Shown: in pieces, positions 1-64,000 of the stretch | Position numbering within the stretch: the stretch's first letter is position 1 | How the letters are laid out: each line of letters begins with the position of its first letter | Assembly: GCA_017991835.1 (NCBI GenBank) | Contig: JAGOPY010000010.1 | Coordinates: 62,001 to 126,000, forward strand | DNA from: Bacteroidales bacterium | GTDB lineage: Bacteria > Bacteroidota > Bacteroidia > Bacteroidales > JAGOPY01 | DNA: 64,000 bases | Direction of reading: 5' to 3' | Translations under genes and position numbers: made by a program | Notes under the pieces: model-generated | Database searches by the model: none | Told to the model about the DNA's origin: nothing | Seen by the model: the letters and a program-made list of their open reading frames with translations, nothing else

Positions 1-173
1 ATGAATTTTCAAGGCTGAGGGATTTCCTGGCGACCTCAATCAAAGTAAGCCGTCCTGAATTGCAGTATGTTGTTTTGCAGGATGGAGGACATTTGAAAGA
101 TCATGTCCTGGCCGATTTCGGGCCGGAGGTGTGGGAAGATTTCCAGACATCTTTCCTTGACAAAGCAAGGTAA
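1..173 (+). CDS. C-terminal end of a GcvH-like protein (5' end outside window)
   Basis: An open frame runs from position 3 to the TAA at 171-173 and gives 56 residues with no start inside the window. The tail (RLRDFLATS, then QDGGHLKDHVL and WEDFQTSFLDKAR) lines up with the tail of the protein at 2348-3067 (RFKDFLAKS, QEGGEIMAGSL, WVEFQEEFL). I therefore read it as a second copy of the same membrane-anchored GcvH-like family. It ends 43 bases before the Fe-S subunit gene, so it is probably in the same operon. Only the C-terminal helix region is visible; the lipoyl-type domain itself is not. Similarity to the paralogue is seen directly, the function is inferred. Confidence 0.6.
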   Translation, partial: EFSRLRDFLATSIKVSRPELQYVVLQDGGHLKDHVLADFGPEVWEDFQTSFLDKAR

Positions 174-216
174 TCACAGGTAAATAATATAGTTTCATCA
201 TTATATTACACCCATT

Positions 217-1092
217 ATGCCAATTGACAGACGAAATTTTTTCAAGGTACTGGGGGTTACAGGCGTAGCGCTGGCCACCGGGAAAAAATTAAACGCCGCC
301 ACAACAGAGGCAGCAAAAGATGCGCCGCCGGAAGAATTCATGGGGGTGCTTTACGATGCCAGCCGCTGTGTCGGATGCCAGAGCTGCGAGTATGCCTGTG
401 CGGCGGCGCACAACCTTCCTGAGCCCGCCGATTCGCCGGAAGCGGGGATCATCCGCAAGGCGAGCGAAACACAGCAGAATGTGATCAATTTGTACAACAC
501 GTCGAAAGGGGAGGTTTACGTCAAGCAGCAGTGCATGCATTGCAACTCGCCTGCCTGTGCTTCGGCCTGCCTGACGAATGCCATGCATAAAAACCATACC
601 GGGCCGGTGATCTGGCGGGGCAATAAATGCATGGGGTGCCGTTATTGCATGGTTTCCTGCCCGTTTGATATTCCTAAATTCGAATATCACAGCCCCAATC
701 CGGAAATCAGGAAATGCGACATGTGCTTTGACCGGCTTAAGGAAGGCCTTATGCCCGCCTGTGTTACCGAATGCCCGGCCGAAGCCCTGATGTTCGGAAC
801 ACGGAGAGAGATGATCAAAGAGGCCAGGAGGAGGATCCACGACAATCCCGATGTTTACCACGATCACATTTACGGAGAGCATGAAGCAGGCGGCACAGGA
901 TTCCTCTACCTTTCTCCCGTCCCTTTTGAAGAACTTGGATTCAATACCTCCATCCAGAACTCCTCCTATCCCGAATTATCCAAAGGGTTCCTCTACAGCG
1001 TCCCCACCATTTTCGTTCTCTGGCCGGCCATTTTGCTTGGAATAAGAGAAGCTACAAAAGATAAACCTTTAAATGAAGAGAGCCATGATTAA
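217..1092 (+). CDS. Tat-exported 4x[4Fe-4S] ferredoxin subunit, HybA/HmcB-like
   Basis: A 291-residue electron-transfer subunit of the DmsB/HybA family. Residues 5-13 (RRNFFKVLG) are a twin-arginine signal, so the folded protein should reach the periplasm. Four cysteine groups follow: 51-61 (CxxCxxCxxxC), 106-118, 138-148 and 167-186, enough for four [4Fe-4S] clusters. A hydrophobic stretch near residues 258-276 would anchor the C-terminus in the membrane, as in HybA. The next gene, an NrfD/HybB-like membrane protein, overlaps its end, which is the usual pairing: the Fe-S subunit passes electrons to or from quinone through the membrane subunit. No hydrogenase or other catalytic subunit is in the window, so the electron donor is unknown. 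The gene could belong to a NiFe-hydrogenase, a cytochrome-c-linked or a sulfur-compound complex. Confidence 0.88.
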   Translation: MPIDRRNFFKVLGVTGVALATGKKLNAATTEAAKDAPPEEFMGVLYDASRCVGCQSCEYACAAAHNLPEPADSPEAGIIRKASETQQNVINLYNTSKGEVYVKQQCMHCNSPACASACLTNAMHKNHTGPVIWRGNKCMGCRYCMVSCPFDIPKFEYHSPNPEIRKCDMCFDRLKEGLMPACVTECPAEALMFGTRREMIKEARRRIHDNPDVYHDHIYGEHEAGGTGFLYLSPVPFEELGFNTSIQNSSYPELSKGFLYSVPTIFVLWPAILLGIREATKDKPLNEESHD

Positions 1093-2311
1093 AGGCGAAT
1101 ATACTTTGGAAGCCGACCGGCAAAAAGAGGGTTTCTGGAAATTTATCCTGAAAGAGATGAAACCCAGGGGTAAGATTTTCACCCCATTCAATATTATTTC
1201 ACTTCCGATCATGCTGACCGGATTGGTGCTTATCGTCATCCGGTTCTGGAAAGGGATCGGATCGGTAACGAACCTGACGCAGGAGGTCCCGTGGGGGCTC
1301 TGGATCGGGTTTGATGTGGTCACGGGCGTGGCTTTTGCAGGTGGCGCCTACGTACTGACCTTCATGGTCTACATCCTGAACATGAAGAAATACCATTCAA
1401 TCGTAAGGGTAACCGTTTTAAACGGATTCCTGGCTTACGTATTTTATGCCGGCGCATTGCTGCTGGATCTCGGAAGGCCCTGGAACGTGATCAATCCGAT
1501 CATCGGTAACGACTTCGGGTACAGTTCGGTATTGTTCCTGGTCGCCTGGCATTTCCTGCTTTACATGCTTGCACAACTGATCGAGTTTTCGCCTGCCATA
1601 GCCGAATGGCTGGGGGCCAGGCGGGCACATAGGATCCTTTCGGGGATGACTATTGCGGCCGTCATTTTCGGTATTACCCTGTCGACGTTGCACCAGTCGG
1701 GTCTCGGTGCGCTTTACCTCATGGCGAAAGAAAAGATCCACCCGCTTTGGTACAACGAATTCATCCCGATCATGTTTTTTGTCAGCAGCATCTTTGCGGG
1801 ATTGTCGCTGGTCATTTTTGAGGGATCCATCAGTCATAAGGTATTCTTTCACCAGATCAGTGAGCCGAACCGTAAAGCCCATCACGGCATTGTGATCGGG
1901 TTGTCGAAGATATGCGCAGTGGCAATGTTTGCATATTTCTTCCTGCAGATCCTGATATTTGTGCACGGGCAGCGGTGGGAATACCTTGGAACCCCCATGG
2001 GATACTGGTACCTGGTAGAAATGATCGGTTTCGTTCTGTTCCCGATGCTGTTGTTTTTCACCAGCTATCGCCGGCACAATGCCTTACTGGTAAAGATTGC
2101 CGCTATTATCACCATTCTGGGGATTATCATTAATCGTTTGAATGTGACTGTTATCGGTTTCAAATGGAATTTAGAACCTCATTATTTCCCGTCCTGGATG
2201 GAGATCGTGGTGACACTGGCGGTCATTTTCACGGAGATCTGGATATTCCGGTGGATCATCAACCGGATGCCGGTCCTCAGGGATTCCCCGGAATGGGCTA
2301 AAAATCATTGA
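1073..2311 (+). CDS. NrfD/HybB-family quinone-interacting membrane subunit
   Basis: A 412-residue integral membrane protein with about ten hydrophobic segments (roughly residues 40-60, 88-106, 118-138, 155-178, 193-212, 230-250, 275-297, 315-335, 342-360 and 378-398). It matches the NrfD/PsrC/HybB family in length and pattern. Such proteins exchange electrons between a periplasmic Fe-S subunit and menaquinone. The ATG at 1073 overlaps the upstream Fe-S gene by 20 bases; an ATG at 1085 is also in frame and would leave an 8-base overlap. Either way the two genes are translationally coupled. It is followed after 36 bases by the GcvH-like gene. The family assignment is firm; the electron donor or acceptor is not visible. 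Confidence 0.87.
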   Translation: MKRAMIKGEYTLEADRQKEGFWKFILKEMKPRGKIFTPFNIISLPIMLTGLVLIVIRFWKGIGSVTNLTQEVPWGLWIGFDVVTGVAFAGGAYVLTFMVYILNMKKYHSIVRVTVLNGFLAYVFYAGALLLDLGRPWNVINPIIGNDFGYSSVLFLVAWHFLLYMLAQLIEFSPAIAEWLGARRAHRILSGMTIAAVIFGITLSTLHQSGLGALYLMAKEKIHPLWYNEFIPIMFFVSSIFAGLSLVIFEGSISHKVFFHQISEPNRKAHHGIVIGLSKICAVAMFAYFFLQILIFVHGQRWEYLGTPMGYWYLVEMIGFVLFPMLLFFTSYRRHNALLVKIAAIITILGIIINRLNVTVIGFKWNLEPHYFPSWMEIVVTLAVIFTEIWIFRWIINRMPVLRDSPEWAKNH

Positions 2312-2347
2312 GAAACAATTCATTAATTAATCTTAAAAAAATATAAG

Positions 2348-3067
2348 ATGGACGGTTTTACTTATCATGATATTTTTCAGACCAAGGGTATAGAATATAT
2401 CATCATTATTCTGTTCCTGCTGTTGCTGATCCCTTTCTGGATCATCATCAATAAAAATGACTACCTGAAAACAAAGATCAAAAAGGCCGTCAGGTTTTTG
2501 ACCAGGGATACATTGCGGGTGCCCCGCGGGGTTTTCATCAGTCCGATGCATACCTGGGCATTCATGGAAAAATCGGGCATGGCAAAGATTGGTCCTGATG
2601 ATCTCCTGGCTCTTCTGGCCGGAGAAGTTGACCTGGAATTTTTGAAGAAGCCCGGGGAAGAAGTCAAAAGAGGGGATTTGATCGCAGAAGTCGGTGTGGG
2701 CGGAAAAAAACTGCAGATCATTTCTCCGGTTTCGGGTACGATAAGCCGGCCGAATCATTCACTCGCCGAACAGAGACATTTGTTTGCGGATGATCCGTAC
2801 GGGCAAGGGTGGATATATGAGATCAGTCCATCGGCCTGGAAAGAAGAAACGAATAGTTACCGGCTGGGTGAAGAGGCGGTAAGCTGGACGTACGGAGAGC
2901 TGGACCGTTTCAAGGATTTCCTGGCAAAGTCGATGGTCCGTCACTCACTCGCTGGCAAAGGGATCATCCTGCAGGAGGGAGGTGAAATTATGGCCGGCTC
3001 ACTGGCAGAGATGCCTGAACAGATCTGGGTTGAGTTTCAGGAAGAGTTTTTAAGCGATCATCATTAA
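2348..3067 (+). CDS. Membrane-anchored GcvH-like (lipoyl-domain fold) protein
   Basis: A 239-residue protein with one hydrophobic segment at about residues 15-37 and a GcvH-like domain after it. Recognisable GcvH landmarks are HTW near residue 74 (HEW in GcvH), PGEEVKRGD near 103, the hairpin region ending ISPVSG (125-130), and YGQGWIYEISPS. In GcvH the lipoylated lysine lies eleven residues before the last G of SPVSG. Here that place is Gly119, and lysines sit next to it at 120 and 121. Lipoylation is therefore uncertain. It has a helical tail similar to the cut-off protein at 1-173. It cannot be an ordinary glycine-cleavage H protein, because no gcvT or gcvP is near and it is membrane-bound. 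A structural or carrier role in the neighbouring redox complex is inference. Confidence 0.75.
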   Translation: MDGFTYHDIFQTKGIEYIIIILFLLLLIPFWIIINKNDYLKTKIKKAVRFLTRDTLRVPRGVFISPMHTWAFMEKSGMAKIGPDDLLALLAGEVDLEFLKKPGEEVKRGDLIAEVGVGGKKLQIISPVSGTISRPNHSLAEQRHLFADDPYGQGWIYEISPSAWKEETNSYRLGEEAVSWTYGELDRFKDFLAKSMVRHSLAGKGIILQEGGEIMAGSLAEMPEQIWVEFQEEFLSDHH

Positions 3068-3153
3068 TTATTAGGATGATAAAGCGCTGAAATATTTAAG
3101 CGATACAAGAATTTCTTAATTTAGGAGATCAAAATCATCCCAAAAATGATGTA

Positions 3154-4824
3154 ATGATAAAAAAGGGGGCCTTTAAGTCCGTTTTACCCGTCAGAATCAA
3201 AATAGGGTCATCTATATACACACGTGTGGTCATCATAATTGCCGCAATGTCTGTCATATTGTTTGCCTCGTTTAGTATTATTTTCCGTTCTGTCAATCAC
3301 AAATATCTGAATTCGGTTATTGTACAGAACGGGCACAATGTCGGTTCGATTGTAAAAGGTGCGCTGTATCAATCGATGCTGGCGAATGATGAAACCTCTC
3401 TTCAGCAGACCCTGGATGCGATCCACTCGATATCGGGTATTGATGAGGTTAATCTTTATAATAACCGGAACGACCTGATCTATTCGGTTTTTTCATCGGA
3501 GATTGCCGACAGGGGAAATCCCGATTGCATAACGTGTCATGAAGATTTCAGCGGGATGTTTTCCAAAACCGAGATATCTTACAAGATCATCGACAAGAAG
3601 AGTTTATGTACGATGAACCAAACCATTAAAGGGTACCGGCAATTGCTTATCAGTTCCCCTATTCTGAACGAAAAGACCTGTTATACGGCAGATTGTCATG
3701 CCCACCAGGCGAATGAAACTTTTCTCGGTTCCTTGCTGATCAAGGTTCCGTTGACAGAACTGGATTCAACAGTCAGCAAATCATCAGCCCGTTTTGTTTT
3801 CTTTTCTATCCTTTCGACCCTGATCATGGCCACGATACTGATCATTTTCACCCGGAAAAGGATCAAGAAGCCGCTGAATGAGATCATCCTTGCCAGCGAG
3901 GCTGTCGGGAAGGGAAACACTTCTGTCAGGCTTGAAATTGACAAGAATGAGCTGGATGATATCAAAGTTGTATCGAAAGCTTTTAATGACATGCTGGATA
4001 AAATCCAGGCGTCGACCAAAGAATTACAAAACTGGTCGCACCAGCTGGAGTATAAGATCCAGAAAAAATCGGAGGAGTTGCTGGAAGCACAGAACGAGCT
4101 GATCCAGATAGAGAAGATTGCTTCGCTGGGGAAATTGTCGTCTTCTGTTGCACACGAGATAAACAACCCGCTTGCCGGAGTTCTGACTTATACAAAACTG
4201 GTATCCAAACAATTGGGGAAGGCGGACATGGATGAGAATGCCAGGCAGTCGATTCAGAAGCATTTGAAAGTGATTGAAACGGAAACCAAGCGATGCGGGG
4301 ATATTGTCAAAGGGTTGCTGGATTTTTCAAGGAAGGACCAGGAAAATTTCTCCAACCGTCATCTAAATGAAGTTTTGCAGGAGACTCACAACCTGATGGC
4401 CCACCAGATGAAGGTCGAGAATATTCAGTTCACTACTGATTTTGCGGCGTCTAACGATGTGGTATCGTGCGTGGAGAACCAGATCAAGCAAGCGTGTATC
4501 GCTATCCTGGTCAATGCTTCGGAGGCGGTCAGCGAAAACGGCGATGTGGCTGTCCGCACTTTCAATCCTGACGGGGAGCATATCCGGATTGAGATCACCG
4601 ACAACGGCACCGGAATTGCCCCGGATGATATTCCGCACATTTTCGAACCGTTTTTCTCAGCCAAGAACAAATCGAGCGGCATCGGACTGGGACTTTCCAT
4701 TGCACATGGCATTGTGTTAAATCATAAAGGGCGGATCGAGGTCGATTCCCGGCTGGGAAGCGGCACCAAAATTTCAATTATCCTGCCTTTAGCAAACCTT
4801 GAAGGAAAAGATCATGACCGGTAA
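3154..4824 (+). CDS. Sensor histidine kinase with periplasmic c-type haem motifs
   Basis: A 556-residue membrane kinase. A transmembrane segment at about residues 25-46 is followed by a periplasmic region holding a CXXCH haem-c motif at 125-129 (CITCH) and a CX4CH motif at 176-182 (CYTADCH). A second membrane segment lies near 212-232. HAMP follows (about 233-285), then a coiled stretch, a HisKA domain with His334 in SSSVAHEINNPLAG, and HATPase_c with DNGTGIAP and GIGLGLSIAHG. It should sense redox state or a gas through covalently bound haem and phosphorylate the regulator that follows. The stop overlaps the start of the next gene by 11 bases. It lies 86 bases after the redox module, so it probably controls it. 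Haem attachment is predicted from the motifs only. Confidence 0.88.
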   Translation: MIKKGAFKSVLPVRIKIGSSIYTRVVIIIAAMSVILFASFSIIFRSVNHKYLNSVIVQNGHNVGSIVKGALYQSMLANDETSLQQTLDAIHSISGIDEVNLYNNRNDLIYSVFSSEIADRGNPDCITCHEDFSGMFSKTEISYKIIDKKSLCTMNQTIKGYRQLLISSPILNEKTCYTADCHAHQANETFLGSLLIKVPLTELDSTVSKSSARFVFFSILSTLIMATILIIFTRKRIKKPLNEIILASEAVGKGNTSVRLEIDKNELDDIKVVSKAFNDMLDKIQASTKELQNWSHQLEYKIQKKSEELLEAQNELIQIEKIASLGKLSSSVAHEINNPLAGVLTYTKLVSKQLGKADMDENARQSIQKHLKVIETETKRCGDIVKGLLDFSRKDQENFSNRHLNEVLQETHNLMAHQMKVENIQFTTDFAASNDVVSCVENQIKQACIAILVNASEAVSENGDVAVRTFNPDGEHIRIEITDNGTGIAPDDIPHIFEPFFSAKNKSSGIGLGLSIAHGIVLNHKGRIEVDSRLGSGTKISIILPLANLEGKDHDR

Positions 4825-6154
4825 AATTTCTATATTGATTGTGGATGATGAAGAATCGGTAAGGGATTCGCTGTACAACTGGTTTATCGAAGACGGTTAT
4901 CATGTGGAGTGCGCGGCCAATGCCAAAGAGGCGTTGAACCTGATCGAGCAGAAGGATTTCAGCATTGTGCTGGCAGATTTGAAGATGCCGGGGATGGACG
5001 GGCTGGAGATGCAGCGGCGGATCAAAACCCTGAACCCGGAGGCGATCGTCATCATTATGACGGCCTTTGCTACCGTCGATTCGGCGGTGCGGGCATTAAA
5101 AGACGGCGCATTCGACTACATCACCAAGCCATTTGACCCGGATGACCTGTCGCACCTGATCCGCAATGCTTCGAAGCAGATTATGCTAAAGGCCGAAAAT
5201 GATGCCCTGAGAGATAAAATTGTATCTCTTGAGAATATCGATGATATTATTGGCACCAGCCCGGCAATGCTCCAGGTATTAAAAGAAGTGGAGAGTGTGG
5301 CGCAGAGCAATGCTTCCGTCATCATCACAGGCGAAAGCGGTACCGGGAAAGAATTGATAGCCAGGGCCATACATGCAAATTCATCCAGGCGCTATTTTCC
5401 CCTGGTGAGTGTGCATTGCGGGGCGTTGACGGAGAGTTTGCTGGAAAGCGAGTTATTCGGGCATGAGAAAGGGGCTTTTACGGGTGCGATGTACAACCGG
5501 AAAGGGCGGTTTGAGATGGCTGACGGCGGCACGATCTTTCTCGACGAGATTGCCACTGTTTCGATGAAAATGCAGATTGAGCTTTTACGGGTCCTGGAGA
5601 CCAGGAGTTTTATGCGGGTAGGCGGCAACAAGGAGATTTCCAGTGATTTCCGGGTAATCTGTGCAACGAACCGCGATCTGAAGGCGATGGTCGGGAACGG
5701 AACTTTCAGGGAAGATCTTTATTACAGGCTGAATGTCGTGGGGATCCATGTGCCTCCTTTGCGGGAACGCCCGGAAGATATACCTCTTTTAGCGGAATAT
5801 TTCATAAAGAAGTATTGCCGGTCGATGAGCCGCGATGTGATCCCGATTGAACCGGCAGCCCTGAAGCGTTTGCAGGAGTTTGATTTTCCGGGGAATGTGA
5901 GGGAGCTGGAGAATATGATCGAAAGAGCTATTGTGGTGGGTAACGGAAAAGAGATACGGGTAAAAGATCTGCCCCTGGGCCGGGAAGTTTCCACGGCCAG
6001 CACTGCCGAGAGCCTCGAAGAGCAGGAGAAGAAACACATTGTACAGATTCTGACACGTTACGACTGGAATATTTCGCGCGCAGCCAAAGCCCTTCAGATC
6101 GACAGGGTGACACTTTACAACAAAATCAGGAAATATGATTTAAACCAGGAGTAA
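4814..6154 (+). CDS. NtrC-type sigma-54 response regulator
   Basis: A 446-residue activator using the ATG at 4814; a TTG at 4799 would add five residues. The ATG overlaps the kinase stop by 11 bases. The receiver domain at about 5-120 has acidic residues 11-12 and the phosphorylation site Asp55 in LADLKMPGMDG. The AAA+ domain carries Walker A (GESGTGKE), the sigma-54 contact loop GAFTGA and the DGGTIFLDEI Walker B region. A Fis-type helix-turn-helix lies at the C-terminus (RAAKALQIDRVTLYNKI). It should turn on sigma-54 promoters when phosphorylated by the haem-motif kinase. I looked for a -24/-12 site (TGGC-N8-TTGC) in front of the genes of this cluster that lie in the window and saw none; the likely target promoter lies upstream of the window. 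Confidence 0.93.
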   Translation: MTGKISILIVDDEESVRDSLYNWFIEDGYHVECAANAKEALNLIEQKDFSIVLADLKMPGMDGLEMQRRIKTLNPEAIVIIMTAFATVDSAVRALKDGAFDYITKPFDPDDLSHLIRNASKQIMLKAENDALRDKIVSLENIDDIIGTSPAMLQVLKEVESVAQSNASVIITGESGTGKELIARAIHANSSRRYFPLVSVHCGALTESLLESELFGHEKGAFTGAMYNRKGRFEMADGGTIFLDEIATVSMKMQIELLRVLETRSFMRVGGNKEISSDFRVICATNRDLKAMVGNGTFREDLYYRLNVVGIHVPPLRERPEDIPLLAEYFIKKYCRSMSRDVIPIEPAALKRLQEFDFPGNVRELENMIERAIVVGNGKEIRVKDLPLGREVSTASTAESLEEQEKKHIVQILTRYDWNISRAAKALQIDRVTLYNKIRKYDLNQE

Positions 6155-6170
6155 AGCGGTAACCAGCAAC

Positions 6171-6725
6171 GTGCAGAATATCAGCCTGATATCATACGGT
6201 TATTTTGATAAAGCCTTACTTGACAGGATTGCAGAGAACATTTCGCAGGAATTTCAAAGCCAGGTGGAACTCCGGGAGGGGCACCTTGACCTGAGCCTGT
6301 ATTATGATCCGGGGAGGAGGCAATATAACGGGACCCGTTTACTGGAGGTTGTGGATAAGCTTCCCCTGGAATCCTCGTATAAGACCCTTGCCTTGTTCAA
6401 TGTTGACTTGTTCATCCCCATTCTGACCTATATTTTCGGCCAGGCTTACCTGGGAGGCAAGTCCGGCATCGTATCCTCTTATCGTTTAAGGAATGAGCTA
6501 TACGGCCTGAAGCAGGATGATAAGCTCCTGGCCGGCCGGATCATCAAAGTTTGTTTGCATGAACTGGGGCATATGCACGGGCTGGTGCACTGCAGCCAGC
6601 CGCAGTGCATCATGCGTTCGAGCACCTATGTGGAGGATATTGATTTGAAAGAGAGGTACTTCTGCGGGGAATGCAATGAGTTGTTAAAGAAGGCCCCAGG
6701 GGTATACGGAGATGGACACCCCTAG
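6171..6725 (+). CDS. amzA: Archaemetzincin-family zinc metalloprotease
   Basis: A 184-residue protein starting with GTG at 6171, 17 bases after the regulator. The archaemetzincin signature is complete: HELGHMHGLVHC gives the three zinc histidines and the first cysteine, then CIM, and after about 17 residues CGEC for a second structural zinc. It follows the pattern HExxHxxGxxHCxxxxCxM...CxxC. No signal peptide is seen, so it should be cytoplasmic. Its physiological substrate is not known for this family. The short distance to the sigma-54 regulator and the same strand suggest it is part of the same transcript, which is unexpected company for a peptidase. The TAG stop falls inside a short perfect inverted repeat shared with the convergent susD-like gene. 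Confidence 0.9.
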   Translation: MQNISLISYGYFDKALLDRIAENISQEFQSQVELREGHLDLSLYYDPGRRQYNGTRLLEVVDKLPLESSYKTLALFNVDLFIPILTYIFGQAYLGGKSGIVSSYRLRNELYGLKQDDKLLAGRIIKVCLHELGHMHGLVHCSQPQCIMRSSTYVEDIDLKERYFCGECNELLKKAPGVYGDGHP

Positions 6726-6730
6726 GGTGT
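6716..6730. terminator. Short inverted repeat at convergent gene ends
   Basis: ACACCC-CTA-GGGTGT forms a six-pair stem with a three-base loop. It contains the TAG stop of the archaemetzincin gene and lies five bases from the end of the opposing SusD-like gene. It may act as a terminator in both directions, but there is no clear T-run. Confidence 0.3.
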
Positions 6731-6734
6731 ATGA

Positions 6735-8291
6735 TCAATATCCTTCATTCTGCATCAGAACCCCTGCCGACATATCGATCTCGGTCTGGGGGATGGGCAG
6801 GAAGCCTTTCGTGGCTGAGTTAAAGGTGTGGTCGTACACGACTTGTTCGTCGGTATATTTCGGGCCGCGCACATCCACTACGGTGAATTCCTGGGAAGCA
6901 AAAGCAATCCCTTTGCGGAGCACGTCGAAATAGCGGATACCTTCGAGTGAAAGTTCGAGGCGGCGCTCACGGTAGATATTTTCAGGCGTTGCCGGGATAC
7001 TTCCCAACCCGACTCTTGATCTGACCCTGTCGAGATAGTTTTGTGCGTTCGGGCTGCCCATTTCGGCGGCCATCAGCAGCACATCGGAGAAGCGGATAAC
7101 CCTGAAATTGCAGGTACGGTTCAGTTCAAACTGCCCGTCGGAACCCCAGTGTTCGGCGTCGGAGCTATATTTCCTCGAGAAATAGCCTGTATGCTGGAAT
7201 CCTTTGGTGAGTGTGCCGTCCAGTTCTTCTTCTTTCACAATCGTGAAGGCCAGGCGGGGATCGTCGCCGAAATCATCAACCAGTTTCTGGCTGACGACGC
7301 CGAAGCTCCAGCCGCGGTCCCAGTTGGAAGAATTGGTAACGCGAGGGCCTTGCATTTGGGCAGCCAGGTTGCCTTCACCTCCGACAACGTAATACCAGTC
7401 CCACCAGGCCGGCGTATCGCCATGGGAGATCTCAAACACCGATTCGATGCCGTATTCGCCGGCCAGTTTGAAATTGGTAGAATATTCCGGGAAGAGGTCG
7501 TGGCCGCTGTTGGTGATGACATCTTCGAGGTACTCGAGCGCTTTGGTGCGGTCGATGGTCATATCACCGGCCACCAGGTCGGCACTGTAAACGCCGTTAT
7601 AGAACAGGTAAACCCTGCCGAGAAGCGACTGGGCTGCCCATTTGCTCACCCTGCCGGACTCATCGGCCGGGATGGTTGCGGGAAGGACTGCCGCCGCTTC
7701 GACGAGGTCGAGGGCGATCTGGTCATAGACTTCTTTCGGTGTTTCCTGGTCCTGGTTGTATTCCGACGGGCCTTTGATCGTAGCGGTCAGCAGCGGGATA
7801 TTCTCAAAGAACCTGACCAGGTCGAAATGGTAGTAAGCCCGCAGGAACTTGCATTCGGCGATCATCCGGGCTTTCTTGTCGTCGGCCATCGTGATCTGGT
7901 CCATTTTTTCCATCAGCAGGTTAGCCCTGTAAATACCCACGTAGTTCTTCATCCACGTTGCCTTGACCAGCAGGTTGGTTGTAGGAATGGCATAGTTATT
8001 CAGCTCGTTTTCATCCATGCCGTCGTTAGCGTCTGCGCCACCGGCGTAAGAATCATCGGAAAGGATGTCGGAAACGGTGCAGAAGGGGGCCCATGAAACG
8101 CCGGGCATCTGGTCCCATCCAAGTGCGTCGTATGCTGCGGCCAGTGCCATCATGGCATCGGCTTCGGTCCGGTAAAAGTTCGTGCTGACTTCCCGGTCGA
8201 GCGGCTGACGGTCAAGAAAATCCTTGCTGCATCCAATTGTCAGCATGACCAGTACGATGATTGAAATCGGGTATATGATTGATTTTTTCAT
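6735..8291 (-). CDS. susD: SusD/RagB-family glycan-binding lipoprotein
   Basis: A 518-residue outer-surface lipoprotein. Residues 1-21 are a lipoprotein signal ending in TIGCSKDFLD, so Cys21 is the lipid anchor. The N-terminal SusD pattern (DFLDRQPLDREVSTNFYRTEADAM) and the C-terminal RagB pattern (NYLDRVRSRVGL, then YRERRLELSLEGIRYFDVLRKG) are both present. SusD proteins cap the SusC pore and bind the oligosaccharide before import. It is last in the operon GH16-SusC-SusD, 18 bases after susC. With a laminarinase-like GH16 beside it the ligand is probably a beta-1,3-glucan; that is inference. There is no SusE- or SusF-like gene. Confidence 0.95.
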   Translation of the reverse strand: MKKSIIYPISIIVLVMLTIGCSKDFLDRQPLDREVSTNFYRTEADAMMALAAAYDALGWDQMPGVSWAPFCTVSDILSDDSYAGGADANDGMDENELNNYAIPTTNLLVKATWMKNYVGIYRANLLMEKMDQITMADDKKARMIAECKFLRAYYHFDLVRFFENIPLLTATIKGPSEYNQDQETPKEVYDQIALDLVEAAAVLPATIPADESGRVSKWAAQSLLGRVYLFYNGVYSADLVAGDMTIDRTKALEYLEDVITNSGHDLFPEYSTNFKLAGEYGIESVFEISHGDTPAWWDWYYVVGGEGNLAAQMQGPRVTNSSNWDRGWSFGVVSQKLVDDFGDDPRLAFTIVKEEELDGTLTKGFQHTGYFSRKYSSDAEHWGSDGQFELNRTCNFRVIRFSDVLLMAAEMGSPNAQNYLDRVRSRVGLGSIPATPENIYRERRLELSLEGIRYFDVLRKGIAFASQEFTVVDVRGPKYTDEQVVYDHTFNSATKGFLPIPQTEIDMSAGVLMQNEGY

Positions 8292-8309
8292 TTTTCCTTG
8301 TTTTTAAGA

Positions 8310-11300
8310 TTAGAAAGAAATACTGGTTCCGAATCTGAAAGTCACGGCCGATGGGTACATGCCCCGGTCGATACCGATATCCAGGGAGCTGATCGCGCCA
8401 ATTTCGGGATCTGCACCGGTGTATTTGGTAAAAGTGACAAGGTTTTCAGCAGAGATATAAAATCTCCAGGCGCCGCTTTTTATACGGTCCAGGATCTTTT
8501 TGGGGAGGGTATACCCGATCTGGAGGTTCTTCAGGCGCAGGAAATCTCCATCCTCAATATAGAGGTCGGAGACCCTGTAATTATTATTGACGTCAACCCA
8601 GGCCATGCGTGGAATATCATCGGATGTCCCTTCGCCGGTCCACCTGTCGAGAATAGCTGTTGTGCGATTGGTATAAAACAAATCCTGCCGCTGGGCCCCG
8701 TTGAAGATCTGGTGACCGAAAGCGCCGGTGAACAGGAAGGAGAGGTCGAAGTTCATATACTCAATGCCCCCGTTGATCCCCAGTGTCCAGTCGGGGGTGG
8801 GATTACCGATCATGGTTCGGTCATCTTCGCTGATCTTGTTATCTCCGTTGACATCGACAAACCTGACATCGCCCGGCTTTGCATTGGGTTGCAGGGGAAG
8901 TCCGTCTGAGCCGTAATGCTGGAATACTTCGTTCTCATTCTGGAAGATCCCATCGGTCTTATAGCCCCAGAAATAGGCAATCGGCAGCTCTTCTTCGCAG
9001 CGGGTGACAAACCCGGCTACCGCCCAGGTAGCGCCAGTAAGGAATCCCTGCTCATTGGCGATTTCCGTCATTTTGTTCTTGTTAAAGGCTGCATTAACCC
9101 CGGCATAATAACGGATCTTTTCTTTGTAATGCCTCCAGTTGATTGACATTTCGACCCCTTCGTTCCTGACGCTGCCCACATTGGCAACCGGCGGGTTGTT
9201 ACCCACATATCCGGGAATCTCAATGGTTTCCAGCAGGTCTATCGTATTTTTGATGTAGTAATCGAACGTTGCGGTCAGCCTGTTATTGAACAATCCGGCG
9301 TCGAGTGCGATATCGATCTGTTCCGATTCTTCCCATTTGATATCGGCATTTTCGATATATCCGGGCGAAGCACCGGTATTTGTTGCGCCTCCGAAAATAT
9401 ACCCGCGGCTCTTATCGATGGTTGAAACATACTGATAATAACCGATACGGTCATTTCCGTTAATACCCCATGAAGCCCTGAGTTTGAGGAAATCAACGGG
9501 ACCCAGTTCGGGGATGAATTTCTCCTCGGTCAGCAGCCAGGATACGCCCACCGACGGGAACCAACCGTAACGGTTGTTCGGGCCGAAGTTGGAGGATCCG
9601 TCACGGCGGATGATCCCGGTGAAGGCATATCTGCTTTTAAAGTCGTAGGTGACCCTGCCGATCACGGAAAACAACGCATAATCCCTTGCGCCGCCATTGG
9701 CTCTCCAGGAGGTGTCGGTGGCCATGTTGAGGTAAACATTATCGGGATCGGTAATGGGGACGTCAGCATTAAAACCGCTCAGGTTCTCATAATTGTCTTC
9801 TTTAGCAGAAGTACCGGCCAATAGCGAGAAAGAATGATCTTTAATCTTTTTGGTGTAGGTCAGGGTATTTTCCCACTGCCAGTTGAAATAGCGGTCCATC
9901 GATTTGGAAACGTTGGTCTTATCGGTATTTGACTGGGAACCGTTCAGAAAATAGAGCGGGCCATAGGTGTCCCAATGTACGTATGCCAGATCGGTTCCAA
10001 GGGTTGACCTGAATTTCAGCCCTTCGAAAAAGGTAATTTCACCGAAAATGTTTCCGACGAATTTGTCGACCCGGGTTTCGCCGGTCTGGATTGCCAGTAA
10101 AGCAATGGGGTTAACTACTTCGGCATCAAGGTAATCAGAAATGCCAAAAACTTTCCCGTCCGGTGTTTTGACCACCGGCTGATCAGAGAACGGAGACTGG
10201 CTGAGTTTTTCGGGATCGGTTTCATAGAGCGGCGTCAAAGGATCGAGGTTAAGGGCGCTGCTGTAGGCTGTATTGAACGACCCGTTACTGGAGATTCCCC
10301 GGCGTGTGAGGCTGGAATAGGCCAGGTCGCTGCCGAAAGTAAACCAGTTGGTGGCTTTGACCTGTCCGTTGAGCCGGGCTGTAATACGGTCGAATTGTGA
10401 TTTTTCCCCGCCGATGATACCCTGCTGTGAGAAATAGGAAACGGATGAAGCATAGGTTGTTTTATCATTTCCGCCGGCAATGCTCAGTTCATAATTACTG
10501 ACCGGGGCATTTTTGGTGAAAAGGTACTCCTGCCAGTCGGTATTGGCTGTCGGGACTTCTGTTAAGTCGAAGGGTTCGGCCCGGTCGCTGTTTCTAGCCG
10601 CTTCGTTCCAGATCTTCCGGTATTCGTCGGCGTCGAGCATTTCGAGTTTTTTACCGACGTTCTGGATTCCATAGTAAGTCGAGAAGTTGAGGCTCATTTT
10701 GCCGGCTGTCCCAGTTTTCGTGGTGATCAGGACGACGCCGTTGGCAGCCCTGGCGCCATAGATGGCCGCCGAGGCGGCATCTTTCAGCACGTCGATCGAC
10801 TGGATATCTCCGGGGTTCAGGTAGTCGATCCCGCCGACGACCATTCCGTCGACGACGTAGAGCGGGTTGGAGTCCATCGTGGTGCCGGTTCCGCGGATAC
10901 GCACGGTAGGCGCTTCACCCGGCTGCCCCGACATCTGGGTTACCTGCACGCCGGCGGCCTGGCCCTGCATCGCCTGCTCGATGCGCAGAACAGGGATCTT
11001 TTCGATCTTCTCGGCATCAACCGTAGAGATAGAGCCCGTCACCACTTTCTTTTTCTGGGTGCCGTATCCGATCACCACCACCTCATCCAGTTCGGTCAGG
11101 GATGGAACCAGTATGACATCGACTTCAATATTACCCGAAATAGGGACTTCCAGTGTTTTATACCCGATACAGGAAAAGACCAGGGTATCCATTCGGTTCG
11201 ATACGGTAAAATTGTAATTCCCGTTTACATCGGTAACGGTTCCATTGGTCGTACCTTTTTCAATGACAGATACGCCGGGTATGCCCAGCTGGCCATCATC

Positions 11301-11405
11301 TGCCTCGCTAACTCTTCCTTTGACCGGATAGTTCTGGGCCAATAAACCCGCAGAAAAACAGGTCAGGATGAGTGAAATCATTAATTTGTAAAGATTTAGC
11401 TTCAT
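8310..11405 (-). CDS. susC: SusC/RagA-family TonB-dependent outer-membrane transporter
   Basis: A protein of 1031 residues from the ATG at 11405. A longer frame to 11456 would run into the GH16 gene, and the later ATG gives a proper signal peptide (KLNLYKLMISLILTCFSAGLLAQ). Order of parts: signal, carboxypeptidase-regulatory-like domain (KGRVSEADDG, then TDVNGNYNFTV), SusC signature (EVVVIGYGTQKKK), plug domain with RIRGTGT and VVDGM, then the beta-barrel ending in an aromatic residue (TFRFGTSISF). It imports oligosaccharides using the proton-motive force through TonB-ExbBD, which are not in this window. It lies 16 bases after GH16 and 18 before susD, so the three form one transcript. Confidence 0.96.
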   Translation of the reverse strand: MKLNLYKLMISLILTCFSAGLLAQNYPVKGRVSEADDGQLGIPGVSVIEKGTTNGTVTDVNGNYNFTVSNRMDTLVFSCIGYKTLEVPISGNIEVDVILVPSLTELDEVVVIGYGTQKKKVVTGSISTVDAEKIEKIPVLRIEQAMQGQAAGVQVTQMSGQPGEAPTVRIRGTGTTMDSNPLYVVDGMVVGGIDYLNPGDIQSIDVLKDAASAAIYGARAANGVVLITTKTGTAGKMSLNFSTYYGIQNVGKKLEMLDADEYRKIWNEAARNSDRAEPFDLTEVPTANTDWQEYLFTKNAPVSNYELSIAGGNDKTTYASSVSYFSQQGIIGGEKSQFDRITARLNGQVKATNWFTFGSDLAYSSLTRRGISSNGSFNTAYSSALNLDPLTPLYETDPEKLSQSPFSDQPVVKTPDGKVFGISDYLDAEVVNPIALLAIQTGETRVDKFVGNIFGEITFFEGLKFRSTLGTDLAYVHWDTYGPLYFLNGSQSNTDKTNVSKSMDRYFNWQWENTLTYTKKIKDHSFSLLAGTSAKEDNYENLSGFNADVPITDPDNVYLNMATDTSWRANGGARDYALFSVIGRVTYDFKSRYAFTGIIRRDGSSNFGPNNRYGWFPSVGVSWLLTEEKFIPELGPVDFLKLRASWGINGNDRIGYYQYVSTIDKSRGYIFGGATNTGASPGYIENADIKWEESEQIDIALDAGLFNNRLTATFDYYIKNTIDLLETIEIPGYVGNNPPVANVGSVRNEGVEMSINWRHYKEKIRYYAGVNAAFNKNKMTEIANEQGFLTGATWAVAGFVTRCEEELPIAYFWGYKTDGIFQNENEVFQHYGSDGLPLQPNAKPGDVRFVDVNGDNKISEDDRTMIGNPTPDWTLGINGGIEYMNFDLSFLFTGAFGHQIFNGAQRQDLFYTNRTTAILDRWTGEGTSDDIPRMAWVDVNNNYRVSDLYIEDGDFLRLKNLQIGYTLPKKILDRIKSGAWRFYISAENLVTFTKYTGADPEIGAISSLDIGIDRGMYPSAVTFRFGTSISF

Positions 11406-11421
11406 CTGTTTATAATTTAAG

Positions 11422-12540
11422 TTATTTGGATTTTTGGAAAACACGGATGTAATCAACTTTCATTTGCTGGGGGAAAAGTGTTGTATTATCGGGATTTCCC
11501 GGCCAGATGCCACCGACAGCGACATTGAAAATAAAGAAATGTTTCTGGTGGAATTCACTGAGGGCTGCAGGGGTAATATCTATCGTAAAATAGAGCTGAT
11601 CATCGACATAGGACTTGATAGTGTATTCATCCCAGATGATTGAAAAAACATGGTATTTTTCGTGGAAGTTTTTACCGGTGGTGGTGTAGCTCAGTCCGTA
11701 GCTGGCATGGCCATTTCCGTCGTCCCAGTGCATGGTGCTATGTACGGTGTTTTCCCGTCCCTGGCCGCCGATCATCTCCATAATGTCGATTTCACCGCAT
11801 TTCGGCCAGCCGACGGAGGAGATATTTTGCCCCAGCATCCATAATGCCGGCCAGATTCCCTGTCCTTCAGGCAATACCGCCCGGATATCGACACGGCCAT
11901 ACTGGAATGACTTTTTATTCTGCGTGATCATTCGGGCGGAGGTATAGTTATGGCCCCCGAAATTTTCTTTTCGGGCTTCAATAGTCAGTGTGCCTTCCGA
12001 TACCCAGGCATTCTCGGAGCGGTAATACTGGAGTTCGTTGTTGTACCATTCGCCCCCGACTTCAAACGTCCAGTTAGAAGGTTCAACCGCCGAACCATTG
12101 AATTCATCCTGCCAGACCACAGAGTACCCGGCATAGGAAAGAGCGCTGAAGTATCCGCTGTCGAGCGGGACCGGGCCATCCGGAACCAACTGGATCACAA
12201 TTTCTTTGCTGCCTTTGATATATCTTCCCGATTCGCCGTAGGCCCGGACCGTGATTTCATACGTTGCTTCACCGGGTCCGAAAGAGTATTCAAAGTAGCC
12301 GGTAGTATTGGAATCTGCCGGATTTGTTTCAGCATCGATATAAAGCAGGTATCTGACCGTATTCTCTGCAGTGGCTTGTAAAGTGACATCACCGGTTTCC
12401 GTATCGACCGACAGGACCGTAACACTCAGATTGGCCGGATCGCCGGTTCCGTCAGGCTTATCAGAATTGTCACAAAATACAAAAAGAAAGGATAAAATGA
12501 TGGAGATCATCGATATACGCGTAAAGTGAAACATTGTCAT
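11422..12540 (-). CDS. GH16 endo-beta-1,3-glucanase (laminarinase-like) lipoprotein
   Basis: A 372-residue glycoside hydrolase. The N-terminus is a lipoprotein signal (SIILSFLFVFC, then DNSDK), placing it on the cell surface. A beta-sandwich-like region at about residues 35-115 comes before the catalytic domain, which starts near WQDEFNGSAVEPSNW. The active-site motif is GEIDIMEMIGG: E-x-D-x-x-E with the extra residue that is typical of laminarinases rather than agarases or carrageenases. Other GH16 marks are WPALWMLG and the C-terminal MKVDYIRVFQ. It should cut beta-1,3 or mixed-linkage glucan outside the cell and feed the SusC/SusD pair downstream. It is the first gene of the operon, which is less common than SusC first. 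Confidence 0.92.
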   Translation of the reverse strand: MTMFHFTRISMISIILSFLFVFCDNSDKPDGTGDPANLSVTVLSVDTETGDVTLQATAENTVRYLLYIDAETNPADSNTTGYFEYSFGPGEATYEITVRAYGESGRYIKGSKEIVIQLVPDGPVPLDSGYFSALSYAGYSVVWQDEFNGSAVEPSNWTFEVGGEWYNNELQYYRSENAWVSEGTLTIEARKENFGGHNYTSARMITQNKKSFQYGRVDIRAVLPEGQGIWPALWMLGQNISSVGWPKCGEIDIMEMIGGQGRENTVHSTMHWDDGNGHASYGLSYTTTGKNFHEKYHVFSIIWDEYTIKSYVDDQLYFTIDITPAALSEFHQKHFFIFNVAVGGIWPGNPDNTTLFPQQMKVDYIRVFQKSK

Positions 12541-12559
12541 ATCTTAGTGTTATCTGATT

Positions 12560-12567
12560 CAAAAATA
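12560..12567 (-). promoter_or_regulatory. Candidate -7 box for the GH16-susC-susD operon
   Basis: On the minus strand TATTTTTG fits the Bacteroidota -7 consensus TAnnTTTG. It lies about 20 bases before the GH16 start. No clear TTTG -33 box is seen at the expected distance, so support is partial. Confidence 0.35.
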
Positions 12568-12617
12568 CATTAAAATAATACTTATCATTGCATTCCCATA
12601 AATAAACCATTTTAAGT

Positions 12618-13895
12618 ATGAATACCCTTAAAAAGCCAAAATCACTGGAAATACTCAATGATGACTGGATGGCTGTCGTAGTGGGCTTTATCATCATTGC
12701 CCTGACCATTCTGATTTACGAGTTTGTGCCATCATTGCCCGATCTTTTCAAGCCGAAGGACAAATGGAGCGGTACCGATTTTCTGACCGGGTTCCTGTCG
12801 AAGCCAAACCTTCTGAGGATCGTCTATATTTTTGTCTTTTTTGCTATCCTGGCCTGGCTGGGGCTGAAGTTTGCCGGAAAAAAAACCACCTATTTCCTGG
12901 GCTCCTTTGGGGTCATAGCTGTGCTGGCCATCCTGGCGCAGGTGATCTCGACCCACACCTCGATCAAAGCAGTAAGCCTGGAGACAGTATTCTTTTCTAT
13001 CCTGCTGGGTTTGCTGATCTCCAATACCATGAAGCTGCCCGAATGGCTCAAACAATCGGTGCAAAGCGAGTTCTACATCAAGATCGGGCTGGTGCTGCTG
13101 GGGACCTCGGTGCTGTTTACGAAGATCATGTCGGCGGGAGCGCTGGGGCTGGTGCAGGCGCTGGTCGTCGTCGTTTCGGTCTGGTACATCGCTTTCTGGA
13201 TCTCGCGCAAGCTGAAGATCGATCCGGAGATGTCGACGATGCTGGCCTCGGCCGTTTCGATCTGCGGCGTGTCGGCGGCCATCGCCACCTGCGGCGCTAT
13301 AAAAGGCGACAGCAAAAAGCTCTCTTACGTTATTTCGCTGGTGTTGATCGTCGCTATTCCGATGATGATCTTCATGCCTTACCTGGCCAAATGGATGGGG
13401 CTTTCGCAGGAGGTAGCCGGCGCCTGGATCGGTGGGACGATCGATACGACCGGGGCCGTGGTCGCTTCGGGAACCATTATCGGGGAGATCGCCCAGAAGT
13501 ATGCCGTTATCATCAAATCGGCACAGAATGTGCTGCTCGGCCTCGCCGCGTTCGCCATTTCGATCTATTGGTCGTATTCGCAAAAATCGCCGTCGGCCGA
13601 AAAACCGACCACAAGAATTATCTGGGACCGCTTTCCGAAGTTCGTCATCGGTTTTATCCTTGCATCGCTGTTGTTCTCATTTGCGCTCGACGCCGAGACG
13701 GTCAAACAGGCCGGCGACACGATCAAAGGTTACCAGAACATATGGTTCAGTATGGCTTTTGTGTGCATAGGGTTGGAAACCCGGTTCCGCGAAATCTTCA
13801 CCGCTGAAAACCGCAAACCCCTGTACGCCTTCCTGATCGCACAAACCATCAATATCATCATCACCTTAATTATTGCATATTTATTGTTCAGATAA
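12618..13895 (+). CDS. YeiH/UPF0324-family putative sulfate exporter-type membrane protein
   Basis: A 425-residue membrane protein with about ten hydrophobic segments. It carries the family marks SVSICGVSAAIATCGAIKG (from about residue 215) and AGAWIGGTIDTTGAVVASG (near 270), and it ends in a membrane helix. The family is often labelled a putative sulfate exporter, but for most members the substrate has not been shown. The N-terminal part has two more hydrophobic stretches before the core than short members have. The gene stands alone between divergent GH16 and a tRNA, so context does not help to name the substrate. Codon choice becomes GC-rich in the middle of the gene (13080-13300) compared with its ends. 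Confidence 0.85.
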   Translation: MNTLKKPKSLEILNDDWMAVVVGFIIIALTILIYEFVPSLPDLFKPKDKWSGTDFLTGFLSKPNLLRIVYIFVFFAILAWLGLKFAGKKTTYFLGSFGVIAVLAILAQVISTHTSIKAVSLETVFFSILLGLLISNTMKLPEWLKQSVQSEFYIKIGLVLLGTSVLFTKIMSAGALGLVQALVVVVSVWYIAFWISRKLKIDPEMSTMLASAVSICGVSAAIATCGAIKGDSKKLSYVISLVLIVAIPMMIFMPYLAKWMGLSQEVAGAWIGGTIDTTGAVVASGTIIGEIAQKYAVIIKSAQNVLLGLAAFAISIYWSYSQKSPSAEKPTTRIIWDRFPKFVIGFILASLLFSFALDAETVKQAGDTIKGYQNIWFSMAFVCIGLETRFREIFTAENRKPLYAFLIAQTINIIITLIIAYLLFR

Positions 13896-13904
13896 TATCA
13901 GGCG

Positions 13905-13982
13905 ATTAATTCTTAATTCTTAATTTTGAATTCTTAATTTTGAATTACTCATTATTCATTACTCATTAAAAATTAAGAATTA
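13905..13982. repeat. AT-rich low-complexity repeat before tRNA-Ala
   Basis: Units such as TTAATTCTTAATT, TTTGAATTC and ACTCATTATTCATT repeat here, and the stretch ends in AAAAATTAAGAATTA. Similar text is found at 21150-21190 and 59125-59175, so it is one of several dispersed intergenic repeats. Confidence 0.7.
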
Positions 13983-13989
13983 GCATTTC

Positions 13990-14066
13990 GGGGTATTAGC
14001 TCAGATGGCCAGAGCGCTGCGTTCGCAATGCAGAAGTCACCGGTTCGACTCCGGTATACTCCACCA
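13990..14066 (+). tRNA. tRNA-Ala (anticodon CGC)
   Basis: A 77-base cloverleaf with encoded CCA. The acceptor pairs GGGGTAT with ATACTCC and includes the G3:U70 wobble pair that identifies alanine tRNAs. The anticodon arm is CTGCG-TTCGCAA-TGCAG, with anticodon CGC reading GCG. The T arm is ACCGG-TTCGACT-CCGGT. AT-rich repeats lie directly upstream, and the next gene starts just downstream. Confidence 0.95.
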
Positions 14067-14078
14067 ACATGTTCCATT

Positions 14079-15875
14079 TTGCGTTTTGCATTTTTCATTT
14101 TGCATTTACCCGGTTTCCGGATTTTTATTCCGGGTATCCTGGCGTTTATTGTCTTCCTGACTGATGATCTTGCCGGTCAGTCCATTTGCGAGAAGGCCAC
14201 GCAGAGCGTTCTGAACGATGCTGGTCACCAGGCGTCGCGGTGGTACTTCGGGGAGTATGCCGGGCTGGATTTCAGGCAGGGCAACCCGGTGGTGGACCTG
14301 ACCAATGACTGGATCAATGCTATAACAAGCCCGGCAATTATCAGCGACAGTGCAGGTGAGATCCTGTTTTTTACGAATGGGATAAGAGTATTTAACCGCC
14401 TTGGGGATACGATGCCCAACGGGTCGGGATTGCATGCTTTTACCGGCCATCCGATGCCGGTTTTAATTGTTCCCTGGCCGGGCCGTGACAGTCTCTACTA
14501 TGTGATCACCACCGGAAGGATAAAACAAAATGAGAATGATCAGAGTACTATTTACGGTCTGGAGTATCATGTGGTAAATATGAACCTGGATTCGGGATAT
14601 GGCGATATTGACTTGAAAAATAAGGTTTTGCTTGAGCCTGAGGTGTCGCCGAAAGTTTGTGCAGTGAAACACAGCAATGGGACAGGTTACTGGCTGGTGG
14701 CTCACAGGTTCAATTCGAACGAATTTTGCTCGTTTCTGATTACGGAAGAAGGAATTGATACCGCCGGCTACGTTTCCAGTTTTATCGGAACCCCACACCT
14801 GGGGCCGGGAGAGACCAACAATGGGATTGGGTATATGAAAATCAGCCCGGATGGTACAAAAATCGCGCTGGCGATTTTCGGATCGGATATTTGCGAAGTG
14901 TTTGATTTTGACGCGTCGACCGGCGTGGTCTCCAATGTCATCACTTCCGAACCTGTTTTTGATGAATTATTCGGGGTGGAGTTTTCACCCGATTCCCGGT
15001 TTCTTTATCTGACCATTACCTCAGTGTCGTTACCGACGCCGGCTTATACACCCCCATCTTACCTTTTTCAAATGGATATGAATGCCGGAACAAGCATTTT
15101 CGAACCGGGATCATTTGATACCATCGCTTTCGATACCACAGGCAGTTATTTCGGGGGCATTCAGCTGGGTCCCGACGGCAGGATCTATGTTTCCCGGTCG
15201 CCTTACGGAAACTCGGTTATCAGCGTTATTCAAAATCCCAAAAGAAAAGGAAGCGCCTGTAACTTTATTTCCAACGCCATCGATCTGCAAGGCAGGCACA
15301 GCCGCTTCGGTTTTCCGAATTTCATCCAGTCATGGTTGGATCTTCCCCACTTTTCCGCGAATTCAACCGGTAACAATTTCGAGTATGCTTTTACCCTGCA
15401 GGATGATTCAAATATCGATGAGATTTTATGGGATTTCGGCGATCCGGGAAGCAGCCAGAATACCTCAACGGATTTTCAACCGTTACATGTGTTTTCTTCC
15501 GAAGGGACCTACGAAGTGTCGGTGACAGAGTTCGCAGGCCGGACAGCTTATGGCCCGTATACCGAAACGATCGTCATACCCAGCACCTCCGGAATAGATG
15601 ATGCCGTTGATGTTTCCGGTTTTTGCAAAGTTTATCCGAATCCCGGCAATGGAGATCTCAGGATTGTTTTTGATGAATCCCAGAAAAGAGTGATGATCAG
15701 CGTGAAGAATTCGCTGGGTCATCATCTGCTTGGACCTGTCTCTTATAATAAATTAGCCGAAGATTCTGAAATCTATTTGGATATTTCCGAGTTGGGTAAA
15801 GGATTATTCTTTCTTGTATTTAAAAATGAAAGAGGCGATCATTATACCATAAAATATCTGCTCAGGGAGGAATGA
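14079..15875 (+). CDS. Secreted WYFG-type repeat protein with PKD domain and T9SS type A tail
   Basis: A protein of about 598 residues that is probably exported by T9SS. An ATG at 14028 is in frame but lies inside the tRNA, so I place the start at the TTG at 14079 or 14100; both leave a hydrophobic signal (RIFIPGILAFIVFLTDDLAGQ). After it comes the motif WYFGEYAGLDF and a region like ISDSAGEILFFTNG, known from large Bacteroidota surface proteins with a propeller-like fold. A PKD-like domain lies near the C-terminal third (ILWDFGDPGSSQNTS, then PLHVFSSEGTYEVSV). The end is a type A sorting domain (CKVYPNPGNGDLRIVF, then GLFFLVFKNERGDHYTIKYLL). Substrate or partner is unknown. The start is the least certain part. 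Confidence 0.82.
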   Translation: MRFAFFILHLPGFRIFIPGILAFIVFLTDDLAGQSICEKATQSVLNDAGHQASRWYFGEYAGLDFRQGNPVVDLTNDWINAITSPAIISDSAGEILFFTNGIRVFNRLGDTMPNGSGLHAFTGHPMPVLIVPWPGRDSLYYVITTGRIKQNENDQSTIYGLEYHVVNMNLDSGYGDIDLKNKVLLEPEVSPKVCAVKHSNGTGYWLVAHRFNSNEFCSFLITEEGIDTAGYVSSFIGTPHLGPGETNNGIGYMKISPDGTKIALAIFGSDICEVFDFDASTGVVSNVITSEPVFDELFGVEFSPDSRFLYLTITSVSLPTPAYTPPSYLFQMDMNAGTSIFEPGSFDTIAFDTTGSYFGGIQLGPDGRIYVSRSPYGNSVISVIQNPKRKGSACNFISNAIDLQGRHSRFGFPNFIQSWLDLPHFSANSTGNNFEYAFTLQDDSNIDEILWDFGDPGSSQNTSTDFQPLHVFSSEGTYEVSVTEFAGRTAYGPYTETIVIPSTSGIDDAVDVSGFCKVYPNPGNGDLRIVFDESQKRVMISVKNSLGHHLLGPVSYNKLAEDSEIYLDISELGKGLFFLVFKNERGDHYTIKYLLREE

Positions 15876-15892
15876 ATTGGCTATATCATTAG

Positions 15893-16005
15893 TTTAAACC
15901 ACAAAGGAACACCAAGGATTTCACGAAGGAACACAAAGTTTATTATTTGATAATCTGATACTTTGTGCGCCTTTGTGATGTACTTTGTGCGCCTGTGTGG
16001 TTAAA
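15893..16005. repeat. Dispersed CACAAAG...CTTTGTG inverted repeat, copy 1
   Basis: It begins TTTAAACCACAAAGG and ends GCCTGTGTGGTTAAA. Several CACAAAG units on the left face CTTTGTG units on the right, so the transcript can fold into a long imperfect hairpin. Related elements lie at 37488, 40205 and 60404. Confidence 0.75.
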
Positions 16006-16092
16006 AATAGACTTTGGAGACAGCCTCATCGCGAATCAAACAATTATCCTGAGCGCGGAAAAGTGTCCGTAAATTAGAATCAATATAAATAT

Positions 16093-16100
16093 TACCTTTG
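16093..16100 (+). promoter_or_regulatory. Candidate -7 box (TACCTTTG) for metH
   Basis: TACCTTTG followed by C fits TAnnTTTG exactly. It lies about 260 bases before the proposed metH start, leaving a long leader with two small hairpins. No TTTG is seen at -33. Confidence 0.35.
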
Positions 16101-16359
16101 CATTCTGAAAACCGGCAATAAATGACCGCACCAGCAAACTACTCCCTTCCAATGCCTATGTGCATGGCATGAGCCTTCAGCAATGCTTATGCCGAAGGCG
16201 TGATCCATAAAACCACACACTAATTCAAAAAGGCTCAATTGTTCTATTGTCCGATTGTTATTTTTAATAAATGACCAAAAACAAATGACTGATCCTTCGC
16301 CCGCCTGCGGCGGACTCAGGACAAGCGACCAACGATTAACGACTAACGACTTTTTTCCA

Positions 16360-19300
16360 TTGAATACCATTGATCAAATAATACAAACGCGTGTACTGCT
16401 GCTCGACGGGGCGATGGGGACGATGATCCAGCGGTACCGGCTGACAGAGGAGGATTACCGCGGAGAATGTTTCAAAGACTGCGGCCGTGACCTGAAAGGG
16501 AATAATGACCTGCTATCCATCACCCAGCCGCAAATCATTCGGGAGATCCACCATGCCTATCTCGAAGCGGGCGCCGATATCATCGAAACCAATACTTTCA
16601 ATGCCAATGCCATATCCCAGGCCGATTACGGGATGGAGTCGCTGGCGTATGAACTTAACCTGGCTTCGGCCAGGATTGCCCGGCAATGCGCCGACGCGTT
16701 CACCCTGAAAGATCCGTCCAGGCCGCGCTTCGTAGCCGGCGCACTTGGCCCGACAAACAAGACCGCTTCCCTCTCTCCCGACGTTAACGATCCGGGATAC
16801 CGCGCCGTCACTTTCGATGAACTCTATGCCGCTTACTACCGGCAGGCCGAGGGATTGCTCGACGGGGGCGCCGACGCCCTGCTCGTCGAGACGATCTTCG
16901 ATACACTGAACGCCAAGGCGGCTCTTTTTGCCATCCAGGACCTGCTCGAAAAAAGGGGGCTTAAAGTCCCCATCATGGTCTCCGGTACGATCACCGATCT
17001 CAGCGGGCGGACACTATCCGGGCAGACCGTTGAAGCCTTTCTCAATTCTGTTTCACATGTCGACCTGTTCAGTATCGGTTTCAATTGCGCATTGGGGGCA
17101 AAGGAGCTCAGGCCTTTCGTGGAGGAGATAGCCCTCAAAGCGCCGTTTTACACCAGCGTTTACCCGAATGCCGGTCTTCCGAATCCGTTGGGAGAGTACG
17201 ACGACGGCCCGGAGGAGATGGCATCTCAGTTAAAAGAATTCACCGATAACCGGTTCGTGAATATTATCGGCGGTTGTTGTGGCACCACGCCGGAACATAT
17301 ACGGGCGTTTTCCCGGATCATCGAACATGCGGAAGCACGGAAGGTCTCTGTCCAGCCCGGTTCGCTGCGCCTCAGCGGCCTGGAGCCGCTGGTCAGTTTT
17401 CCCGGCAGCAATTTCATCAATATCGGCGAACGCACCAACGTCGCCGGATCACGGGTGTTTGCCCGGTTGATCCGCGAGGAGAAGTTCGAGGAGGCGCTGG
17501 CCATCGCCCGCCAGCAGGTGGAAAACGGCGCCCAGGTGATCGATGTGAATATGGACGATGCCCTGCTGGATGCGGAAAAATCGATGGTCAGGTTTCTCAG
17601 CCTGCTCTCCGCCGATCCCGACATCGCCAGGGTGCCCGTGATGATCGATTCGTCGAAATGGCCGGTGATCGAGGCAGGGCTGAAGTGCCTGCAAGGGAAA
17701 GCCATAGTCAATTCGATCAGCCTGAAGGATGGCGAAGGACCTTTCCGGGAGAAAGCCGGGAAAATTAAAAAGTACGGCGCTGCAGTCATCGTCATGGCTT
17801 TTGATGAGGAGGGGCAGGCGGTAACTTTTGAGAGGAAAACGGAGATCTGCCGGAGAGCCTACCGGATTTTAACGGAAGAGGTGAAATTTGCACCGTCCGA
17901 CATCATTTTCGATCCGAATATCCTGACCATAGCCACCGGGATCGAGGAGCACAACAACTATGCGGTCGATTTCATCAAAGCGGTGAGATGGATCAGGGAG
18001 AATCTGCCGCATGCCCGGGTCAGCGGGGGTATCAGCAATCTTTCGTTCTCCTTCCGTGGCCAGGATGCGCTGCGAGAGGCGATGCATTCGGTGTTTCTGT
18101 ACCATGCCATCAAAGCGGGTCTCGACATGGGGATTGTCAATGCGGGCAATATGCCTGTTTATGAGGATATTCCGGAGGATTTGCTGCATCTCCTGGAAGA
18201 TGTGATCCTCAACCGCCGGAAAGACGCTACCGAACGGCTGATCGTCTATGCGGAGAAGATGCAGGCGAAAGAGGCAAAACAGGAAACGGTAGAGGAGTGG
18301 CGCGCCGGAACCGTTGAAGAACGGCTGAAACACGCGCTGGTCAGGGGGATTGTTGATCATATTACGGAAGATGCGGAGGAGGCCCTAAAGAAGTACCCGC
18401 GGGCGCTGGATATCATCGAAGGGCCGCTGATGGATGGGATGAACCATGTCGGCGACCTTTTCGGATCCGGAAAGATGTTCCTGCCGCAGGTAGTAAAGAG
18501 CGCCCGGGTGATGAAGAAGGCGGTAGCGGTGCTTGAGCCGGCGCTTGAGCCCCTACCCCTGAATCCCCTCCCCCAATTGGGGGAGGGGACCATGGGGAGG
18601 GGGCGGGCCAGAGTGCTTCTTGCCACTGTCAAGGGCGATGTGCACGATATCGGCAAAAACATCGTGGGTGTAGTACTGGGGTGCAATAATTATGAAGTGA
18701 TCGACCTGGGGGTGATGGTGCCTGCCGAGAAAATACTGCAGACAGCACAGGAGCAGCATGTCGACGTGATCGGCCTGAGCGGGCTGATCACCCCTTCGCT
18801 CGAAGAGATGGCGCATGTGGCATCGGAGATGCAGCGGCTGAACTTCGATATCCCTTTGCTGATCGGCGGCGCCACCACCTCTGAGATCCATACTGCCGTG
18901 AAGATCGCGCCCCGGTACGATCATCCGGTGATCCATGTCAGGGATGCCTCCCGGTGTGTCGGGGTGTTGTCATCCCTCTTATCTCCGGAAAATAAAAAAT
19001 CATACACGCAGGAGATTGCTGAGAAATACCGTAACCTGAAGATAAAACATGAAAACAGGAAGAATGAGGATGTGCTGATCCCGCTTCATGAGGCCCGAAA
19101 GAACCGGTTATCCGTCGATTGGAAGAATATTGAGATAACCGCGCCTGCCTTCACAGGAATAACGGTTTTCGGGGATTACCCATTTGCTGAATTGAGGGAT
19201 TATATCGACTGGACCTTCTTTTTCCACGCCTGGAAGATTCCCGGCAAGTACCCGGAAATATTCGACGATCCGGTGAAAGGGGAAGAGGCGGGGAAATTAT

Positions 19301-20052
19301 TCGCGGATGCCCAAAAAATGATCGAAGAGATCCTGGACAAAGGGATGCTGAAAGCCAGCGGTGTCATCGGTTTATATCCGGCGGTTTCCAGGGGCGACGA
19401 TGTGGTTTTATTTAAAGATGAAAAGATGACAGAATCGTTGTCCGAGCTTCATTTTCTCAGAAACCAGGAGCCCAAACGGGATGGCGTCCCTAATCTTAGC
19501 TTTGCCGATTTTATTGCACCCGAAAGTTACGGAAAGACTGATTACATCGGACTTTTTGCCGTTACGGCCGGCATCGGGATAGAAAAATGGGTGAAACATT
19601 ACGAAGATGCGCTGGATGATTACAGCAGCTTCATGCTGAAGATAATGGCAGACCGTTTTGCGGAGGCTTTCGCCGAACGGTTGCATGAACGCGTCAGGAA
19701 AGAATTCTGGGGATATGCTGCCGGTGAGAACATTCCGGTTTCTGATATGTTAAAGGAAGAGTACCGGGGGATACGGCCGGCGCCGGGGTACCCGGGTTGC
19801 CCCGAACACTCGGAAAAAAGGGCCATTTTCGACCTTTTAAAGGCTGAAGAAAATGCGGGGATCAACCTGACGGAGAATTTCGCCATGTATCCCGCTGCAT
19901 CGGTCAGCGGGTATTATTTCAGCCATGATTTTTCCAGGTATTTCAACCTGGGGAAGATCACGGACGACCAGGTACGGGATTATGCCGAACGGAAGAATAT
20001 CTCTTCAGACCTGGCCAGAAAGTATTTAAGACAAAATTTAATGGATGAATAA
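16360..20052 (+). CDS. metH: Cobalamin-dependent methionine synthase
   Basis: Makes methionine from homocysteine and 5-methyltetrahydrofolate using cobalamin. I start at TTG 16360, giving about 1230 residues and [22 protein letters not shown], which fits known N-termini. In-frame starts at 16285 (ATG) and 16255 would add residues read from repeat DNA. Domains in order: homocysteine-binding with Zn cysteines ([15 protein letters not shown]), pterin-binding ([12 protein letters not shown]), B12 cap, B12-binding (DVHDIGKNI with the cobalt-ligand His), and activation domain ([15 protein letters not shown]). All modules are present. Oddity: the linker between cap and B12-binding domain contains a perfect 24-base palindrome at 18565-18588, read as [13 protein letters not shown]. 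metF lies downstream on the same strand, so the pair covers the methyl branch of the folate cycle. Confidence 0.96.
18565..18588. repeat. Perfect 24-base palindrome inside metH
   Basis: CCCCTCCCCC-AATT-GGGGGAGGGG reads the same on both strands. With its flanks (CCCCTACCCCTGAAT before, ACCATGGGGAGGGG after) it forms a larger imperfect palindrome of about 60 bases. It is read in frame in an interdomain linker. Confidence 0.85.
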
Positions 20053-20059
20053 TAAGTTC

Positions 20060-20141
20060 TCACTGATAAACACAGAAAAATACACGGATAGCACAGATTA
20101 ATCGGTGAAATCTGTGTTTTTAATCTGTGAAAATCTGTGAG
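20060..20141. repeat. Inverted repeat between metH and metF (CACAGATT/AATCTGTG)
   Basis: CACAGATTAATC on the left faces AAATCTGTG and AATCTGTGA units on the right. It resembles the CACAAAG family in layout but differs in sequence. It fills nearly the whole 103-base gap between metH and metF. Confidence 0.6.
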
Positions 20142-20155
20142 GAAATACAATACTT

Positions 20156-21109
20156 ATGCGAGTAGTAGAAGCAATTGCAAAGTCAAATAGATCCCTTTTC
20201 ACCTTCGAGATTCTGCCACCGGTGAAAGGAAACGATATCCAGTCGATTTACCGGGCTATCGATCCGCTGATTGAATTCGGGCCGGCGTTTATCGAAGTGA
20301 CCTACCACCGGGAAGAGATCTCGTACAAAGAGTTGCCCGACGGGAATATAGAAAAGCGCGTATTGCGCAAACGGCCGGGAACCGTCGGCATCTCTGCCGC
20401 TATTAAATTCAGGTACAAGGTCGAGGTGGTGCCTCATATCATCTGCGGGGGATTTACAAAAGAAGAGACCGAAAACGGCCTTATCGACCTTCATTTCCTG
20501 GGAATCCACAACCTTCTGGCTATTCGCGGCGACAACATGCCCGGCGAGAAGTTCTTCAAACCCGAAAAGGGCGGAAATCCTTTTGCCGTGGATCTTATCC
20601 GCCAGATCATGGACCTCAACAAGGGCAAATATCTTGACAACGAGCTGGTGAATAACGCCCCGACCCGGTTCTCGGTCGGTGTGGCCGGATACCCGGAAAA
20701 GCATGCCGAAGCGCCAAACATGAAAACGGATATCAGGCATTTGAAAGAAAAGATCGATGCCGGCGGTGAATACATCGTCACGCAGATGTTTTTTGAAAAC
20801 CGGTTCTATTTCGAATTTGTAAAACAATGCCGGGAAGCGGGCATAACGGTACCCATCATTCCCGGCCTGAAACCGGTTTCGACCGCCGGGCAGCTGAATA
20901 CGCTTCCAAAGACTTTCAATATCTCCATTCCGGAAGATTTGCAGAAAGAGGTGGAAAAATGCAGGGACAGCAAACAGGTCCGGCAGGTGGGGATCGAATG
21001 GTGCACCATGCAGTCGAAAGAGCTGATGCAGGCGGGTGTGCCGGCGCTGCACTATTTCACCATGGGCAACTCGGATAATATCCGGGAAATCGTGAAACAC
21101 ATATTTTAG
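20156..21109 (+). CDS. metF: 5,10-methylenetetrahydrofolate reductase
   Basis: A 317-residue FAD enzyme that reduces 5,10-methylene-THF to 5-methyl-THF, the methyl donor for MetH. Family marks are FEILPPVKG near the start with the catalytic Glu, FIEVTYHREE, the RGDNMPG stretch of the NADH/folate site, GVAGYPEKH and YIVTQMFFENRFYFEF. Length is close to bacterial MetF (about 300). The ATG at 20156 is well placed. It lies 103 bases after metH with a palindromic repeat between them, so they may share a transcript. Confidence 0.96.
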   Translation: MRVVEAIAKSNRSLFTFEILPPVKGNDIQSIYRAIDPLIEFGPAFIEVTYHREEISYKELPDGNIEKRVLRKRPGTVGISAAIKFRYKVEVVPHIICGGFTKEETENGLIDLHFLGIHNLLAIRGDNMPGEKFFKPEKGGNPFAVDLIRQIMDLNKGKYLDNELVNNAPTRFSVGVAGYPEKHAEAPNMKTDIRHLKEKIDAGGEYIVTQMFFENRFYFEFVKQCREAGITVPIIPGLKPVSTAGQLNTLPKTFNISIPEDLQKEVEKCRDSKQVRQVGIEWCTMQSKELMQAGVPALHYFTMGNSDNIREIVKHIF

Positions 21110-21119
21110 TTCAAAGTTC

Positions 21120-21137
21120 ATCCGCCAGCTGGCGGAT
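21120..21137. repeat. 18-base palindrome (ATCCGCCAG/CTGGCGGAT)
   Basis: A perfect palindrome sits inside a run of TTCAAAG units, as if it had been inserted into TCAAAGTTCA|TCAAAGTTCA. A related CCGCC/GGCGG palindrome lies near 16300 before metH. It may also serve as the metF terminator. Confidence 0.6.
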
Positions 21138-21191
21138 CAAAGTTCAAAGTTTAATTAAAAATTAAGAATTAAGAATTCAAAATTAACTCAG

Positions 21192-22141
21192 ATGTTGACT
21201 TATATTCTATTCATAATCATTTCTTTAGCTGTATTGTATCTTGGGGCCAGCGGACTTGTCAAAGGTGCGGCGTCGGTGGCGGAGAGGCTGGGGGTTTCGG
21301 CTCTGGTGGTGGGATTGACGGTGGTGGCATTCGGCACCAGCACACCGGAGCTGATTGTCAGCATCCAGGCTTCAACAGAAGGATTCGGAGGAATCTCCAT
21401 CGGGAATGTTATCGGCTCGAATATAGCGAATATCGGGCTGATCCTGGGTTTATCCGCCCTTATTTATCCGTTGAAGGCCCATATGCAACTGATCCGGTTC
21501 GATGCACCCGTCATGATCGGTACCGCATTGCTGTTCCTGGTCTTTTTTCTCGACAACAGGATCAGCCGGATCGAAGGTCTTGTGTTTTTTCCGGCATCAT
21601 TGCTTATACCGTTTTCAACATTATAAAATCCCGCAAGGAAAACCAGAAGCTGGTCATAAAGGAGTTTGAAGAATCTGTTCCGAAAATCACACGTCATTGG
21701 GCGATTGATGTCCTGTTTATAGTTGCAGGATTGGCCGCGTTAATGATTGGTTCCGAATTCCTGGTAGACAATGCGGTTAAGCTGGCCAGGATGCTTGGCC
21801 TGAGCGAAGCGGTTATCGGGCTGACCATCGTCGCCGTCGGTACCAGCACTCCCGAACTGGCCACCTCCATCGTCGCAGCATTTAAGAAGCAACCCGATAT
21901 TGCCATTGGCAACGTGATCGGCTCCAATATCTTCAATATTCTGAGCATTCTGGGGATTGCAGCACTGGTTAAGCCCATTGAAGCGCCCGGTATCAATCTT
22001 ACCGATACCCTGGTAATGATCGGCATGTCGTTGCTTCTGCTGCCTTTTATTAAGACAGGCTTCACTTTACGCCGTTGGGAAGCGGCTTTGATGCTGGCAG
22101 TTTACATCGGTTACATCGTTTACCTGCTTCAGGGGAATTGA
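21192..22141 (+). pseudogene. Ca2+/cation antiporter (YrbG/CaxA family) split by a frameshift
   Basis: Two frames together give one full antiporter of about 316 residues. The first (21192-21626) contains the alpha-1 repeat VVGLTVVAFGTSTPELIVSI and IGNVIGSNIANIGLILG. The second (read through to 22141) contains the alpha-2 repeat VIGLTIVAVGTSTPELATSI and IGNVIGSNIFNILSILG. The break is in a six-T run at 21585-21590. Adding one T restores VFFSGIIAYTVFNIIKSRKEN and an unbroken membrane protein. Both repeats are intact and conserved, so the mutation is either very recent, a sequencing or assembly error in the homopolymer, or a site of slippage. As written the gene would give only the first half. 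Confidence 0.85.
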
Positions 22142-22198
22142 ATCCCTCCTGGTTTTACCCACACTAATTTAGACAGATTATAAATATCTGGCATTTTA

Positions 22199-22206
22199 TA
22201 TATTTG
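22199..22206 (+). promoter_or_regulatory. Candidate -7 box (TATATTTG) for the Omp28-like gene
   Basis: TATATTTG followed by C fits TAnnTTTG exactly and lies 55 bases before the ATG at 22261. The -33 region reads TTTAGA rather than TTTG. Confidence 0.4.
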
Positions 22207-22260
22207 CCTGAAAATAATTTATTTTTAGACCCTAAAATTCTGAATCAAAAAACATTACCG

Positions 22261-24555
22261 ATGAAAAAAATCTACTTACTTTTCATGATCTGCCTGATGG
22301 GTGTTGCTGTTTTTGCACAACCTGTCGGAAGGCAAAAAGTTATTGTTGAAATTGGAACCGGAACCTGGTGCACCTACTGCCCGGGTGCAGCCATGGGCGC
22401 CGATGATCTCGTTTTATACGGGTGCCAGGTTGGAAACATTGAGTACCATAACGGCGATCCGTATGCCAATACAGCTTCCGATTACAGGAACAGCTATTAC
22501 AACGTATCAGGATATCCGACAGCCCACTTCGACGGGGTTCTCGAATATGTCGGAGGAAGCCATACCGAAAGCATGTATCCTAACTACCTGCCGCTGTACC
22601 AGCAACGGATGGCCATTCCAAGTGATTTCCTCATTGATATCTATGGTGAACATACAGGGAATACATACAATATACAACTCGTCATTTCGCAAACAAACGG
22701 CACCTGGGGCAATCTGACCGTACATCTGGTGCTGACCGAATCGGAAATCGTTTATTCCTGGCAGGGGCAGGATCACCTGAACTTTGTGGAAAGGCTCATG
22801 GCCCCGACCCATATGGGAACGGTTGTCGATTTCACCAGCCAGGACGAAGTCACCCTGGATCTTTCGTTTACAATGGATGCCAGCTGGGTTGCCAGCAACT
22901 GTGAACTGGTAGCCTTCGTTCAGAATGAAGCCACTAAAGAAGTTTTGCAGGGAAATATGGTAGCCATACCCGACCTGGAGCCAATGCAGGCCACAGCCGG
23001 ATTTACCTGTGAAGACGTGACACCCTGTATCACAACAGCCGTCGAATTTGAAGATCAGTCGATGGGAGAAATCATTTCCTGGAACTGGACTTTTGAAGCA
23101 GGAAACCCGGCAACGTCCACGGCACAGAACCCGGTAGTCACTTATAATACGCAAGGCCAGTATGATGTCCAGCTTATTGTTTATGACGGAACCGTTTATG
23201 ATACACTGTTGAATCCCAATTACATCCTGTTCATTACCCCACCGGTCCAGCCCCAGACGCCTAACGGTCCGACAACGGTTTGCCAGGAGAATGACGGGAT
23301 TCAGTATTCGACACCGCTGGTGCAATGGGCCACAACGTATGTCTGGGATGTGGAACCCGATGCAGCAGGAACCATCTCAGGCCCCGATCCGGTAGCCACT
23401 TTCACCCTCGCCCCGGGATACCTTGGAACCTACACGATCAAAGTCAGGGCAGATAACGATTGTGGCAACGGTACCTGGTCGCAGGGACTGAACTGCGCGG
23501 CTTACATGACTCCATCTGAATATACTTTATCCGATGGTTCGGGTTATTGCGAAGGCAGCGATGGCATTGAACTTACCCTCGACGGGTCGCAGAATGGTGT
23601 CGATTATGAGCTTTACCTGGATGGCGATCCTACAGGACAAATTATGGCGGGAACAGGTTCGGCCATCACTTTTGGCAACCAGACCGAACAGGGGATTTAT
23701 ACCTGCGTTGGATTCACCGATTATTGTGATAAAAATATGATAGGCAATGCTTATATATTTATCATTACTCCGCCGGATGAAGGCGAAACCCCGTCGGGCG
23801 AAACACAGGTTTGCAGTTCCGATTCGGGAACAGAATATATTTCGGATGATATTGATGGCGCCACATCTTACTTTTGGAACCTCAGCCCAACGGAGGCGGG
23901 CTCCATCAGTGGAAATGATGAAACAGCCACGGTCGACTGGAACGCGGAATTTTCAGGAAATGCTTATATCAGCGTTGCCGGTGTGAATAGCTGCTTTACC
24001 GGCGATTTCTCCGATGCCCTCACCGTGGTGGTCAATGCCGCTCCGCAGCCTGTTATCAGCGGGCCGCAACTGGTTTGTGATTATGAGGTGGGCGACATTT
24101 ACTCGACAGAACTTGCCGATGGTAATGATTATACATGGGAGATCAACGGCGGGACCATAACCGAAGGCAACGGGACAAATGAGATCACCGTTACCTGGGG
24201 CGCTGCCGGCAATGGATGGGTGAAAGTCACAGAAACCAATGGCGTTTGTTCTTTTACCACCCTCGAATATGAAGTGGTCATTGATGAATGTATCGGCGTT
24301 GGAGAAAACGGAATGGCTTCTTTCATGATCTATCCTAATCCCGTTAAGGAGGAAATGATGATCAGCTTTACGGGTAAAACAACCAACTGCCGTATGGTTA
24401 TCCTGAACCAGCTCGGACAGGTGATGATTGATCAGATGACGGGTAACAATAAACAGATTTCAGTTAACACCTCCATGCTGTCCAAAGGCCTGTATTCCAT
24501 CGTGGTCTATACAGATAACGGATTGATTGAGAAGAAATTCATCAAGACGGAATAG
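22261..24555 (+). CDS. Secreted Omp28-related protein with PKD domains and T9SS type A tail
   Basis: A 764-residue protein from the ATG at 22261; an earlier in-frame start at 22204 gives no sensible signal. The signal is KKIYLLFMICLMGVAVFAQ. Residues about 25-220 are an Omp28-like, thioredoxin-related domain with GTWCTYCPGAAMGADDL (a CxxC pair) and NVSGYPTAHFDG. A PKD domain follows (ISWNWTFEAGNPATS, then YNTQGQYDVQLIVYDG). After it come Ig/PKD-like repeats of the type PNGPTTVCQENDGIQYSTP, seen at least three times. A type A sorting tail ends it (FMIYPNPVKEEMMISF, then GLYSIVVYTDNGLIEKKFIK). It is exported and probably held on the surface. Whether the CxxC is redox-active is unknown. Confidence 0.9.
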   Translation: MKKIYLLFMICLMGVAVFAQPVGRQKVIVEIGTGTWCTYCPGAAMGADDLVLYGCQVGNIEYHNGDPYANTASDYRNSYYNVSGYPTAHFDGVLEYVGGSHTESMYPNYLPLYQQRMAIPSDFLIDIYGEHTGNTYNIQLVISQTNGTWGNLTVHLVLTESEIVYSWQGQDHLNFVERLMAPTHMGTVVDFTSQDEVTLDLSFTMDASWVASNCELVAFVQNEATKEVLQGNMVAIPDLEPMQATAGFTCEDVTPCITTAVEFEDQSMGEIISWNWTFEAGNPATSTAQNPVVTYNTQGQYDVQLIVYDGTVYDTLLNPNYILFITPPVQPQTPNGPTTVCQENDGIQYSTPLVQWATTYVWDVEPDAAGTISGPDPVATFTLAPGYLGTYTIKVRADNDCGNGTWSQGLNCAAYMTPSEYTLSDGSGYCEGSDGIELTLDGSQNGVDYELYLDGDPTGQIMAGTGSAITFGNQTEQGIYTCVGFTDYCDKNMIGNAYIFIITPPDEGETPSGETQVCSSDSGTEYISDDIDGATSYFWNLSPTEAGSISGNDETATVDWNAEFSGNAYISVAGVNSCFTGDFSDALTVVVNAAPQPVISGPQLVCDYEVGDIYSTELADGNDYTWEINGGTITEGNGTNEITVTWGAAGNGWVKVTETNGVCSFTTLEYEVVIDECIGVGENGMASFMIYPNPVKEEMMISFTGKTTNCRMVILNQLGQVMIDQMTGNNKQISVNTSMLSKGLYSIVVYTDNGLIEKKFIKTE

Positions 24556-24577
24556 ACCTGTAAAACATTTTTGAGGA

Positions 24578-24631
24578 AGATCCCTCACTTCGTCCGGGAT
24601 GACGATTCGTCACGAACGCAGTGAGGGATCT
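24578..24631. repeat. REP-like inverted repeat between convergent genes
   Basis: AGATCCCTCACT (24578-24589) and AGTGAGGGATCT (24620-24631) are perfect 12-base arms with a 30-base loop. They fill the gap between the ends of the Omp28-like and GT2 genes. It may be a dispersed repeat that serves as a two-way terminator. No second copy is seen in this window. Confidence 0.7.
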
Positions 24632-24636
24632 CTGTT

Positions 24637-25374
24637 TCAGAAAATCCTGTACCTGGCAATCCTGTGCTTATGCAGGAAGTACCGGAATGAAACCCCAAGC
24701 ACGCCCAGCCCGTATTTCATGCTCCTTTTCAGGTTGATGGAAGAGGCGTCGTCGAAATATTTGGTCGGGCAGGTGACTTCGGCAATCTCATACCCGGCAA
24801 AGAAGATCTGGGCCAGCATCTGGTTATCGAAGATAAAATCGTCGGAGTTATGCTGATATTTGATATTCTGAAGAACCTCCTTCGAAAAAGCCCTGTAGCC
24901 GGTATGGTATTCCGATAGCTTTTGCTTCATGAGCATGTTCTGTGCCAGCGTAAGGAATCGGTTGGAGATGTACTTGTAAAGCGGCATTCCGCCCCTGAGA
25001 GCACCTTTCCCGAGAATACGCGATCCCAGGACCACCGGGTAAACATCATTAGCGATTACGTAACACATGCTGTGAATAAGCTTTGGCGTATACTGGTAGT
25101 CGGGATGGAGCATTACGACGATGTCGGAACCGATCTCGAGCGCTTTATCGTAGCAGCTCTTCTGGTTTCCTCCGTATCCTTTGTTTTCCTGGTGCTCGAT
25201 GATATGATGGATCCCGAGCCGTTTTGCCACCTCCACGGTGTTATCCCGGCTTTTATCATCAACCAGGATCACCTCATCCACAATATCAAAAGGTATCTCC
25301 CGGTAGGTTTGTTCAAGGGTTTTTTCAGCATTGTATGCCGGTAGTACGACCGTTATCTTCTTGCCATAAATCAT
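24637..25374 (-). CDS. Family 2 glycosyltransferase (dolichyl/polyprenyl-phosphate sugar synthase-like)
   Basis: A 245-residue GT-A enzyme. The N-terminus KITVVLPAYNAEKTLEQTYREIP and the first acidic site VDDKSRDNT are typical of GT2. The second site is VVMLHPDYQYTP. It has no C-terminal transmembrane pair, so it resembles soluble DPM1-like enzymes that load a sugar onto a polyprenyl phosphate. The next gene in the same direction upstream is a GT39-like transferase that uses such a lipid-linked sugar as donor, 14 bases away. The pair probably supplies and uses the donor. Sugar and acceptor cannot be told from sequence. Confidence 0.85.
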   Translation of the reverse strand: MIYGKKITVVLPAYNAEKTLEQTYREIPFDIVDEVILVDDKSRDNTVEVAKRLGIHHIIEHQENKGYGGNQKSCYDKALEIGSDIVVMLHPDYQYTPKLIHSMCYVIANDVYPVVLGSRILGKGALRGGMPLYKYISNRFLTLAQNMLMKQKLSEYHTGYRAFSKEVLQNIKYQHNSDDFIFDNQMLAQIFFAGYEIAEVTCPTKYFDDASSINLKRSMKYGLGVLGVSFRYFLHKHRIARYRIF

Positions 25375-25388
25375 ATTCCTGCATTTAA

Positions 25389-27173
25389 TTAATCAGGATA
25401 TCGCGCCGCAAAGATAAAACCGTTCTTCTCGTATAAAACGTTTAGCTGAGGATAAAGACGGGAATATTCTTCTTTCTTCGTTATTTTATATACAAAATAG
25501 GCGTTCTTATCAATCTTTCCGTTGAGCAGCCATTCTTTATCATAAGAAATCGGATTGACCGGCGGCATTTTCTTTCCATAAAAAAGGTGGGCATAACTTT
25601 TAAAACCGAGGGTATTGATATAACACTCCTCACTACTGTGTTTTTCATAAAATTCGATGGGAGCACGCTGAACATATCCTTCTATTTTACCGGTGAAAAT
25701 GGTCATGGTGAGGAAGGTAAAGACCAGGGAGGTGCTGAAAAGCGCAATCATTTTATGAAAAGGTTTTTTCAGGATGAAGAAGCCGGCAATTCCCGGGATC
25801 AGCACCAGGGCAACCAGAGTCTCGAAGCCTGTCCACCGGATGTCGGCCGCCAGGTTGGCGACGGCAAAGGGGTCTTTGATCAGGCCACTGTTCATCAGCC
25901 ACACTTTGTTCAGACCAACCAGTGTAAATCCTGCGATTACCGTCATCCAGAGGATGGCCAGGGTCCACAGGATGATGCGGGAACTGCAGGAAAATGCTCT
26001 CTCTGAAAGGCTGGCCCGGTAAAGGGCCAGGGCAGCCAGGTAGGTCAGCGGGAAATAGGCCAGGGAACTGTAATGAACGATCTTAGTCTGAACAATCTCG
26101 AAAAGAACCACCACGGTTGCGAGAAGGATGATCATCACCCGGCGCCAGTTTTTTTGCAGGAAATTCTCTTCCGGGACGGCCTTTAGTCCTCCGAAAAAGA
26201 ATGCCGATGCCGGGAAGACACCCAGCATCAGGATAACCACGTGGTATCCCGGGAAACCGCCGTGGCCTGCGTCTTTGGTGCTGAACAGGCGAACCTGGTA
26301 TACGATGAAGTCGATCACCACATCGAGGTGGCCGTTGGCTATCATGAGAAGGAACCAGGAGCCGCCGGTGAGGAGGAGACCGATGGCGAAAAGAGAGAGG
26401 GATTTTGTGATAATTTGGAAATTTGGAAATTTGGAGATTTGATTCTGTGAAGTTGTGGATTTTTTGATGTTGGTCAGGATGAAAGAGAACAGGAAGACTA
26501 TGGCAACCAGTCCGAAGATCAGAAGGGCGACGGGGCCTTTGGTGAGGATAGCCAGACCAATGGCGGCACCGGAAAGAAAGACAAGGAGACCGGGGGAATG
26601 TAGGAATTTATGACTGTTGGAATGTAAGACGGTAGGACTGAAAGACGAGATGTCGGGTTCATTAACAATCGAACCATTGAACAATTGAACTCTTGATCTG
26701 TCGATGGAAATGGTTGCAAAATATATGCCCAGGAAAATAAACAGGTTGAACCAGGGATCGATGATGCCCGATTTGAAATAGAAGAACGGAAGGATGGAAC
26801 CGGCGTAAACCAACACCCAGGTGAGGCCCATTTTTTCATTATGGATTTTTTTTCCGATGGCGAAGATGACCAGCAGCGTTGTGATGCCGCAAATAGCATT
26901 GGGGAAACGGGCGGCGAATTCATTGATGCCAAAAAGCTTCATCGACAACGCCTGCATCCAGATGAACAGCGGCGGCTTTTCCCAGAATGGCTGATAATTG
27001 ATCTGCACGTTGAGGTAATCGCCCGTAACGATCATCTCCCGGGCGATCTCGGCAAAATTGACCTCATCCCAGTCGAACAGGGCGACGTTGCCCAGGAAAG
27101 GAAAATAAAACATCATTCCGCCCAGGATGATGAAAAGGTAATGGGTATAATTATGCTTTACTGAATTAATCAC
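25389..27173 (-). CDS. GT39/ArnT-like membrane glycosyltransferase with repeat-derived inserts
   Basis: A 594-residue polytopic membrane protein starting with GTG at 27173. The first periplasmic loop has FDWDEVNFAEIAREM, the acidic motif of ArnT/PMT transferases, then QPFWEKPPLFIWMQALSMKLFG. It should move a sugar from a polyprenyl phosphate to a periplasmic acceptor such as lipid A or protein. Two inter-helix loops are longer than usual. One contains VQLFNGSIVNEP and TVLHSNSHKFLHSP, read from DNA at about 26595-26700. The other contains QISKFPNFQI, read from 26411-26440. Both are AT-rich simple repeats that also occur between genes in this window, yet the frame stays open. The C-terminal half is a variable periplasmic domain. 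Promoter not seen. Confidence 0.85.
   Translation of the reverse strand: MINSVKHNYTHYLFIILGGMMFYFPFLGNVALFDWDEVNFAEIAREMIVTGDYLNVQINYQPFWEKPPLFIWMQALSMKLFGINEFAARFPNAICGITTLLVIFAIGKKIHNEKMGLTWVLVYAGSILPFFYFKSGIIDPWFNLFIFLGIYFATISIDRSRVQLFNGSIVNEPDISSFSPTVLHSNSHKFLHSPGLLVFLSGAAIGLAILTKGPVALLIFGLVAIVFLFSFILTNIKKSTTSQNQISKFPNFQIITKSLSLFAIGLLLTGGSWFLLMIANGHLDVVIDFIVYQVRLFSTKDAGHGGFPGYHVVILMLGVFPASAFFFGGLKAVPEENFLQKNWRRVMIILLATVVVLFEIVQTKIVHYSSLAYFPLTYLAALALYRASLSERAFSCSSRIILWTLAILWMTVIAGFTLVGLNKVWLMNSGLIKDPFAVANLAADIRWTGFETLVALVLIPGIAGFFILKKPFHKMIALFSTSLVFTFLTMTIFTGKIEGYVQRAPIEFYEKHSSEECYINTLGFKSYAHLFYGKKMPPVNPISYDKEWLLNGKIDKNAYFVYKITKKEEYSRLYPQLNVLYEKNGFIFAARYPD
26411..26440. repeat. AAATTTGG tandem repeat inside the GT39 gene
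   Basis: TAATTTGGAAATTTGGAAAT continues in the same way and is read in frame on the minus strand as a loop (ISKFPNF). The same sequence type occurs in sorting-tail genes at 41168-41190 and 60708-60731. Confidence 0.7.
26595..26690. repeat. Two repeat families side by side inside the GT39 gene
   Basis: 26595-26640 (GGAATGTAGGA, then TAAGACGGTAGGA) matches the reverse complement of 38416-38440 (CCTACCGTCTTACCGTCC, then TACATTCC). 26664-26690 (AACAATCGAAC, CATTGAACAATTGAAC) matches the repeats at 16236-16260 and 60598-60624 on the other strand. Confidence 0.65.
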
Positions 27174-27287
27174 AGTTATCTGGTTCTCGAATGTAAAAGT
27201 AGTGAATAGATTGATAGCCTCATGGTCATCCTTCAGTCACGGCCGGAACTTTTCCGAATTGCTCAATATTTTTCAGCCTAAACCCTG

Positions 27288-27366
27288 AAATCTCCAAATC
27301 CTCAAATCTCCAAATCCTCAAATCTCCAAATCCTCAAATCTCCAAATCCTCAAATCTCCAAATCCT
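27288..27366. repeat. 16-base tandem repeat ending at the carB stop
   Basis: About five copies of AAATCTCCAAATCCTC run without change from 27288 to 27366. The last partial copy overlaps the TAG stop of carB at 27365-27367. There are no spacers, so this is a simple tandem repeat. Confidence 0.9.
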
Positions 27367-30300
27367 ACTCGTACTCTCCCCACGCCTTGATCCCGATCTC
27401 ATCGATCCCGATCCTGCAGAACGAGTAGATAAATGCGCTGGCCAGCCGGGCATTGGTAATGAGCGGGATGTTGAAATCGACGGCACTGCGGCGGATGCGG
27501 TAATCGTTGTCAAGCTCGCTTTTGCTCAGGTCTTTGGGGATGTTTATCACCAGGTCGATCTTCTTCCGGCGCAGGTATTCCATCGTGTTCGGGGTTTTAT
27601 CCTCGCCCGGCCAGTGCAGCATGATCGAATTAATCCCGTTTTTGATGAAGAAATCGTGGGTGCCGCCGGTGGCATAAATGGTCAGCCCTTTCTCCTGCAG
27701 CATCCGGGCGCTGGTGAGCAATTCCTGCTTCGACCGCGACGGGCCGCTGGAAAACAGCACAGCTTTCTCCGGGATCGTATAGCCGACCGACAACATCGAT
27801 TTCAGAATGGCTTCGTAGTAATTGTCGCCGATGCAGCCGACCTCGCCGGTGGAAACCATTTCGACGCCCAGCACAGGATCGGCTTTTTGCAATCGGGAGA
27901 ATGAGAACTGCGAGGCTTTGACGCCGACATAATCGAGATCGAACAACGATTTATCCGGTTTGGCCACCGTTTTTCCCAGCATGATTTTCGTTGCGGTTTC
28001 GATAAAATTGGTTTTCAGTACTTTGGAGATGAACGGGAAGCTGCGAGAGGCTCTGAGATTGCACTCGATCACCATCACATCGTTGTCTTTGGCCAGGAAC
28101 TGGATGTTGAACGGCCCTGAAATTTTCAGGTGTTGCGCGATCTGCCGGCTGATCCGCTTTATCCGCCTCACCGTTTCGACGTAGATCTTCTGCGGCGGAA
28201 ACAGCATGGTGGCATCTCCCGAGTGAACACCGGCAAACTCTACATGTTCCGAGATCGCATAGCAAATGATCTCTCCGTTCGCGGCCACGGCATCCATCTC
28301 GATCTCCTTTGCGTCTTCAATGAACCTGGAAACTACTACGGGATACTGCTTCGACACCTCCGCCGCCATCTCCAGGAAATGTTCGAGCTCGCTGCGGTTC
28401 GAAACAATGTTCATGGCCGCACCCGACAAAACATACGACGGCCTTACAATGACCGGGAAACCAACTTCATCGGTAAACCGGTACACCTCGCTCACGGAAG
28501 ATGACTCGATCCACCGGGGCTGGTCGATGCCAAGTTCGTCAAGGATTGCGGAAAACTTGTGACGGTTCTCGGCTTTGTCGATCGACTGCGGCGAGGTGCC
28601 GAGAATCGCCACCTCCTGCTCCCAGAGCCGCATCGCCAGGTTGTTCGGTATCTGGCCCCCGGTGGAAACGATCACGCCCAGGGGGTTTTCAAGATCGAGG
28701 ATGTCCATCACCCTTTCAAAGGTAAGTTCCTCGAAATAGAGCCGGTCGCACAGGTCATAATCGGTGCTGACAGTCTCGGGGTTGTAGTTGATCATCACCG
28801 AACGGTATCCTTCCTTATTAACACATTCCAGCGCATTCACCCCGCACCAGTCGAATTCCACGCTGCTGCCGATCCGGTAGGCGCCTGAACCAAGGACGAC
28901 AACGCTTTCATCGCTGGCGCGCTGGGGGTCAATAGGCCGGTTCTTATTAACGCTTTCATCGCTGGCGCGATGAAAGGTTGCTGAAAAGCCAATATCGTGC
29001 TCGTTGCCATTGTATGTTAAATAGAGATAATTGGTCCGGGCCGGGTATTCTGCTGCCATGGTGTCAATTTGCTTCACATAAGGCAGGATGCCTTTTGCTT
29101 TGCGATAATTTCGCACTTTCAGCAGGTCATCCGCAATGTGATCCCGGTCACTTTTAAAAATGAACCTGGCGATCTGAAAATCGGAGAAGCCGAGCTGTTT
29201 TGATCTCAGCAAAAGGGCGAGGGGCAGTTCTTCCAGGGTGTTGTAGGTTATCACTTCATTGCGAATGTCCCAGATGTTTTTCAGTTTTTCCAGGAACCAG
29301 CGGTCGATCTTCGTCAGTTCGAAAATGCGTTCCACGCTGTAGCCTTTCATCAGCGCCATCGCAATGACAAAGATGCGCATATCGGTGGGCACGGCCAGTT
29401 CCTTGTCGATGATAATATCCTCGATGTCTTTGTTGCCGACAAACCCGTGCATCCCCTGGCCGATCATCCTGAGCCCTTTCTGGATGGCTTCTTCGAAGGT
29501 GCGCCCGATGGCCATGACTTCCCCCACACTCTTCATGCTGCTGCCGATTTCGCGCGAAACGCCATGGAATTTACCCAAATCCCATCGGGGGATTTTCACG
29601 ACGATATAGTCGAGGGCCGGTTCGAAAAATGCCGATGTATCCTGTGTCACCGAATTCTTCAGCTCAAACAGGCCGTAGCCCAAAGCAATTTTGGCTGCCA
29701 CAAAGGCCAGCGGGTATCCTGTGGCTTTTGACGCCAGGGCGCTTGACCGGGAAAGGCGGGCATTGACTTCGATCACGCGGTAGTCTTCGGAGTTGGGATC
29801 AAGGGCGTACTGCACGTTGCATTCCCCGGTAATTCCGATATGCCTGACGATCCGGATCGATAGTTCCCGGAGCTTGTGGTATTCCCTGTTGCTCAGGGTT
29901 TGTGACGGCGCTACTACAATGCTCTCACCCGTGTGGATGCCCAGCGGATCGAAGTTCTCCATGTTGCAAACCGTGATACAATTGTCGAAACCGTCGCGTA
30001 CCACCTCGTATTCTACCTCTTTCCATCCTTTCAGCGATTCTTCGACCAGTACCTGGCTGGAATAGGAGAAAGATTTCTGGGTCAGCGCCCTCATCTCGTC
30101 TTCCGATTCACAGAAGCCGCTGCCCAGTCCGCCGAGGGCAAAAGCCGAGCGGACGATGACGGGGTAGCCCAGGGTTGCCGCCGCTTGCACCGCCTCATCC
30201 ACTCCGGTCACCGCGATGCTCCGTGGTGTTTTTACATGGATCTGATCCAGTTTCCGGGTAAAAAGTTCCCTGTCTTCCGTGTCGAGGATGGCGCTGACGG

Positions 30301-30649
30301 GTGTTCCCAATACCCTGACCCCGTGTTTTTTAAGTATCCCCGACTGGTGCAAGGCGACGCCGCAGTTCAGGGCGGTCTGCCCGCCGAACGACAGGAGGAT
30401 GCCATCCGGATTCTCTTTTTCAATGACTTTTTCGACGAAGAAAGGGGTTACCGGGAGGAAATAGATCTTATCGGCCATCCCTTCGGAAGTCTGGACCGTG
30501 GCGATGTTGGGATTGATCAGGACGGTAGCAACACCTTCTTCGCGAAGGGCTTTGAGCGCCTGGGTGCCGGAATAGTCGAATTCGCCGGCTTCGCCGATCT
30601 TCAGGGCACCTGATCCCAGCAGGAGGACTTTTTTAATGGCGTGCTTCAT
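27365..30649 (-). CDS. carB: Carbamoyl-phosphate synthase large subunit with repeat insertion
   Basis: About 1094 residues from the ATG at 30649 (MKHAIKKVLLLGSGALKIGEAGEFDYSG); a longer frame to 30736 adds 29 unlikely residues inside carA. It makes carbamoyl phosphate from bicarbonate, ATP and the ammonia delivered by CarA, for pyrimidines and arginine. The two ATP-grasp halves are clear: SGALKIGEAGEFDYSG in the first and SGAYRIGSSVEFDWCG in the second, with ESLKGWKEVEYEVVRD and FIEDAKEIEMDAVA. An MGS-like regulatory end follows (GLTIYATGGTHDF). The linker between halves carries about 20 extra residues with RASDESV twice, from a 21-base direct repeat and hairpin at 28901-28976. The protein is about that much longer than the E. 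coli one (1073). Confidence 0.96.
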   Translation of the reverse strand: MKHAIKKVLLLGSGALKIGEAGEFDYSGTQALKALREEGVATVLINPNIATVQTSEGMADKIYFLPVTPFFVEKVIEKENPDGILLSFGGQTALNCGVALHQSGILKKHGVRVLGTPVSAILDTEDRELFTRKLDQIHVKTPRSIAVTGVDEAVQAAATLGYPVIVRSAFALGGLGSGFCESEDEMRALTQKSFSYSSQVLVEESLKGWKEVEYEVVRDGFDNCITVCNMENFDPLGIHTGESIVVAPSQTLSNREYHKLRELSIRIVRHIGITGECNVQYALDPNSEDYRVIEVNARLSRSSALASKATGYPLAFVAAKIALGYGLFELKNSVTQDTSAFFEPALDYIVVKIPRWDLGKFHGVSREIGSSMKSVGEVMAIGRTFEEAIQKGLRMIGQGMHGFVGNKDIEDIIIDKELAVPTDMRIFVIAMALMKGYSVERIFELTKIDRWFLEKLKNIWDIRNEVITYNTLEELPLALLLRSKQLGFSDFQIARFIFKSDRDHIADDLLKVRNYRKAKGILPYVKQIDTMAAEYPARTNYLYLTYNGNEHDIGFSATFHRASDESVNKNRPIDPQRASDESVVVLGSGAYRIGSSVEFDWCGVNALECVNKEGYRSVMINYNPETVSTDYDLCDRLYFEELTFERVMDILDLENPLGVIVSTGGQIPNNLAMRLWEQEVAILGTSPQSIDKAENRHKFSAILDELGIDQPRWIESSSVSEVYRFTDEVGFPVIVRPSYVLSGAAMNIVSNRSELEHFLEMAAEVSKQYPVVVSRFIEDAKEIEMDAVAANGEIICYAISEHVEFAGVHSGDATMLFPPQKIYVETVRRIKRISRQIAQHLKISGPFNIQFLAKDNDVMVIECNLRASRSFPFISKVLKTNFIETATKIMLGKTVAKPDKSLFDLDYVGVKASQFSFSRLQKADPVLGVEMVSTGEVGCIGDNYYEAILKSMLSVGYTIPEKAVLFSSGPSRSKQELLTSARMLQEKGLTIYATGGTHDFFIKNGINSIMLHWPGEDKTPNTMEYLRRKKIDLVINIPKDLSKSELDNDYRIRRSAVDFNIPLITNARLASAFIYSFCRIGIDEIGIKAWGEYE
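28901..28976. repeat. Duplicated hairpin repeat inserted in frame in carB
   Basis: A 21-base unit (AACGCTTTCATCGC, then TGGCGCG) occurs at 28901-28921 and again at 28949-28969, 48 bases apart, which keeps the frame. The second copy continues into a perfect hairpin: CTTTCATCGC-TGGC-GCGATGAAAG at 28953-28976. It lies in the linker between the two synthetase halves. Confidence 0.88.
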
Positions 30650-31718
30650 ATTCCCTGACTTTTTCCATAAAATGATCGAACAGGAATTCGGTATCGACCG
30701 GACCGGCAGAGGCTTCCGGGTGGAACTGTACGGCAAAGAAAGGTTTTGAACCGTGGATGATACCTTCGCAGGTGCCGTCGTTCAGATTTTCAAACCAGGG
30801 TTTCCAACCCTCCGGGAGGGTCTCTGTATCAACAGTATAGCCGTGGTTCTGAGAAGTTATGAAGCACCGGTGGCTCTCTTTCATGATTACGGGCTGGTTG
30901 TGGCTCCGGTGACCGTATTTCAACTTGTAGGTATCGGCGCCTGCGGCCAGGGCCATGATCTGTGAGCCGAGGCAGATGCCAAAGACCGGCAGATCGCCAT
31001 CAAGGAGGTTTTTCACCGATTCTATGGTGGCTTTGCACATCTTAGGATCACCCGGACCATTGGAGACCAGAATGCCGTCGTATTCCGCGGGATCCGCCGG
31101 GTGGTCCCAGGGGACCCGGTGCACAGTGGCATCTCTTTTCAGCAGGCACCGGATGATGTTGTTTTTAGTGCCGCAATCCACCAGGAGGATACGATGCCGG
31201 CCATTCCCGTAGGTTATTTTTTCCCTGGCCGAAACCTGGTTGACAAGGTTGTCTTTGTTCGGGTCGTAAAAATGTACATCATCCTGCACTACGATTTTCC
31301 CCAGCATGGCCCCTTTTTCCCGGATGATCCGGGTCAGTTTCCGTGTATCCACACCGGCAATGCCGGGCACCCGGTGTTCTTTCAGCCAGTCCGACAGGCT
31401 TTTTACTGCATTCCAGTGACTGTAACTGAAAGAGTAGTCGGAAATGACCAGGCCGGAGATCTGAACTTTATCCGATTCGAAGAATTCCGTCATGCCTTCT
31501 TTCATCCGCATTTCAGGCACCCCGTAATTGCCGATAAGCGGGTAGGTGGCCACGAGGAGCTGTCCTTTGTACGACGGGTCGGTGAGGCTTTCCGGGTAGC
31601 CGTTCATGGCGGTGGAGAAGACCACCTCGCCGGATGAAGATTGTTCGGCGCCGAAGGAATAGCCGCGGAATTCCGTGCCATCATCCAGGATAAGCGTTGC
31701 AGGAACCGTTTTATTCAT
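30633..31718 (-). CDS. carA: Carbamoyl-phosphate synthase small subunit (glutaminase)
   Basis: A 361-residue subunit that hydrolyses glutamine and passes ammonia to CarB. The N-terminal CarA domain begins with TLILDDGTEFRGYSFG and includes MNGYPESLTDPSYKGQ. The class I amidotransferase domain has the nucleophile Cys in FGICLGSQIMALAAG, and the His/Glu pair in QFHPEASAGP. Its end overlaps the carB start by 17 bases, so the two are translationally coupled. About 270 bases upstream are gene-free and hold the first palindrome pair near the transposase gene. Confidence 0.96.
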   Translation of the reverse strand: MNKTVPATLILDDGTEFRGYSFGAEQSSSGEVVFSTAMNGYPESLTDPSYKGQLLVATYPLIGNYGVPEMRMKEGMTEFFESDKVQISGLVISDYSFSYSHWNAVKSLSDWLKEHRVPGIAGVDTRKLTRIIREKGAMLGKIVVQDDVHFYDPNKDNLVNQVSAREKITYGNGRHRILLVDCGTKNNIIRCLLKRDATVHRVPWDHPADPAEYDGILVSNGPGDPKMCKATIESVKNLLDGDLPVFGICLGSQIMALAAGADTYKLKYGHRSHNQPVIMKESHRCFITSQNHGYTVDTETLPEGWKPWFENLNDGTCEGIIHGSKPFFAVQFHPEASAGPVDTEFLFDHFMEKVREYEARH

Positions 31719-31808
31719 AGACCAGGCAGTTGATATTCAATTATATGATTTCCCGGATCTAAAAATATATGTTTTGATAAAGATATTTCGGATTGTTGAA
31801 AAGTAATT

Positions 31809-31900
31809 GAGATGGCATCTCTGACATCATGAAAATGCTTCCTAACAAACACATAATAAATTATTTAAAGAAGAAATCTATTGATTTGAGATGCCATCTC
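31809..31900. repeat. Palindrome pair 1 of a REP/BIME-like element
   Basis: GAGATGGCATCTC at 31809-31821 and its reverse complement GAGATGCCATCTC at 31888-31900, starts 79 bases apart. It lies on the 3' side of the transposase gene. Confidence 0.85.
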
Positions 31901-31989
31901 ATAAAATGGTGCTTATTATTTCTATTTAAAAGAAAATCAACCTTCTGAACTCCAAGTTTATTATCCTTATTACTCAGTAAAATCCAAGA

Positions 31990-32571
31990 CTAGTCTTCCA
32001 GTTTAAAACCATTAATTTTTTTATCATTCTTTATAATCAGATGATCTTCAATAAGATTGGAGTATCCTCCAAACCAATTAATTAATTCCGCAGACTCAAA
32101 ATCATTGATTTGATTGCGGAGAATTTTGTAAAAAGTACTGTATCTATAAGTATAAATATCGTTAGTAATCTTATGCTTTATCGGATTTAAATGGATGTAT
32201 CGCACTAGGCTAATAAAGTATTCGTCGCGATTTACCTCAATTCGCCTGAAGTTTTTACTAATAATACAGCCAGTTCTGCATTCTTGACGATTAATATACA
32301 TTGCATAAGTTATAAACAGCTTCCTTAGTTGATTTGAAACATACCTTGAATCGGTTGCTGAATCCTTTATACGAATTAAAAAATGAAAATGATTTGGTAA
32401 CAGACAATAGCAAAATGTTTCAGCAACCGGATCCATATAGTAGAAGTACTTTTTAATAAAAAAGTCATAATTGCAATCGAAATAGAAAAGTCGATCTCTA
32501 TTATTTCCCCTGTTGAATAAATGATAATACTTCCCCGCAATTAGAGGTGTCTTTAAAGATTGCTTTTTCAT
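31990..32571 (-). CDS. REP-associated tyrosine transposase (Y1_Tnp/IS200-like, RAYT)
   Basis: A 193-residue single-strand DNA transposase. The HUH motif is HFH at residues 61-63 in LLPNHFHFLIRI. The catalytic tyrosine is Tyr125 in RYIHLNPIKH. This is the arrangement of Y1 transposases that act on palindromic REP sequences. Two pairs of GAGATGGCATCTC/GAGATGCCATCTC palindromes lie on either side (31809-31900 and 32746-32838), as expected for a RAYT with its targets. The gene is much richer in A+T than carA or the lipase-like gene next to it, which suggests acquisition. No IS left or right end of the ordinary type and no accessory tnpB are seen. It looks intact. Confidence 0.88.
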   Translation of the reverse strand: MKKQSLKTPLIAGKYYHLFNRGNNRDRLFYFDCNYDFFIKKYFYYMDPVAETFCYCLLPNHFHFLIRIKDSATDSRYVSNQLRKLFITYAMYINRQECRTGCIISKNFRRIEVNRDEYFISLVRYIHLNPIKHKITNDIYTYRYSTFYKILRNQINDFESAELINWFGGYSNLIEDHLIIKNDKKINGFKLED

Positions 32572-32745
32572 TGTAAATTGATTATAGGTTTAACAAAAGG
32601 ATGAATTCTCAATTGTTAATCCGTAATTTGACTACAAAATACCCGGACCCTTAAAAATATTTTTTAGATGGCATCAGGATTACAAGTTCCTGGAAGCGAT
32701 ATGTGATTATAAATAAGCAGTTTAGAATATGAAATCTAATTCTTT

Positions 32746-32838
32746 GAGATGGCATCTCAAAATCAAATAAGATCCGGTCTTTTCACCCGCAAATCAGCTT
32801 ATGTAGAAAATTTCTTTAGCATATTGAGATGCCATCTC
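32746..32838. repeat. Palindrome pair 2 of a REP/BIME-like element
   Basis: GAGATGGCATCTC at 32746-32758 and GAGATGCCATCTC at 32826-32838, starts 80 bases apart, in the same order as pair 1. A partial copy AGATGGCATC lies at 32666-32675. The DNA between the two members is not similar to that in pair 1. Confidence 0.85.
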
Positions 32839-32849
32839 CAAGAAACACC

Positions 32850-33896
32850 TCAATGAAAACTATAAGCTCGCCCTTCTTTAAGCATCAGGAATCTCTCATC
32901 TAAAATTCCCTCTCTGCTTTTTGCTTCCTTAAGCTCTTTCGCCGGCTCTTCCATCCCATCATCGGCGAGCGGAAATGTGCCGAAATGCATCCCGATGCTT
33001 TGAGAGGACTGAAGGATCTTGTGGATATTCACCGCATCGGCCGGTGATGTGTGGATCGGCGACATGAACCACTGCGGTTTATAGGCCCCGATTGGAAGGA
33101 AAGAAAGCCGGATCGGAGAGAGCCGTTCGGCTATTTCGTTGAAAAACTCTCCATAGCCGGTGTCTCCCGAATAATATATGCTCCCGTTTTCGGTGCGTAA
33201 TGCAAATCCTGACCAGAGCGTCCTGTCCCTGTCGAACATCCCCCGGCCGCTGAAATGCTGCGCCGGCGTACAAACCAGCTTCAACCCGTTTGGCGTTGTC
33301 AATTCGTCCCACCAATCCATTTCCCTGAAATTGTCAATGCCCTTTTTCTTTAAGTAAAGGCCCACCCCGAGCGGCGTGTATATCACCGGTTTAAAACGGC
33401 TTTTCAGTTTTTTTAAAGTACTGATATCCAAATGGTCGTAGTGATTATGGGTCAATAAAATAATGTCTATAGGAGGAAGATCTTCAAACCGGATTCCCGG
33501 CTGGCGCATCCGCTTCGGGCCGGCAAACGTCACAGGGCTGACCCGTTCGCTCCAGACCGGATCGGTCAGGATATTCAACCCCTGCGTCTGGATCAGGAAG
33601 GTGGAATGGTTGACGAAAGTCACAACAATAGAATCACCTTCGACTCTTTCTTCCGGGGCAGGGCCATAATTTACTTCGGTGATCTCTTTCCATTCGCCCC
33701 GTTGCCTTTCCCTCGACCATTTGATGACATCTTTCAGCCCTCCCGCTTTCTTTCCACCCGGATTGATGAATTTCTTCCCGTCGAAATGGTCGCTGACAGG
33801 ACCGTGGTAAACAGGCGCCGAAAACAACCATCCGAGTAAAAGGGAACCCAGAATAATGATCAGAATTACAATGAGAATGATGAACAATATCTTCAT
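32850..33896 (-). CDS. Metallo-beta-lactamase-fold protein, NAPE-PLD/UlaG-like
   Basis: A 348-residue protein with an N-terminal membrane anchor (residues 2-27). The Zn site is LLTHNHYDHLD (HxHxDH), with later ligands in PAQHFSGRG, IYYSGDTGYG and IGMHFGTFPL. The conserved WKEITEVNYGP and VTFVNHSTFLIQTQGLNILTDPVWSERVSP match bacterial relatives of N-acylphosphatidylethanolamine phospholipase D. A phospholipase or a lipid-hydrolase role is possible, but substrates vary in this family. It stands alone. A copy of the RAYT palindrome ends 12 bases beyond its stop codon. Confidence 0.85.
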   Translation of the reverse strand: MKILFIILIVILIIILGSLLLGWLFSAPVYHGPVSDHFDGKKFINPGGKKAGGLKDVIKWSRERQRGEWKEITEVNYGPAPEERVEGDSIVVTFVNHSTFLIQTQGLNILTDPVWSERVSPVTFAGPKRMRQPGIRFEDLPPIDIILLTHNHYDHLDISTLKKLKSRFKPVIYTPLGVGLYLKKKGIDNFREMDWWDELTTPNGLKLVCTPAQHFSGRGMFDRDRTLWSGFALRTENGSIYYSGDTGYGEFFNEIAERLSPIRLSFLPIGAYKPQWFMSPIHTSPADAVNIHKILQSSQSIGMHFGTFPLADDGMEEPAKELKEAKSREGILDERFLMLKEGRAYSFH

Positions 33897-34000
33897 AGTT
33901 TGGTTTTAATCGAATGCAAAAGTATAAACTGTTTAATCTGGTCTAAACAATCCGCTGATACATCGGTTCATTACGGAATCAACTTTTATCAGGAATATAT

Positions 34001-34008
34001 TATCTTCG
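34001..34008 (+). promoter_or_regulatory. Candidate -7 box (TATCTTCG) for the YceI-kinase operon
   Basis: One mismatch to TAnnTTTG, 17 bases before the GTG start at 34025. Weak alone. Confidence 0.25.
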
Positions 34009-34024
34009 CTTTAAAATCTCTACG

Positions 34025-34576
34025 GTGATCAAACATATCTTATTCATCATCATTGTTTTACTGGCAAATAATTCCTTCTGCCAGCCTGTTTATAAAACAA
34101 AGAATGGCACGGCTTCCTTTGTATCCAATGCCCCGCTGGAGATCATCAGGGCCGAATCTGCAGAGGTGCAGGGCGCCATCGATCCGGGGAAGAAAACATT
34201 CGCCTTTTCCATTGATAATAAGAGTTTTAAAGGGTTTAACAGCCCGCTGCAACAGGAGCATTTTTATGAAAATTACCTGGAGGTTCAGTCTTTTCCTGCC
34301 TCAACTTTTAAAGGGAAGATCATTGAAGATATCGACCTGAACTCTTCACTGGAGCAAACGGTCAGGGCCAAAGGAATGCTGAATATTCACGGCGTTGAAC
34401 AGGAAAGGATTATTAAAGGAACGATCCGGGTGGTAGATGGGAAGATCAGCCTGAAGGCAGATTTTAGCGTGATGCTGGAAGACCATCAGATAAGGATACC
34501 CCGGGTCGTTAACCAGAAGATTGCGGAAAGTATTGACGTTTCAGTCACTGCCGAACTGGTAAAAAGCAATGATTAA
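34025..34576 (+). CDS. YceI-family periplasmic lipid-binding protein (copy 1)
   Basis: A 183-residue lipocalin-like protein starting with GTG. The signal peptide is KHILFIIIVLLANNSFCQ. The YceI pattern is clear: KTKNGTASFVSNAP at the start, SFPASTFKGKI in the middle, LNIHGVEQERIIKGTI, and ADFSVMLEDHQIRIP near the end. Such proteins bind isoprenoid or other lipids in the periplasm. Its last 8 bases overlap the start of the propeller kinase, so the two are coupled. A second YceI gene lies at 39555-40115, beyond the kinase and its regulator. The two are clearly related in pattern but distant in sequence. Confidence 0.9.
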   Translation: MIKHILFIIIVLLANNSFCQPVYKTKNGTASFVSNAPLEIIRAESAEVQGAIDPGKKTFAFSIDNKSFKGFNSPLQQEHFYENYLEVQSFPASTFKGKIIEDIDLNSSLEQTVRAKGMLNIHGVEQERIIKGTIRVVDGKISLKADFSVMLEDHQIRIPRVVNQKIAESIDVSVTAELVKSND

Positions 34577-37484
34577 TGGTCAGAAAATAAGGAGATTGTG
34601 GAGTCCTTTGTTTTGGCTCACGGCTTTTATCTTCCTGATTGCCCATTCAGGATTCTCACAACTTCCGGGCTTTGAGAAGATCAGGATCACCGTCCCGGGG
34701 GAAGGACCTGTCTTTAAAAAAGCTGTTATGGATGCAGATGGATACATCTGGCTGGGTTCCGGACAGGGCCTGTTCCGTTTCGACGGCATTCAGTTCAAAT
34801 CTTTTACCCCCTTACCGGATACGGCTGATTTCCACGTGACTGCACTTCACCTTGACCAGGATCACGATCTCTGGATTGGGTGCAGGGACGGTAAAATATA
34901 CCGGTTGGATCAGGGCCGGATCAACCTCTTTAATCCGGAAGAGGGTACTTCCGGTGTGGTTGTCACCGATATCCTGGTAGCCCAAGACCACAGTATCTGG
35001 TGGTCGACAGCCGGCGAAGGGATCTATTTTTACTCCGGCACCCGGGTCTTCAATATAAACCGTGACGACGGCCTTCCCGACGATTATGTGCATGACCTTG
35101 AATCTGTGAGCGATGGATATGTTGTGGCGGGTACCGATGGCGGGCTGGTTTCGTGTATTTACAGAAACGGGGAGAAAATAGTCAATCCGCTTGCGGCGTC
35201 CGGTGAATTGCCGGATATAATGGTCACTGTGGTCAAAGAGGATAGTGATGGCAACCTCTGGCTGGGTTTCCAGGACGGAGGGATTGGTTTTTTGACGAAC
35301 GACGGGCGGCAATTTATTCAGCCTGCGGCAGATCATGCCTGGGAAGAGGGTCCGGTGAGCGCAGTGACGGTTTCCGGTGCATCGGCGTGGGCAGGCACTT
35401 CAAGCGGTGAATTACTGGAGATCAGTCTGAATGAGAATAATCGGGGAATGATTAATCTGTTACCCGCTGACCTTCAGACCGGCAAAATTTATGACTTGCT
35501 GGAAGACCGGGAAGGCAATATCTGGATACTTTCTGCCGAAGGGCTGTTCCGGTCGACCGGGAACAGGATTCGATACCTGGATGATGTTGGCGGGATTCCG
35601 CTGGCGAATATCCATGCCATCCATGCCGACGAGTTCCGTCCCGGCCTGCTGTGGTTCAGCGACGACCGCGGGTTGTTCTCCCTGGCCGTCGAATCGGGCG
35701 ATGTAAAATCTTACCCGGGTCCGTTTAAAGGGCCCGGACTGAAAATCACCTGCCTTAACCAGGACCGCTTTGGCTACATATGGGCAGGTACTTTTAACTA
35801 CGGGGCGATCAGGCTCAATCCTGCAAATGGCACATTTGATCGAATTACCGAAAGGGATAACCTGGTCAATAACAATGTTTTATCCATATCCCGGCATCAC
35901 GACACCTTGTGGATGGCAACCCTGGGAGGAGCTTCGGAAATCATTCTTGACCCGAATACTTCCGGAAGATCTTATCAGGCCCGGTCATACAATTATGAAA
36001 ACGGGCTGGTCAATAATTTCATCTATTATGTTTATGAGGATGATAAAAACAGGATCTGGCTGGCGACCGACGGAGACGGGATCAATGTCAGGACGCAGGA
36101 CGGATGGTCTTCATACAATGAAAACAATGGCCTTACCGATGATGTGATCTATTCCCTTACGGGGGATAAATATGGCAATATCTGGGCCGGATCGGCATCG
36201 GGCGGATTGTTTAAATTCGATGGGAAGAACTTCATTCACTATGGGCTTGACGAGGGTCTGAGCAGCATTTCCTTCACCGGGATCATGGCAGCAGACGATG
36301 AACTTCTGGCCGTTCATGAGAATGGCCTGGATATCCTACACATTCCAACGGGAAACATCGCTCATTATGGCGGTGACAAAGGATTTGAAGGGATCCAGCC
36401 CGATCTCAACACGATCAGCCGCGACCGCGAAGGGAATATATGGCTGGGGACACGGAAAGGGATCATCCGGTACCGGCCGGGGTCGGCGGTTTCTTATATG
36501 CCCGTCACGGTTCTGGAGGAGATGTCGGTTTACCTGGAACCCCGGGAGTTGAAGGCCGGCCAGGTGTTCGGTTATGCCGACAACCACATTTCATTCCGGT
36601 ATGCAGGCCTTTGGTTTTCCAATCCGGAAAGAGTGAATTACCAGGTTATGCTCGAAGGGTACGACCTGGGCTGGAACGATACTTACAACCGCCAGGTGAC
36701 CTATTCCAGCCTTCCGCCCGGTGAATTTACCTTTAAAGTAAGATCCTCGCTCGACCGGTCTTTTATCAATGCCGGCGAAGTCAGTTACAGCTTCAGGATA
36801 AGGCAACCTGTCTGGATACAACCCTGGTTTATCATCCTGCTGGTCATTATCCTGGCGGCGCTTATCTTTCTATACATTAAAATGCGTGAAAACAGGCTCA
36901 GAAAGAGAGAACAGGAGAAAAAAGAGAAGATCGAGTTTGAGTTCCAGGTGCTGAAAAACCAGGTCAATCCCCATTTTCTCTTCAACAGTTTCAGTACGCT
37001 GATCTCCCTCATCGAAGATAATCCTGAACAGGCGGTACAATATACGGAAAAACTATCTGATTTTTTCAGGACGATCCTGCAATACAAAGACCAGGAGCTG
37101 ATCACCCTGGATGAAGAACTTACGCTCATACAAAGTTATTTCTTCCTTTTGAAGAAACGTTATGGAGATAACCTTTACCTGGATATTCAGCTTGGTGATG
37201 AGCTCAAAAAGGCATTTATCCCGCCCATGACGCTTCAAATCTTGATCGAAAATGCTGTGAAGCATAATGTTATATCGATGAGTAAGCCTTTGTTTATTAA
37301 AGTTTACGAAGATGATGGGAAGATCGTTGTAGAGAACAATCTCCAGCCCAAACTCACTCCCGAAGTCTCCACCGGCATCGGACTTGAAAATATCAGGAAA
37401 AGATATAAACTGATTACCGATAAAGAGGTCATAATTGAGAAATCGGAACTGTTTTTCAGGATTTTTTTACCCTTGATCAAATGA
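34569..37484 (+). CDS. Two-component regulator propeller sensor kinase, LytS-type
   Basis: A 971-residue membrane kinase. The signal/anchor is LFWLTAFIFLIAHSGFSQ. Periplasmic part: two seven-bladed regulator-propeller regions recognised by repeated IWLGS/NLWLGFQDGGI/IWAGTFNYGAI-type blades, then a Y_Y_Y domain (YQVMLEGYDLGWND, YSSLPPGEFTFKVRSS). One membrane segment lies near residues 752-772. The cytoplasmic part is a LytS/His_kinase domain with the His in KNQVNPHFLFNSFSTLI and an ATPase site in GIGLENIRKRYKL. It is not fused to a DNA-binding domain, unlike the hybrid systems of gut Bacteroides. Its partner is the LytTR regulator downstream. The ligand is unknown; propeller sensors often read glycans. 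Confidence 0.92.
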   Translation: MINGQKIRRLWSPLFWLTAFIFLIAHSGFSQLPGFEKIRITVPGEGPVFKKAVMDADGYIWLGSGQGLFRFDGIQFKSFTPLPDTADFHVTALHLDQDHDLWIGCRDGKIYRLDQGRINLFNPEEGTSGVVVTDILVAQDHSIWWSTAGEGIYFYSGTRVFNINRDDGLPDDYVHDLESVSDGYVVAGTDGGLVSCIYRNGEKIVNPLAASGELPDIMVTVVKEDSDGNLWLGFQDGGIGFLTNDGRQFIQPAADHAWEEGPVSAVTVSGASAWAGTSSGELLEISLNENNRGMINLLPADLQTGKIYDLLEDREGNIWILSAEGLFRSTGNRIRYLDDVGGIPLANIHAIHADEFRPGLLWFSDDRGLFSLAVESGDVKSYPGPFKGPGLKITCLNQDRFGYIWAGTFNYGAIRLNPANGTFDRITERDNLVNNNVLSISRHHDTLWMATLGGASEIILDPNTSGRSYQARSYNYENGLVNNFIYYVYEDDKNRIWLATDGDGINVRTQDGWSSYNENNGLTDDVIYSLTGDKYGNIWAGSASGGLFKFDGKNFIHYGLDEGLSSISFTGIMAADDELLAVHENGLDILHIPTGNIAHYGGDKGFEGIQPDLNTISRDREGNIWLGTRKGIIRYRPGSAVSYMPVTVLEEMSVYLEPRELKAGQVFGYADNHISFRYAGLWFSNPERVNYQVMLEGYDLGWNDTYNRQVTYSSLPPGEFTFKVRSSLDRSFINAGEVSYSFRIRQPVWIQPWFIILLVIILAALIFLYIKMRENRLRKREQEKKEKIEFEFQVLKNQVNPHFLFNSFSTLISLIEDNPEQAVQYTEKLSDFFRTILQYKDQELITLDEELTLIQSYFFLLKKRYGDNLYLDIQLGDELKKAFIPPMTLQILIENAVKHNVISMSKPLFIKVYEDDGKIVVENNLQPKLTPEVSTGIGLENIRKRYKLITDKEVIIEKSELFFRIFLPLIK

Positions 37485-37487
37485 TTA

Positions 37488-37576
37488 TTATACCACAAAG
37501 ATCCACGAAGGCCTTAGTCCGGCAGTCAATCACTTTGTGCTCCTTTGTGAAACCTTTGTGTACTTTGTGGTTAATT
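37488..37576. repeat. Dispersed CACAAAG...CTTTGTG inverted repeat, copy 2
   Basis: Begins ACCACAAAGATCCACGAAGG and ends CCTTTGTGTACTTTGTGGTT. It fills the gap between the sensor kinase and the LytTR regulator, which are otherwise expected to be one operon. Confidence 0.75.
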
Positions 37577-37592
37577 AAATGAAATAAAGAAA

Positions 37593-38351
37593 ATGAAACT
37601 TCTTATTATTGAAGATGAACCGGCCAGCGCCCAGCGGCTGAAAAAGATGGTGGAAGAGATGGATCCCGAGGTGAAGGTCCTCGGCATTCTCGACAGCATC
37701 ACCTCCACCATGGATTGGTTCGGCCATCACCCCGAGCCCGATCTGATTCTATCGGACATCCACCTGGCCGACGGGCTCAGTTTCGAAATCTTCAGGCAGA
37801 TCAACATTTCCTGCCCTGTTATCTTCACCACGGCATACGATCAGTACGCCATCCAGGCCTTTAAGCTGAACAGCATCGATTACCTGCTGAAGCCCGTCAG
37901 GAAGGAAGAACTGGCTGAGGCGATCAATAAATTCAAAAAGATGAAGCCGGCCGAATCCCGGGTCGATTTATCGCAGCTCATGGCGCTGATAGGCAAACAG
38001 GAGAAAGAATACCTCAGGCGGGTGGTGATCCGGCTGGGGCAGCAGATCAAGATCGTGGAGATCAAAGATGTGGCTTATTTTTATATCGATGAAAAGATCG
38101 TTTTCGGCGTTACCTTCGGCAAAGACCGCTACCCGATGGACCTGAGCCTCGATCAACTGGAGAAGCAACTCGATCCCGGGCGGTTCTTCCGAATCAACCG
38201 CGCCTTTATCATCAGCCTCGATTCGATCGAAACCATGATCACCTACTCCAAAGCCCGCATCAAGATCAAGCTGAAACCGCCCTGCGAGCTGGAGTCTATC
38301 ACCAGCACAGAGCGGTCGGCCGAGTTCAGGGAGTGGCTGAGAGGAGGTTAG
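37593..38351 (+). CDS. LytTR-family response regulator
   Basis: A 252-residue regulator. The receiver domain has acidic residues EDE at 7-9 and the phosphorylation site Asp55 in LILSDIHLADG, with the conserved Thr and Lys in FTTAYDQYAIQAF and LLKPV. The LytTR DNA-binding domain takes up the last 100 residues (LRRVVIRLGQQIKIVEIKD, then GRFFRINRAFIIS). The kinase just before is LytS-type, the usual partner. The gap between them is filled with a palindromic repeat. Targets cannot be seen directly; the lipoprotein, OB-fold and YceI genes downstream are candidates. Confidence 0.94.
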   Translation: MKLLIIEDEPASAQRLKKMVEEMDPEVKVLGILDSITSTMDWFGHHPEPDLILSDIHLADGLSFEIFRQINISCPVIFTTAYDQYAIQAFKLNSIDYLLKPVRKEELAEAINKFKKMKPAESRVDLSQLMALIGKQEKEYLRRVVIRLGQQIKIVEIKDVAYFYIDEKIVFGVTFGKDRYPMDLSLDQLEKQLDPGRFFRINRAFIISLDSIETMITYSKARIKIKLKPPCELESITSTERSAEFREWLRGG

Positions 38352-38440
38352 GACTGTAAGACTTTAGGACTTTAAGACTTTAAGACTTTAAGACTGTAAG
38401 ACATCGTAATTATATCCTACCGTCTTACCGTCCTACATTC
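38352..38440. repeat. ACTTTAAG tandem repeat with inverted second half
   Basis: GACTTTAAGACTTTAAGACT units (period 8) are followed by CCTACCGTCTTACCGTCC. The second part matches, in reverse complement, a stretch inside the GT39 coding region at 26595-26640. Confidence 0.7.
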
Positions 38441-38479
38441 CCTATTCATCTGCCAAAACTTCCCGTTCATCAACCTTAA

Positions 38480-38512
38480 TTTGCTTCAGGGTGCCTTGTT
38501 GGCGTTACTTTG
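38480..38512 (+). promoter_or_regulatory. Candidate Bacteroidota promoter for the lipoprotein gene
   Basis: TTTG at 38480-38483 as -33, then 21 bases, then TTACTTTG at 38505-38512 as -7 (one mismatch to TAnnTTTG). Transcription would start near 38519, about 20 bases before the ATG at 38540. Confidence 0.45.
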
Positions 38513-38539
38513 CCTCATCAAACAAATATAAAAAACACC

Positions 38540-38968
38540 ATGAAGACTACAGCAAAACTTTTCATCCTCGCGCTGACCATCAGCCTGGCTTCCTGCTCCA
38601 AAAGCAACGACGATAATCCTTCCAATACCAATAACACCGGACAGGTGACCGGTAACTGGAAAGTAACCTACTATTTCGACAGCGGCAAAGACGAGACCAG
38701 CGATTACAACGGGTACACTTTTAATTTCAATACCGGGAATATCCTGGAAGCTGTTACGGGCTCCGCAACTTATACCGGCACATGGACCTTAGGCGAACCG
38801 GGCGACGACGATAACTCCAGTAACAAATTTGTCATTACCATTACAGGAAACAAAGCCATGGATGACCTGACCGACGACTGGAAAATACTTAAAATGACCG
38901 ATACGGAGATCTGGCTGCAGGACGATAACCTGACGAGCGCGGAAGAACTGAGATTCGGAAAGCTATAA
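38540..38968 (+). CDS. Small lipocalin-like lipoprotein
   Basis: A 142-residue protein from the ATG at 38540. The lipoprotein signal is KLFILALTISLASC with Cys19 as lipid anchor, followed by an N/D/T-rich linker (SKSNDDNPSNTNNTG). The rest (TGNWKVTYYFDSGKDETSDYNGYTF and onward) has the pattern of small Bacteroidota lipocalin-like lipoproteins, a beta-rich fold ending in WLQDDNLTSAEELRFGKL. No enzyme motif is seen. It comes just after the LytTR regulator and before the OB-fold and YceI genes on the same strand. Confidence 0.75.
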   Translation: MKTTAKLFILALTISLASCSKSNDDNPSNTNNTGQVTGNWKVTYYFDSGKDETSDYNGYTFNFNTGNILEAVTGSATYTGTWTLGEPGDDDNSSNKFVITITGNKAMDDLTDDWKILKMTDTEIWLQDDNLTSAEELRFGKL

Positions 38969-39020
38969 GTGTTCCAGTGTTCCAAAGTTCCAGTGTTCCA
39001 ATGTTCCGGGTTCCAGAGTT
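38968..39020. repeat. AGTGTTCCA tandem repeat
   Basis: Imperfect copies of GTGTTCCA(A/G) with a period of about 10 (AGTGTTCCAGTGTTCCAAAG and onward) start just after the lipoprotein stop codon. Confidence 0.65.
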
Positions 39021-39075
39021 AATAGTGTTAGTAAATAGAGATTTATAGCGCTTTTGTGCAAAAAATAAAGAAACC

Positions 39076-39516
39076 ATGAAAAAAAGAACAATCATAACCA
39101 TCATTCTGTCCCTGTTTGTCATAGGGGTGATCAGCGCAGGCCTTGTTTATAAATTCGTCATCAACAAGCCTCACGAAAACTATGAGAAAGCCAAACCGGC
39201 CTTTATCATCTCTGCCACCGACCTGTATAACAGCTTTCAGTCGGACCGGACGACAGCCGAAGGTAAATTCAACGGCAAAGTGGTGCTGCTGAGTGGTAAA
39301 CTCGATAAGATCGATTTAGCTGAAAGCCTTGTTACCGGGGTATTTGTCTTTAACCAGGGGATGTTCGGCGACGAAGGGATCCGCTGTGTTATGCTCGGCA
39401 ACCATGCCCAGGCGCTGAAAGCCATCGGACCGGGAACAGAAGTAAAGATCAAAGGATACCTGACCGGCTACAACGATACCGATGTCGTCCTGGAGCAGTG
39501 TTCCATCATACGTTAA
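39076..39516 (+). CDS. Membrane-anchored OB-fold (tRNA_anti-like) protein
   Basis: A 146-residue protein with an N-terminal membrane segment (residues 5-27) and a small OB-fold domain outside the cytoplasm. Visible marks are ISATDLYNSFQSDRTTAEGKFNGKVVLLSGKL, split by a strand-turn-strand pattern, and IKGYLTGYNDTDVVLEQCSI. This fits the tRNA_anti-like family that is common in Bacteroidota. Despite the name it is not expected to bind tRNA when exported. It lies between the lipoprotein and the second YceI gene; these three are often near each other and may act on the same envelope process. Function not known. Confidence 0.75.
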   Translation: MKKRTIITIILSLFVIGVISAGLVYKFVINKPHENYEKAKPAFIISATDLYNSFQSDRTTAEGKFNGKVVLLSGKLDKIDLAESLVTGVFVFNQGMFGDEGIRCVMLGNHAQALKAIGPGTEVKIKGYLTGYNDTDVVLEQCSIIR

Positions 39517-39554
39517 AAATTCAATCGATTATTAATTCAAAAGAATCAAATAAA

Positions 39555-40115
39555 ATGAAAAAGTCACTTAAAATCCTTGTCATCGCGGCTATAGCCATAA
39601 CCGCATCGTTCACCGTCCAGGCCCAGAAATACATGACCAAGAACGGGAATATCAAATTCTACTCCGAAACCCCCATCGAAACTATCGAGGCTACTAACAA
39701 CCAGGTAAATGCTGCCCTCGACAGCCAAACCGGCGACCTGGTATTCAAAGTTCTTATCAAGTCGTTCCAGTTCGAAAAAGCACTCATGCAGGAGCATTTC
39801 AACGAGAACTATATGGAGAGCGACAAGTTCCCGAATTCGACCTTTGTCGGAAAAGTGACCAATCTTACTGCTGTTGATTTCTCAAAAGAAGGGTCTTATG
39901 AAGCGACGATCGAGGGCGACCTGACCATTCACGGCGTAACGAAGAAGATCAGCGAAAAAGGGACGTTTACCGTCAAGGCCGGGGATAAGATCCACGGGAT
40001 CAGCAAATTCAACGTGAAGCCTGCCGATTATTCGATCAAAATCCCGGGTGCGGTTGTCAAAAACATTGCCGAAACCATTGAAGTAACGGTAGATATCGAG
40101 CTGTCGAAAATGTAG
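39555..40115 (+). CDS. YceI-family periplasmic lipid-binding protein (copy 2)
   Basis: A 186-residue protein from the ATG at 39555; an earlier start overlapping the OB-fold gene has no signal. The signal is KKSLKILVIAAIAITASFTVQAQ. Family pattern: KNGNIKFYSETPIETIEATN, SDKFPNSTFVGKV, LTIHGVTKKISEKGTFTV and ISKFNVKPADYSIKIP. It is 38 bases after the OB-fold gene. The two YceI genes of the window flank the kinase/regulator pair, which suggests that this sensory system handles lipids or envelope state; this is inference. Confidence 0.92.
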   Translation: MKKSLKILVIAAIAITASFTVQAQKYMTKNGNIKFYSETPIETIEATNNQVNAALDSQTGDLVFKVLIKSFQFEKALMQEHFNENYMESDKFPNSTFVGKVTNLTAVDFSKEGSYEATIEGDLTIHGVTKKISEKGTFTVKAGDKIHGISKFNVKPADYSIKIPGAVVKNIAETIEVTVDIELSKM

Positions 40116-40204
40116 CAGCACACCACTGTTCCCCATATATCTCCTCCCCGGATCGCTTTTAACAGGGCTTTCCGGGGTTTTTTATGCTGAGATGACTCAA
40201 AAAG

Positions 40205-40316
40205 TTTTAACCTCCAAGGCCACAAAGTAATCACAAAGGCCACAAAGTAATTGATTACCAAATTAAACCCTTTGTGTTACTTCGTGAAGTCCTTTGTGTC
40301 CCTTTGTGGTTAATTA
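40205..40316. repeat. Dispersed CACAAAG...CTTTGTG inverted repeat, copy 3
   Basis: Two GGCCACAAAGTAAT units on the left face CCTTTGTG units on the right, which end in GGTTAATTAATAA. The right arm supplies a TTTG at the -33 position for the next gene. Confidence 0.75.
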
Positions 40317-40325
40317 ATAAATTTG
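40293..40325 (+). promoter_or_regulatory. Candidate promoter for the thioesterase gene, -33 inside repeat
   Basis: TTTG at 40293-40296 belongs to the palindromic repeat. TAAATTTG at 40318-40325 is a perfect -7 box, 21 bases further on. The ATG follows at 40349. Confidence 0.45.
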
Positions 40326-40348
40326 CCTGCAATAATCGTTAAGAATAG

Positions 40349-41095
40349 ATGAACACATTGAAGAAGATCTGGGCTGAGGAATACCCGATCTACTGGTACG
40401 ACACCGACTGCAACGGGCAATTGAAAATGTCGGCCGTTGCCAATTACCTGCAGGAATCGGCCTGGAGGCATGCCAACCATCTCGGCTTTGGCTACGAAGA
40501 TGCCAGGAAACGCAACGAATTCTGGGTGGTCATCAGCCTGATGATCCGGATGATCGGCCAGCCGGTGTGGGGACAGAAAATCATCGTGGAAACATGGCCG
40601 AAAGGGGTGGATAAGTTATTTGCTTACAGGGACTTCAAGATCATGGATCACAACGGGAATGTGATCGGGGCGGCGACCTCGGCGTGGATGATCCTCGACC
40701 AGGATACGAGAAAGCCGAAGAGCGTCGACCTGGTCAAACCGGTGCTGCACCTGGCCACCCACCAGGACGTGCTCGACTGCAATCCCCCGCTGCTACGGCC
40801 GGTGAAAGAGATTGCGACGACCGAACCCCGCAAGGTGCGCTACAGCGAAGTCGACCAGAACGGGCATGTCAACAATATCCGTTACCTCGACTGGAGCGTG
40901 GATGCCCTGCCGGAGGAATGGCACAAGGAGCATCGCATCCATACGCTGACCATCAATTACCTTTCGGAGGTCATGGCCGGGGAGATGATGATGATCTCGA
41001 CGGGCAAGGCGGAAGGGAACTCGGTTGTGGTGCAGGGAACCAGGGAAGACGGGAAGGTGGCGTTCAGGACATTAATCGATTTTCAGGAATTTTGA
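40349..41095 (+). CDS. Acyl-ACP thioesterase
   Basis: A 248-residue double hot-dog protein of the plant FatA/FatB-like family found in many anaerobic bacteria. It releases free fatty acids from acyl-ACP. The N-terminal hot-dog has WYDTDCNGQLKMSAVANYLQESAWRHA. The C-terminal one has VRYSEVDQNGHVNNIRYLDWSVD, with the Asn/His of the active site in GHVNN. Length matches the family. The 3' end overlaps the convergent T9SS gene by 24 bases, so the two coding regions share sequence. It has its own likely promoter, partly made of repeat DNA. Confidence 0.93.
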   Translation: MNTLKKIWAEEYPIYWYDTDCNGQLKMSAVANYLQESAWRHANHLGFGYEDARKRNEFWVVISLMIRMIGQPVWGQKIIVETWPKGVDKLFAYRDFKIMDHNGNVIGAATSAWMILDQDTRKPKSVDLVKPVLHLATHQDVLDCNPPLLRPVKEIATTEPRKVRYSEVDQNGHVNNIRYLDWSVDALPEEWHKEHRIHTLTINYLSEVMAGEMMMISTGKAEGNSVVVQGTREDGKVAFRTLIDFQEF

Positions 41096-42928
41096 GCGGA
41101 AGGTGGTAGTTTGCGTTTTTACTTCGATAACATAAATCCCTGCCGGCAAACTGGAACAATCCACTGCGAATTTCAAATTTCCAATTTCCAGATTCATCAC
41201 CGTCTCTCCAAGCGAATTAAACAGTTTGATCTCCCGGGTTAAATCTTCAGATTCGATCCAAAGCCAGTTTGATGCCGGGTTGGGATAAATTTTCACATGA
41301 TTATCCTGTTGCGGTGAATCGATACCCAGGCATAGCGTTTCGCATACTTCGGGGTTATCGTCGGATTCACATGTGTCGTTGTTCTCAGTCCAGACTGCCG
41401 ATACTTTGTAACAGTATTTTTCTTCAAGGATAATGTCATGATCTTCATAGTTCCATGAAAAAGTCGTATCGAGAAATAGGTAATCGCCGCCATCGGTGTT
41501 ACGGTAGATTTTATAAAGCCATTTATCATTCGGAAATGGCAGCCCGGGAATTACATGGCATGCGATATTCCAGTTGAAATCGAGGTCGTCACTGATATCT
41601 TTTAATGTCTGCCATTGGTCCTGATAGTAGATCATGTTTCCAAATCCATCGATAGCCGGGCCGTCATCAACTCCTCCAGGGTAACCGGTCTGCGCATTGA
41701 CATAATAACCGACCCAGAGATCTTTTGTTACATCAATAGTTACAGTATCAACCAGTGTCACATAGTTCCATTCACTTATCACCGGGTATTGAACAGGCTG
41801 GTCGATAAGCAGGGAGTCGGGTGCGCTTCCGTTCCAGATCCTGATCCGGTAATCCGCGTTTACTTCTGCAGGGACAAAAGCAACTTCCGTGATTACGGCT
41901 CCAGGGAAAATGATCAACTGAGCCGGTTCCCACCTTGAGGCAAACTCAAATTCAGCCGGTTCACCCAAACCGATTGAATTACCGCTGAATACGCCATCAT
42001 CCCAGTTGAACCAGCCATCAAACCATCCCCATCCTCCATAACCATCCCATTCAAGAGTATTGTAATCCGGATTTTCTTCCAGCCACACATCCCAGAGCCC
42101 ATCACAGGTGCGATAAATGTGAATATTATCCAATGCCCATTTATTTATTGCGGACGAATTTTCACCGGTAGCCAGGAACCGGACCTTGAAAACTTTATTC
42201 TTTGCTGTTATTAAAATCCGCTCACTGATCCAATCAAAACTGCCGTCAAAATTGCTATATTCAGATATAGCATTCCAGGTTTCGTTGGTCCAGTTCCACA
42301 CCTGCAAGAATAATTTTTCTGTACCCGTCGATTGGTTTGCATCCATTTTGATGTCGAAATCGAGCCAGATTCTTCCGTTCGTCATCCCCACAGCCGTCAT
42401 GGGGAAGCTCTCCAGGGCGATTTCATAACCGGTCACTGCCGGATTGCCAAGGAATGCTGCGGAAGGTGCAGGATTACCTTCATCGTTTTCGATAATCCAG
42501 TTTTCGCTATCGGTCGTCCATTGCAGCGTTTCAAAGCTGCCCGACGACCAGTCTTCGAGTACCGGCAGCTCCATCCCATAAAAAATTTGTGCCGTATCGC
42601 AGGCGCTTTCGCTGATCCATTCATTGTAGACCGCTTTGGCGCAAAAGCTCCGATTCCCCGGGGTGAGGGTTGTTATATCGAAGATAAAGACGGCAGGTTC
42701 GGCCGGAACGAGGACCGGAAGGTTATCATAAAATATGTCATCGACCAGGATATTGTAAGAAAGCAGTTCTACCGGCTCTCCGGGAAGCGAATCGGGCGGG
42801 AAGATGGTAAGGGTATCGTTCTGGAAAACGACAACCGAAGGCGGTGGATAATAACCGCCGGGCTGGGCGAAGAGAGAAGTGGCCGTCACGATCAGCAGGC
42901 ATACCGCAAAGTACCGCCGGAATTTCAT
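41072..42928 (-). CDS. Secreted T9SS type A protein with fibronectin-like regions
   Basis: A 618-residue protein with signal KFRRYFAVCLLIVTATSLFAQ. Fn3-like regions occur near the start (NILVDDIFYDNLPVLVP) and before the tail (NDKWLYKIYRNTDGGDYLFLDT). Between them lies a beta-sandwich stretch (LEDWSSGSFETLQWTTDSENW), like the MAM or choice-of-anchor domains of secreted Bacteroidota proteins. The sorting tail is VKIYPNPASNWLWIE, then GIYVIEVKTQTTTFRSKFLKI. Inside the tail NLEIGNLKFAV is read from a TTTCAAATTTCCAATTTCC stretch (41168-41190) that matches intergenic repeats. No catalytic motif seen. Confidence 0.85.
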   Translation of the reverse strand: MKFRRYFAVCLLIVTATSLFAQPGGYYPPPSVVVFQNDTLTIFPPDSLPGEPVELLSYNILVDDIFYDNLPVLVPAEPAVFIFDITTLTPGNRSFCAKAVYNEWISESACDTAQIFYGMELPVLEDWSSGSFETLQWTTDSENWIIENDEGNPAPSAAFLGNPAVTGYEIALESFPMTAVGMTNGRIWLDFDIKMDANQSTGTEKLFLQVWNWTNETWNAISEYSNFDGSFDWISERILITAKNKVFKVRFLATGENSSAINKWALDNIHIYRTCDGLWDVWLEENPDYNTLEWDGYGGWGWFDGWFNWDDGVFSGNSIGLGEPAEFEFASRWEPAQLIIFPGAVITEVAFVPAEVNADYRIRIWNGSAPDSLLIDQPVQYPVISEWNYVTLVDTVTIDVTKDLWVGYYVNAQTGYPGGVDDGPAIDGFGNMIYYQDQWQTLKDISDDLDFNWNIACHVIPGLPFPNDKWLYKIYRNTDGGDYLFLDTTFSWNYEDHDIILEEKYCYKVSAVWTENNDTCESDDNPEVCETLCLGIDSPQQDNHVKIYPNPASNWLWIESEDLTREIKLFNSLGETVMNLEIGNLKFAVDCSSLPAGIYVIEVKTQTTTFRSKFLKID

Positions 42929-43177
42929 GGTCTGGTATTTTGGTAATAAAGATACGAAATAAGTATAATCGGTTCGAATGATCCTGTATTTCCCTGAATT
43001 TGAAAATATTTCAATGATTCGTGTTGAATTCAGTTGTTCTTTTCCTTAAATTTACCCTGTCAAGATATTTCTTTCCTGAATTAAAATAAATTTATATACC
43101 TGGAGCCCGGAAACCAGCCATCAAACGGGGCGGAACCGAAAAGCCACACGAGTAGGACAACCAAAATCCAAACTAAA

Positions 43178-43468
43178 ATGGAAGACCAGACCCAATTCCA
43201 GAACCAGAACCAGAATCCTTACCAGAATTACAATGCCATGCAGAATCAGCCACCGATCTCGGTCGGCGACTGGTTCGTGACCATTTTGATTACTGCGATC
43301 CCGCTCGTTAACATCATCATGCTGTTCGTCTGGGGATTCAGCAGCAGCACCCATCCGAGCAAAGCCAACTGGGCCAAGGCATCCCTCATCTGGTTGGCTA
43401 TTGTTATCGTGCTTTATATCATCATTTTTGCCACGATAGGCGCGGCTATGTTCAGCGCTTACAGATGA
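43178..43468 (+). CDS. Small two-helix membrane protein with Q/N-rich head
   Basis: A 96-residue protein. The first 28 residues are rich in Gln and Asn (QFQNQNQNPYQNYNAMQNQ). Two membrane helices follow (about 32-52 and 69-92), with GDWFVTILITAIPLVNIIMLFVW and a short loop SSSTHPSKANWAKAS. The pattern resembles small membrane proteins found widely in bacteria whose function is unknown. It sits alone between two genes on the other strand. The ATG is preceded by AACTAAA and no Shine-Dalgarno, as usual in this phylum. Confidence 0.75.
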   Translation: MEDQTQFQNQNQNPYQNYNAMQNQPPISVGDWFVTILITAIPLVNIIMLFVWGFSSSTHPSKANWAKASLIWLAIVIVLYIIIFATIGAAMFSAYR

Positions 43469-43506
43469 TAAAACCGGCCGGGGAACCAAAATTACATCTG
43501 TAATTG

Positions 43507-45768
43507 CTATTCAGGCTTCTCTTCAATGAAGACATGACCCTGATGATTTAAATCGGGCCCTTCTTCGTAATAGTCCCAATCTGCCCTGGACCGTATAACC
43601 GGAACAGTGGCAGGATTCGCATCTATCCTGTGACCGGAGTTGTCGTTCAGGAATATCCTGACATAACCGTATTTTACCGCATCTTCGACCGATTTCCAGC
43701 TTATGTCGGGCTGAAACTTCAAGGAAAAACCATTGTCCTGCACCTGAAAATCACTTATGCCGTTGTTAAGGGTAAAAACTACCGGACTTCCGTTAACACC
43801 GATTTCAACACTGACTGAAGCCTGGTCTATTTTAAGGACTTCGGGAAATATTTCTACCTCCATTCCCGCCAGGCGGTCATATAAAAGCATCCCTCCGAAA
43901 CGGTCCAGTGCAATGAAGTCAGGAAACGGACACCCTTTGTCGTCCCATGTGCCGATGTATTGCTGAAATTCTTTGCCGCCGATGGTGTAGACCCAGCATT
44001 TCTCAATATTGGGCGGAGGCAGTACAAATGATCCGATATCATTATGTGTCGTATCCCAACCGGGCGTATAGTCCGCCCATAGATACGGGGGATTGAAATC
44101 AGTTACCCGGGCCTTCGTCTCCGGCATGGCATCCAGAATCTTGCCGCTATTTGCACCTGCCCTTCCCCCGTAGTCGTAATGATTAAATATATCCTCCGCA
44201 ATTATTTTTGCATACCCCTGGAACTTTTCTCCACCACCGGAGCCAGCCCATGATAACGGAGGGACAAAACTCCCCGTAAAAACAGGGGCTGACATCCCGT
44301 CATTATCGCTGCCCTCCTTCAATACCATGTCAACTGTTATTTCAGATTTGTTTCTGACCCCTACTTTTACCCTGACCGATTCCGGATTGATCTGCGTAGC
44401 CTGCTTTAATTCTCCCACTGAAAGCGATGGGCCAAAGGTCACTTCAATGTAGGTCTGACGGCATGCCTGGAATAGTCCGGGCTCAGCATTTGTCTTCAAG
44501 AATTTTCTGTTCCGGTCGTCGTCTGTTTCTTCCCACATGGCCTCATAACTTAATCCCGTCAACACCTGCCCGTCTTTATTTTTCTGATATATGTTGATCT
44601 TACTGGCATAAGGGGGATGCCTGACAATATCATGAAATAACTGGATCAGGCCGGCGGAAAATTCGACGGCAATTTTTGTGCAATTGCCCGAAAGTTTTAT
44701 GTAGCCATTAATATTCGGGTAGTTCGACGGCATATCCCAGACAATAAAGGGGATTATCGGAACATGATCTATTTTTACTTTAACCGATAAAGGCGGAATC
44801 CATCTTGTATTAAGTGAAGCGGCCCGGATGTTATAATTTACAGGAACAGGGAGTGCATGAAGCCCCAAAGCGGTATCCAAAGCCGGTTGGCCAAACCTGG
44901 ATCGAAAATATTCGGAGCCCTGGCCAGCCGAATCGAAATAATTGAAAAGTTTTCCGTCAGCCAATCCGACATTTTTCCAGTCCCTGATACCCAAACCGGA
45001 AAGTTCATGTGTCCTGGCATCCTCATAAAGATCGGCCAGCTTCTCAAATCCAACAGCACCGGGAACTGGTTCCGGGATTTTAACCCCTGCTGCCCTCCAG
45101 ACGATGTCAGGTATAATCCGGATTTTGCGGATGTTTTTCATTAATTCATCCAGTTCTTCGGTGCTGAAACTGCTTCCGGGATGGTCAATACGCCGGAAAT
45201 GATCGGGCTGGCATATGTCCTGCAACATATGCATGACATGGCCGAGACGTTCATATGCCGCTTCCTTGGAAATCATTGAATAATTATACGAGCGGATAGC
45301 CCCTTCCCAGTTCCATGGCTCATTACCCAGGTAAAAATCACCGGGATTCTTCTGGACAGATCCCGAATAAGCCCATTCATAAGCGCTGTTGAAGTCCGTC
45401 ATGTTAAAACTGGCTGGCGGTGGCGTATGATGTTCTTTATAAAGATCTACTACCCAGGGAGTAAGCAAATATTCTTTGCAAAAAAATCCACGGTTGACGC
45501 CAAAGTGGTTATAGGCCCTGTCGGAATCGTCCTCCATTTTGTTGACTTTACGACCCTGATTGATAATCATCCGCTGCCCGAATAATTCAATTTCTTTATA
45601 AGCAGAGCTGTTTTTGAGGAGGATGAGATTGATAGCTTCCGAGGTGATTGTATTATGAGTCAGTTCGCACCATCCAACGGTTATTGCAATGATCAGCAGG
45701 ACGATTGCAGTCCTATTTAATCCGTCCCTGAAATGGCCCCTGCTATTTTTTATCTGGCTTGTTTTCAT
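43507..45768 (-). CDS. Zn-dependent phospholipase C/P1-nuclease-fold secreted protein
   Basis: A 753-residue protein. A hydrophobic segment at 20-32 ends just before Trp33; cleavage there would leave an N-terminal Trp, as in phospholipase C and P1 nuclease, where it binds zinc. His38 is five residues on, as in P1 (Trp1/His6). The motif GHVMHMLQDICQPDH gives His180, Asp184 and His190, with the same spacing as His116/Asp120/His126 of P1 and His118/Asp122/His128 of B. cereus PLC. Asp80/81 and His88 may be further ligands, though their spacing differs. After about residue 250 a long beta-rich region of unknown type follows. The start overlaps the TANFOR gene by 26 bases. Substrate (phospholipid or nucleic acid) is open. 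Confidence 0.7.
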   Translation of the reverse strand: MKTSQIKNSRGHFRDGLNRTAIVLLIIAITVGWCELTHNTITSEAINLILLKNSSAYKEIELFGQRMIINQGRKVNKMEDDSDRAYNHFGVNRGFFCKEYLLTPWVVDLYKEHHTPPPASFNMTDFNSAYEWAYSGSVQKNPGDFYLGNEPWNWEGAIRSYNYSMISKEAAYERLGHVMHMLQDICQPDHFRRIDHPGSSFSTEELDELMKNIRKIRIIPDIVWRAAGVKIPEPVPGAVGFEKLADLYEDARTHELSGLGIRDWKNVGLADGKLFNYFDSAGQGSEYFRSRFGQPALDTALGLHALPVPVNYNIRAASLNTRWIPPLSVKVKIDHVPIIPFIVWDMPSNYPNINGYIKLSGNCTKIAVEFSAGLIQLFHDIVRHPPYASKINIYQKNKDGQVLTGLSYEAMWEETDDDRNRKFLKTNAEPGLFQACRQTYIEVTFGPSLSVGELKQATQINPESVRVKVGVRNKSEITVDMVLKEGSDNDGMSAPVFTGSFVPPLSWAGSGGGEKFQGYAKIIAEDIFNHYDYGGRAGANSGKILDAMPETKARVTDFNPPYLWADYTPGWDTTHNDIGSFVLPPPNIEKCWVYTIGGKEFQQYIGTWDDKGCPFPDFIALDRFGGMLLYDRLAGMEVEIFPEVLKIDQASVSVEIGVNGSPVVFTLNNGISDFQVQDNGFSLKFQPDISWKSVEDAVKYGYVRIFLNDNSGHRIDANPATVPVIRSRADWDYYEEGPDLNHQGHVFIEEKPE

Positions 45769-47347
45769 TTTGTACCCTCCTTTCCATTTTAAAAGACTTT
45801 GGCGCCTGATCTTTAAATACAGGCAACAGGATCATTTCGGCTCTTTCAAGACATTTAAGATGTGTATTGAAATGCACAGTGCCAGACAGGTATTTTTCCC
45901 AGCTAAATGGCCCATCGGTCACATTCGGATTCTTATAAAAATCTATTGAATAGTCAGTCGGTTCAATCCTGTTGTAAACCTCAGTTTGAATGCATATCAG
46001 TTCTTCTTCACCGGTTTGTAAAACAGGAAGCGCCTCAAATTCGCCTTTGAAATTCAGGATCAGCTCGTCAATATTCCGATTCATATCACCATCCGTGACA
46101 CTTATTTTACTCCAGGTATCACCGGTCTCTATTAAACTGGTAGGATCTTTCAAAGCCGACAGGCTTACCAACACAGGTACAGGAATCATGCCTCTTTCAT
46201 AGTCCCATGTTAAATTGCCTGAAGGAGTCATTTTGCAGGCGATCGTTTGCGTTTCCCCCTTTTCATCGGTCTGGAAAATGATATCTCCATTTCCTCTGAA
46301 ATCAAGCTTTACAGCGTATTGTCCGGATACGGGGGCTCCGTCTTCGGATAAAGTATCCGAGGTGACGTTGTAATAAATGATCCGGCTGGATACAACATCC
46401 CATTCAATGGGAGATGCCGGAATGGGTTTTTCTTCCGGAAGAAAATTAAATCGGGCGATTTCACTCTCCCCGTTATTCCGGAAAAATGATTTTTGAAGCG
46501 GATCGGATGCTGTAATGGAGAACGCATAAGTTTTTCCGGGTACCAGCCTGGGATCGGATGGCCCGTAAAGATAATTCGTTGAAGCAATGATTTTCTCGAA
46601 GAATACCGGCTGTGTGGCCGATCTGAAAGCATCATTGATATTCCTGTCGGCCGGAAGTACTTCGATGATTTTTAAGGCAAACCGGGTTGAGTTCGGTGCC
46701 CCGGGAGGCCAGGTCCACACGAAGTTAATATTTTGAAAATCGCCTGCGAAGATATCCTGGCCGGATACGGGAAACAGAATCACCGGTGGTTCAAGGTCCG
46801 ATACCGTGAACGGGTTGCTGCAGCCCAGCGGGCTTTCTGATGATACCGTCTCTCCCGTGAGGTAGTCAAAGGCCTGCAGGCAGATCGTATAATTATCTTC
46901 CGGAAGCCCCTGACCATGAATTAGTTCTGAAAGTGTGATGCCCTGGCAGACCAGGTTCTCACTATCAAACACCTGTTCGAGGTTGAAACGGTTGAGGTAA
47001 TACGGCACCCCGGGCAACAGGGTAACCGGCGGATACATTTTATAATCAGGATCGGTATAGACCCTGATGCCGTTCTCCCCCTCAAAAACACCGAGAATAT
47101 AAACATCTACAGGCGCCGGGGCATTGCTTAAAAATGTTACCATCACCTTGTCGGGCTGGGAGATGTAGGCGTCGATATTTTTGGAATAGGGCGGCGAAAC
47201 CACCACGGAAATGTGGACAGGGAATTCCTGTTTAAGGGCCTGGCTAAAAACCGGAACGGAATATATCAGCCAGATTAAACTCAGCGGACCGGTCAGCAAC
47301 AGGCTGCGAAAGAGCCAACGGATCCTCTTCCTAAAAAGTAAACACAT
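45743..47347 (-). CDS. TANFOR-domain secreted protein
   Basis: A 534-residue protein with an N-terminal signal (LIWLIYSVPVFSQ). Residues about 37-190 fit the TANFOR domain first noted in Tannerella forsythia: FPVHISVVVSPPYSKNIDAYIS, then VTLLPGVPYYLNRFNLEQVF, LPEDNYTICLQAFDYLTGE and PVILFPVSGQDI. A fibronectin-like region with VWTWPPGAPNSTRF follows. The function of TANFOR proteins is not known. This gene overlaps both neighbours: 17 bases with the barrel gene before it and 26 with the phospholipase-like gene after it. The three are therefore one translation unit, which is a useful clue to a shared role on the outer surface. Confidence 0.85.
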   Translation of the reverse strand: MCLLFRKRIRWLFRSLLLTGPLSLIWLIYSVPVFSQALKQEFPVHISVVVSPPYSKNIDAYISQPDKVMVTFLSNAPAPVDVYILGVFEGENGIRVYTDPDYKMYPPVTLLPGVPYYLNRFNLEQVFDSENLVCQGITLSELIHGQGLPEDNYTICLQAFDYLTGETVSSESPLGCSNPFTVSDLEPPVILFPVSGQDIFAGDFQNINFVWTWPPGAPNSTRFALKIIEVLPADRNINDAFRSATQPVFFEKIIASTNYLYGPSDPRLVPGKTYAFSITASDPLQKSFFRNNGESEIARFNFLPEEKPIPASPIEWDVVSSRIIYYNVTSDTLSEDGAPVSGQYAVKLDFRGNGDIIFQTDEKGETQTIACKMTPSGNLTWDYERGMIPVPVLVSLSALKDPTSLIETGDTWSKISVTDGDMNRNIDELILNFKGEFEALPVLQTGEEELICIQTEVYNRIEPTDYSIDFYKNPNVTDGPFSWEKYLSGTVHFNTHLKCLERAEMILLPVFKDQAPKSFKMERRVQNENKPDKK

Positions 47348-49049
47348 AACTCAAATCTCCTTTCAGTTCGTTGAATGATGGATTATATGAACCTGTACCG
47401 GTGAAATTGCCGGTGAAATATATATAGAGCCTGAAGTTGTGGTGCTTGCCTGCCCTGCAGGTGGCTGTAAGGTTTGAATTGTAAATATAGGCGTCAGTTG
47501 ATCCGGCATTGTTCCGGGTGACGGCATTGATCCAACCGATCGACAATTTATCCTTTAATAAAGTCTTCGATATCCCAATCGTTCCGCCAATCCCTGTTAT
47601 ATCCGCTATATAGTTGCTGATAAGGGTACAGGTGATCCCGGTATTGACCGACCATTTTGTTTTTGTCAGGCCCAGGGCGTAGTTCAGCTGGGCGATCTGT
47701 GAGGTAAACCGGGTGAAGGGAGCGGTGAACTCATTTCTATCGCGGCCTGCCACCAGGTTGTAAACCAGCATGACCATATGGCTCCTTTCCGGCGTTATCA
47801 GCATAAAGCGCGGAGTAAACATGAAACTGTGCGTAGCCTGCCTGCCCCTGGCCGTATCGTTCAGCGGAATAGTACCGGCACGCTGATTTATGCTGTAATT
47901 GCTGTAACTGGCAGTGAATCCGTATTTTGGTTTTGGATTGAATGAAATGTTGACGTTTCCGATGGTCCTTGCGGAGGTGGCCCGCTTTGTCCCCCTCAGG
48001 TTATCTTCCTGGAGCCCGATAGCACCGCTGACGGTCAGTTTTCTTTTAAAAAGGGCGAAGGAAGGGCTGAGGGTGATATTCTGGACATCGTTGTTGAAAA
48101 AATAAGCCCCCATTGAGCGGTATCCCGGCTCGATCCGCCGATAATCCAGTTTTACACCCCAGTTTCTTTCCTTGTATTGTAACGATGACCGTATCGCATA
48201 ATAATATTCAGACGAGAAATTGATGCCCAGGAATTTATTCAGCGAATGCAGGGTATTATCCTCTTCGATCTCTTCGATGGTCTGTGCCGCAAGGTTCGTT
48301 GTGTAAAGGCTGAAAGCCCCTTCCATGTCCCAGGTGAGCTTCCTGGCAATTGTGAAATGGCCGTTGAACCCAGCTACTGTGTTCTGCTCCGGCAATGTGA
48401 TTGTCCCGGTATCGGGCTGTTGAAGGCTACTGCTGTCATCCCGGATGCGCAAAAACAGGAGATCGAAATAGTTTTTCTCGGTCCCGACACCCAACTTTAC
48501 GGCAAATCCCCGGCGGGCAAAATGGGAAAGCTTATCTGTGGTGCTTATGTTGCTGCCGTTTGTTTTCCGGTCGAACCGGCCGTATATGAATCCGAAACGA
48601 AATTTGCCCGGTGATAGCTCTATCCCTCCACCGAGGAAGGTATGTCCGGCGAGGGTGAAATTGGAGAAGGTCACATTTCGGTAACCGCCGTGCAAAGTGA
48701 TCCATTTCCATCGCGGGCTAATGCCTATCTGACTGAATGATTGAGAAGTATGCGTCAGCCCGGTTTCATTTCCCGAAAAAACAAGCGAAAAAGGAAGCTC
48801 GAAATTTTTGATCTTAGGCGTTGCGCTTGCGGAAAGAATTGCCGAAAACGGATCGGAGCGGGAAGGTATGCCACGACTGTAATAACCGATGAGATTCAGG
48901 CTGATGTTGCCATGTATGGAAAAGGGCTTTTCGCTAAGCTTTGCTGTTGTATCCTGTGAAAATAACCACCCGGGAAAGATAACCGTGATGCAAACAACCA
49001 CACTTGCAGCAATATAAACAGGTTGAATATGTTGCCTGGCAGCTAACAT
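47331..49049 (-). CDS. Outer-membrane beta-barrel protein of the TANFOR operon
   Basis: About 572 residues from the ATG at 49049 (a TTG at 49070 would add seven). The signal is YIAASVVVCITVIFPGWLFSQ. The rest alternates polar and hydrophobic residues with many Gly, Tyr and Asn turns (HGNISLNLIGYYSRGI, LELSPGKFRFGFIYGRFDRK, and others) and ends in YVFTF, a terminal aromatic expected of outer-membrane barrels. About 20 strands could be formed. It is not a TonB receptor: no plug or TonB box. Barrels like this accompany TANFOR proteins in Bacteroidota; whether it exports or anchors them is unknown. Confidence 0.75.
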   Translation of the reverse strand: MLAARQHIQPVYIAASVVVCITVIFPGWLFSQDTTAKLSEKPFSIHGNISLNLIGYYSRGIPSRSDPFSAILSASATPKIKNFELPFSLVFSGNETGLTHTSQSFSQIGISPRWKWITLHGGYRNVTFSNFTLAGHTFLGGGIELSPGKFRFGFIYGRFDRKTNGSNISTTDKLSHFARRGFAVKLGVGTEKNYFDLLFLRIRDDSSSLQQPDTGTITLPEQNTVAGFNGHFTIARKLTWDMEGAFSLYTTNLAAQTIEEIEEDNTLHSLNKFLGINFSSEYYYAIRSSLQYKERNWGVKLDYRRIEPGYRSMGAYFFNNDVQNITLSPSFALFKRKLTVSGAIGLQEDNLRGTKRATSARTIGNVNISFNPKPKYGFTASYSNYSINQRAGTIPLNDTARGRQATHSFMFTPRFMLITPERSHMVMLVYNLVAGRDRNEFTAPFTRFTSQIAQLNYALGLTKTKWSVNTGITCTLISNYIADITGIGGTIGISKTLLKDKLSIGWINAVTRNNAGSTDAYIYNSNLTATCRAGKHHNFRLYIYFTGNFTGTGSYNPSFNELKGDLSYVFTF

Positions 49050-49429
49050 ACTGATAATTATATCAGACAAATTAGCTATGAGGTTATTTGAAGTGACAGG
49101 GCTCGGTTTAAGATCCGATCCGGAGGTAATTGGCAGAGTTTGGCAGAGTTTGGCCCCGGATAGTTAATATATTTTGTTACCGGGCATAAATATACATTAA
49201 AAAAAGACCTTATGCAAATGAAATACTTTAAAAATTTGGGCAGTATAGTATTGACTTTTATCGGATTATTATTTACCTTTCGCGTCAAATTGATTCATTA
49301 ACAGCCATTGCTGCCAAACTACTGACTGATCTTTGCCGGTTTCTTTCTATTCTATTTATTCACTGGCTCGCTAATGTCTGACAAATAATAATTTGACAGA
49401 ATATTTATTAACCAACAAACCTGGAATCC
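49050..49429. other. Divergent intergenic region with candidate promoter
   Basis: 380 bases between the barrel gene (-) and the first FISUMP gene (+). It has a direct repeat of TTTGGCAGAG near 49138-49152. A TTG at 49251-49253 and TACCTTTC at 49274-49281, 20 bases apart, could be the promoter of the plus-strand genes. A 70-codon minus-strand frame here has no features of a real gene. Confidence 0.4.
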
Positions 49430-50644
49430 ATGAAAATGAAAATTTTATTGATGGGCATTCTGCTTTTGCTCATTTTAATTGTTCCAAAGGGTGTTCTAAG
49501 CCAATGGGCCGTCAACGGCAGCCACATCTACAACACCAACGCCGGCAATGTGGGGATAGGGAACAATGCCCCGGCTTCGTTGCTATATGTAGGCAAAAGC
49601 ATGACCGAGCCGACGATCACTGTCCGCAACCTCGGCGGATCGGGCGGCGCCACCTATTCGATGGTCGATGATGTTTCCGGTGCAAACTGGAAATTCAAAG
49701 CGACTAATTCGGGCGGTTTCAAGATCCGTGACAATGCCTTCGGGCTCGACGTGTTCCAGATCGAGGCCAACAGTGCGGCCAATGTGATTTACATCAGTGC
49801 AGCCGGCAGCCTGGGTGTCGGTACAGCCACACCCGAAGTCACCGCCATCGCCGACCTTTCCTCGACATCCCGGGGATTTCTCCCCCCGCGGATGACACAA
49901 ACCCAGGTAGCGGCCATACCCGCCCCGGCAAATGGACTGCTGGTCTTCAACACCACAGATGAGAAATATTATATCTATGTGGAGCTGGTGAACGCCTGGA
50001 AAGAGATCCTTTACGGGTCGGGAACGATCGGTGGGGCTTTTACCTGTGGGAACTCCATTATTATTAACCATGTTGCGAGTACGGTAGCACCAGTCGACAA
50101 GACGGTCACCTATGGCACTGTGACGAATGTCCCCGGGGAGACCTCCAAATGCTGGATAACACAGAACCTGGGCGCCGACCACGAGGCTGATTTTGCAACA
50201 GATAATACAGAACCGTCGGCAGGCTGGTACTGGCAATATAATCGTATGCAGGGATTTAAGCACGACGGAACCACCAGAACACCAAATACGACCTGGCTCA
50301 CACCAATATCGGAAAATGCCGAATGGCAGCTGGCGAATGATCCGTGTGCCCTCCTTTTGGGAAATGAATGGAGATTACCGACATACAATGAATGGTATAA
50401 TGTCGATGTCAGTGGAGGCTGGAATGGATATAATGCAACATATTCGAGTTTGTTGAAATTGCATGTCAGCGGTTATTTAGCTAATAGTTCTGGAGCACTG
50501 CAATACAGGGGGTCAATGACCGGCTTCTGGAGCAGCTCTCAGGTAGATAACGGTTTTGGGTGGGGAATGTTTATTTGGCAAATGGACTGTTATATGAACA
50601 GTTTTAATAAAGCTTTTGGATATAATGCCAGATGTATAAAATAG
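49430..50644 (+). CDS. FISUMP-domain surface protein, tandem paralogue 1
   Basis: A 404-residue protein with signal MKILLMGILLLLILIVPKGVLSQ. Residues about 25-145 are a fibre-like region (WAVNGSHIYNTNAGNVGIG, then LYVGKSMTEPTITVRNLGG), like the repeats of phage tail-fibre and collar proteins. A middle segment is GFLPPRMTQTQVAAIPAPANG. The C-terminal half is a FISUMP domain (major paralogous domain of Fibrobacter succinogenes), seen in TYGTVTNVPGETSKCWITQNLG and WRLPTYNEWYNVDVSGGW, a fold related to C-type lectins. The N-terminal 270 bases are almost identical to those of the next two genes, while the C-terminal half differs. Likely exported and surface-bound. Confidence 0.85.
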   Translation: MKMKILLMGILLLLILIVPKGVLSQWAVNGSHIYNTNAGNVGIGNNAPASLLYVGKSMTEPTITVRNLGGSGGATYSMVDDVSGANWKFKATNSGGFKIRDNAFGLDVFQIEANSAANVIYISAAGSLGVGTATPEVTAIADLSSTSRGFLPPRMTQTQVAAIPAPANGLLVFNTTDEKYYIYVELVNAWKEILYGSGTIGGAFTCGNSIIINHVASTVAPVDKTVTYGTVTNVPGETSKCWITQNLGADHEADFATDNTEPSAGWYWQYNRMQGFKHDGTTRTPNTTWLTPISENAEWQLANDPCALLLGNEWRLPTYNEWYNVDVSGGWNGYNATYSSLLKLHVSGYLANSSGALQYRGSMTGFWSSSQVDNGFGWGMFIWQMDCYMNSFNKAFGYNARCIK

Positions 50645-50674
50645 TTAATCGTAATAAAATAAAATATTGAAATA

Positions 50675-51880
50675 ATGAAAATTATTAGAATAATAGCCAT
50701 AGTGTCATTGCTTGTTGATATTAATTCAGCGGTGGGCCAATGGGCCGTCAACGGCAGCCACATCTACAACACCAACGCCGGCAATGTGGGGATCGGGAAC
50801 AATGCCCCTGCCTCTCTGCTCTATGTCGGCAAAAGCATGACCGAGCCGACGATCACCGTCCGCAACCTGGGCGGCTCGGGCGGCGCCACCTATTCGATGG
50901 TCGATGATGCCAGCGGGGCCAACTGGAAGTTTAAAGCCACCAACTCGGGTGGTTTCAAGATCAGGGACTTTGCCAACGGGCTGGATGTCTTCCAAATCGA
51001 AGCCAGCAGCGCCGCTAATGCGCTTTACATAAACAGTGCAGGAAGCATCGGGATGGGAACGTCATCACCGCACAGCTCCGCTCTCCTGGATATGTCATCA
51101 ACAACCCAGGGATTCCTGCTGCCTCGCATGACTCAAATGCAGATATCCCTGATCGAGAACCCGGCCAACGGGCTGATGGTCTTTAGTACGACCGACAATA
51201 AGATCTATGGTTACGTAGAAGGGGCGGGGCAATGGAAGGAGGTCCTTTTGGGGACTGAGATCGTAAACCCGCCGTTCATCTGCGGTAATGCCATGACAAT
51301 AAACCACGTTGCCGGTTCAGTAGCGCCGGTGACGAAAACCGTCACTTATGGAACGGTGACAAATGTTCCGGGCGAGACTTCAAAATGCTGGATCGCGCAG
51401 AATCTTGGCTCAGACCACCAGGCGACGGCCTTAACTGATGCAACAGAAGCCTCTGCCGGGTGGTACTGGCAGTTTAACCGGATGCAGGGGTATAAACACG
51501 ATGGAACAACCCGCACGCCGAATACAACCTGGATCACCAGCATTGTCGAGAATTCCGACTGGCAATCTGCCAGTGACCCCTGCAGCATTGAGTTTGGGAA
51601 CGGGTGGCGAATACCCACTTCCACTGAATGGACCAATGTAGATGTATCCGGCAATTGGACCGACTGGAACGGCCCCTGGAATTCATTGCTCAAATTGCAT
51701 GCGGCCGGGGGACTCTGGTCGGCCAATGGCAGCCTCTTATCCAGAGGGTCTGAAGGTTATTACTATAGCAGCACTCAAGAATCTGAAGGCTATGGCAGGT
51801 TCCTCAGCTTTTACAATGTGACAAGCTATATTACCATGGATCACAAAACGTGGGCCTATGCTATTCGGTGCATTCGATAA
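50675..51880 (+). CDS. FISUMP-domain surface protein, tandem paralogue 2
   Basis: A 401-residue paralogue, 30 bases after the first. The signal is KIIRIIAIVSLLVDINSAVGQ. The fibre-like N-terminus is near-identical in DNA to copy 1 (for example 50739-50790 and 49502-49553). The middle has GFLLPRMTQMQISLIENPANG. The FISUMP half has TYGTVTNVPGETSKCWIAQNLG, WRIPTSTEWTNVDVSGNW and ends in WAYAIRCIR. The last 100 residues differ most from copy 1, as expected if the lectin-like surface is diversifying. Confidence 0.85.
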   Translation: MKIIRIIAIVSLLVDINSAVGQWAVNGSHIYNTNAGNVGIGNNAPASLLYVGKSMTEPTITVRNLGGSGGATYSMVDDASGANWKFKATNSGGFKIRDFANGLDVFQIEASSAANALYINSAGSIGMGTSSPHSSALLDMSSTTQGFLLPRMTQMQISLIENPANGLMVFSTTDNKIYGYVEGAGQWKEVLLGTEIVNPPFICGNAMTINHVAGSVAPVTKTVTYGTVTNVPGETSKCWIAQNLGSDHQATALTDATEASAGWYWQFNRMQGYKHDGTTRTPNTTWITSIVENSDWQSASDPCSIEFGNGWRIPTSTEWTNVDVSGNWTDWNGPWNSLLKLHAAGGLWSANGSLLSRGSEGYYYSSTQESEGYGRFLSFYNVTSYITMDHKTWAYAIRCIR

Positions 51881-51912
51881 TAGATTGATGTATAAATTTA
51901 ATTACCAATATC

Positions 51913-52515
51913 ATGAAATCACTTAAAATAGTATTCACAATTCTGTTACTTTCTATGTTATATAATGCCCTTGGGCAGTGGGCCGTCAATGGCAGCCACA
52001 TATACAACACCAATGCCGGCAATGCGGGGATCGGGAACAATGCCCCGGCTTCGCTGCTTTATGTCGGCAAAAGCATGACAGAGCCGACAATTACCGTCCG
52101 CAACCTTGGCGGAGCGGGCGGCGCCACCTATTCGATGGTCGATGACGCCAGCGGTGCGAACTGGAAATTCAAAGCCACCAACTTGGGAGGATTCAAGATC
52201 AGGGACTTCGCCAACGGGCTGGATGTCTTCCAGATCGAGGCCAACAGCGCAGCCAATGTGATCTACATCAACGCCGCCGGGGCGATCGGCATCAACACCG
52301 CCACACCGGCCACCTCGGCGCTGATGGAGCTGAACGCCACCGACCGCGGCTTTCTCCCGCCCCGGATGAGCGAATCACAACTATCGGCCATCGCCGGTCC
52401 CGCCAACGGGTTGATGGCATTTAACACTACCGACGGAAAACTATACGTTTTTGTCGAATCGGTGAATGCGTGGAAGGAGGTATCATTTGGGGAGGGAACG
52501 ATTGTTCCGCAATAA
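51913..52515 (+). CDS. Tandem paralogue 3, lacking the FISUMP domain
   Basis: A 200-residue copy with signal KSLKIVFTILLLSMLYNALGQ and the same fibre-like start (WAVNGSHIYNTNAGNAGIG) and middle (GFLPPRMSESQLSAIAGPANG). It stops right after the point where the FISUMP domain would begin: KEVSFGEGTIVPQ, against KEILYGSGTIGGAFTCG in copy 1. The convergent protease gene ends three bases later. Either the C-terminal half was deleted or this is a short form with only the fibre region. Confidence 0.8.
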   Translation: MKSLKIVFTILLLSMLYNALGQWAVNGSHIYNTNAGNAGIGNNAPASLLYVGKSMTEPTITVRNLGGAGGATYSMVDDASGANWKFKATNLGGFKIRDFANGLDVFQIEANSAANVIYINAAGAIGINTATPATSALMELNATDRGFLPPRMSESQLSAIAGPANGLMAFNTTDGKLYVFVESVNAWKEVSFGEGTIVPQ

Positions 52516-52517
52516 AA

Positions 52518-55313
52518 TCACTTCACCGCTTCCGGCGCGCCGAACCCTATCTGGCCCAGTGCCTCCATCTGTGTCGCCGCATCGCCGGCAATCACATAGT
52601 ACATCCGGTCGGGGACGATATATTTTTCGGCCAGCGCTTTGTGCTCCTCTCGGGTCATATCGCTTACGATCTGCTCCTGCCGGCGGACGTAGTCCAGCGG
52701 CTGGTTGTACATGCTGATCTCCTGCAGCATCCGGTTTTTAGCCCCCAGGGTCTCAAAATCCCGTGCTCTCGATTTGTTGATCGAGTTTTTGGTGAAGATG
52801 AGGTCTTCTTCGCTGATCCCGTTGCGGTACTCTTCCATCAGCCGTTTGAAAATCTCCACCGATTCCACCGTTGCCGACGACCTTACGCTGGCCGTCGCCT
52901 GGAAGGTGCCGGGAATATACGTTCCCGAAAAACCGGTCCTGGCGCCGTAAGTAAATCCTTTCTCCTCGCGCAGAACCAGGTTGACGTTCCCGCTGAACGA
53001 TCCGCCCAGCTTCATGTTCATCACGTTGGCGGGGTAGAAATCCTCATCGGTCCGCGACAGGCCCATGCAACCGATGGAAATGACCGACTGCTTGGCCCCG
53101 GGAACGTCGACGAAACAGATCTTTGATTTCGAAAGCGGTTCGGGAAGCTCATAAACCGGAAATTCAACATCCTTCGCGATCCATTCCTTTTCCAGCTTTC
53201 TTAATGATACCATAACTTTCTCGCGGCTGATGTCGCCAGCGATATGGAAAGAGGCCACGGTAGGCGAAAAATTGACTTCGTAGAAGGATTTCAGATCTTC
53301 GATCGTGATTCCCGGCACCGTGGTTTCATTCCCCTGGCGGTCGAGCGAGAAAATATGATCCGGGCCGTAGACAAGCTTGTTGAAAGCATCGCGGGCCAGG
53401 GCGTTCGGATCGGCTTTGGACCGGAGAAGGCGGTTCTGCAACCTCGATTTTGCCAGTTCAAACTCCTCAGCGTCCCACCTCGGTTCCAGCAGGATCTCTT
53501 CCACAAGGGCCAGCGTCTTATCGTAATTTCTTGCCAGTGTATTGGCGCTGATGGTGATATCGATGGCCGAAGCGCTGATGTTGATGCTGGCGCCCAGCTT
53601 CTCTATCTCCTCTTCCAGTTCCTGCGGAGTCTTATTCTTCGTCCCTTCCATCATCAGCTCCGATAGCAACAGGGCTGTGCCCGATTTTTCCATCTTATCG
53701 AGATAATGGCCTCCCTTTAAAACGATGTTGAACTGGACCAGCGGCAGCTCGGTATTTTCAATGCCAAGCACCCGCATCCCGTTGTCGAGTCTGGTGTCCC
53801 AAATAACCGGCAGCGTGACTGACGGATCGGGGCCGTCAACCGGGATCACCGTGCGGTCGAAAGAGGTCGGGGTCATGGCAATCTCCACTTCCTCCATTTC
53901 CTCGATGGTCACCTGCGTGGCCTCGCTGATGCTCTCTTCTTTCACCCCCGCATCTGCCGAACCTTCAGCAACCATTGAAAGCTGTCCTTTCGGAACAAAG
54001 CTCGTGGCCAGGTAGGGCTGGTTCTTGATGTATTTCTCATATACTCTAAGGATATCCTGCCGGGTGACCGCTTTGGTCTTCCCGATATCAGTCTTGTAAT
54101 ACGACGGATCGCCTGCATATTCGTTGTAGTATGCGAGCTGGAACGATTTGCCCAGCACGCTGCTGATCCCGTTGTAGAACTGGGTTTCCTGGCCCGCCTT
54201 GATCCTCTCCACATCCTCATCGGTAAACCCTTCGGTCTCGAACATCCGGAACGCCTCAAAAACGGCCTCTTCGACATCCTTCAGGCTGACGCCGTCGTTG
54301 GCAGTCACATTGATGCTGAAGCTCCCCGCGATCTCCTGGCTGCTGTTATAAGCATTCTGGCTGGTAGTAAGCTTTTTCTCTTTCTCAAGTACTTTGTACA
54401 ACGGGGCTTTTTTCCCTTGCGAAAGAAGCTGGCCCAGGTAGGAGAGGGCATAAGAGTCGTCGGAAAACTGCTCAACGGTTGGCCAGATCATCCGGAGCTG
54501 CGCCGCTTTGGCAAAGTTGTCTTCATGATACAGCTTCTTCGTCTTATCCAGCTTTACCGGAACCGGGACCGGGTCTTTCACCTCATTGCCGGCAGGGATC
54601 TCCCCGAAGTACTTTTCAATCAGTTTTTTCGCTTCATCCACATCAAAATCTCCCGCCAGGACCACCGTAGCGTTGTTCGGCAAATAGAATCTCTGATGAA
54701 AAGCTTTCACATCTTCTACACTTGCGTTGAAAAGATCTTCCATTTCTCCGATGACGGTCCAGTTGTACGGATGCCCTTCCGGGTAAAGATTTTTAGCCAC
54801 GACCTCCTGCGTAAAGCCGTACGGGCGGTTGTCGTAATTCTGCCGTTTTTCATTCTGGACGACATTCTGCTGGATGGCAAACGATTTTTTCGTCACCGTA
54901 TTGATCATGAATCCCATCCGGTCGGATTCCATCCAGAGGATCTTCTCCAGGGCATTTTTCGGGACCACCTCAAAGTAGGTCGTGGCATCGTTCGAGGTGC
55001 CGCCGTTCAGCATTCCGCCTGCATCCTGGATGAGCTTGAAGAACTGGTCTTCGGGGACATTCTCCGAGCGCTGGAACATCATATGTTCAAACAGGTGGGC
55101 AAAGCCGGTGCGGCCTTCCGTTTCCCGGTTGGAACCGACATGGTACTGAACGGCCAGTGCGACAATGGGATCGGACCGGTCGATATGAAGGATCACATCG
55201 AGCCCGTTGGCCAGCTTGTATTTTTCGTATTCGATTTTCACTTGTTTTTCTTCGGGATTAGTACCGGCAAAAAAGAGTCCGGCAAAGATTAGCAGAAATA
55301 ATGATCTTTTCAT
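52518..55313 (-). CDS. M16-family (pitrilysin-like) zinc protease, two-domain
   Basis: A 931-residue protease with signal KRSLFLLIFAGLFFAG. The first half is active: HLFEHM has the inverted zinc motif HxxEH near residues 73-77, and a second zinc Glu lies about 75 residues later. The second half (WDTRLDNGMRVLGIENTELPLVQFNIVLKGG) keeps the fold but lacks HxxEH, as is usual. It degrades peptides in the periplasm or outside. Length is normal for fused M16A/B pairs in Bacteroidota. It stands alone, convergent with the FISUMP genes, three bases apart. Confidence 0.93.
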   Translation of the reverse strand: MKRSLFLLIFAGLFFAGTNPEEKQVKIEYEKYKLANGLDVILHIDRSDPIVALAVQYHVGSNRETEGRTGFAHLFEHMMFQRSENVPEDQFFKLIQDAGGMLNGGTSNDATTYFEVVPKNALEKILWMESDRMGFMINTVTKKSFAIQQNVVQNEKRQNYDNRPYGFTQEVVAKNLYPEGHPYNWTVIGEMEDLFNASVEDVKAFHQRFYLPNNATVVLAGDFDVDEAKKLIEKYFGEIPAGNEVKDPVPVPVKLDKTKKLYHEDNFAKAAQLRMIWPTVEQFSDDSYALSYLGQLLSQGKKAPLYKVLEKEKKLTTSQNAYNSSQEIAGSFSINVTANDGVSLKDVEEAVFEAFRMFETEGFTDEDVERIKAGQETQFYNGISSVLGKSFQLAYYNEYAGDPSYYKTDIGKTKAVTRQDILRVYEKYIKNQPYLATSFVPKGQLSMVAEGSADAGVKEESISEATQVTIEEMEEVEIAMTPTSFDRTVIPVDGPDPSVTLPVIWDTRLDNGMRVLGIENTELPLVQFNIVLKGGHYLDKMEKSGTALLLSELMMEGTKNKTPQELEEEIEKLGASINISASAIDITISANTLARNYDKTLALVEEILLEPRWDAEEFELAKSRLQNRLLRSKADPNALARDAFNKLVYGPDHIFSLDRQGNETTVPGITIEDLKSFYEVNFSPTVASFHIAGDISREKVMVSLRKLEKEWIAKDVEFPVYELPEPLSKSKICFVDVPGAKQSVISIGCMGLSRTDEDFYPANVMNMKLGGSFSGNVNLVLREEKGFTYGARTGFSGTYIPGTFQATASVRSSATVESVEIFKRLMEEYRNGISEEDLIFTKNSINKSRARDFETLGAKNRMLQEISMYNQPLDYVRRQEQIVSDMTREEHKALAEKYIVPDRMYYVIAGDAATQMEALGQIGFGAPEAVK

Positions 55314-55456
55314 TTTAAAAAATTTTTGATAAAACTAAAAAAATTGCATAACAACTGCATAGGAGAATTTGCAAATGACAAAAGTTAAATTGCAAAAACA
55401 TCATTATAAACGGTTATTTAACATGCCAGCCATACTATTTTGTTTCTTTGTGATCC

Positions 55457-57607
55457 ATGAAGAAGATTTCCATTAGAGAACGGCTGATACTTTATTTTGT
55501 CCTTCTGGGTGTCATATCCATCGCTATTGTAAGTCTTTTCTCGATTTTTGAATCCAAAAGAGGGATCAGGGAAAGGGCATTCAGCCAGTTGATCCTTCTA
55601 AGGGATATCCGCAGAGAACAAATTCTAAATTTTTACCAGGTCCGCAAAACCGAACTGGCTACACTGGCCCGGACACCCGTTATCAGGAATCTCGCAGACC
55701 GGTTGGAAGAATTGCAAGAAAGCGGAAACTTTCCTGTTGGTTTAGAGAATGACCGTGAGTTTCTTAACCTCGTGCTGGATAATCATATTTGCAAAGTTTT
55801 GTATTTGGTTTCAGTTGAAAACAACATCACAAAAATATCCGGAACTGATGATATATTCCTGATTAATAAGGATGAAGATCTCAAAGTCAATGAGAGTATA
55901 ATGCGGTTATTTGAAGGATCGGTCACACCGGATACTTTTCACATGACAGAATGGATTGGAGAATCTAATCGTCCCTGTTTGATCCTCACGGTTCCGGTAT
56001 TCAGTTCAGCCGGGGAGGTATCCGCGTTGTTATTATCCCGGATTGAACCTGAAGCCTTAAATAACATCATTTTCGATGTGGTTCCGGGAACGGGGATGGG
56101 CAAAACCGGGGAGGCTTATATTGCAGGCCCTGACGGTTTTATGCGAACCCCTTCCCGCTTTTTACCAGATGCCGTCATGACCGTCAGGATTAATACCGAA
56201 GGATTCAACAAGGCTTTAACCGGGATTGACAGTACAGGTATTTATGATGATTACAGGGGAATAAAGGTTTTAGGAGCCTATGGAAAGATTATTTTCGGAG
56301 GATTCACCCAATTGATCCTTGCCGAGATTGATGTAGATGAAGCCATGGTGCCATTGGCGATCATTCGGAATGATATTTTGATCGTCTCTTCCCTGATCCT
56401 TCTGGGCATCTTTTTTATTACCTGGTTTGTCGCTTATGGTATAACCCGGCCGATCATTCGTTTAAAAAATGCCGCAAATGTAATAGCATCAGGAAGTTAT
56501 AATCAGAAATTAAAGGTCGGCCCGGAAGATGAGATCGGGGAACTGACCGAAGCTTTCAATAGGATGTCGGAAGAGGTCAGTATCGCGACAAGGGAATTAC
56601 GGGAAAAAGAAGAAAGCCTTCGCCACTTTTATGATGCTACCCTCGATGGTATTGTGTTGCATAATGATGGAAAGATGGTCCTCTTCAATGCAGCGATCCT
56701 GCGATTGACCGGATACACCGAAAATGAGCTGGCGGCATTGGTGATTCACGATATTCTGAAGGAGACCAAATCATTATATTGCGATAAGAACCAGGACAAT
56801 GAAATTTATGAAACACTGTTGTCCAGGAAAGACAATTCAAGCCTGCCGGTTGAAGTCCAGGAATCCTGTGTCGAATACAAGGGAAACAAGATCAGGGCGA
56901 GCGTGATCAGGGACATCAGCACGAGAAAAAGCATGGAGACCGAACTGGCCGATGAACGGATGAAAAGGCTCAGAGCGGTAATTGACGGCAAAGAGCTGGA
57001 GCAGCAGCGCCTTTCCAGGGAATTGCACGACGGGCTGGGCCAGCAACTGGCGGCCGGGAAGCTGATACTGGAAAGCGGACTTTACACCGAAGGGGAAAAG
57101 CTGAAAGGGAAAATCGTGGAAGCCCAGGCCATCTTTGACCAGATCATCGGCGATATAAGGCGCATATCGCACGACCTCAGCCCTTCCGTCCTGAAAGAAT
57201 TCGGTCTGAAAGAGGCGGTGGAAAATCTCTGTGCCAGTTTCCGGATGACCACCGGTTTGCGGATCAGTTTTTTTTGTGAATCAGACGGGTATCAACCGGA
57301 TGAAATGAAGGCCATATATCTTTACAGGATCATCCAGGAATGCCTGAACAACATACAGCGCCATGCAGGGGCTACGCTTGTCTCAGTCTTCCTTAAGGCC
57401 GATCCGCAGGGTATTCAGCTTGAAATAAAGGATAACGGATGCGGCTTTGATCTGAAGAGCGTGCCGGCGTCGGGAGGAACCGGGCTGTACAACATCCGGG
57501 AGAGGGTCAACGTCATGAAGGGTCAGTTAAATATCATGACCGGCAAAAATAAAGGAACGGTGATCCGCATCAGGATTCCATTGACCACCGATGGACAAAA
57601 TGAATAA
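55457..57607 (+). CDS. NarX-type sensor histidine kinase with Cache and PAS domains
   Basis: A 716-residue kinase. Membrane helices lie at about 13-35 and 303-325. Between them is a large periplasmic sensor of the dCache type (REQILNFYQVRKTELATLA, GKTGEAYIAGPDGFMRTP). HAMP follows (ITRPIIRLKNAANVIASG), then a PAS domain (LRHFYDATLDGIVLHNDGK). The HisKA_3 helix is RLSRELHDGLGQQLAAG with His in ELHDG, and HATPase ends it (GGTGLYNIRERVNVMKG). The paired regulator starts 12 bases after. Ligand unknown. Confidence 0.92.
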   Translation: MKKISIRERLILYFVLLGVISIAIVSLFSIFESKRGIRERAFSQLILLRDIRREQILNFYQVRKTELATLARTPVIRNLADRLEELQESGNFPVGLENDREFLNLVLDNHICKVLYLVSVENNITKISGTDDIFLINKDEDLKVNESIMRLFEGSVTPDTFHMTEWIGESNRPCLILTVPVFSSAGEVSALLLSRIEPEALNNIIFDVVPGTGMGKTGEAYIAGPDGFMRTPSRFLPDAVMTVRINTEGFNKALTGIDSTGIYDDYRGIKVLGAYGKIIFGGFTQLILAEIDVDEAMVPLAIIRNDILIVSSLILLGIFFITWFVAYGITRPIIRLKNAANVIASGSYNQKLKVGPEDEIGELTEAFNRMSEEVSIATRELREKEESLRHFYDATLDGIVLHNDGKMVLFNAAILRLTGYTENELAALVIHDILKETKSLYCDKNQDNEIYETLLSRKDNSSLPVEVQESCVEYKGNKIRASVIRDISTRKSMETELADERMKRLRAVIDGKELEQQRLSRELHDGLGQQLAAGKLILESGLYTEGEKLKGKIVEAQAIFDQIIGDIRRISHDLSPSVLKEFGLKEAVENLCASFRMTTGLRISFFCESDGYQPDEMKAIYLYRIIQECLNNIQRHAGATLVSVFLKADPQGIQLEIKDNGCGFDLKSVPASGGTGLYNIRERVNVMKGQLNIMTGKNKGTVIRIRIPLTTDGQNE

Positions 57608-57618
57608 CATTAAATCTT

Positions 57619-58269
57619 ATGCAGAAAATTAAAATAATTCTTGTCGACGATCACCAGATCATCCGGGATGGAATCCGGGCTTTATTCAACGGATGCACCG
57701 ATATCGAAGTGATAGCGGAAGCCGCTGATGCCGCTGAGTGTTTGCAGCAACTCAAGCTCAATCAGGCTGATGTGGCTCTCATCGACATCAGCCTGCCGGG
57801 AATTTCAGGGATTAAACTCACCGAGCAACTATCGGTATTGTACCCATCATTAAAAGTCCTTATATTGTCCATGCACCTGGATGAGGCTTACATCTCGGGC
57901 GCCATAAAAGCCGGCGCCATGGGGTATCTGGCCAAAAACACTACGCGCGGGGAACTCATCTCCACCATTCATCTCATCGCCGAAGGCAAAAAATACCTGG
58001 GCAAAGATGTTTCGGAAGTCATCACCACCGGTTTTGTCCGGCGACTCCAGGCCAATGAAAATGAAAATACTGAACTGCTTTCAAAAAGAGAAATGGAAAT
58101 CTTAAAATTGACCGCAGATGGATTGGGAAACAGGGAAATCTCTCAAAAATTATTCATCAGTATAAGGACCGTTGAATCGCATAAGAACCATATCATGCAG
58201 AAACTGGGGCTGAAATCATCGGTCGAGCTCGTTAGGTATGCGATTAAATCAGGGCTCATCAATATTTAA
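57619..58269 (+). CDS. NarL/FixJ-family response regulator
   Basis: A 216-residue regulator. The receiver domain has Asp10/Asp11 and the phosphorylation site Asp56 in VALIDISLPGISG. A LuxR-type helix-turn-helix at about 154-200 has LSKREMEILKLTADGLGNREIS and SIRTVESHKNHIMQKL. It is the partner of the kinase before it. A porin and an ammonium transporter follow on the same strand, 92 bases on, and are possible targets; this is inference only. Confidence 0.94.
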   Translation: MQKIKIILVDDHQIIRDGIRALFNGCTDIEVIAEAADAAECLQQLKLNQADVALIDISLPGISGIKLTEQLSVLYPSLKVLILSMHLDEAYISGAIKAGAMGYLAKNTTRGELISTIHLIAEGKKYLGKDVSEVITTGFVRRLQANENENTELLSKREMEILKLTADGLGNREISQKLFISIRTVESHKNHIMQKLGLKSSVELVRYAIKSGLINI

Positions 58270-58361
58270 AATTCAGTGTTTTACTTAAAGATTTCGGTGA
58301 TAATTCTGATTCCCGGTTGATCTTCAATTCTTTAATTTGACCTTTCTTAAAAAAAACAACT

Positions 58362-59120
58362 ATGAAAGGTTCAAAAAAGTATTGGATTGTTCTGTTCGCC
58401 ATCCTGGCGATACCCTTCCGGCCTTTGACAGCCCAGGAAGAAAAAAAGCTACAACCCGAGCTGGGTTGTGATATCGTGTCGAGTTATATCTGGCGGGGTT
58501 CTGCCGTATATGCAACACTAGGCGATCAAAATGTGCTTTCCCCGAGTTTACAGCCGGGATTTGCCTTGGGCTTCCAGGGATTGAAACTCGGGGCCTGGGG
58601 ATCGGTCGATTTTACAGGTACTTACAAAGAGCTGGATTACTACCTGAGTTATTCTTTGAAAGGATTTACCCTGTCGGTGACCGATTATTACTGGGCTTCA
58701 GACTGGATCAACGATAATTTCTTCGAATATGGCAGCGACAGCACTTCACACTACCTGGAGGCATCGCTGGCTTACAAGGGCGAAAAGATTCCCGTCAGCA
58801 TTCTGGTGGCAACCATGTTATATGGAGCCGATAGGCAGTTCGACGACCCGGCGAAAAATAATTATTCAACGTATATCGAAGTCGGATATGGCTTTAAGGT
58901 ATCCGATTATAAACTGGACCTGTTTTTGGGGATGACCCCGTCCGACGGCATGTACGGCGACGGATACGGCGGCAAGGATGGCTTTGCCATTGTTAATGCA
59001 GGGGTAACCGGATCAAAAACGATTAAGATCACCGATAATTTTTCACTTCCTTTAAAGGCATCCGTCATTGCCAATCCGCAGGCTAAGAAAATGTTCTTCG
59101 TATTTGGATTGACCATATAG
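58362..59120 (+). CDS. TorF-like outer-membrane porin
   Basis: A 252-residue barrel protein with signal KYWIVLFAILAIPFRPLTAQ. The start QPELGCDIVSSYIWRGSAVY is typical of the TorF/Gcw_chp porin family, where SxYxWRG is the main mark. About 12 amphipathic strands follow, and it ends in FVFGLTI. A porin of this type beside Amt would bring ammonium or small solutes through the outer membrane. It is 55 bases before amt. Confidence 0.8.
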   Translation: MKGSKKYWIVLFAILAIPFRPLTAQEEKKLQPELGCDIVSSYIWRGSAVYATLGDQNVLSPSLQPGFALGFQGLKLGAWGSVDFTGTYKELDYYLSYSLKGFTLSVTDYYWASDWINDNFFEYGSDSTSHYLEASLAYKGEKIPVSILVATMLYGADRQFDDPAKNNYSTYIEVGYGFKVSDYKLDLFLGMTPSDGMYGDGYGGKDGFAIVNAGVTGSKTIKITDNFSLPLKASVIANPQAKKMFFVFGLTI

Positions 59121-59175
59121 TCAAGCTTATAAAAATTAACTCAAAATTTAAAACTCAACACTCAAAACTCAGTTT

Positions 59176-60393
59176 ATGTTAGACACTGGTTCAACCGGGT
59201 TCATGCTGCTGGCCTGCAGCCTGGTCATGCTGATGACCCCCGGCCTTGCTTTTTTTTACGGAGGCCTTGCAACAAAAAGGAATATCCTCGGGATCATGAT
59301 CCAGAGCTTTGTTTCTTTAGGATGGACGACTGTTCTCTGGTTTATTTTCGGCTACTCCCTTTGCTTTAGCGGAGGAGAAGGCGGAATAATCGGGAATTTT
59401 GATAAAGCATTTTTAAACGGGGTGGGCATAGACTCCATGTATTCCAACGGGAAGATTCCCGAACTGGTTTTCGTGGCGTACCAGATGATGTTTGCGATCA
59501 TCACACCGGCTTTAATTACAGGAGCTTTCGTAAACAGGGTTACTTTCAAAGCTTACCTGATTTTTCTGACGGTCTGGCAAATATTGGTCTATTATCCTTT
59601 TGTCCATATGGTTTGGGGCGGAGGTTTGCTGGCCCAGATGGGTGTGCTTGATTTCGCGGGCGGGATTGTTGTGCATGCCACAGCCGGTTTTGCAGCCCTC
59701 GCTTCGGTATTCTACATCGGCGCCAGGGTCGATAAGCAATCTGTTCCGAACAGTATACCCCTGGTGGCTATCGGCAGCGGTTTGCTCTGGTTCGGATGGT
59801 ACGGCTTCAATGCGGGTAGTGAGGTGGCAGTCGATCATGTTACAGCAATAGCGTTCTTAAATACCGATCTGGCCGCATCTTTTGCAACGATTGCATGGGT
59901 CGTGGTTGAATGGATCCGGGAGCGTCGTCCGAAGTTTGTCGGGTTGCTTACCGGTTCCATCGCCGGCCTGGCAACAATCACTCCGTGCGCCGGTTTTGTG
60001 CCGGTTTGGGCCGCTCCGATCATTGGGACCGCAGCCGGACTGATGTGTTATGTTGCCGTTCAATGGAAGAATAAGATGAAATGGGATGATGCACTGGATG
60101 TCTGGGGCGTTCACGGTGTCGGTGGGTTCCTGGGAACGATACTGCTCGGCGTTTTTGCTTCCAAAGCGGTGAACAGCGCCGGAACCGACGGGTTGATCTT
60201 TGGCGGCGGCACTTTCTTCTGGAAACAGGTCCTGGCTGTTGTTGCAGCATCTGCATACGCCTTTATCTTCACCTATATCATGCTGGCCCTGATCAATAAA
60301 ATTTCACGCGTCAGGGTTTCGGAAGTTGAAGAGAAAGCCGGATTGGATATAGCCCTCCACGGAGAAAAAGCCTACGACGAAGGAGCGTTGTAG
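59176..60393 (+). CDS. amt: Ammonium transporter
   Basis: A 405-residue membrane protein with about 11 helices. The start TPGLAFFYGGL is the Amt signature. The twin pore histidines lie in GGIVVHATAGFAAL and WGVHGVGGFLG. It conducts ammonium and is normally controlled by a GlnK protein, but no glnK is seen next to it. Length matches AmtB. It ends in a short charged tail (SEVEEKAGLDIALHGEKAYDEGAL). The porin in front is probably co-transcribed. Confidence 0.95.
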   Translation: MLDTGSTGFMLLACSLVMLMTPGLAFFYGGLATKRNILGIMIQSFVSLGWTTVLWFIFGYSLCFSGGEGGIIGNFDKAFLNGVGIDSMYSNGKIPELVFVAYQMMFAIITPALITGAFVNRVTFKAYLIFLTVWQILVYYPFVHMVWGGGLLAQMGVLDFAGGIVVHATAGFAALASVFYIGARVDKQSVPNSIPLVAIGSGLLWFGWYGFNAGSEVAVDHVTAIAFLNTDLAASFATIAWVVVEWIRERRPKFVGLLTGSIAGLATITPCAGFVPVWAAPIIGTAAGLMCYVAVQWKNKMKWDDALDVWGVHGVGGFLGTILLGVFASKAVNSAGTDGLIFGGGTFFWKQVLAVVAASAYAFIFTYIMLALINKISRVRVSEVEEKAGLDIALHGEKAYDEGAL

Positions 60394-60403
60394 CTTCTAT
60401 TTT

Positions 60404-60489
60404 TCACCACAATAGGCACATAGGACACATAGATTACACAATAGAATTCTATGTGATTCTTATGTGTTCTATTGTGCCTATGTGGTTAA
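60404..60489. repeat. Dispersed inverted repeat, copy 4 (variant), between convergent genes
   Basis: CACCACAATAGGCACATAGG on the left faces CTATTGTGCCTATGTGG on the right, with AATAGAATTCTATG at the centre. It differs from the CACAAAG copies but has the same outline and ends in GTGGTTAA. It may terminate amt and the opposing gene. Confidence 0.75.
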
Positions 60490-60492
60490 TAC

Positions 60493-63279
60493 TCATAACT
60501 TAACGATCTTCTTAACTATCAATTTATTGCCTGAGATGATCCTGACCAGGTAAATCCCGGAAGGGTAGTTGCTGATGTTTAGTTCTATAGGTTCACTGTT
60601 CCATTGTTCAATTGTTCGATTGTTATTGGAGATGACGATATTCCCATCTAAATCGACTATTTCAACCTGTTTTATTATGGTTTGAATTTTCGAATTTGTT
60701 TGGATTTTGGTGCTTGTAATTTGGAATTTCCCCTGTGTGGGGTTCGGCCACACCTCCACCAAATCATTCTCCCCGTCAACGGGTCTCCCTGTCTCCTCAT
60801 CCACTCCCACGCCGATATCCCAGGTAGCCCTTGCCAGGCCACGGCCATGGGTCGCTGCCAGGACATTGTAATCAGACATCCGCATCTGCAGCATATCCAC
60901 CCTCACGTTGGCCAGCCCCTGGATATCCTGTTCCCAGACCGGCGCATCATCCTGCAGATTATTAGTGGTCCAGATGCCCAGTTCTGTGGCCAGCATGGCG
61001 TAGTTGCTGCTCAGCGGGTGGTATATCGCCCAGCGGACGGGCATGTCGGGCAGGTTGGCCTCTTTTTCGGCCCAGGTGGCGCCGCCGTCGCAGGTCTGCC
61101 AGACAGACGAAACGCCGTAGTTGGAGAAAGTCACCAGCAGCGTATCCTCAGAACCGCCGATGGCTACGCAGGAGATGGCTCCCAGGGGGAAGCCGGCGCC
61201 GGTGAGTTCGGTGACAGTCGGGGTGGCCTGGGCGTTCGTAGCTTTGAATAACCTGCCGGAGAGAGAGCCGGCGAAAAGGGTAGAGGTACCTGCAGGGGCA
61301 TACGGACTGCAGATCACCGATGAGAAATAGACATTCAGCCCGGTGTTCAGGTTGACATACGATCCGGAGATATTATCGGGGATGCCTTTGATCCTCAGGA
61401 TGCGGTTGGCCTGGCTTCCGCCGAAAGAACAGGCATTGGCATAGAGGATGTTGCTGGCATCATCGTAATCGGCCGGGCTGATAAAGGTGCCGCTCGACCA
61501 GTCGGCCATTGAGGCGTAATAATTGCCGTTCAGCCACAGCGAATACTGGTTGTAATAGACCGATGTGATCATGTATTGCGGCTGGTTCTGGTCGATAAAG
61601 CAGCATGCCCCGTCACCCCCGTCGATCATGTTGAAGATGCTCAGCGGGGAGCCGGTGAAATACAGCGTCCCGTTGTCCTGCAGGCCGCCGACAGCTTTGT
61701 TCTGCAACGGATTGGAATGGATGTCGCAGGTATAGAACTGCAATGATCCGTAGCCGTTGTTCTTTTCCTGGAAGGCAGGTCCGTCGGATTGGGCCTCGTC
61801 GGTGTAAAAAACGCCCCCGTCGGTGGTGATCACCAGCTCGTCGGATGAGCCGGGTTTGTAGTCGATGTCGTGAATATCGGCGTGCACGTAGCGGTCGCCG
61901 CCCCCCTGGTACATGTACCACCAGTTCGACACCTGGATCCAGCTGTTCGCCCCGTCGTCGGATTTATAGACGTCGAGGCCGCCGATGTAGAGGGCATCTG
62001 CGTTGTTAGGATCGACGCCGGCAGTCAGGGCATGCCAGCCTATGGTTGCCCAGTAGTAATCGCCTCCGGTCGGTATCGCTTTCGAGACCCATGTGGCACC
62101 GCCGTTACCGGTGCGGAGGATAAACAACCCCTGGGTGTAGATAAAACCATTGCTCGAATTGATATACCCGGCGTCGAGCAGCGCATAGGCCACATCCGGA
62201 TCCGACGGGGCGCTGGCCAGCATCACCCGGTTGGGAATCGGGAAATCGGGATATGACTGGATGATCGCCACATAGTCGTCGTAAACTGTCCACGATCCGG
62301 CCGTCCCCAGGTCGGAATAGAGGATCGTTGCGCCGCCCTCCTGGTTCAGGTTTGGCAGCGTGCCGATCAGGATGCGGTTGCCGGCGGTAATCTCGATGTC
62401 GGCTACGGCGTAGGGGTTCTCCGATCCTTCGACTGCGGGTAGCACCTGGATCCAGGTCGTGCCGCCGTCGACCGACCGGAACAGCCCGTCGGTCGGCTCG
62501 CTTTGCTGGGTGCCGTGGTATTCGCCTGAAGCAACGCCGGCGTAGATCACGCTGAGTCCGTTTTCGTCGCGTACCTCAATGTCGGTGACAAACTTCCAGC
62601 CAGTGGTAGCGGGGAGTTGCGTCCAGGTGTTGCCGGCGTCTTCCGATTTGAAGATCCCTGCGCCGATCCCGGAAGATTCGCGGTAGATCACCCGTGCGGT
62701 AAATGCTTCGCCTGTTCCGGCGTAAAATACCTGCGGGTTGTTCGGATCGAAGGTGATACCGCTGATAGAGAGCGACGGCCAGAAATCGTCGACCGGCACC
62801 CAGTCCTGGCTGCCGGTAATATCGTTGTTATACCACAGGCCGCCGGTCACGGCCCCGGCCCAGACCTTATTGCCCGAAGCGTCGTTGGGGTCGTACATGA
62901 TGCAACGGGTCCTGCCGCCCATGTTTGACGGGATGATGTCCCACTGCAAGGGATCCATGGTCTTGAGCCTGTCCTCCTTATTCTGGTTATTTAAGTTAAA
63001 ATAAGCCTGGTGGAGACGTTCGACGGGAACCCTTTTTTCAACAGGGTCCACCGTCTGTAGAAAATCCTGGAAAGCCGCCATCTGCGGTTCATCCGGCGAT
63101 TTTCCCTTTTCTTTCTCTGATTCGCCTGCCGGTGCGATATCGATCCCGATAGCCTGGTCCAGGAGGAACTGCTCGTATTTTTCCCGTTCGGTTTGATTCC
63201 GGTTGAGGAGGAATATACTGCTGAGGAGGGCAAAAGCAGTGATGGCAGCGATTATCGGGCGGGTTGGTCTGGTTTTCAT
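60493..63279 (-). CDS. Secreted Asp-box (BNR/VPS10-like) propeller protein with T9SS type A tail
   Basis: A 928-residue protein. The N-terminal membrane signal RPIIAAITAFALLSSIFLL is followed by a charged propeptide-like stretch to about residue 110. Then come propeller blades with at least five Asp-box motifs: SEDAGNTWTQL, SVDGGTTWIQV, TGNGGATWVSK, SDDGANSWIQV and CDGGATWAEK. This fits sortilin/VPS10-like or BNR beta-propellers. The sorting tail is VEVWPNPTQGKFQIT, then SGIYLVRIISGNKLIVKKIVKL. Inside the tail are two odd inserts read from repeat DNA: KIQTNSKIQTIIKQ and [13 protein letters not shown]. No sialidase catalytic set is recognised. Confidence 0.87.
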   Translation of the reverse strand: MKTRPTRPIIAAITAFALLSSIFLLNRNQTEREKYEQFLLDQAIGIDIAPAGESEKEKGKSPDEPQMAAFQDFLQTVDPVEKRVPVERLHQAYFNLNNQNKEDRLKTMDPLQWDIIPSNMGGRTRCIMYDPNDASGNKVWAGAVTGGLWYNNDITGSQDWVPVDDFWPSLSISGITFDPNNPQVFYAGTGEAFTARVIYRESSGIGAGIFKSEDAGNTWTQLPATTGWKFVTDIEVRDENGLSVIYAGVASGEYHGTQQSEPTDGLFRSVDGGTTWIQVLPAVEGSENPYAVADIEITAGNRILIGTLPNLNQEGGATILYSDLGTAGSWTVYDDYVAIIQSYPDFPIPNRVMLASAPSDPDVAYALLDAGYINSSNGFIYTQGLFILRTGNGGATWVSKAIPTGGDYYWATIGWHALTAGVDPNNADALYIGGLDVYKSDDGANSWIQVSNWWYMYQGGGDRYVHADIHDIDYKPGSSDELVITTDGGVFYTDEAQSDGPAFQEKNNGYGSLQFYTCDIHSNPLQNKAVGGLQDNGTLYFTGSPLSIFNMIDGGDGACCFIDQNQPQYMITSVYYNQYSLWLNGNYYASMADWSSGTFISPADYDDASNILYANACSFGGSQANRILRIKGIPDNISGSYVNLNTGLNVYFSSVICSPYAPAGTSTLFAGSLSGRLFKATNAQATPTVTELTGAGFPLGAISCVAIGGSEDTLLVTFSNYGVSSVWQTCDGGATWAEKEANLPDMPVRWAIYHPLSSNYAMLATELGIWTTNNLQDDAPVWEQDIQGLANVRVDMLQMRMSDYNVLAATHGRGLARATWDIGVGVDEETGRPVDGENDLVEVWPNPTQGKFQITSTKIQTNSKIQTIIKQVEIVDLDGNIVISNNNRTIEQWNSEPIELNISNYPSGIYLVRIISGNKLIVKKIVKL

Positions 63280-63334
63280 CTTAAAGGCAATTAATTATTC
63301 TTGAAATGGGAGGGTAAAGGTAGTGAAAAAGTAA

Positions 63335-63366
63335 CAGGGTTTCCAATCCTCGGGTTGGAAACCCTG
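63335..63366. repeat. 12-base inverted repeat (CAGGGTTTCCAA/TTGGAAACCCTG)
   Basis: Perfect arms at 63335-63346 and 63355-63366 with an 8-base loop (TCCTCGGG). It lies between the Asp-box gene start and the nitroreductase. A terminator-like hairpin or dispersed repeat. Confidence 0.6.
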
Positions 63367-63377
63367 GCTAATATGCA

Positions 63378-63513
63378 ATTCGGCATTTTCGCTCAATGAA
63401 AAAACGTTCGATTGCACGATGGCGCATCTCAGATTCGACAAACCTCGAAAATGTAGAATGCCGAATCGGGTTATCCTTCGAGACGCCATCTGCCCAAATC
63501 GAGATGGAGTCTC
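63378..63513. repeat. Second inverted-repeat cluster, possibly related to the RAYT palindromes
   Basis: ATTCGGCATT at 63378-63387 and AATGCCGAAT at 63457-63466 are inverted. GATGGCGCATCTC at 63418-63430, GAGACGCCATCT at 63480-63491 and GAGATGGAGTCTC at 63501-63513 look like degenerate forms of GAGATGGCATCTC. No gene lies here. Confidence 0.45.
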
Positions 63514-63521
63514 ATTTTGAT

Positions 63522-64000
63522 TTACCATCCGTTCTGGTGGATCCGCTCTACATTATACCGGTCGGGCGATTCCCGCTGCTCATCCGGATTACCCGCCGCA
63601 ATCATCGATACAGGAATGATATTCTCCGGAATGTGCAGGATCTCTTTCAACGGCTGCAACCGGTCTTCGCGCGGATGAACCCCGAGCCATACAGTGCCCA
63701 AACCGAGCTCATGGGCCGCCAGCAGAATGTTTTGCGTCGCGGCAGAACAATCCTGGATGATAAAACTTTCCGCATCTTCCAGGGCCAGGTCGCCACAGAT
63801 GACAATCGCCCCGGCCGCTTCCTCCAGCATCTTCCACGACGGGCTGACTTCCGACAGGCGCTTCAGCGTCGGCCTGTCGCTCACCAGGATAAAATGCCAG
63901 GGCTGCCGGTTGCGCGCCGAAGGGGCATGCATCGCGGCCTTTAGCATGATCTCGTAATGCTCTGCCGGGATGCTTTTAGCAGCATATTTCCGGATGCTCC
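63522..64000 (-). CDS. Nitroreductase-family FMN protein (5' end outside window)
   Basis: The frame enters from the window edge and ends at 63522, giving about 159 residues. It begins SIRKYAAKSIPAEHYEIMLKAAMHAPSARNRQPWHF, the FMN-binding start of the nitroreductase family, and continues with GAIVICGDLALED and GLGTVWLGVHP. These enzymes reduce nitro groups, quinones or flavins with NAD(P)H. The real start is beyond 64000. It ends about 240 bases from the Asp-box gene with repeats between. Confidence 0.88.
   Translation of the reverse strand, partial: SIRKYAAKSIPAEHYEIMLKAAMHAPSARNRQPWHFILVSDRPTLKRLSEVSPSWKMLEEAAGAIVICGDLALEDAESFIIQDCSAATQNILLAAHELGLGTVWLGVHPREDRLQPLKEILHIPENIIPVSMIAAGNPDEQRESPDRYNVERIHQNGW

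Follow-up and report, generated by a model that had tools for sequence, protein, structure and literature searches.

The fold of the glycine cleavage H protein (GcvH) is reused without its lipoate attachment site in a widespread operon of Bacteroidota. We analyzed a 64,000-nucleotide stretch of Bacteroidales DNA (the window), of which positions 1-6725 hold the operon from the 3' end of a long GcvH-like gene to a protease gene (Table 1). The reading we favor, with somewhat less than even confidence, is that the GcvH fold, devoid of lipoate, would act as an adaptor at the cytoplasmic side of a quinone-redox module and would be coupled to two-component signaling.

Table 1. Operon genes and protein features located in the window
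Feature	Position	Strand	Evidence or remark
Long GcvH-like protein, 3' end	1..173	+	Tail alone inside the window; whole gene extends upstream
HmcB-like periplasmic Fe-S protein	217..1092	+	NF045715, 323 bits (cut-off 420)
HmcC-like NrfD-family membrane protein with quinone site	1073..2311	+	NF045714, 411 bits (cut-off 550); PF03916
Short membrane-anchored GcvH-like protein (239 aa, whole gene)	2348..3067	+	Pfam GCV_H, AlphaFold2, Foldseek
Short protein, TM helix (residues 9-36)	2372..2455	+	AlphaFold2 helix 9-36
Short protein, GcvH-fold domain (residues 58-168)	2519..2851	+	Pfam GCV_H; Foldseek best rows TMt 0.86-0.89
Short protein, Gly119 codon (lipoyl-lysine position)	2702..2704	+	Alignment, AlphaFold2; Lys120 at 2705-2707
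Short protein, family-specific C-terminal tail (residues 175-235)	2870..3052	+	Common to long protein, absent from true GcvH
Sensor histidine kinase (periplasmic sensor, HAMP, HisKA, HATPase)	3154..4824	+	Domain matches
Kinase periplasmic sensor, putative heme motifs	CITCH 3526-3540; CYTADCH 3679-3699	+	Putative heme sites from sequence
NtrC-type sigma54-dependent response regulator (receiver, AAA+, Fis HTH)	4799..6154	+	Domain matches
Archaemetzincin (M54) zinc protease, full metal motif	6171..6725	+	NF033823, 157 bits (cut-off 145, exceeded)

The GcvH fold and its lipoyl position

The short protein was matched by Pfam GCV_H at 55.7 bits (cut-off 22.2) and matched GcvH crystal structures at the sequence level. 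The initial annotation had staked its reading on a lipoyl-domain fold, and AlphaFold2 (AF2) combined with Foldseek confirmed a GcvH fold; the membrane helix and the GcvH landmarks HTW, PGEEVKRGD, and SPVSG, also claimed there, were all found. Alignment to T. thermophilus GcvH likewise placed Gly119 where the lipoyl lysine would be, followed by Lys120 and Lys121. Gly119 lies 10 residues after the Gly of KRGD and 8 before the Pro of SPVSG, and in the AF2 model it sits in the hairpin turn that joins strands 111-117 and 120-125.

This position is Lys in all seven true GcvH proteins (7/7), Gly in 79/79 long proteins having that column, and Gly in 65 of the 72 short proteins. None of the long, short, PBP-less, and Cys-motif types has Lys there. 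With Gly there, the GcvH-like domain is unlikely to bear a covalent lipoyl swinging arm, and the adjacent Lys is not conserved across the whole family. Of the two roles first suggested for the protein, carrier or structural subunit, the latter therefore fits better. The short protein scored 37 bits against the GcvH equivalog TIGR00527, where 115.85 are needed, and the GcvH-like proteins formed a clade apart from true GcvH (SH-aLRT 99). Many proteins of this kind are probably named glycine cleavage H in databases, a label that may lead annotations of glycine and lipoate genes astray. The 'GcvH-related protein' family of desulfobacteria (NF045810) was rejected as a name, since its score of 43 bits (cut-off 150) was no higher than that of true GcvH itself.

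The charges flanking the TM helix of the short protein (net -1.1 before and +4.0 after, in 70 relatives) imply that its GcvH domain should lie on the cytoplasmic side. The helix weakly resembles HmcD (E 0.0039), and 16 of 54 short proteins gave an HmcD match at E<=0.1, also weak (best E 0.002).

Translation of window positions 3-173 gives the 56-aa C-terminus of the long protein, which aligned with residues 184-235 of the short protein at 35% identity (E 1e-9), so that the C-terminal tail is common to both proteins, as had been noticed. The whole gene, read from upstream DNA (L004:13455-15173, equivalent to G000:C9:60455-62173), encodes 572 aa, comprising a signal peptide, a PstS-like periplasmic domain, a TM helix, a cytoplasmic GcvH-like domain, and the family tail. 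The protein has a GCV_H domain of its own (E 1.3e-22), PBP_like_2 matched it weakly, and its GcvH fold reached a TMt of up to 0.95 against GcvH structures (AF2 and Foldseek). The initial annotation was unaware that this first copy is a PstS-TM-GcvH fusion.

Gene content and conservation of the operon

The two GcvH-like genes lie on either side of an Fe-S/NrfD gene pair, as originally described. The HybA/HybB-like label of this pair stood as to protein type and gave way as to family, as profile scores placed HmcB/HmcC nearest and HybA/HybB next, with all four scores under the curated cut-offs. The HmcB-like protein is of the four-cluster HybA/HmcB type, with a twin-arginine signal and a hydrophobic C-terminal segment; among its relatives, 73/76 have the RRxF motif and 76/76 have 16-18 Cys. 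The HmcC-like protein has the NrfD-like fold (PF03916) and the quinone-site Asp and Ser. These conserved residues, D132 and S152, were matched by spacing to the quinone-site residues D109/S129 of HybB (PMC8076601), which are likewise 20 residues apart.

Glycine-cleavage genes were, as claimed, missing near the locus. Genes for the P, T, and L proteins were not found in the gene cluster, and no P-protein was found in the source genome (76% complete). The ordinary GcvH of the same genome is encoded on another contig and keeps its lipoyl lysine (EAVKT). No multiheme gene was found in this locus or in the Bacteroidales loci read gene by gene, except at L111 and L225.

Co-occurrence of the GcvH-like and HmcB/NrfD genes in other genomes, proposed earlier as a check, was clear. 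All seven genes were present in 51 of the 57 loci having at least 8.5 kb downstream, loci that are mostly from metagenome assemblies and related to each other. A second test of 295 Bacteroidales genomes began from HmcC, independently of the GcvH query, and the lists were compared by hand; HmcC scored above 550 bits in 30 genomes, and a GcvH-like gene adjoined it in 30/30. The next two HmcC proteins (448 and 413 bits) belonged to formate dehydrogenase operons without a GcvH-like gene. In this operon, the scantily characterized archaemetzincin proteases gain a fixed genomic home. In a literature search covering few subscription journals, we found no paper in which NrfD or Hmc is paired with GcvH or with glycine cleavage, or NrfD with archaemetzincin.

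Variant loci recombine the same parts. At L111, a cytochrome b561::GcvH fusion beside a 7-heme cytochrome replaces HmcB/HmcC. Receiver domains are fused to GcvH folds beside heme kinases and HmcB/HmcC at five loci (L145, L146, L147, L150, L152), and multiheme cytochromes lie near the related HmcB/HmcC pairs at three of these (L145, L147, L152). The long protein, kinase, regulator, and archaemetzincin occur alone at L038, L058, L070, L119, and L226-L228, and likewise at L039, where the PstS-like domain is missing. These minimal loci indicate that the kinase and regulator are independent of HmcB/HmcC, so that the redox module may have been added as a target instead of serving as the kinase input, which counts against the favored reading.

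The sigma54 promoter and the signaling genes

The initial annotation overlooked that, downstream of the short gene, the operon goes on to encode a histidine kinase bearing two heme motifs, a response regulator of the sigma54 type, and the archaemetzincin. Among kinase relatives, CxxCH is present in 76/76 and CxxxxCH in 74/76. By the CxxCH in its periplasmic sensor the protein qualifies as a c-type cytochrome sensor kinase, with heme binding predicted. GAFTGA is kept in 66 of 68 relatives of the response regulator, and the metal motif in 64 of 68 relatives of the archaemetzincin.

A sigma54 promoter (TGGCA[CT]N5TTG) precedes the long gene in 66/73 cases (0.1 expected) and none of the other genes (0/368). 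Of 72 loci, 65 have upstream dyads of a TGTTGA-N5-TCAACA-like form, where 0.19 would be expected and 2/228 control stretches had them, in phased clusters at about -70, -90, -160, and -180 relative to the -24 element. The features of an NtrC-type two-component system are all present, namely a kinase, a receiver, an AAA+ domain containing GAFTGA, and dyads upstream of a sigma54 promoter; sigma54 itself is encoded in the source genome. The -12 element here has the form TTGA, and scanning for the TTGCW form known from enterobacteria gave poor results. In 26 genomes, the combined dyad and promoter pattern found the operon's own promoter and two other loci, and a genome search with sigma54 sites alone was too noisy for naming a regulon. 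The two other loci, L223 and L224, were rejected as co-regulated, as their dyads read TGTAAA-N5-TTTACA and one adjoins its own regulator.

Possible functions and relation to known systems

The PstS-TM-GcvH fusion, the heme-motif kinase, the regulator, and the archaemetzincin, together with the receiver-GcvH fusions elsewhere, tilt the interpretation away from electron transfer alone and in the direction of redox signaling. In the adaptor reading, one sigma54-driven operon would encode the whole system. HmcC, a predicted menaquinol binder, and HmcB, the putative electron carrier on the periplasmic side, would form a quinone-linked redox module with no catalytic subunit of its own. Both GcvH-fold proteins would be anchored with the fold towards the cytoplasm; the short one, in the gene position of HmcD, probably belongs to the module as a subunit within a predicted physical complex, and the long one would contribute its PstS-like domain as a periplasmic sensor. 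The GcvH fold would serve as a docking or conformational adaptor instead of a lipoyl carrier. It may signal the redox module's state (and that of the PstS-like ligand) to the heme-motif kinase, whose heme may receive electrons from the module, or the kinase may act on the GcvH fold. The kinase would phosphorylate the NtrC-type regulator, which would then bind the dyads and drive the operon's own promoter.

We tentatively propose that such operons may form a new class of redox signaling, in which a quinol/Fe-S (or cytochrome b/c) module free of catalytic subunits would feed a heme kinase, and the de-lipoylated H-protein fold would be the shared adaptor or output domain linking quinone modules, ligand sensors, and receivers across Bacteroidota. 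If true, a membrane redox module devoted to the task would let bacteria read the menaquinone pool directly, and a famous metabolic carrier fold would have a second life. The dyad site, the promoter, the heme, and the absence of lipoylation are testable predictions in the cultured Sunxiuqinia dokdonensis DH1.

It is possible, though on balance doubtful, that the operon is simply respiratory, with HmcB/HmcC and the GcvH folds transferring electrons between menaquinol and periplasmic cytochromes, the kinase and regulator controlling expression alone, and the GcvH folds being structural and without a signaling role. The kept quinone-site residues of HmcC, the multiheme cytochromes or formate dehydrogenase beside related HmcB/HmcC, and a dedicated sigma54 promoter suited to an inducible enzyme are consistent with this. 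However, the usual gene set has no catalytic or cytochrome subunit apart from the heme-motif kinase; the kinase, regulator, protease, and GcvH protein remain where HmcB/HmcC are absent; and receiver domains are fused to GcvH folds.

Ligand sensing, with the PstS-like domain binding a periplasmic ligand and signaling across the membrane to the kinase while HmcB/HmcC are secondary passengers, is unlikely. Most long proteins do have the PstS-like domain, and the minimal loci described above would suit this explanation. However, six loci (L096, L108, L110, L114, L121, L039) lack the domain and keep the rest, and their branches nest within the long clade, which makes this domain dispensable.

Very improbable is an acyl carrier with its attachment lysine shifted by one residue (K120), on which lipoate or a similar moiety would travel between redox module and cytoplasmic partner, as has been suggested for LarG of Pelobacter carbinolicus, a lipoyl carrier proposed beside the Act complex with a dihydrolipoamide dehydrogenase gene near (PMC3543383): the GK pair is present in 79/79 long proteins and the following Lys in 64/72 short ones, but this Lys lies one residue beyond the turn in the AF2 model, is replaced by Arg, Asn, or Ile in 8/72 short proteins, by Gly or Glu in the Cys-motif type, and by Arg, Glu, and others in receiver fusions, and the cluster lacks an E2/E3-type partner gene. 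LarG resembles the present case in that a GcvH-like protein gene lies near an NrfD-type membrane complex, and differs in that here both the lysine and a dihydrolipoamide dehydrogenase gene in the cluster are missing.

Among known systems, Hmc of Desulfovibrio (HmcABCDEF) provides the nearest named families and the same order of B, C, and a small TM protein. Unlike Hmc, the operon has no 16-heme HmcA, HmcE, or HmcF; in their place it encodes the GcvH-fold proteins, the long one with a PstS domain, as well as a sigma54 regulator and an archaemetzincin, and its HmcB/HmcC fall under the cut-offs. E. coli hydrogenase-2 shares a four-cluster twin-arginine Fe-S protein, an NrfD-type partner, and the quinone D/S spacing, whereas hydrogenase subunits are absent here and the HybA and HybB scores are under cut-off. 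The proteins share the fold, HTW, and SPVSG with GcvH, but they lack its lipoyl lysine, have a membrane anchor and an extra tail, and are encoded away from glycine-cleavage genes. The barrel-sandwich domains of RnfC and NqrA are a related fold in membrane redox complexes and are not known to bear lipoate; their Pfam matches here were weak and under cut-off, and they are not known to have this kind of membrane anchor or a two-component tie. Streptococcus GcvH-L and LbpA-type lipoate-binding proteins are lipoylated carriers. Like the present proteins, they are GcvH paralogues outside glycine cleavage, LbpA being likened by description and GcvH-L (5a35) being matched by Foldseek at E 5.6e-6.

Organization and conservation of the operon

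The initial annotation described two GcvH-like proteins on either side of a HybA/HybB-like pair of Fe-S and NrfD genes. This arrangement was confirmed. The Fe-S protein is of the HmcB/HybA type and the NrfD protein of the HmcC/HybB type, and the partial protein at window positions 3-173 and the protein encoded downstream of HmcC are both real and have homologous tails. The operon extends further. With gaps of -20, 36, 86, -26, and 16 nt between successive genes, it goes on to encode a histidine kinase whose periplasmic part has CxxCH and CxxxxCH motifs, then an NtrC-type regulator, and finally an archaemetzincin, and the unit therefore consists of seven genes rather than four.

A single scan across named genomes yielded 250 relatives; the 80 retained were all from Bacteroidota or unassigned bacteria, with one labelled Chlorobiota. 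Downstream sequence reached 8.5 kb or more in 57 loci, and 51 of these had all seven genes. Because this sample had been drawn with a GcvH-like query, HmcC was sought independently in 295 Bacteroidales genomes. The two genes co-occurred: all 30 genomes with an HmcC match above 550 bits carried an adjoining GcvH-like gene (tables compared by hand). The next two matches (448 and 413 bits) lay in formate dehydrogenase operons with no GcvH-like gene. Bacteroidales loci L230 and L231 contain HmcB/HmcC-type pairs in formate dehydrogenase operons without GcvH.

In the same hand comparison, the long-type gene was found in 37 of the 295 genomes, seven of which had no HmcC of the same clade. Five of the seven had only the long gene, kinase, regulator, and archaemetzincin, one had a cytochrome b variant (L225), and one was broken (L229). 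In L229, a single ORF has an HmcB N-terminus and a kinase C-terminus, and both HmcC and the short gene are gone; this reflects either a deletion or an assembly join. The source genome has an ordinary GcvH (C25); no glycine-cleavage P-protein was found in its assembly, which is 76% complete.

Features of the operon and of related loci (L004, the locus studied here; other L-numbers, loci of relatives)
Feature	Location	Description
Long protein, full gene	L004:13455-15173	starts outside the window; 572 aa: signal peptide, PstS-like domain, TM helix, GcvH domain, tail
Short protein	window 2348-3067	239 aa: TM, GcvH domain, tail
-24/-12 element	L004:13415	1,586 nt upstream of the window
Dyads	L004:13252, L004:13322	
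Long gene, kinase, regulator, and archaemetzincin only (Bacteroidales set)	L038, L226, L227; L039, L228	with PstS; without PstS
Receiver::GcvH fusions	L145:14038-16048, L146, L147, L150, L152; L151:9332-10108	response-regulator receiver; most adjoin HmcB/HmcC and multiheme cytochromes
N-terminal-Cys-motif GcvH-like proteins	L134:6550-7401; similar genes in L135-L138, L141-L143	CIWMxAGVVSYKLCDRxFxCxxCPFD
Cytochrome replacement	L111:10588-12866	same sequence as L225
Fused ORF	L229:9404-10549	HmcB::kinase
Tandem GcvH genes	L096:1150-2795	PBP-less long type

A GcvH fold without the carrier lysine

The carrier lysine of lipoyl, biotinyl, and H-protein domains stands eight residues before the second-landmark proline. 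In the short protein, this place is held by Gly119, in agreement with the initial annotation; in an alignment with T. thermophilus GcvH, Gly119 pairs with the lysine. In the AF2 model of this protein (mean pLDDT 84.8), strands 111-117 and 120-125 are joined by a turn at residues 118-119, and the best Foldseek matches were GcvH structures (TMt 0.86-0.89 in the top rows), which upheld the proposed fold. For the Sunxiuqinia long protein, the GcvH domain reached a TMt of 0.95 and the N-terminal domain matched PstS.

Glycine occupies the lipoyl position in all 79 long proteins having that column, and 65 of the 72 short proteins also have glycine there. Lysine is the next residue in all 79 of these long proteins and in 64 of the 72 short ones. 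Neither residue is conserved in the Cys-motif type or the receiver fusions, and all seven true GcvH proteins have lysine at the lipoyl position. The domain tree separated true GcvH from all GcvH-like groups (SH-aLRT 99), with weak inner forks. Anchoring of the GcvH-like proteins follows the positive-inside pattern.

The PstS-like domain of the long proteins has a conserved DxNxNGxxD loop (DxNxNGxxDxxE, e.g., residues 225-236 of L084:8873-10540) that looks like a calcium-binding loop. Stand-alone PstS-like proteins (320-350 aa) close to this domain are common in the 295 Bacteroidales genomes.

A review of known NrfD complexes names no GcvH partner (PMC8076601). The nearest idea found was the LarG protein of Pelobacter carbinolicus, encoded beside the Act complex; LarG differs in being described as a lipoyl carrier (PMC3543383). 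Archaemetzincins are scantily characterised. Since the Myxococcus homologue CarG is a regulator without protease activity (PMC3427221), the last gene may have a regulatory role, although its product has a complete protease motif.

Promoter and upstream dyads

The search for a -24/-12 element (TGGCA[CT]N5TTG) covered 300 nt of upstream sequence and the initial 150 nt of the longest ORF. Of 73 long genes, 66 had the element, where mononucleotide shuffles gave an expectation of 0.1; it preceded none of 368 other cluster genes. The source genome has a sigma54 gene. Upstream of the element, TGTTGA-N5-TCAACA-type dyads occurred in 65 of 72 loci, the same loci that yielded the pattern (0.19 expected), and in 2 of 228 control stretches. 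They cluster near -70, -90, -160, and -180; this phasing and their virtual absence from controls make a chance origin unlikely. In 26 genomes, the combined dyad and promoter pattern matched two unrelated promoters besides that of the operon. Within the limits of this strict pattern, the operon thus appears to be the main target.

Natural variants and possible function

We infer that the GcvH fold serves a quinone-redox module as its adaptor in the cytoplasm. HmcB and HmcC would pass menaquinol electrons to the kinase hemes, and the NtrC-type regulator would act at the dyads. The main alternative is an inducible respiratory complex under ordinary regulation; the multiheme cytochromes adjoining related HmcB/HmcC pairs favour it. 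However, the minimal loci lacking this pair argue against it, as do the receiver fusions, in which the GcvH fold occupies the place of the response regulator's output domain.

The operon varies naturally. HmcB and HmcC are missing from L038, L058, L070, and L119; in L111, an otherwise standard operon, a 7-heme cytochrome and a cytochrome b561::short-type GcvH fusion replace them. The PstS domain is missing, with the rest kept, in L096, L108, L110, L114, and L121, and likewise in L039, which has no HmcB/HmcC. Other Bacteroidota classes have a set of TM-GcvH, HmcB, HmcC, Cys-motif GcvH (the motif possibly being a metal site), kinase, regulator, and archaemetzincin, and a second kind of cluster with a 13-heme cytochrome, a heme kinase, and receiver-GcvH proteins. 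L096 carries two long-type GcvH genes in tandem before HmcB, and the heme-motif kinase is doubled in tandem rather than single in L036, L043, L054, L060, L074, L088, and L091.
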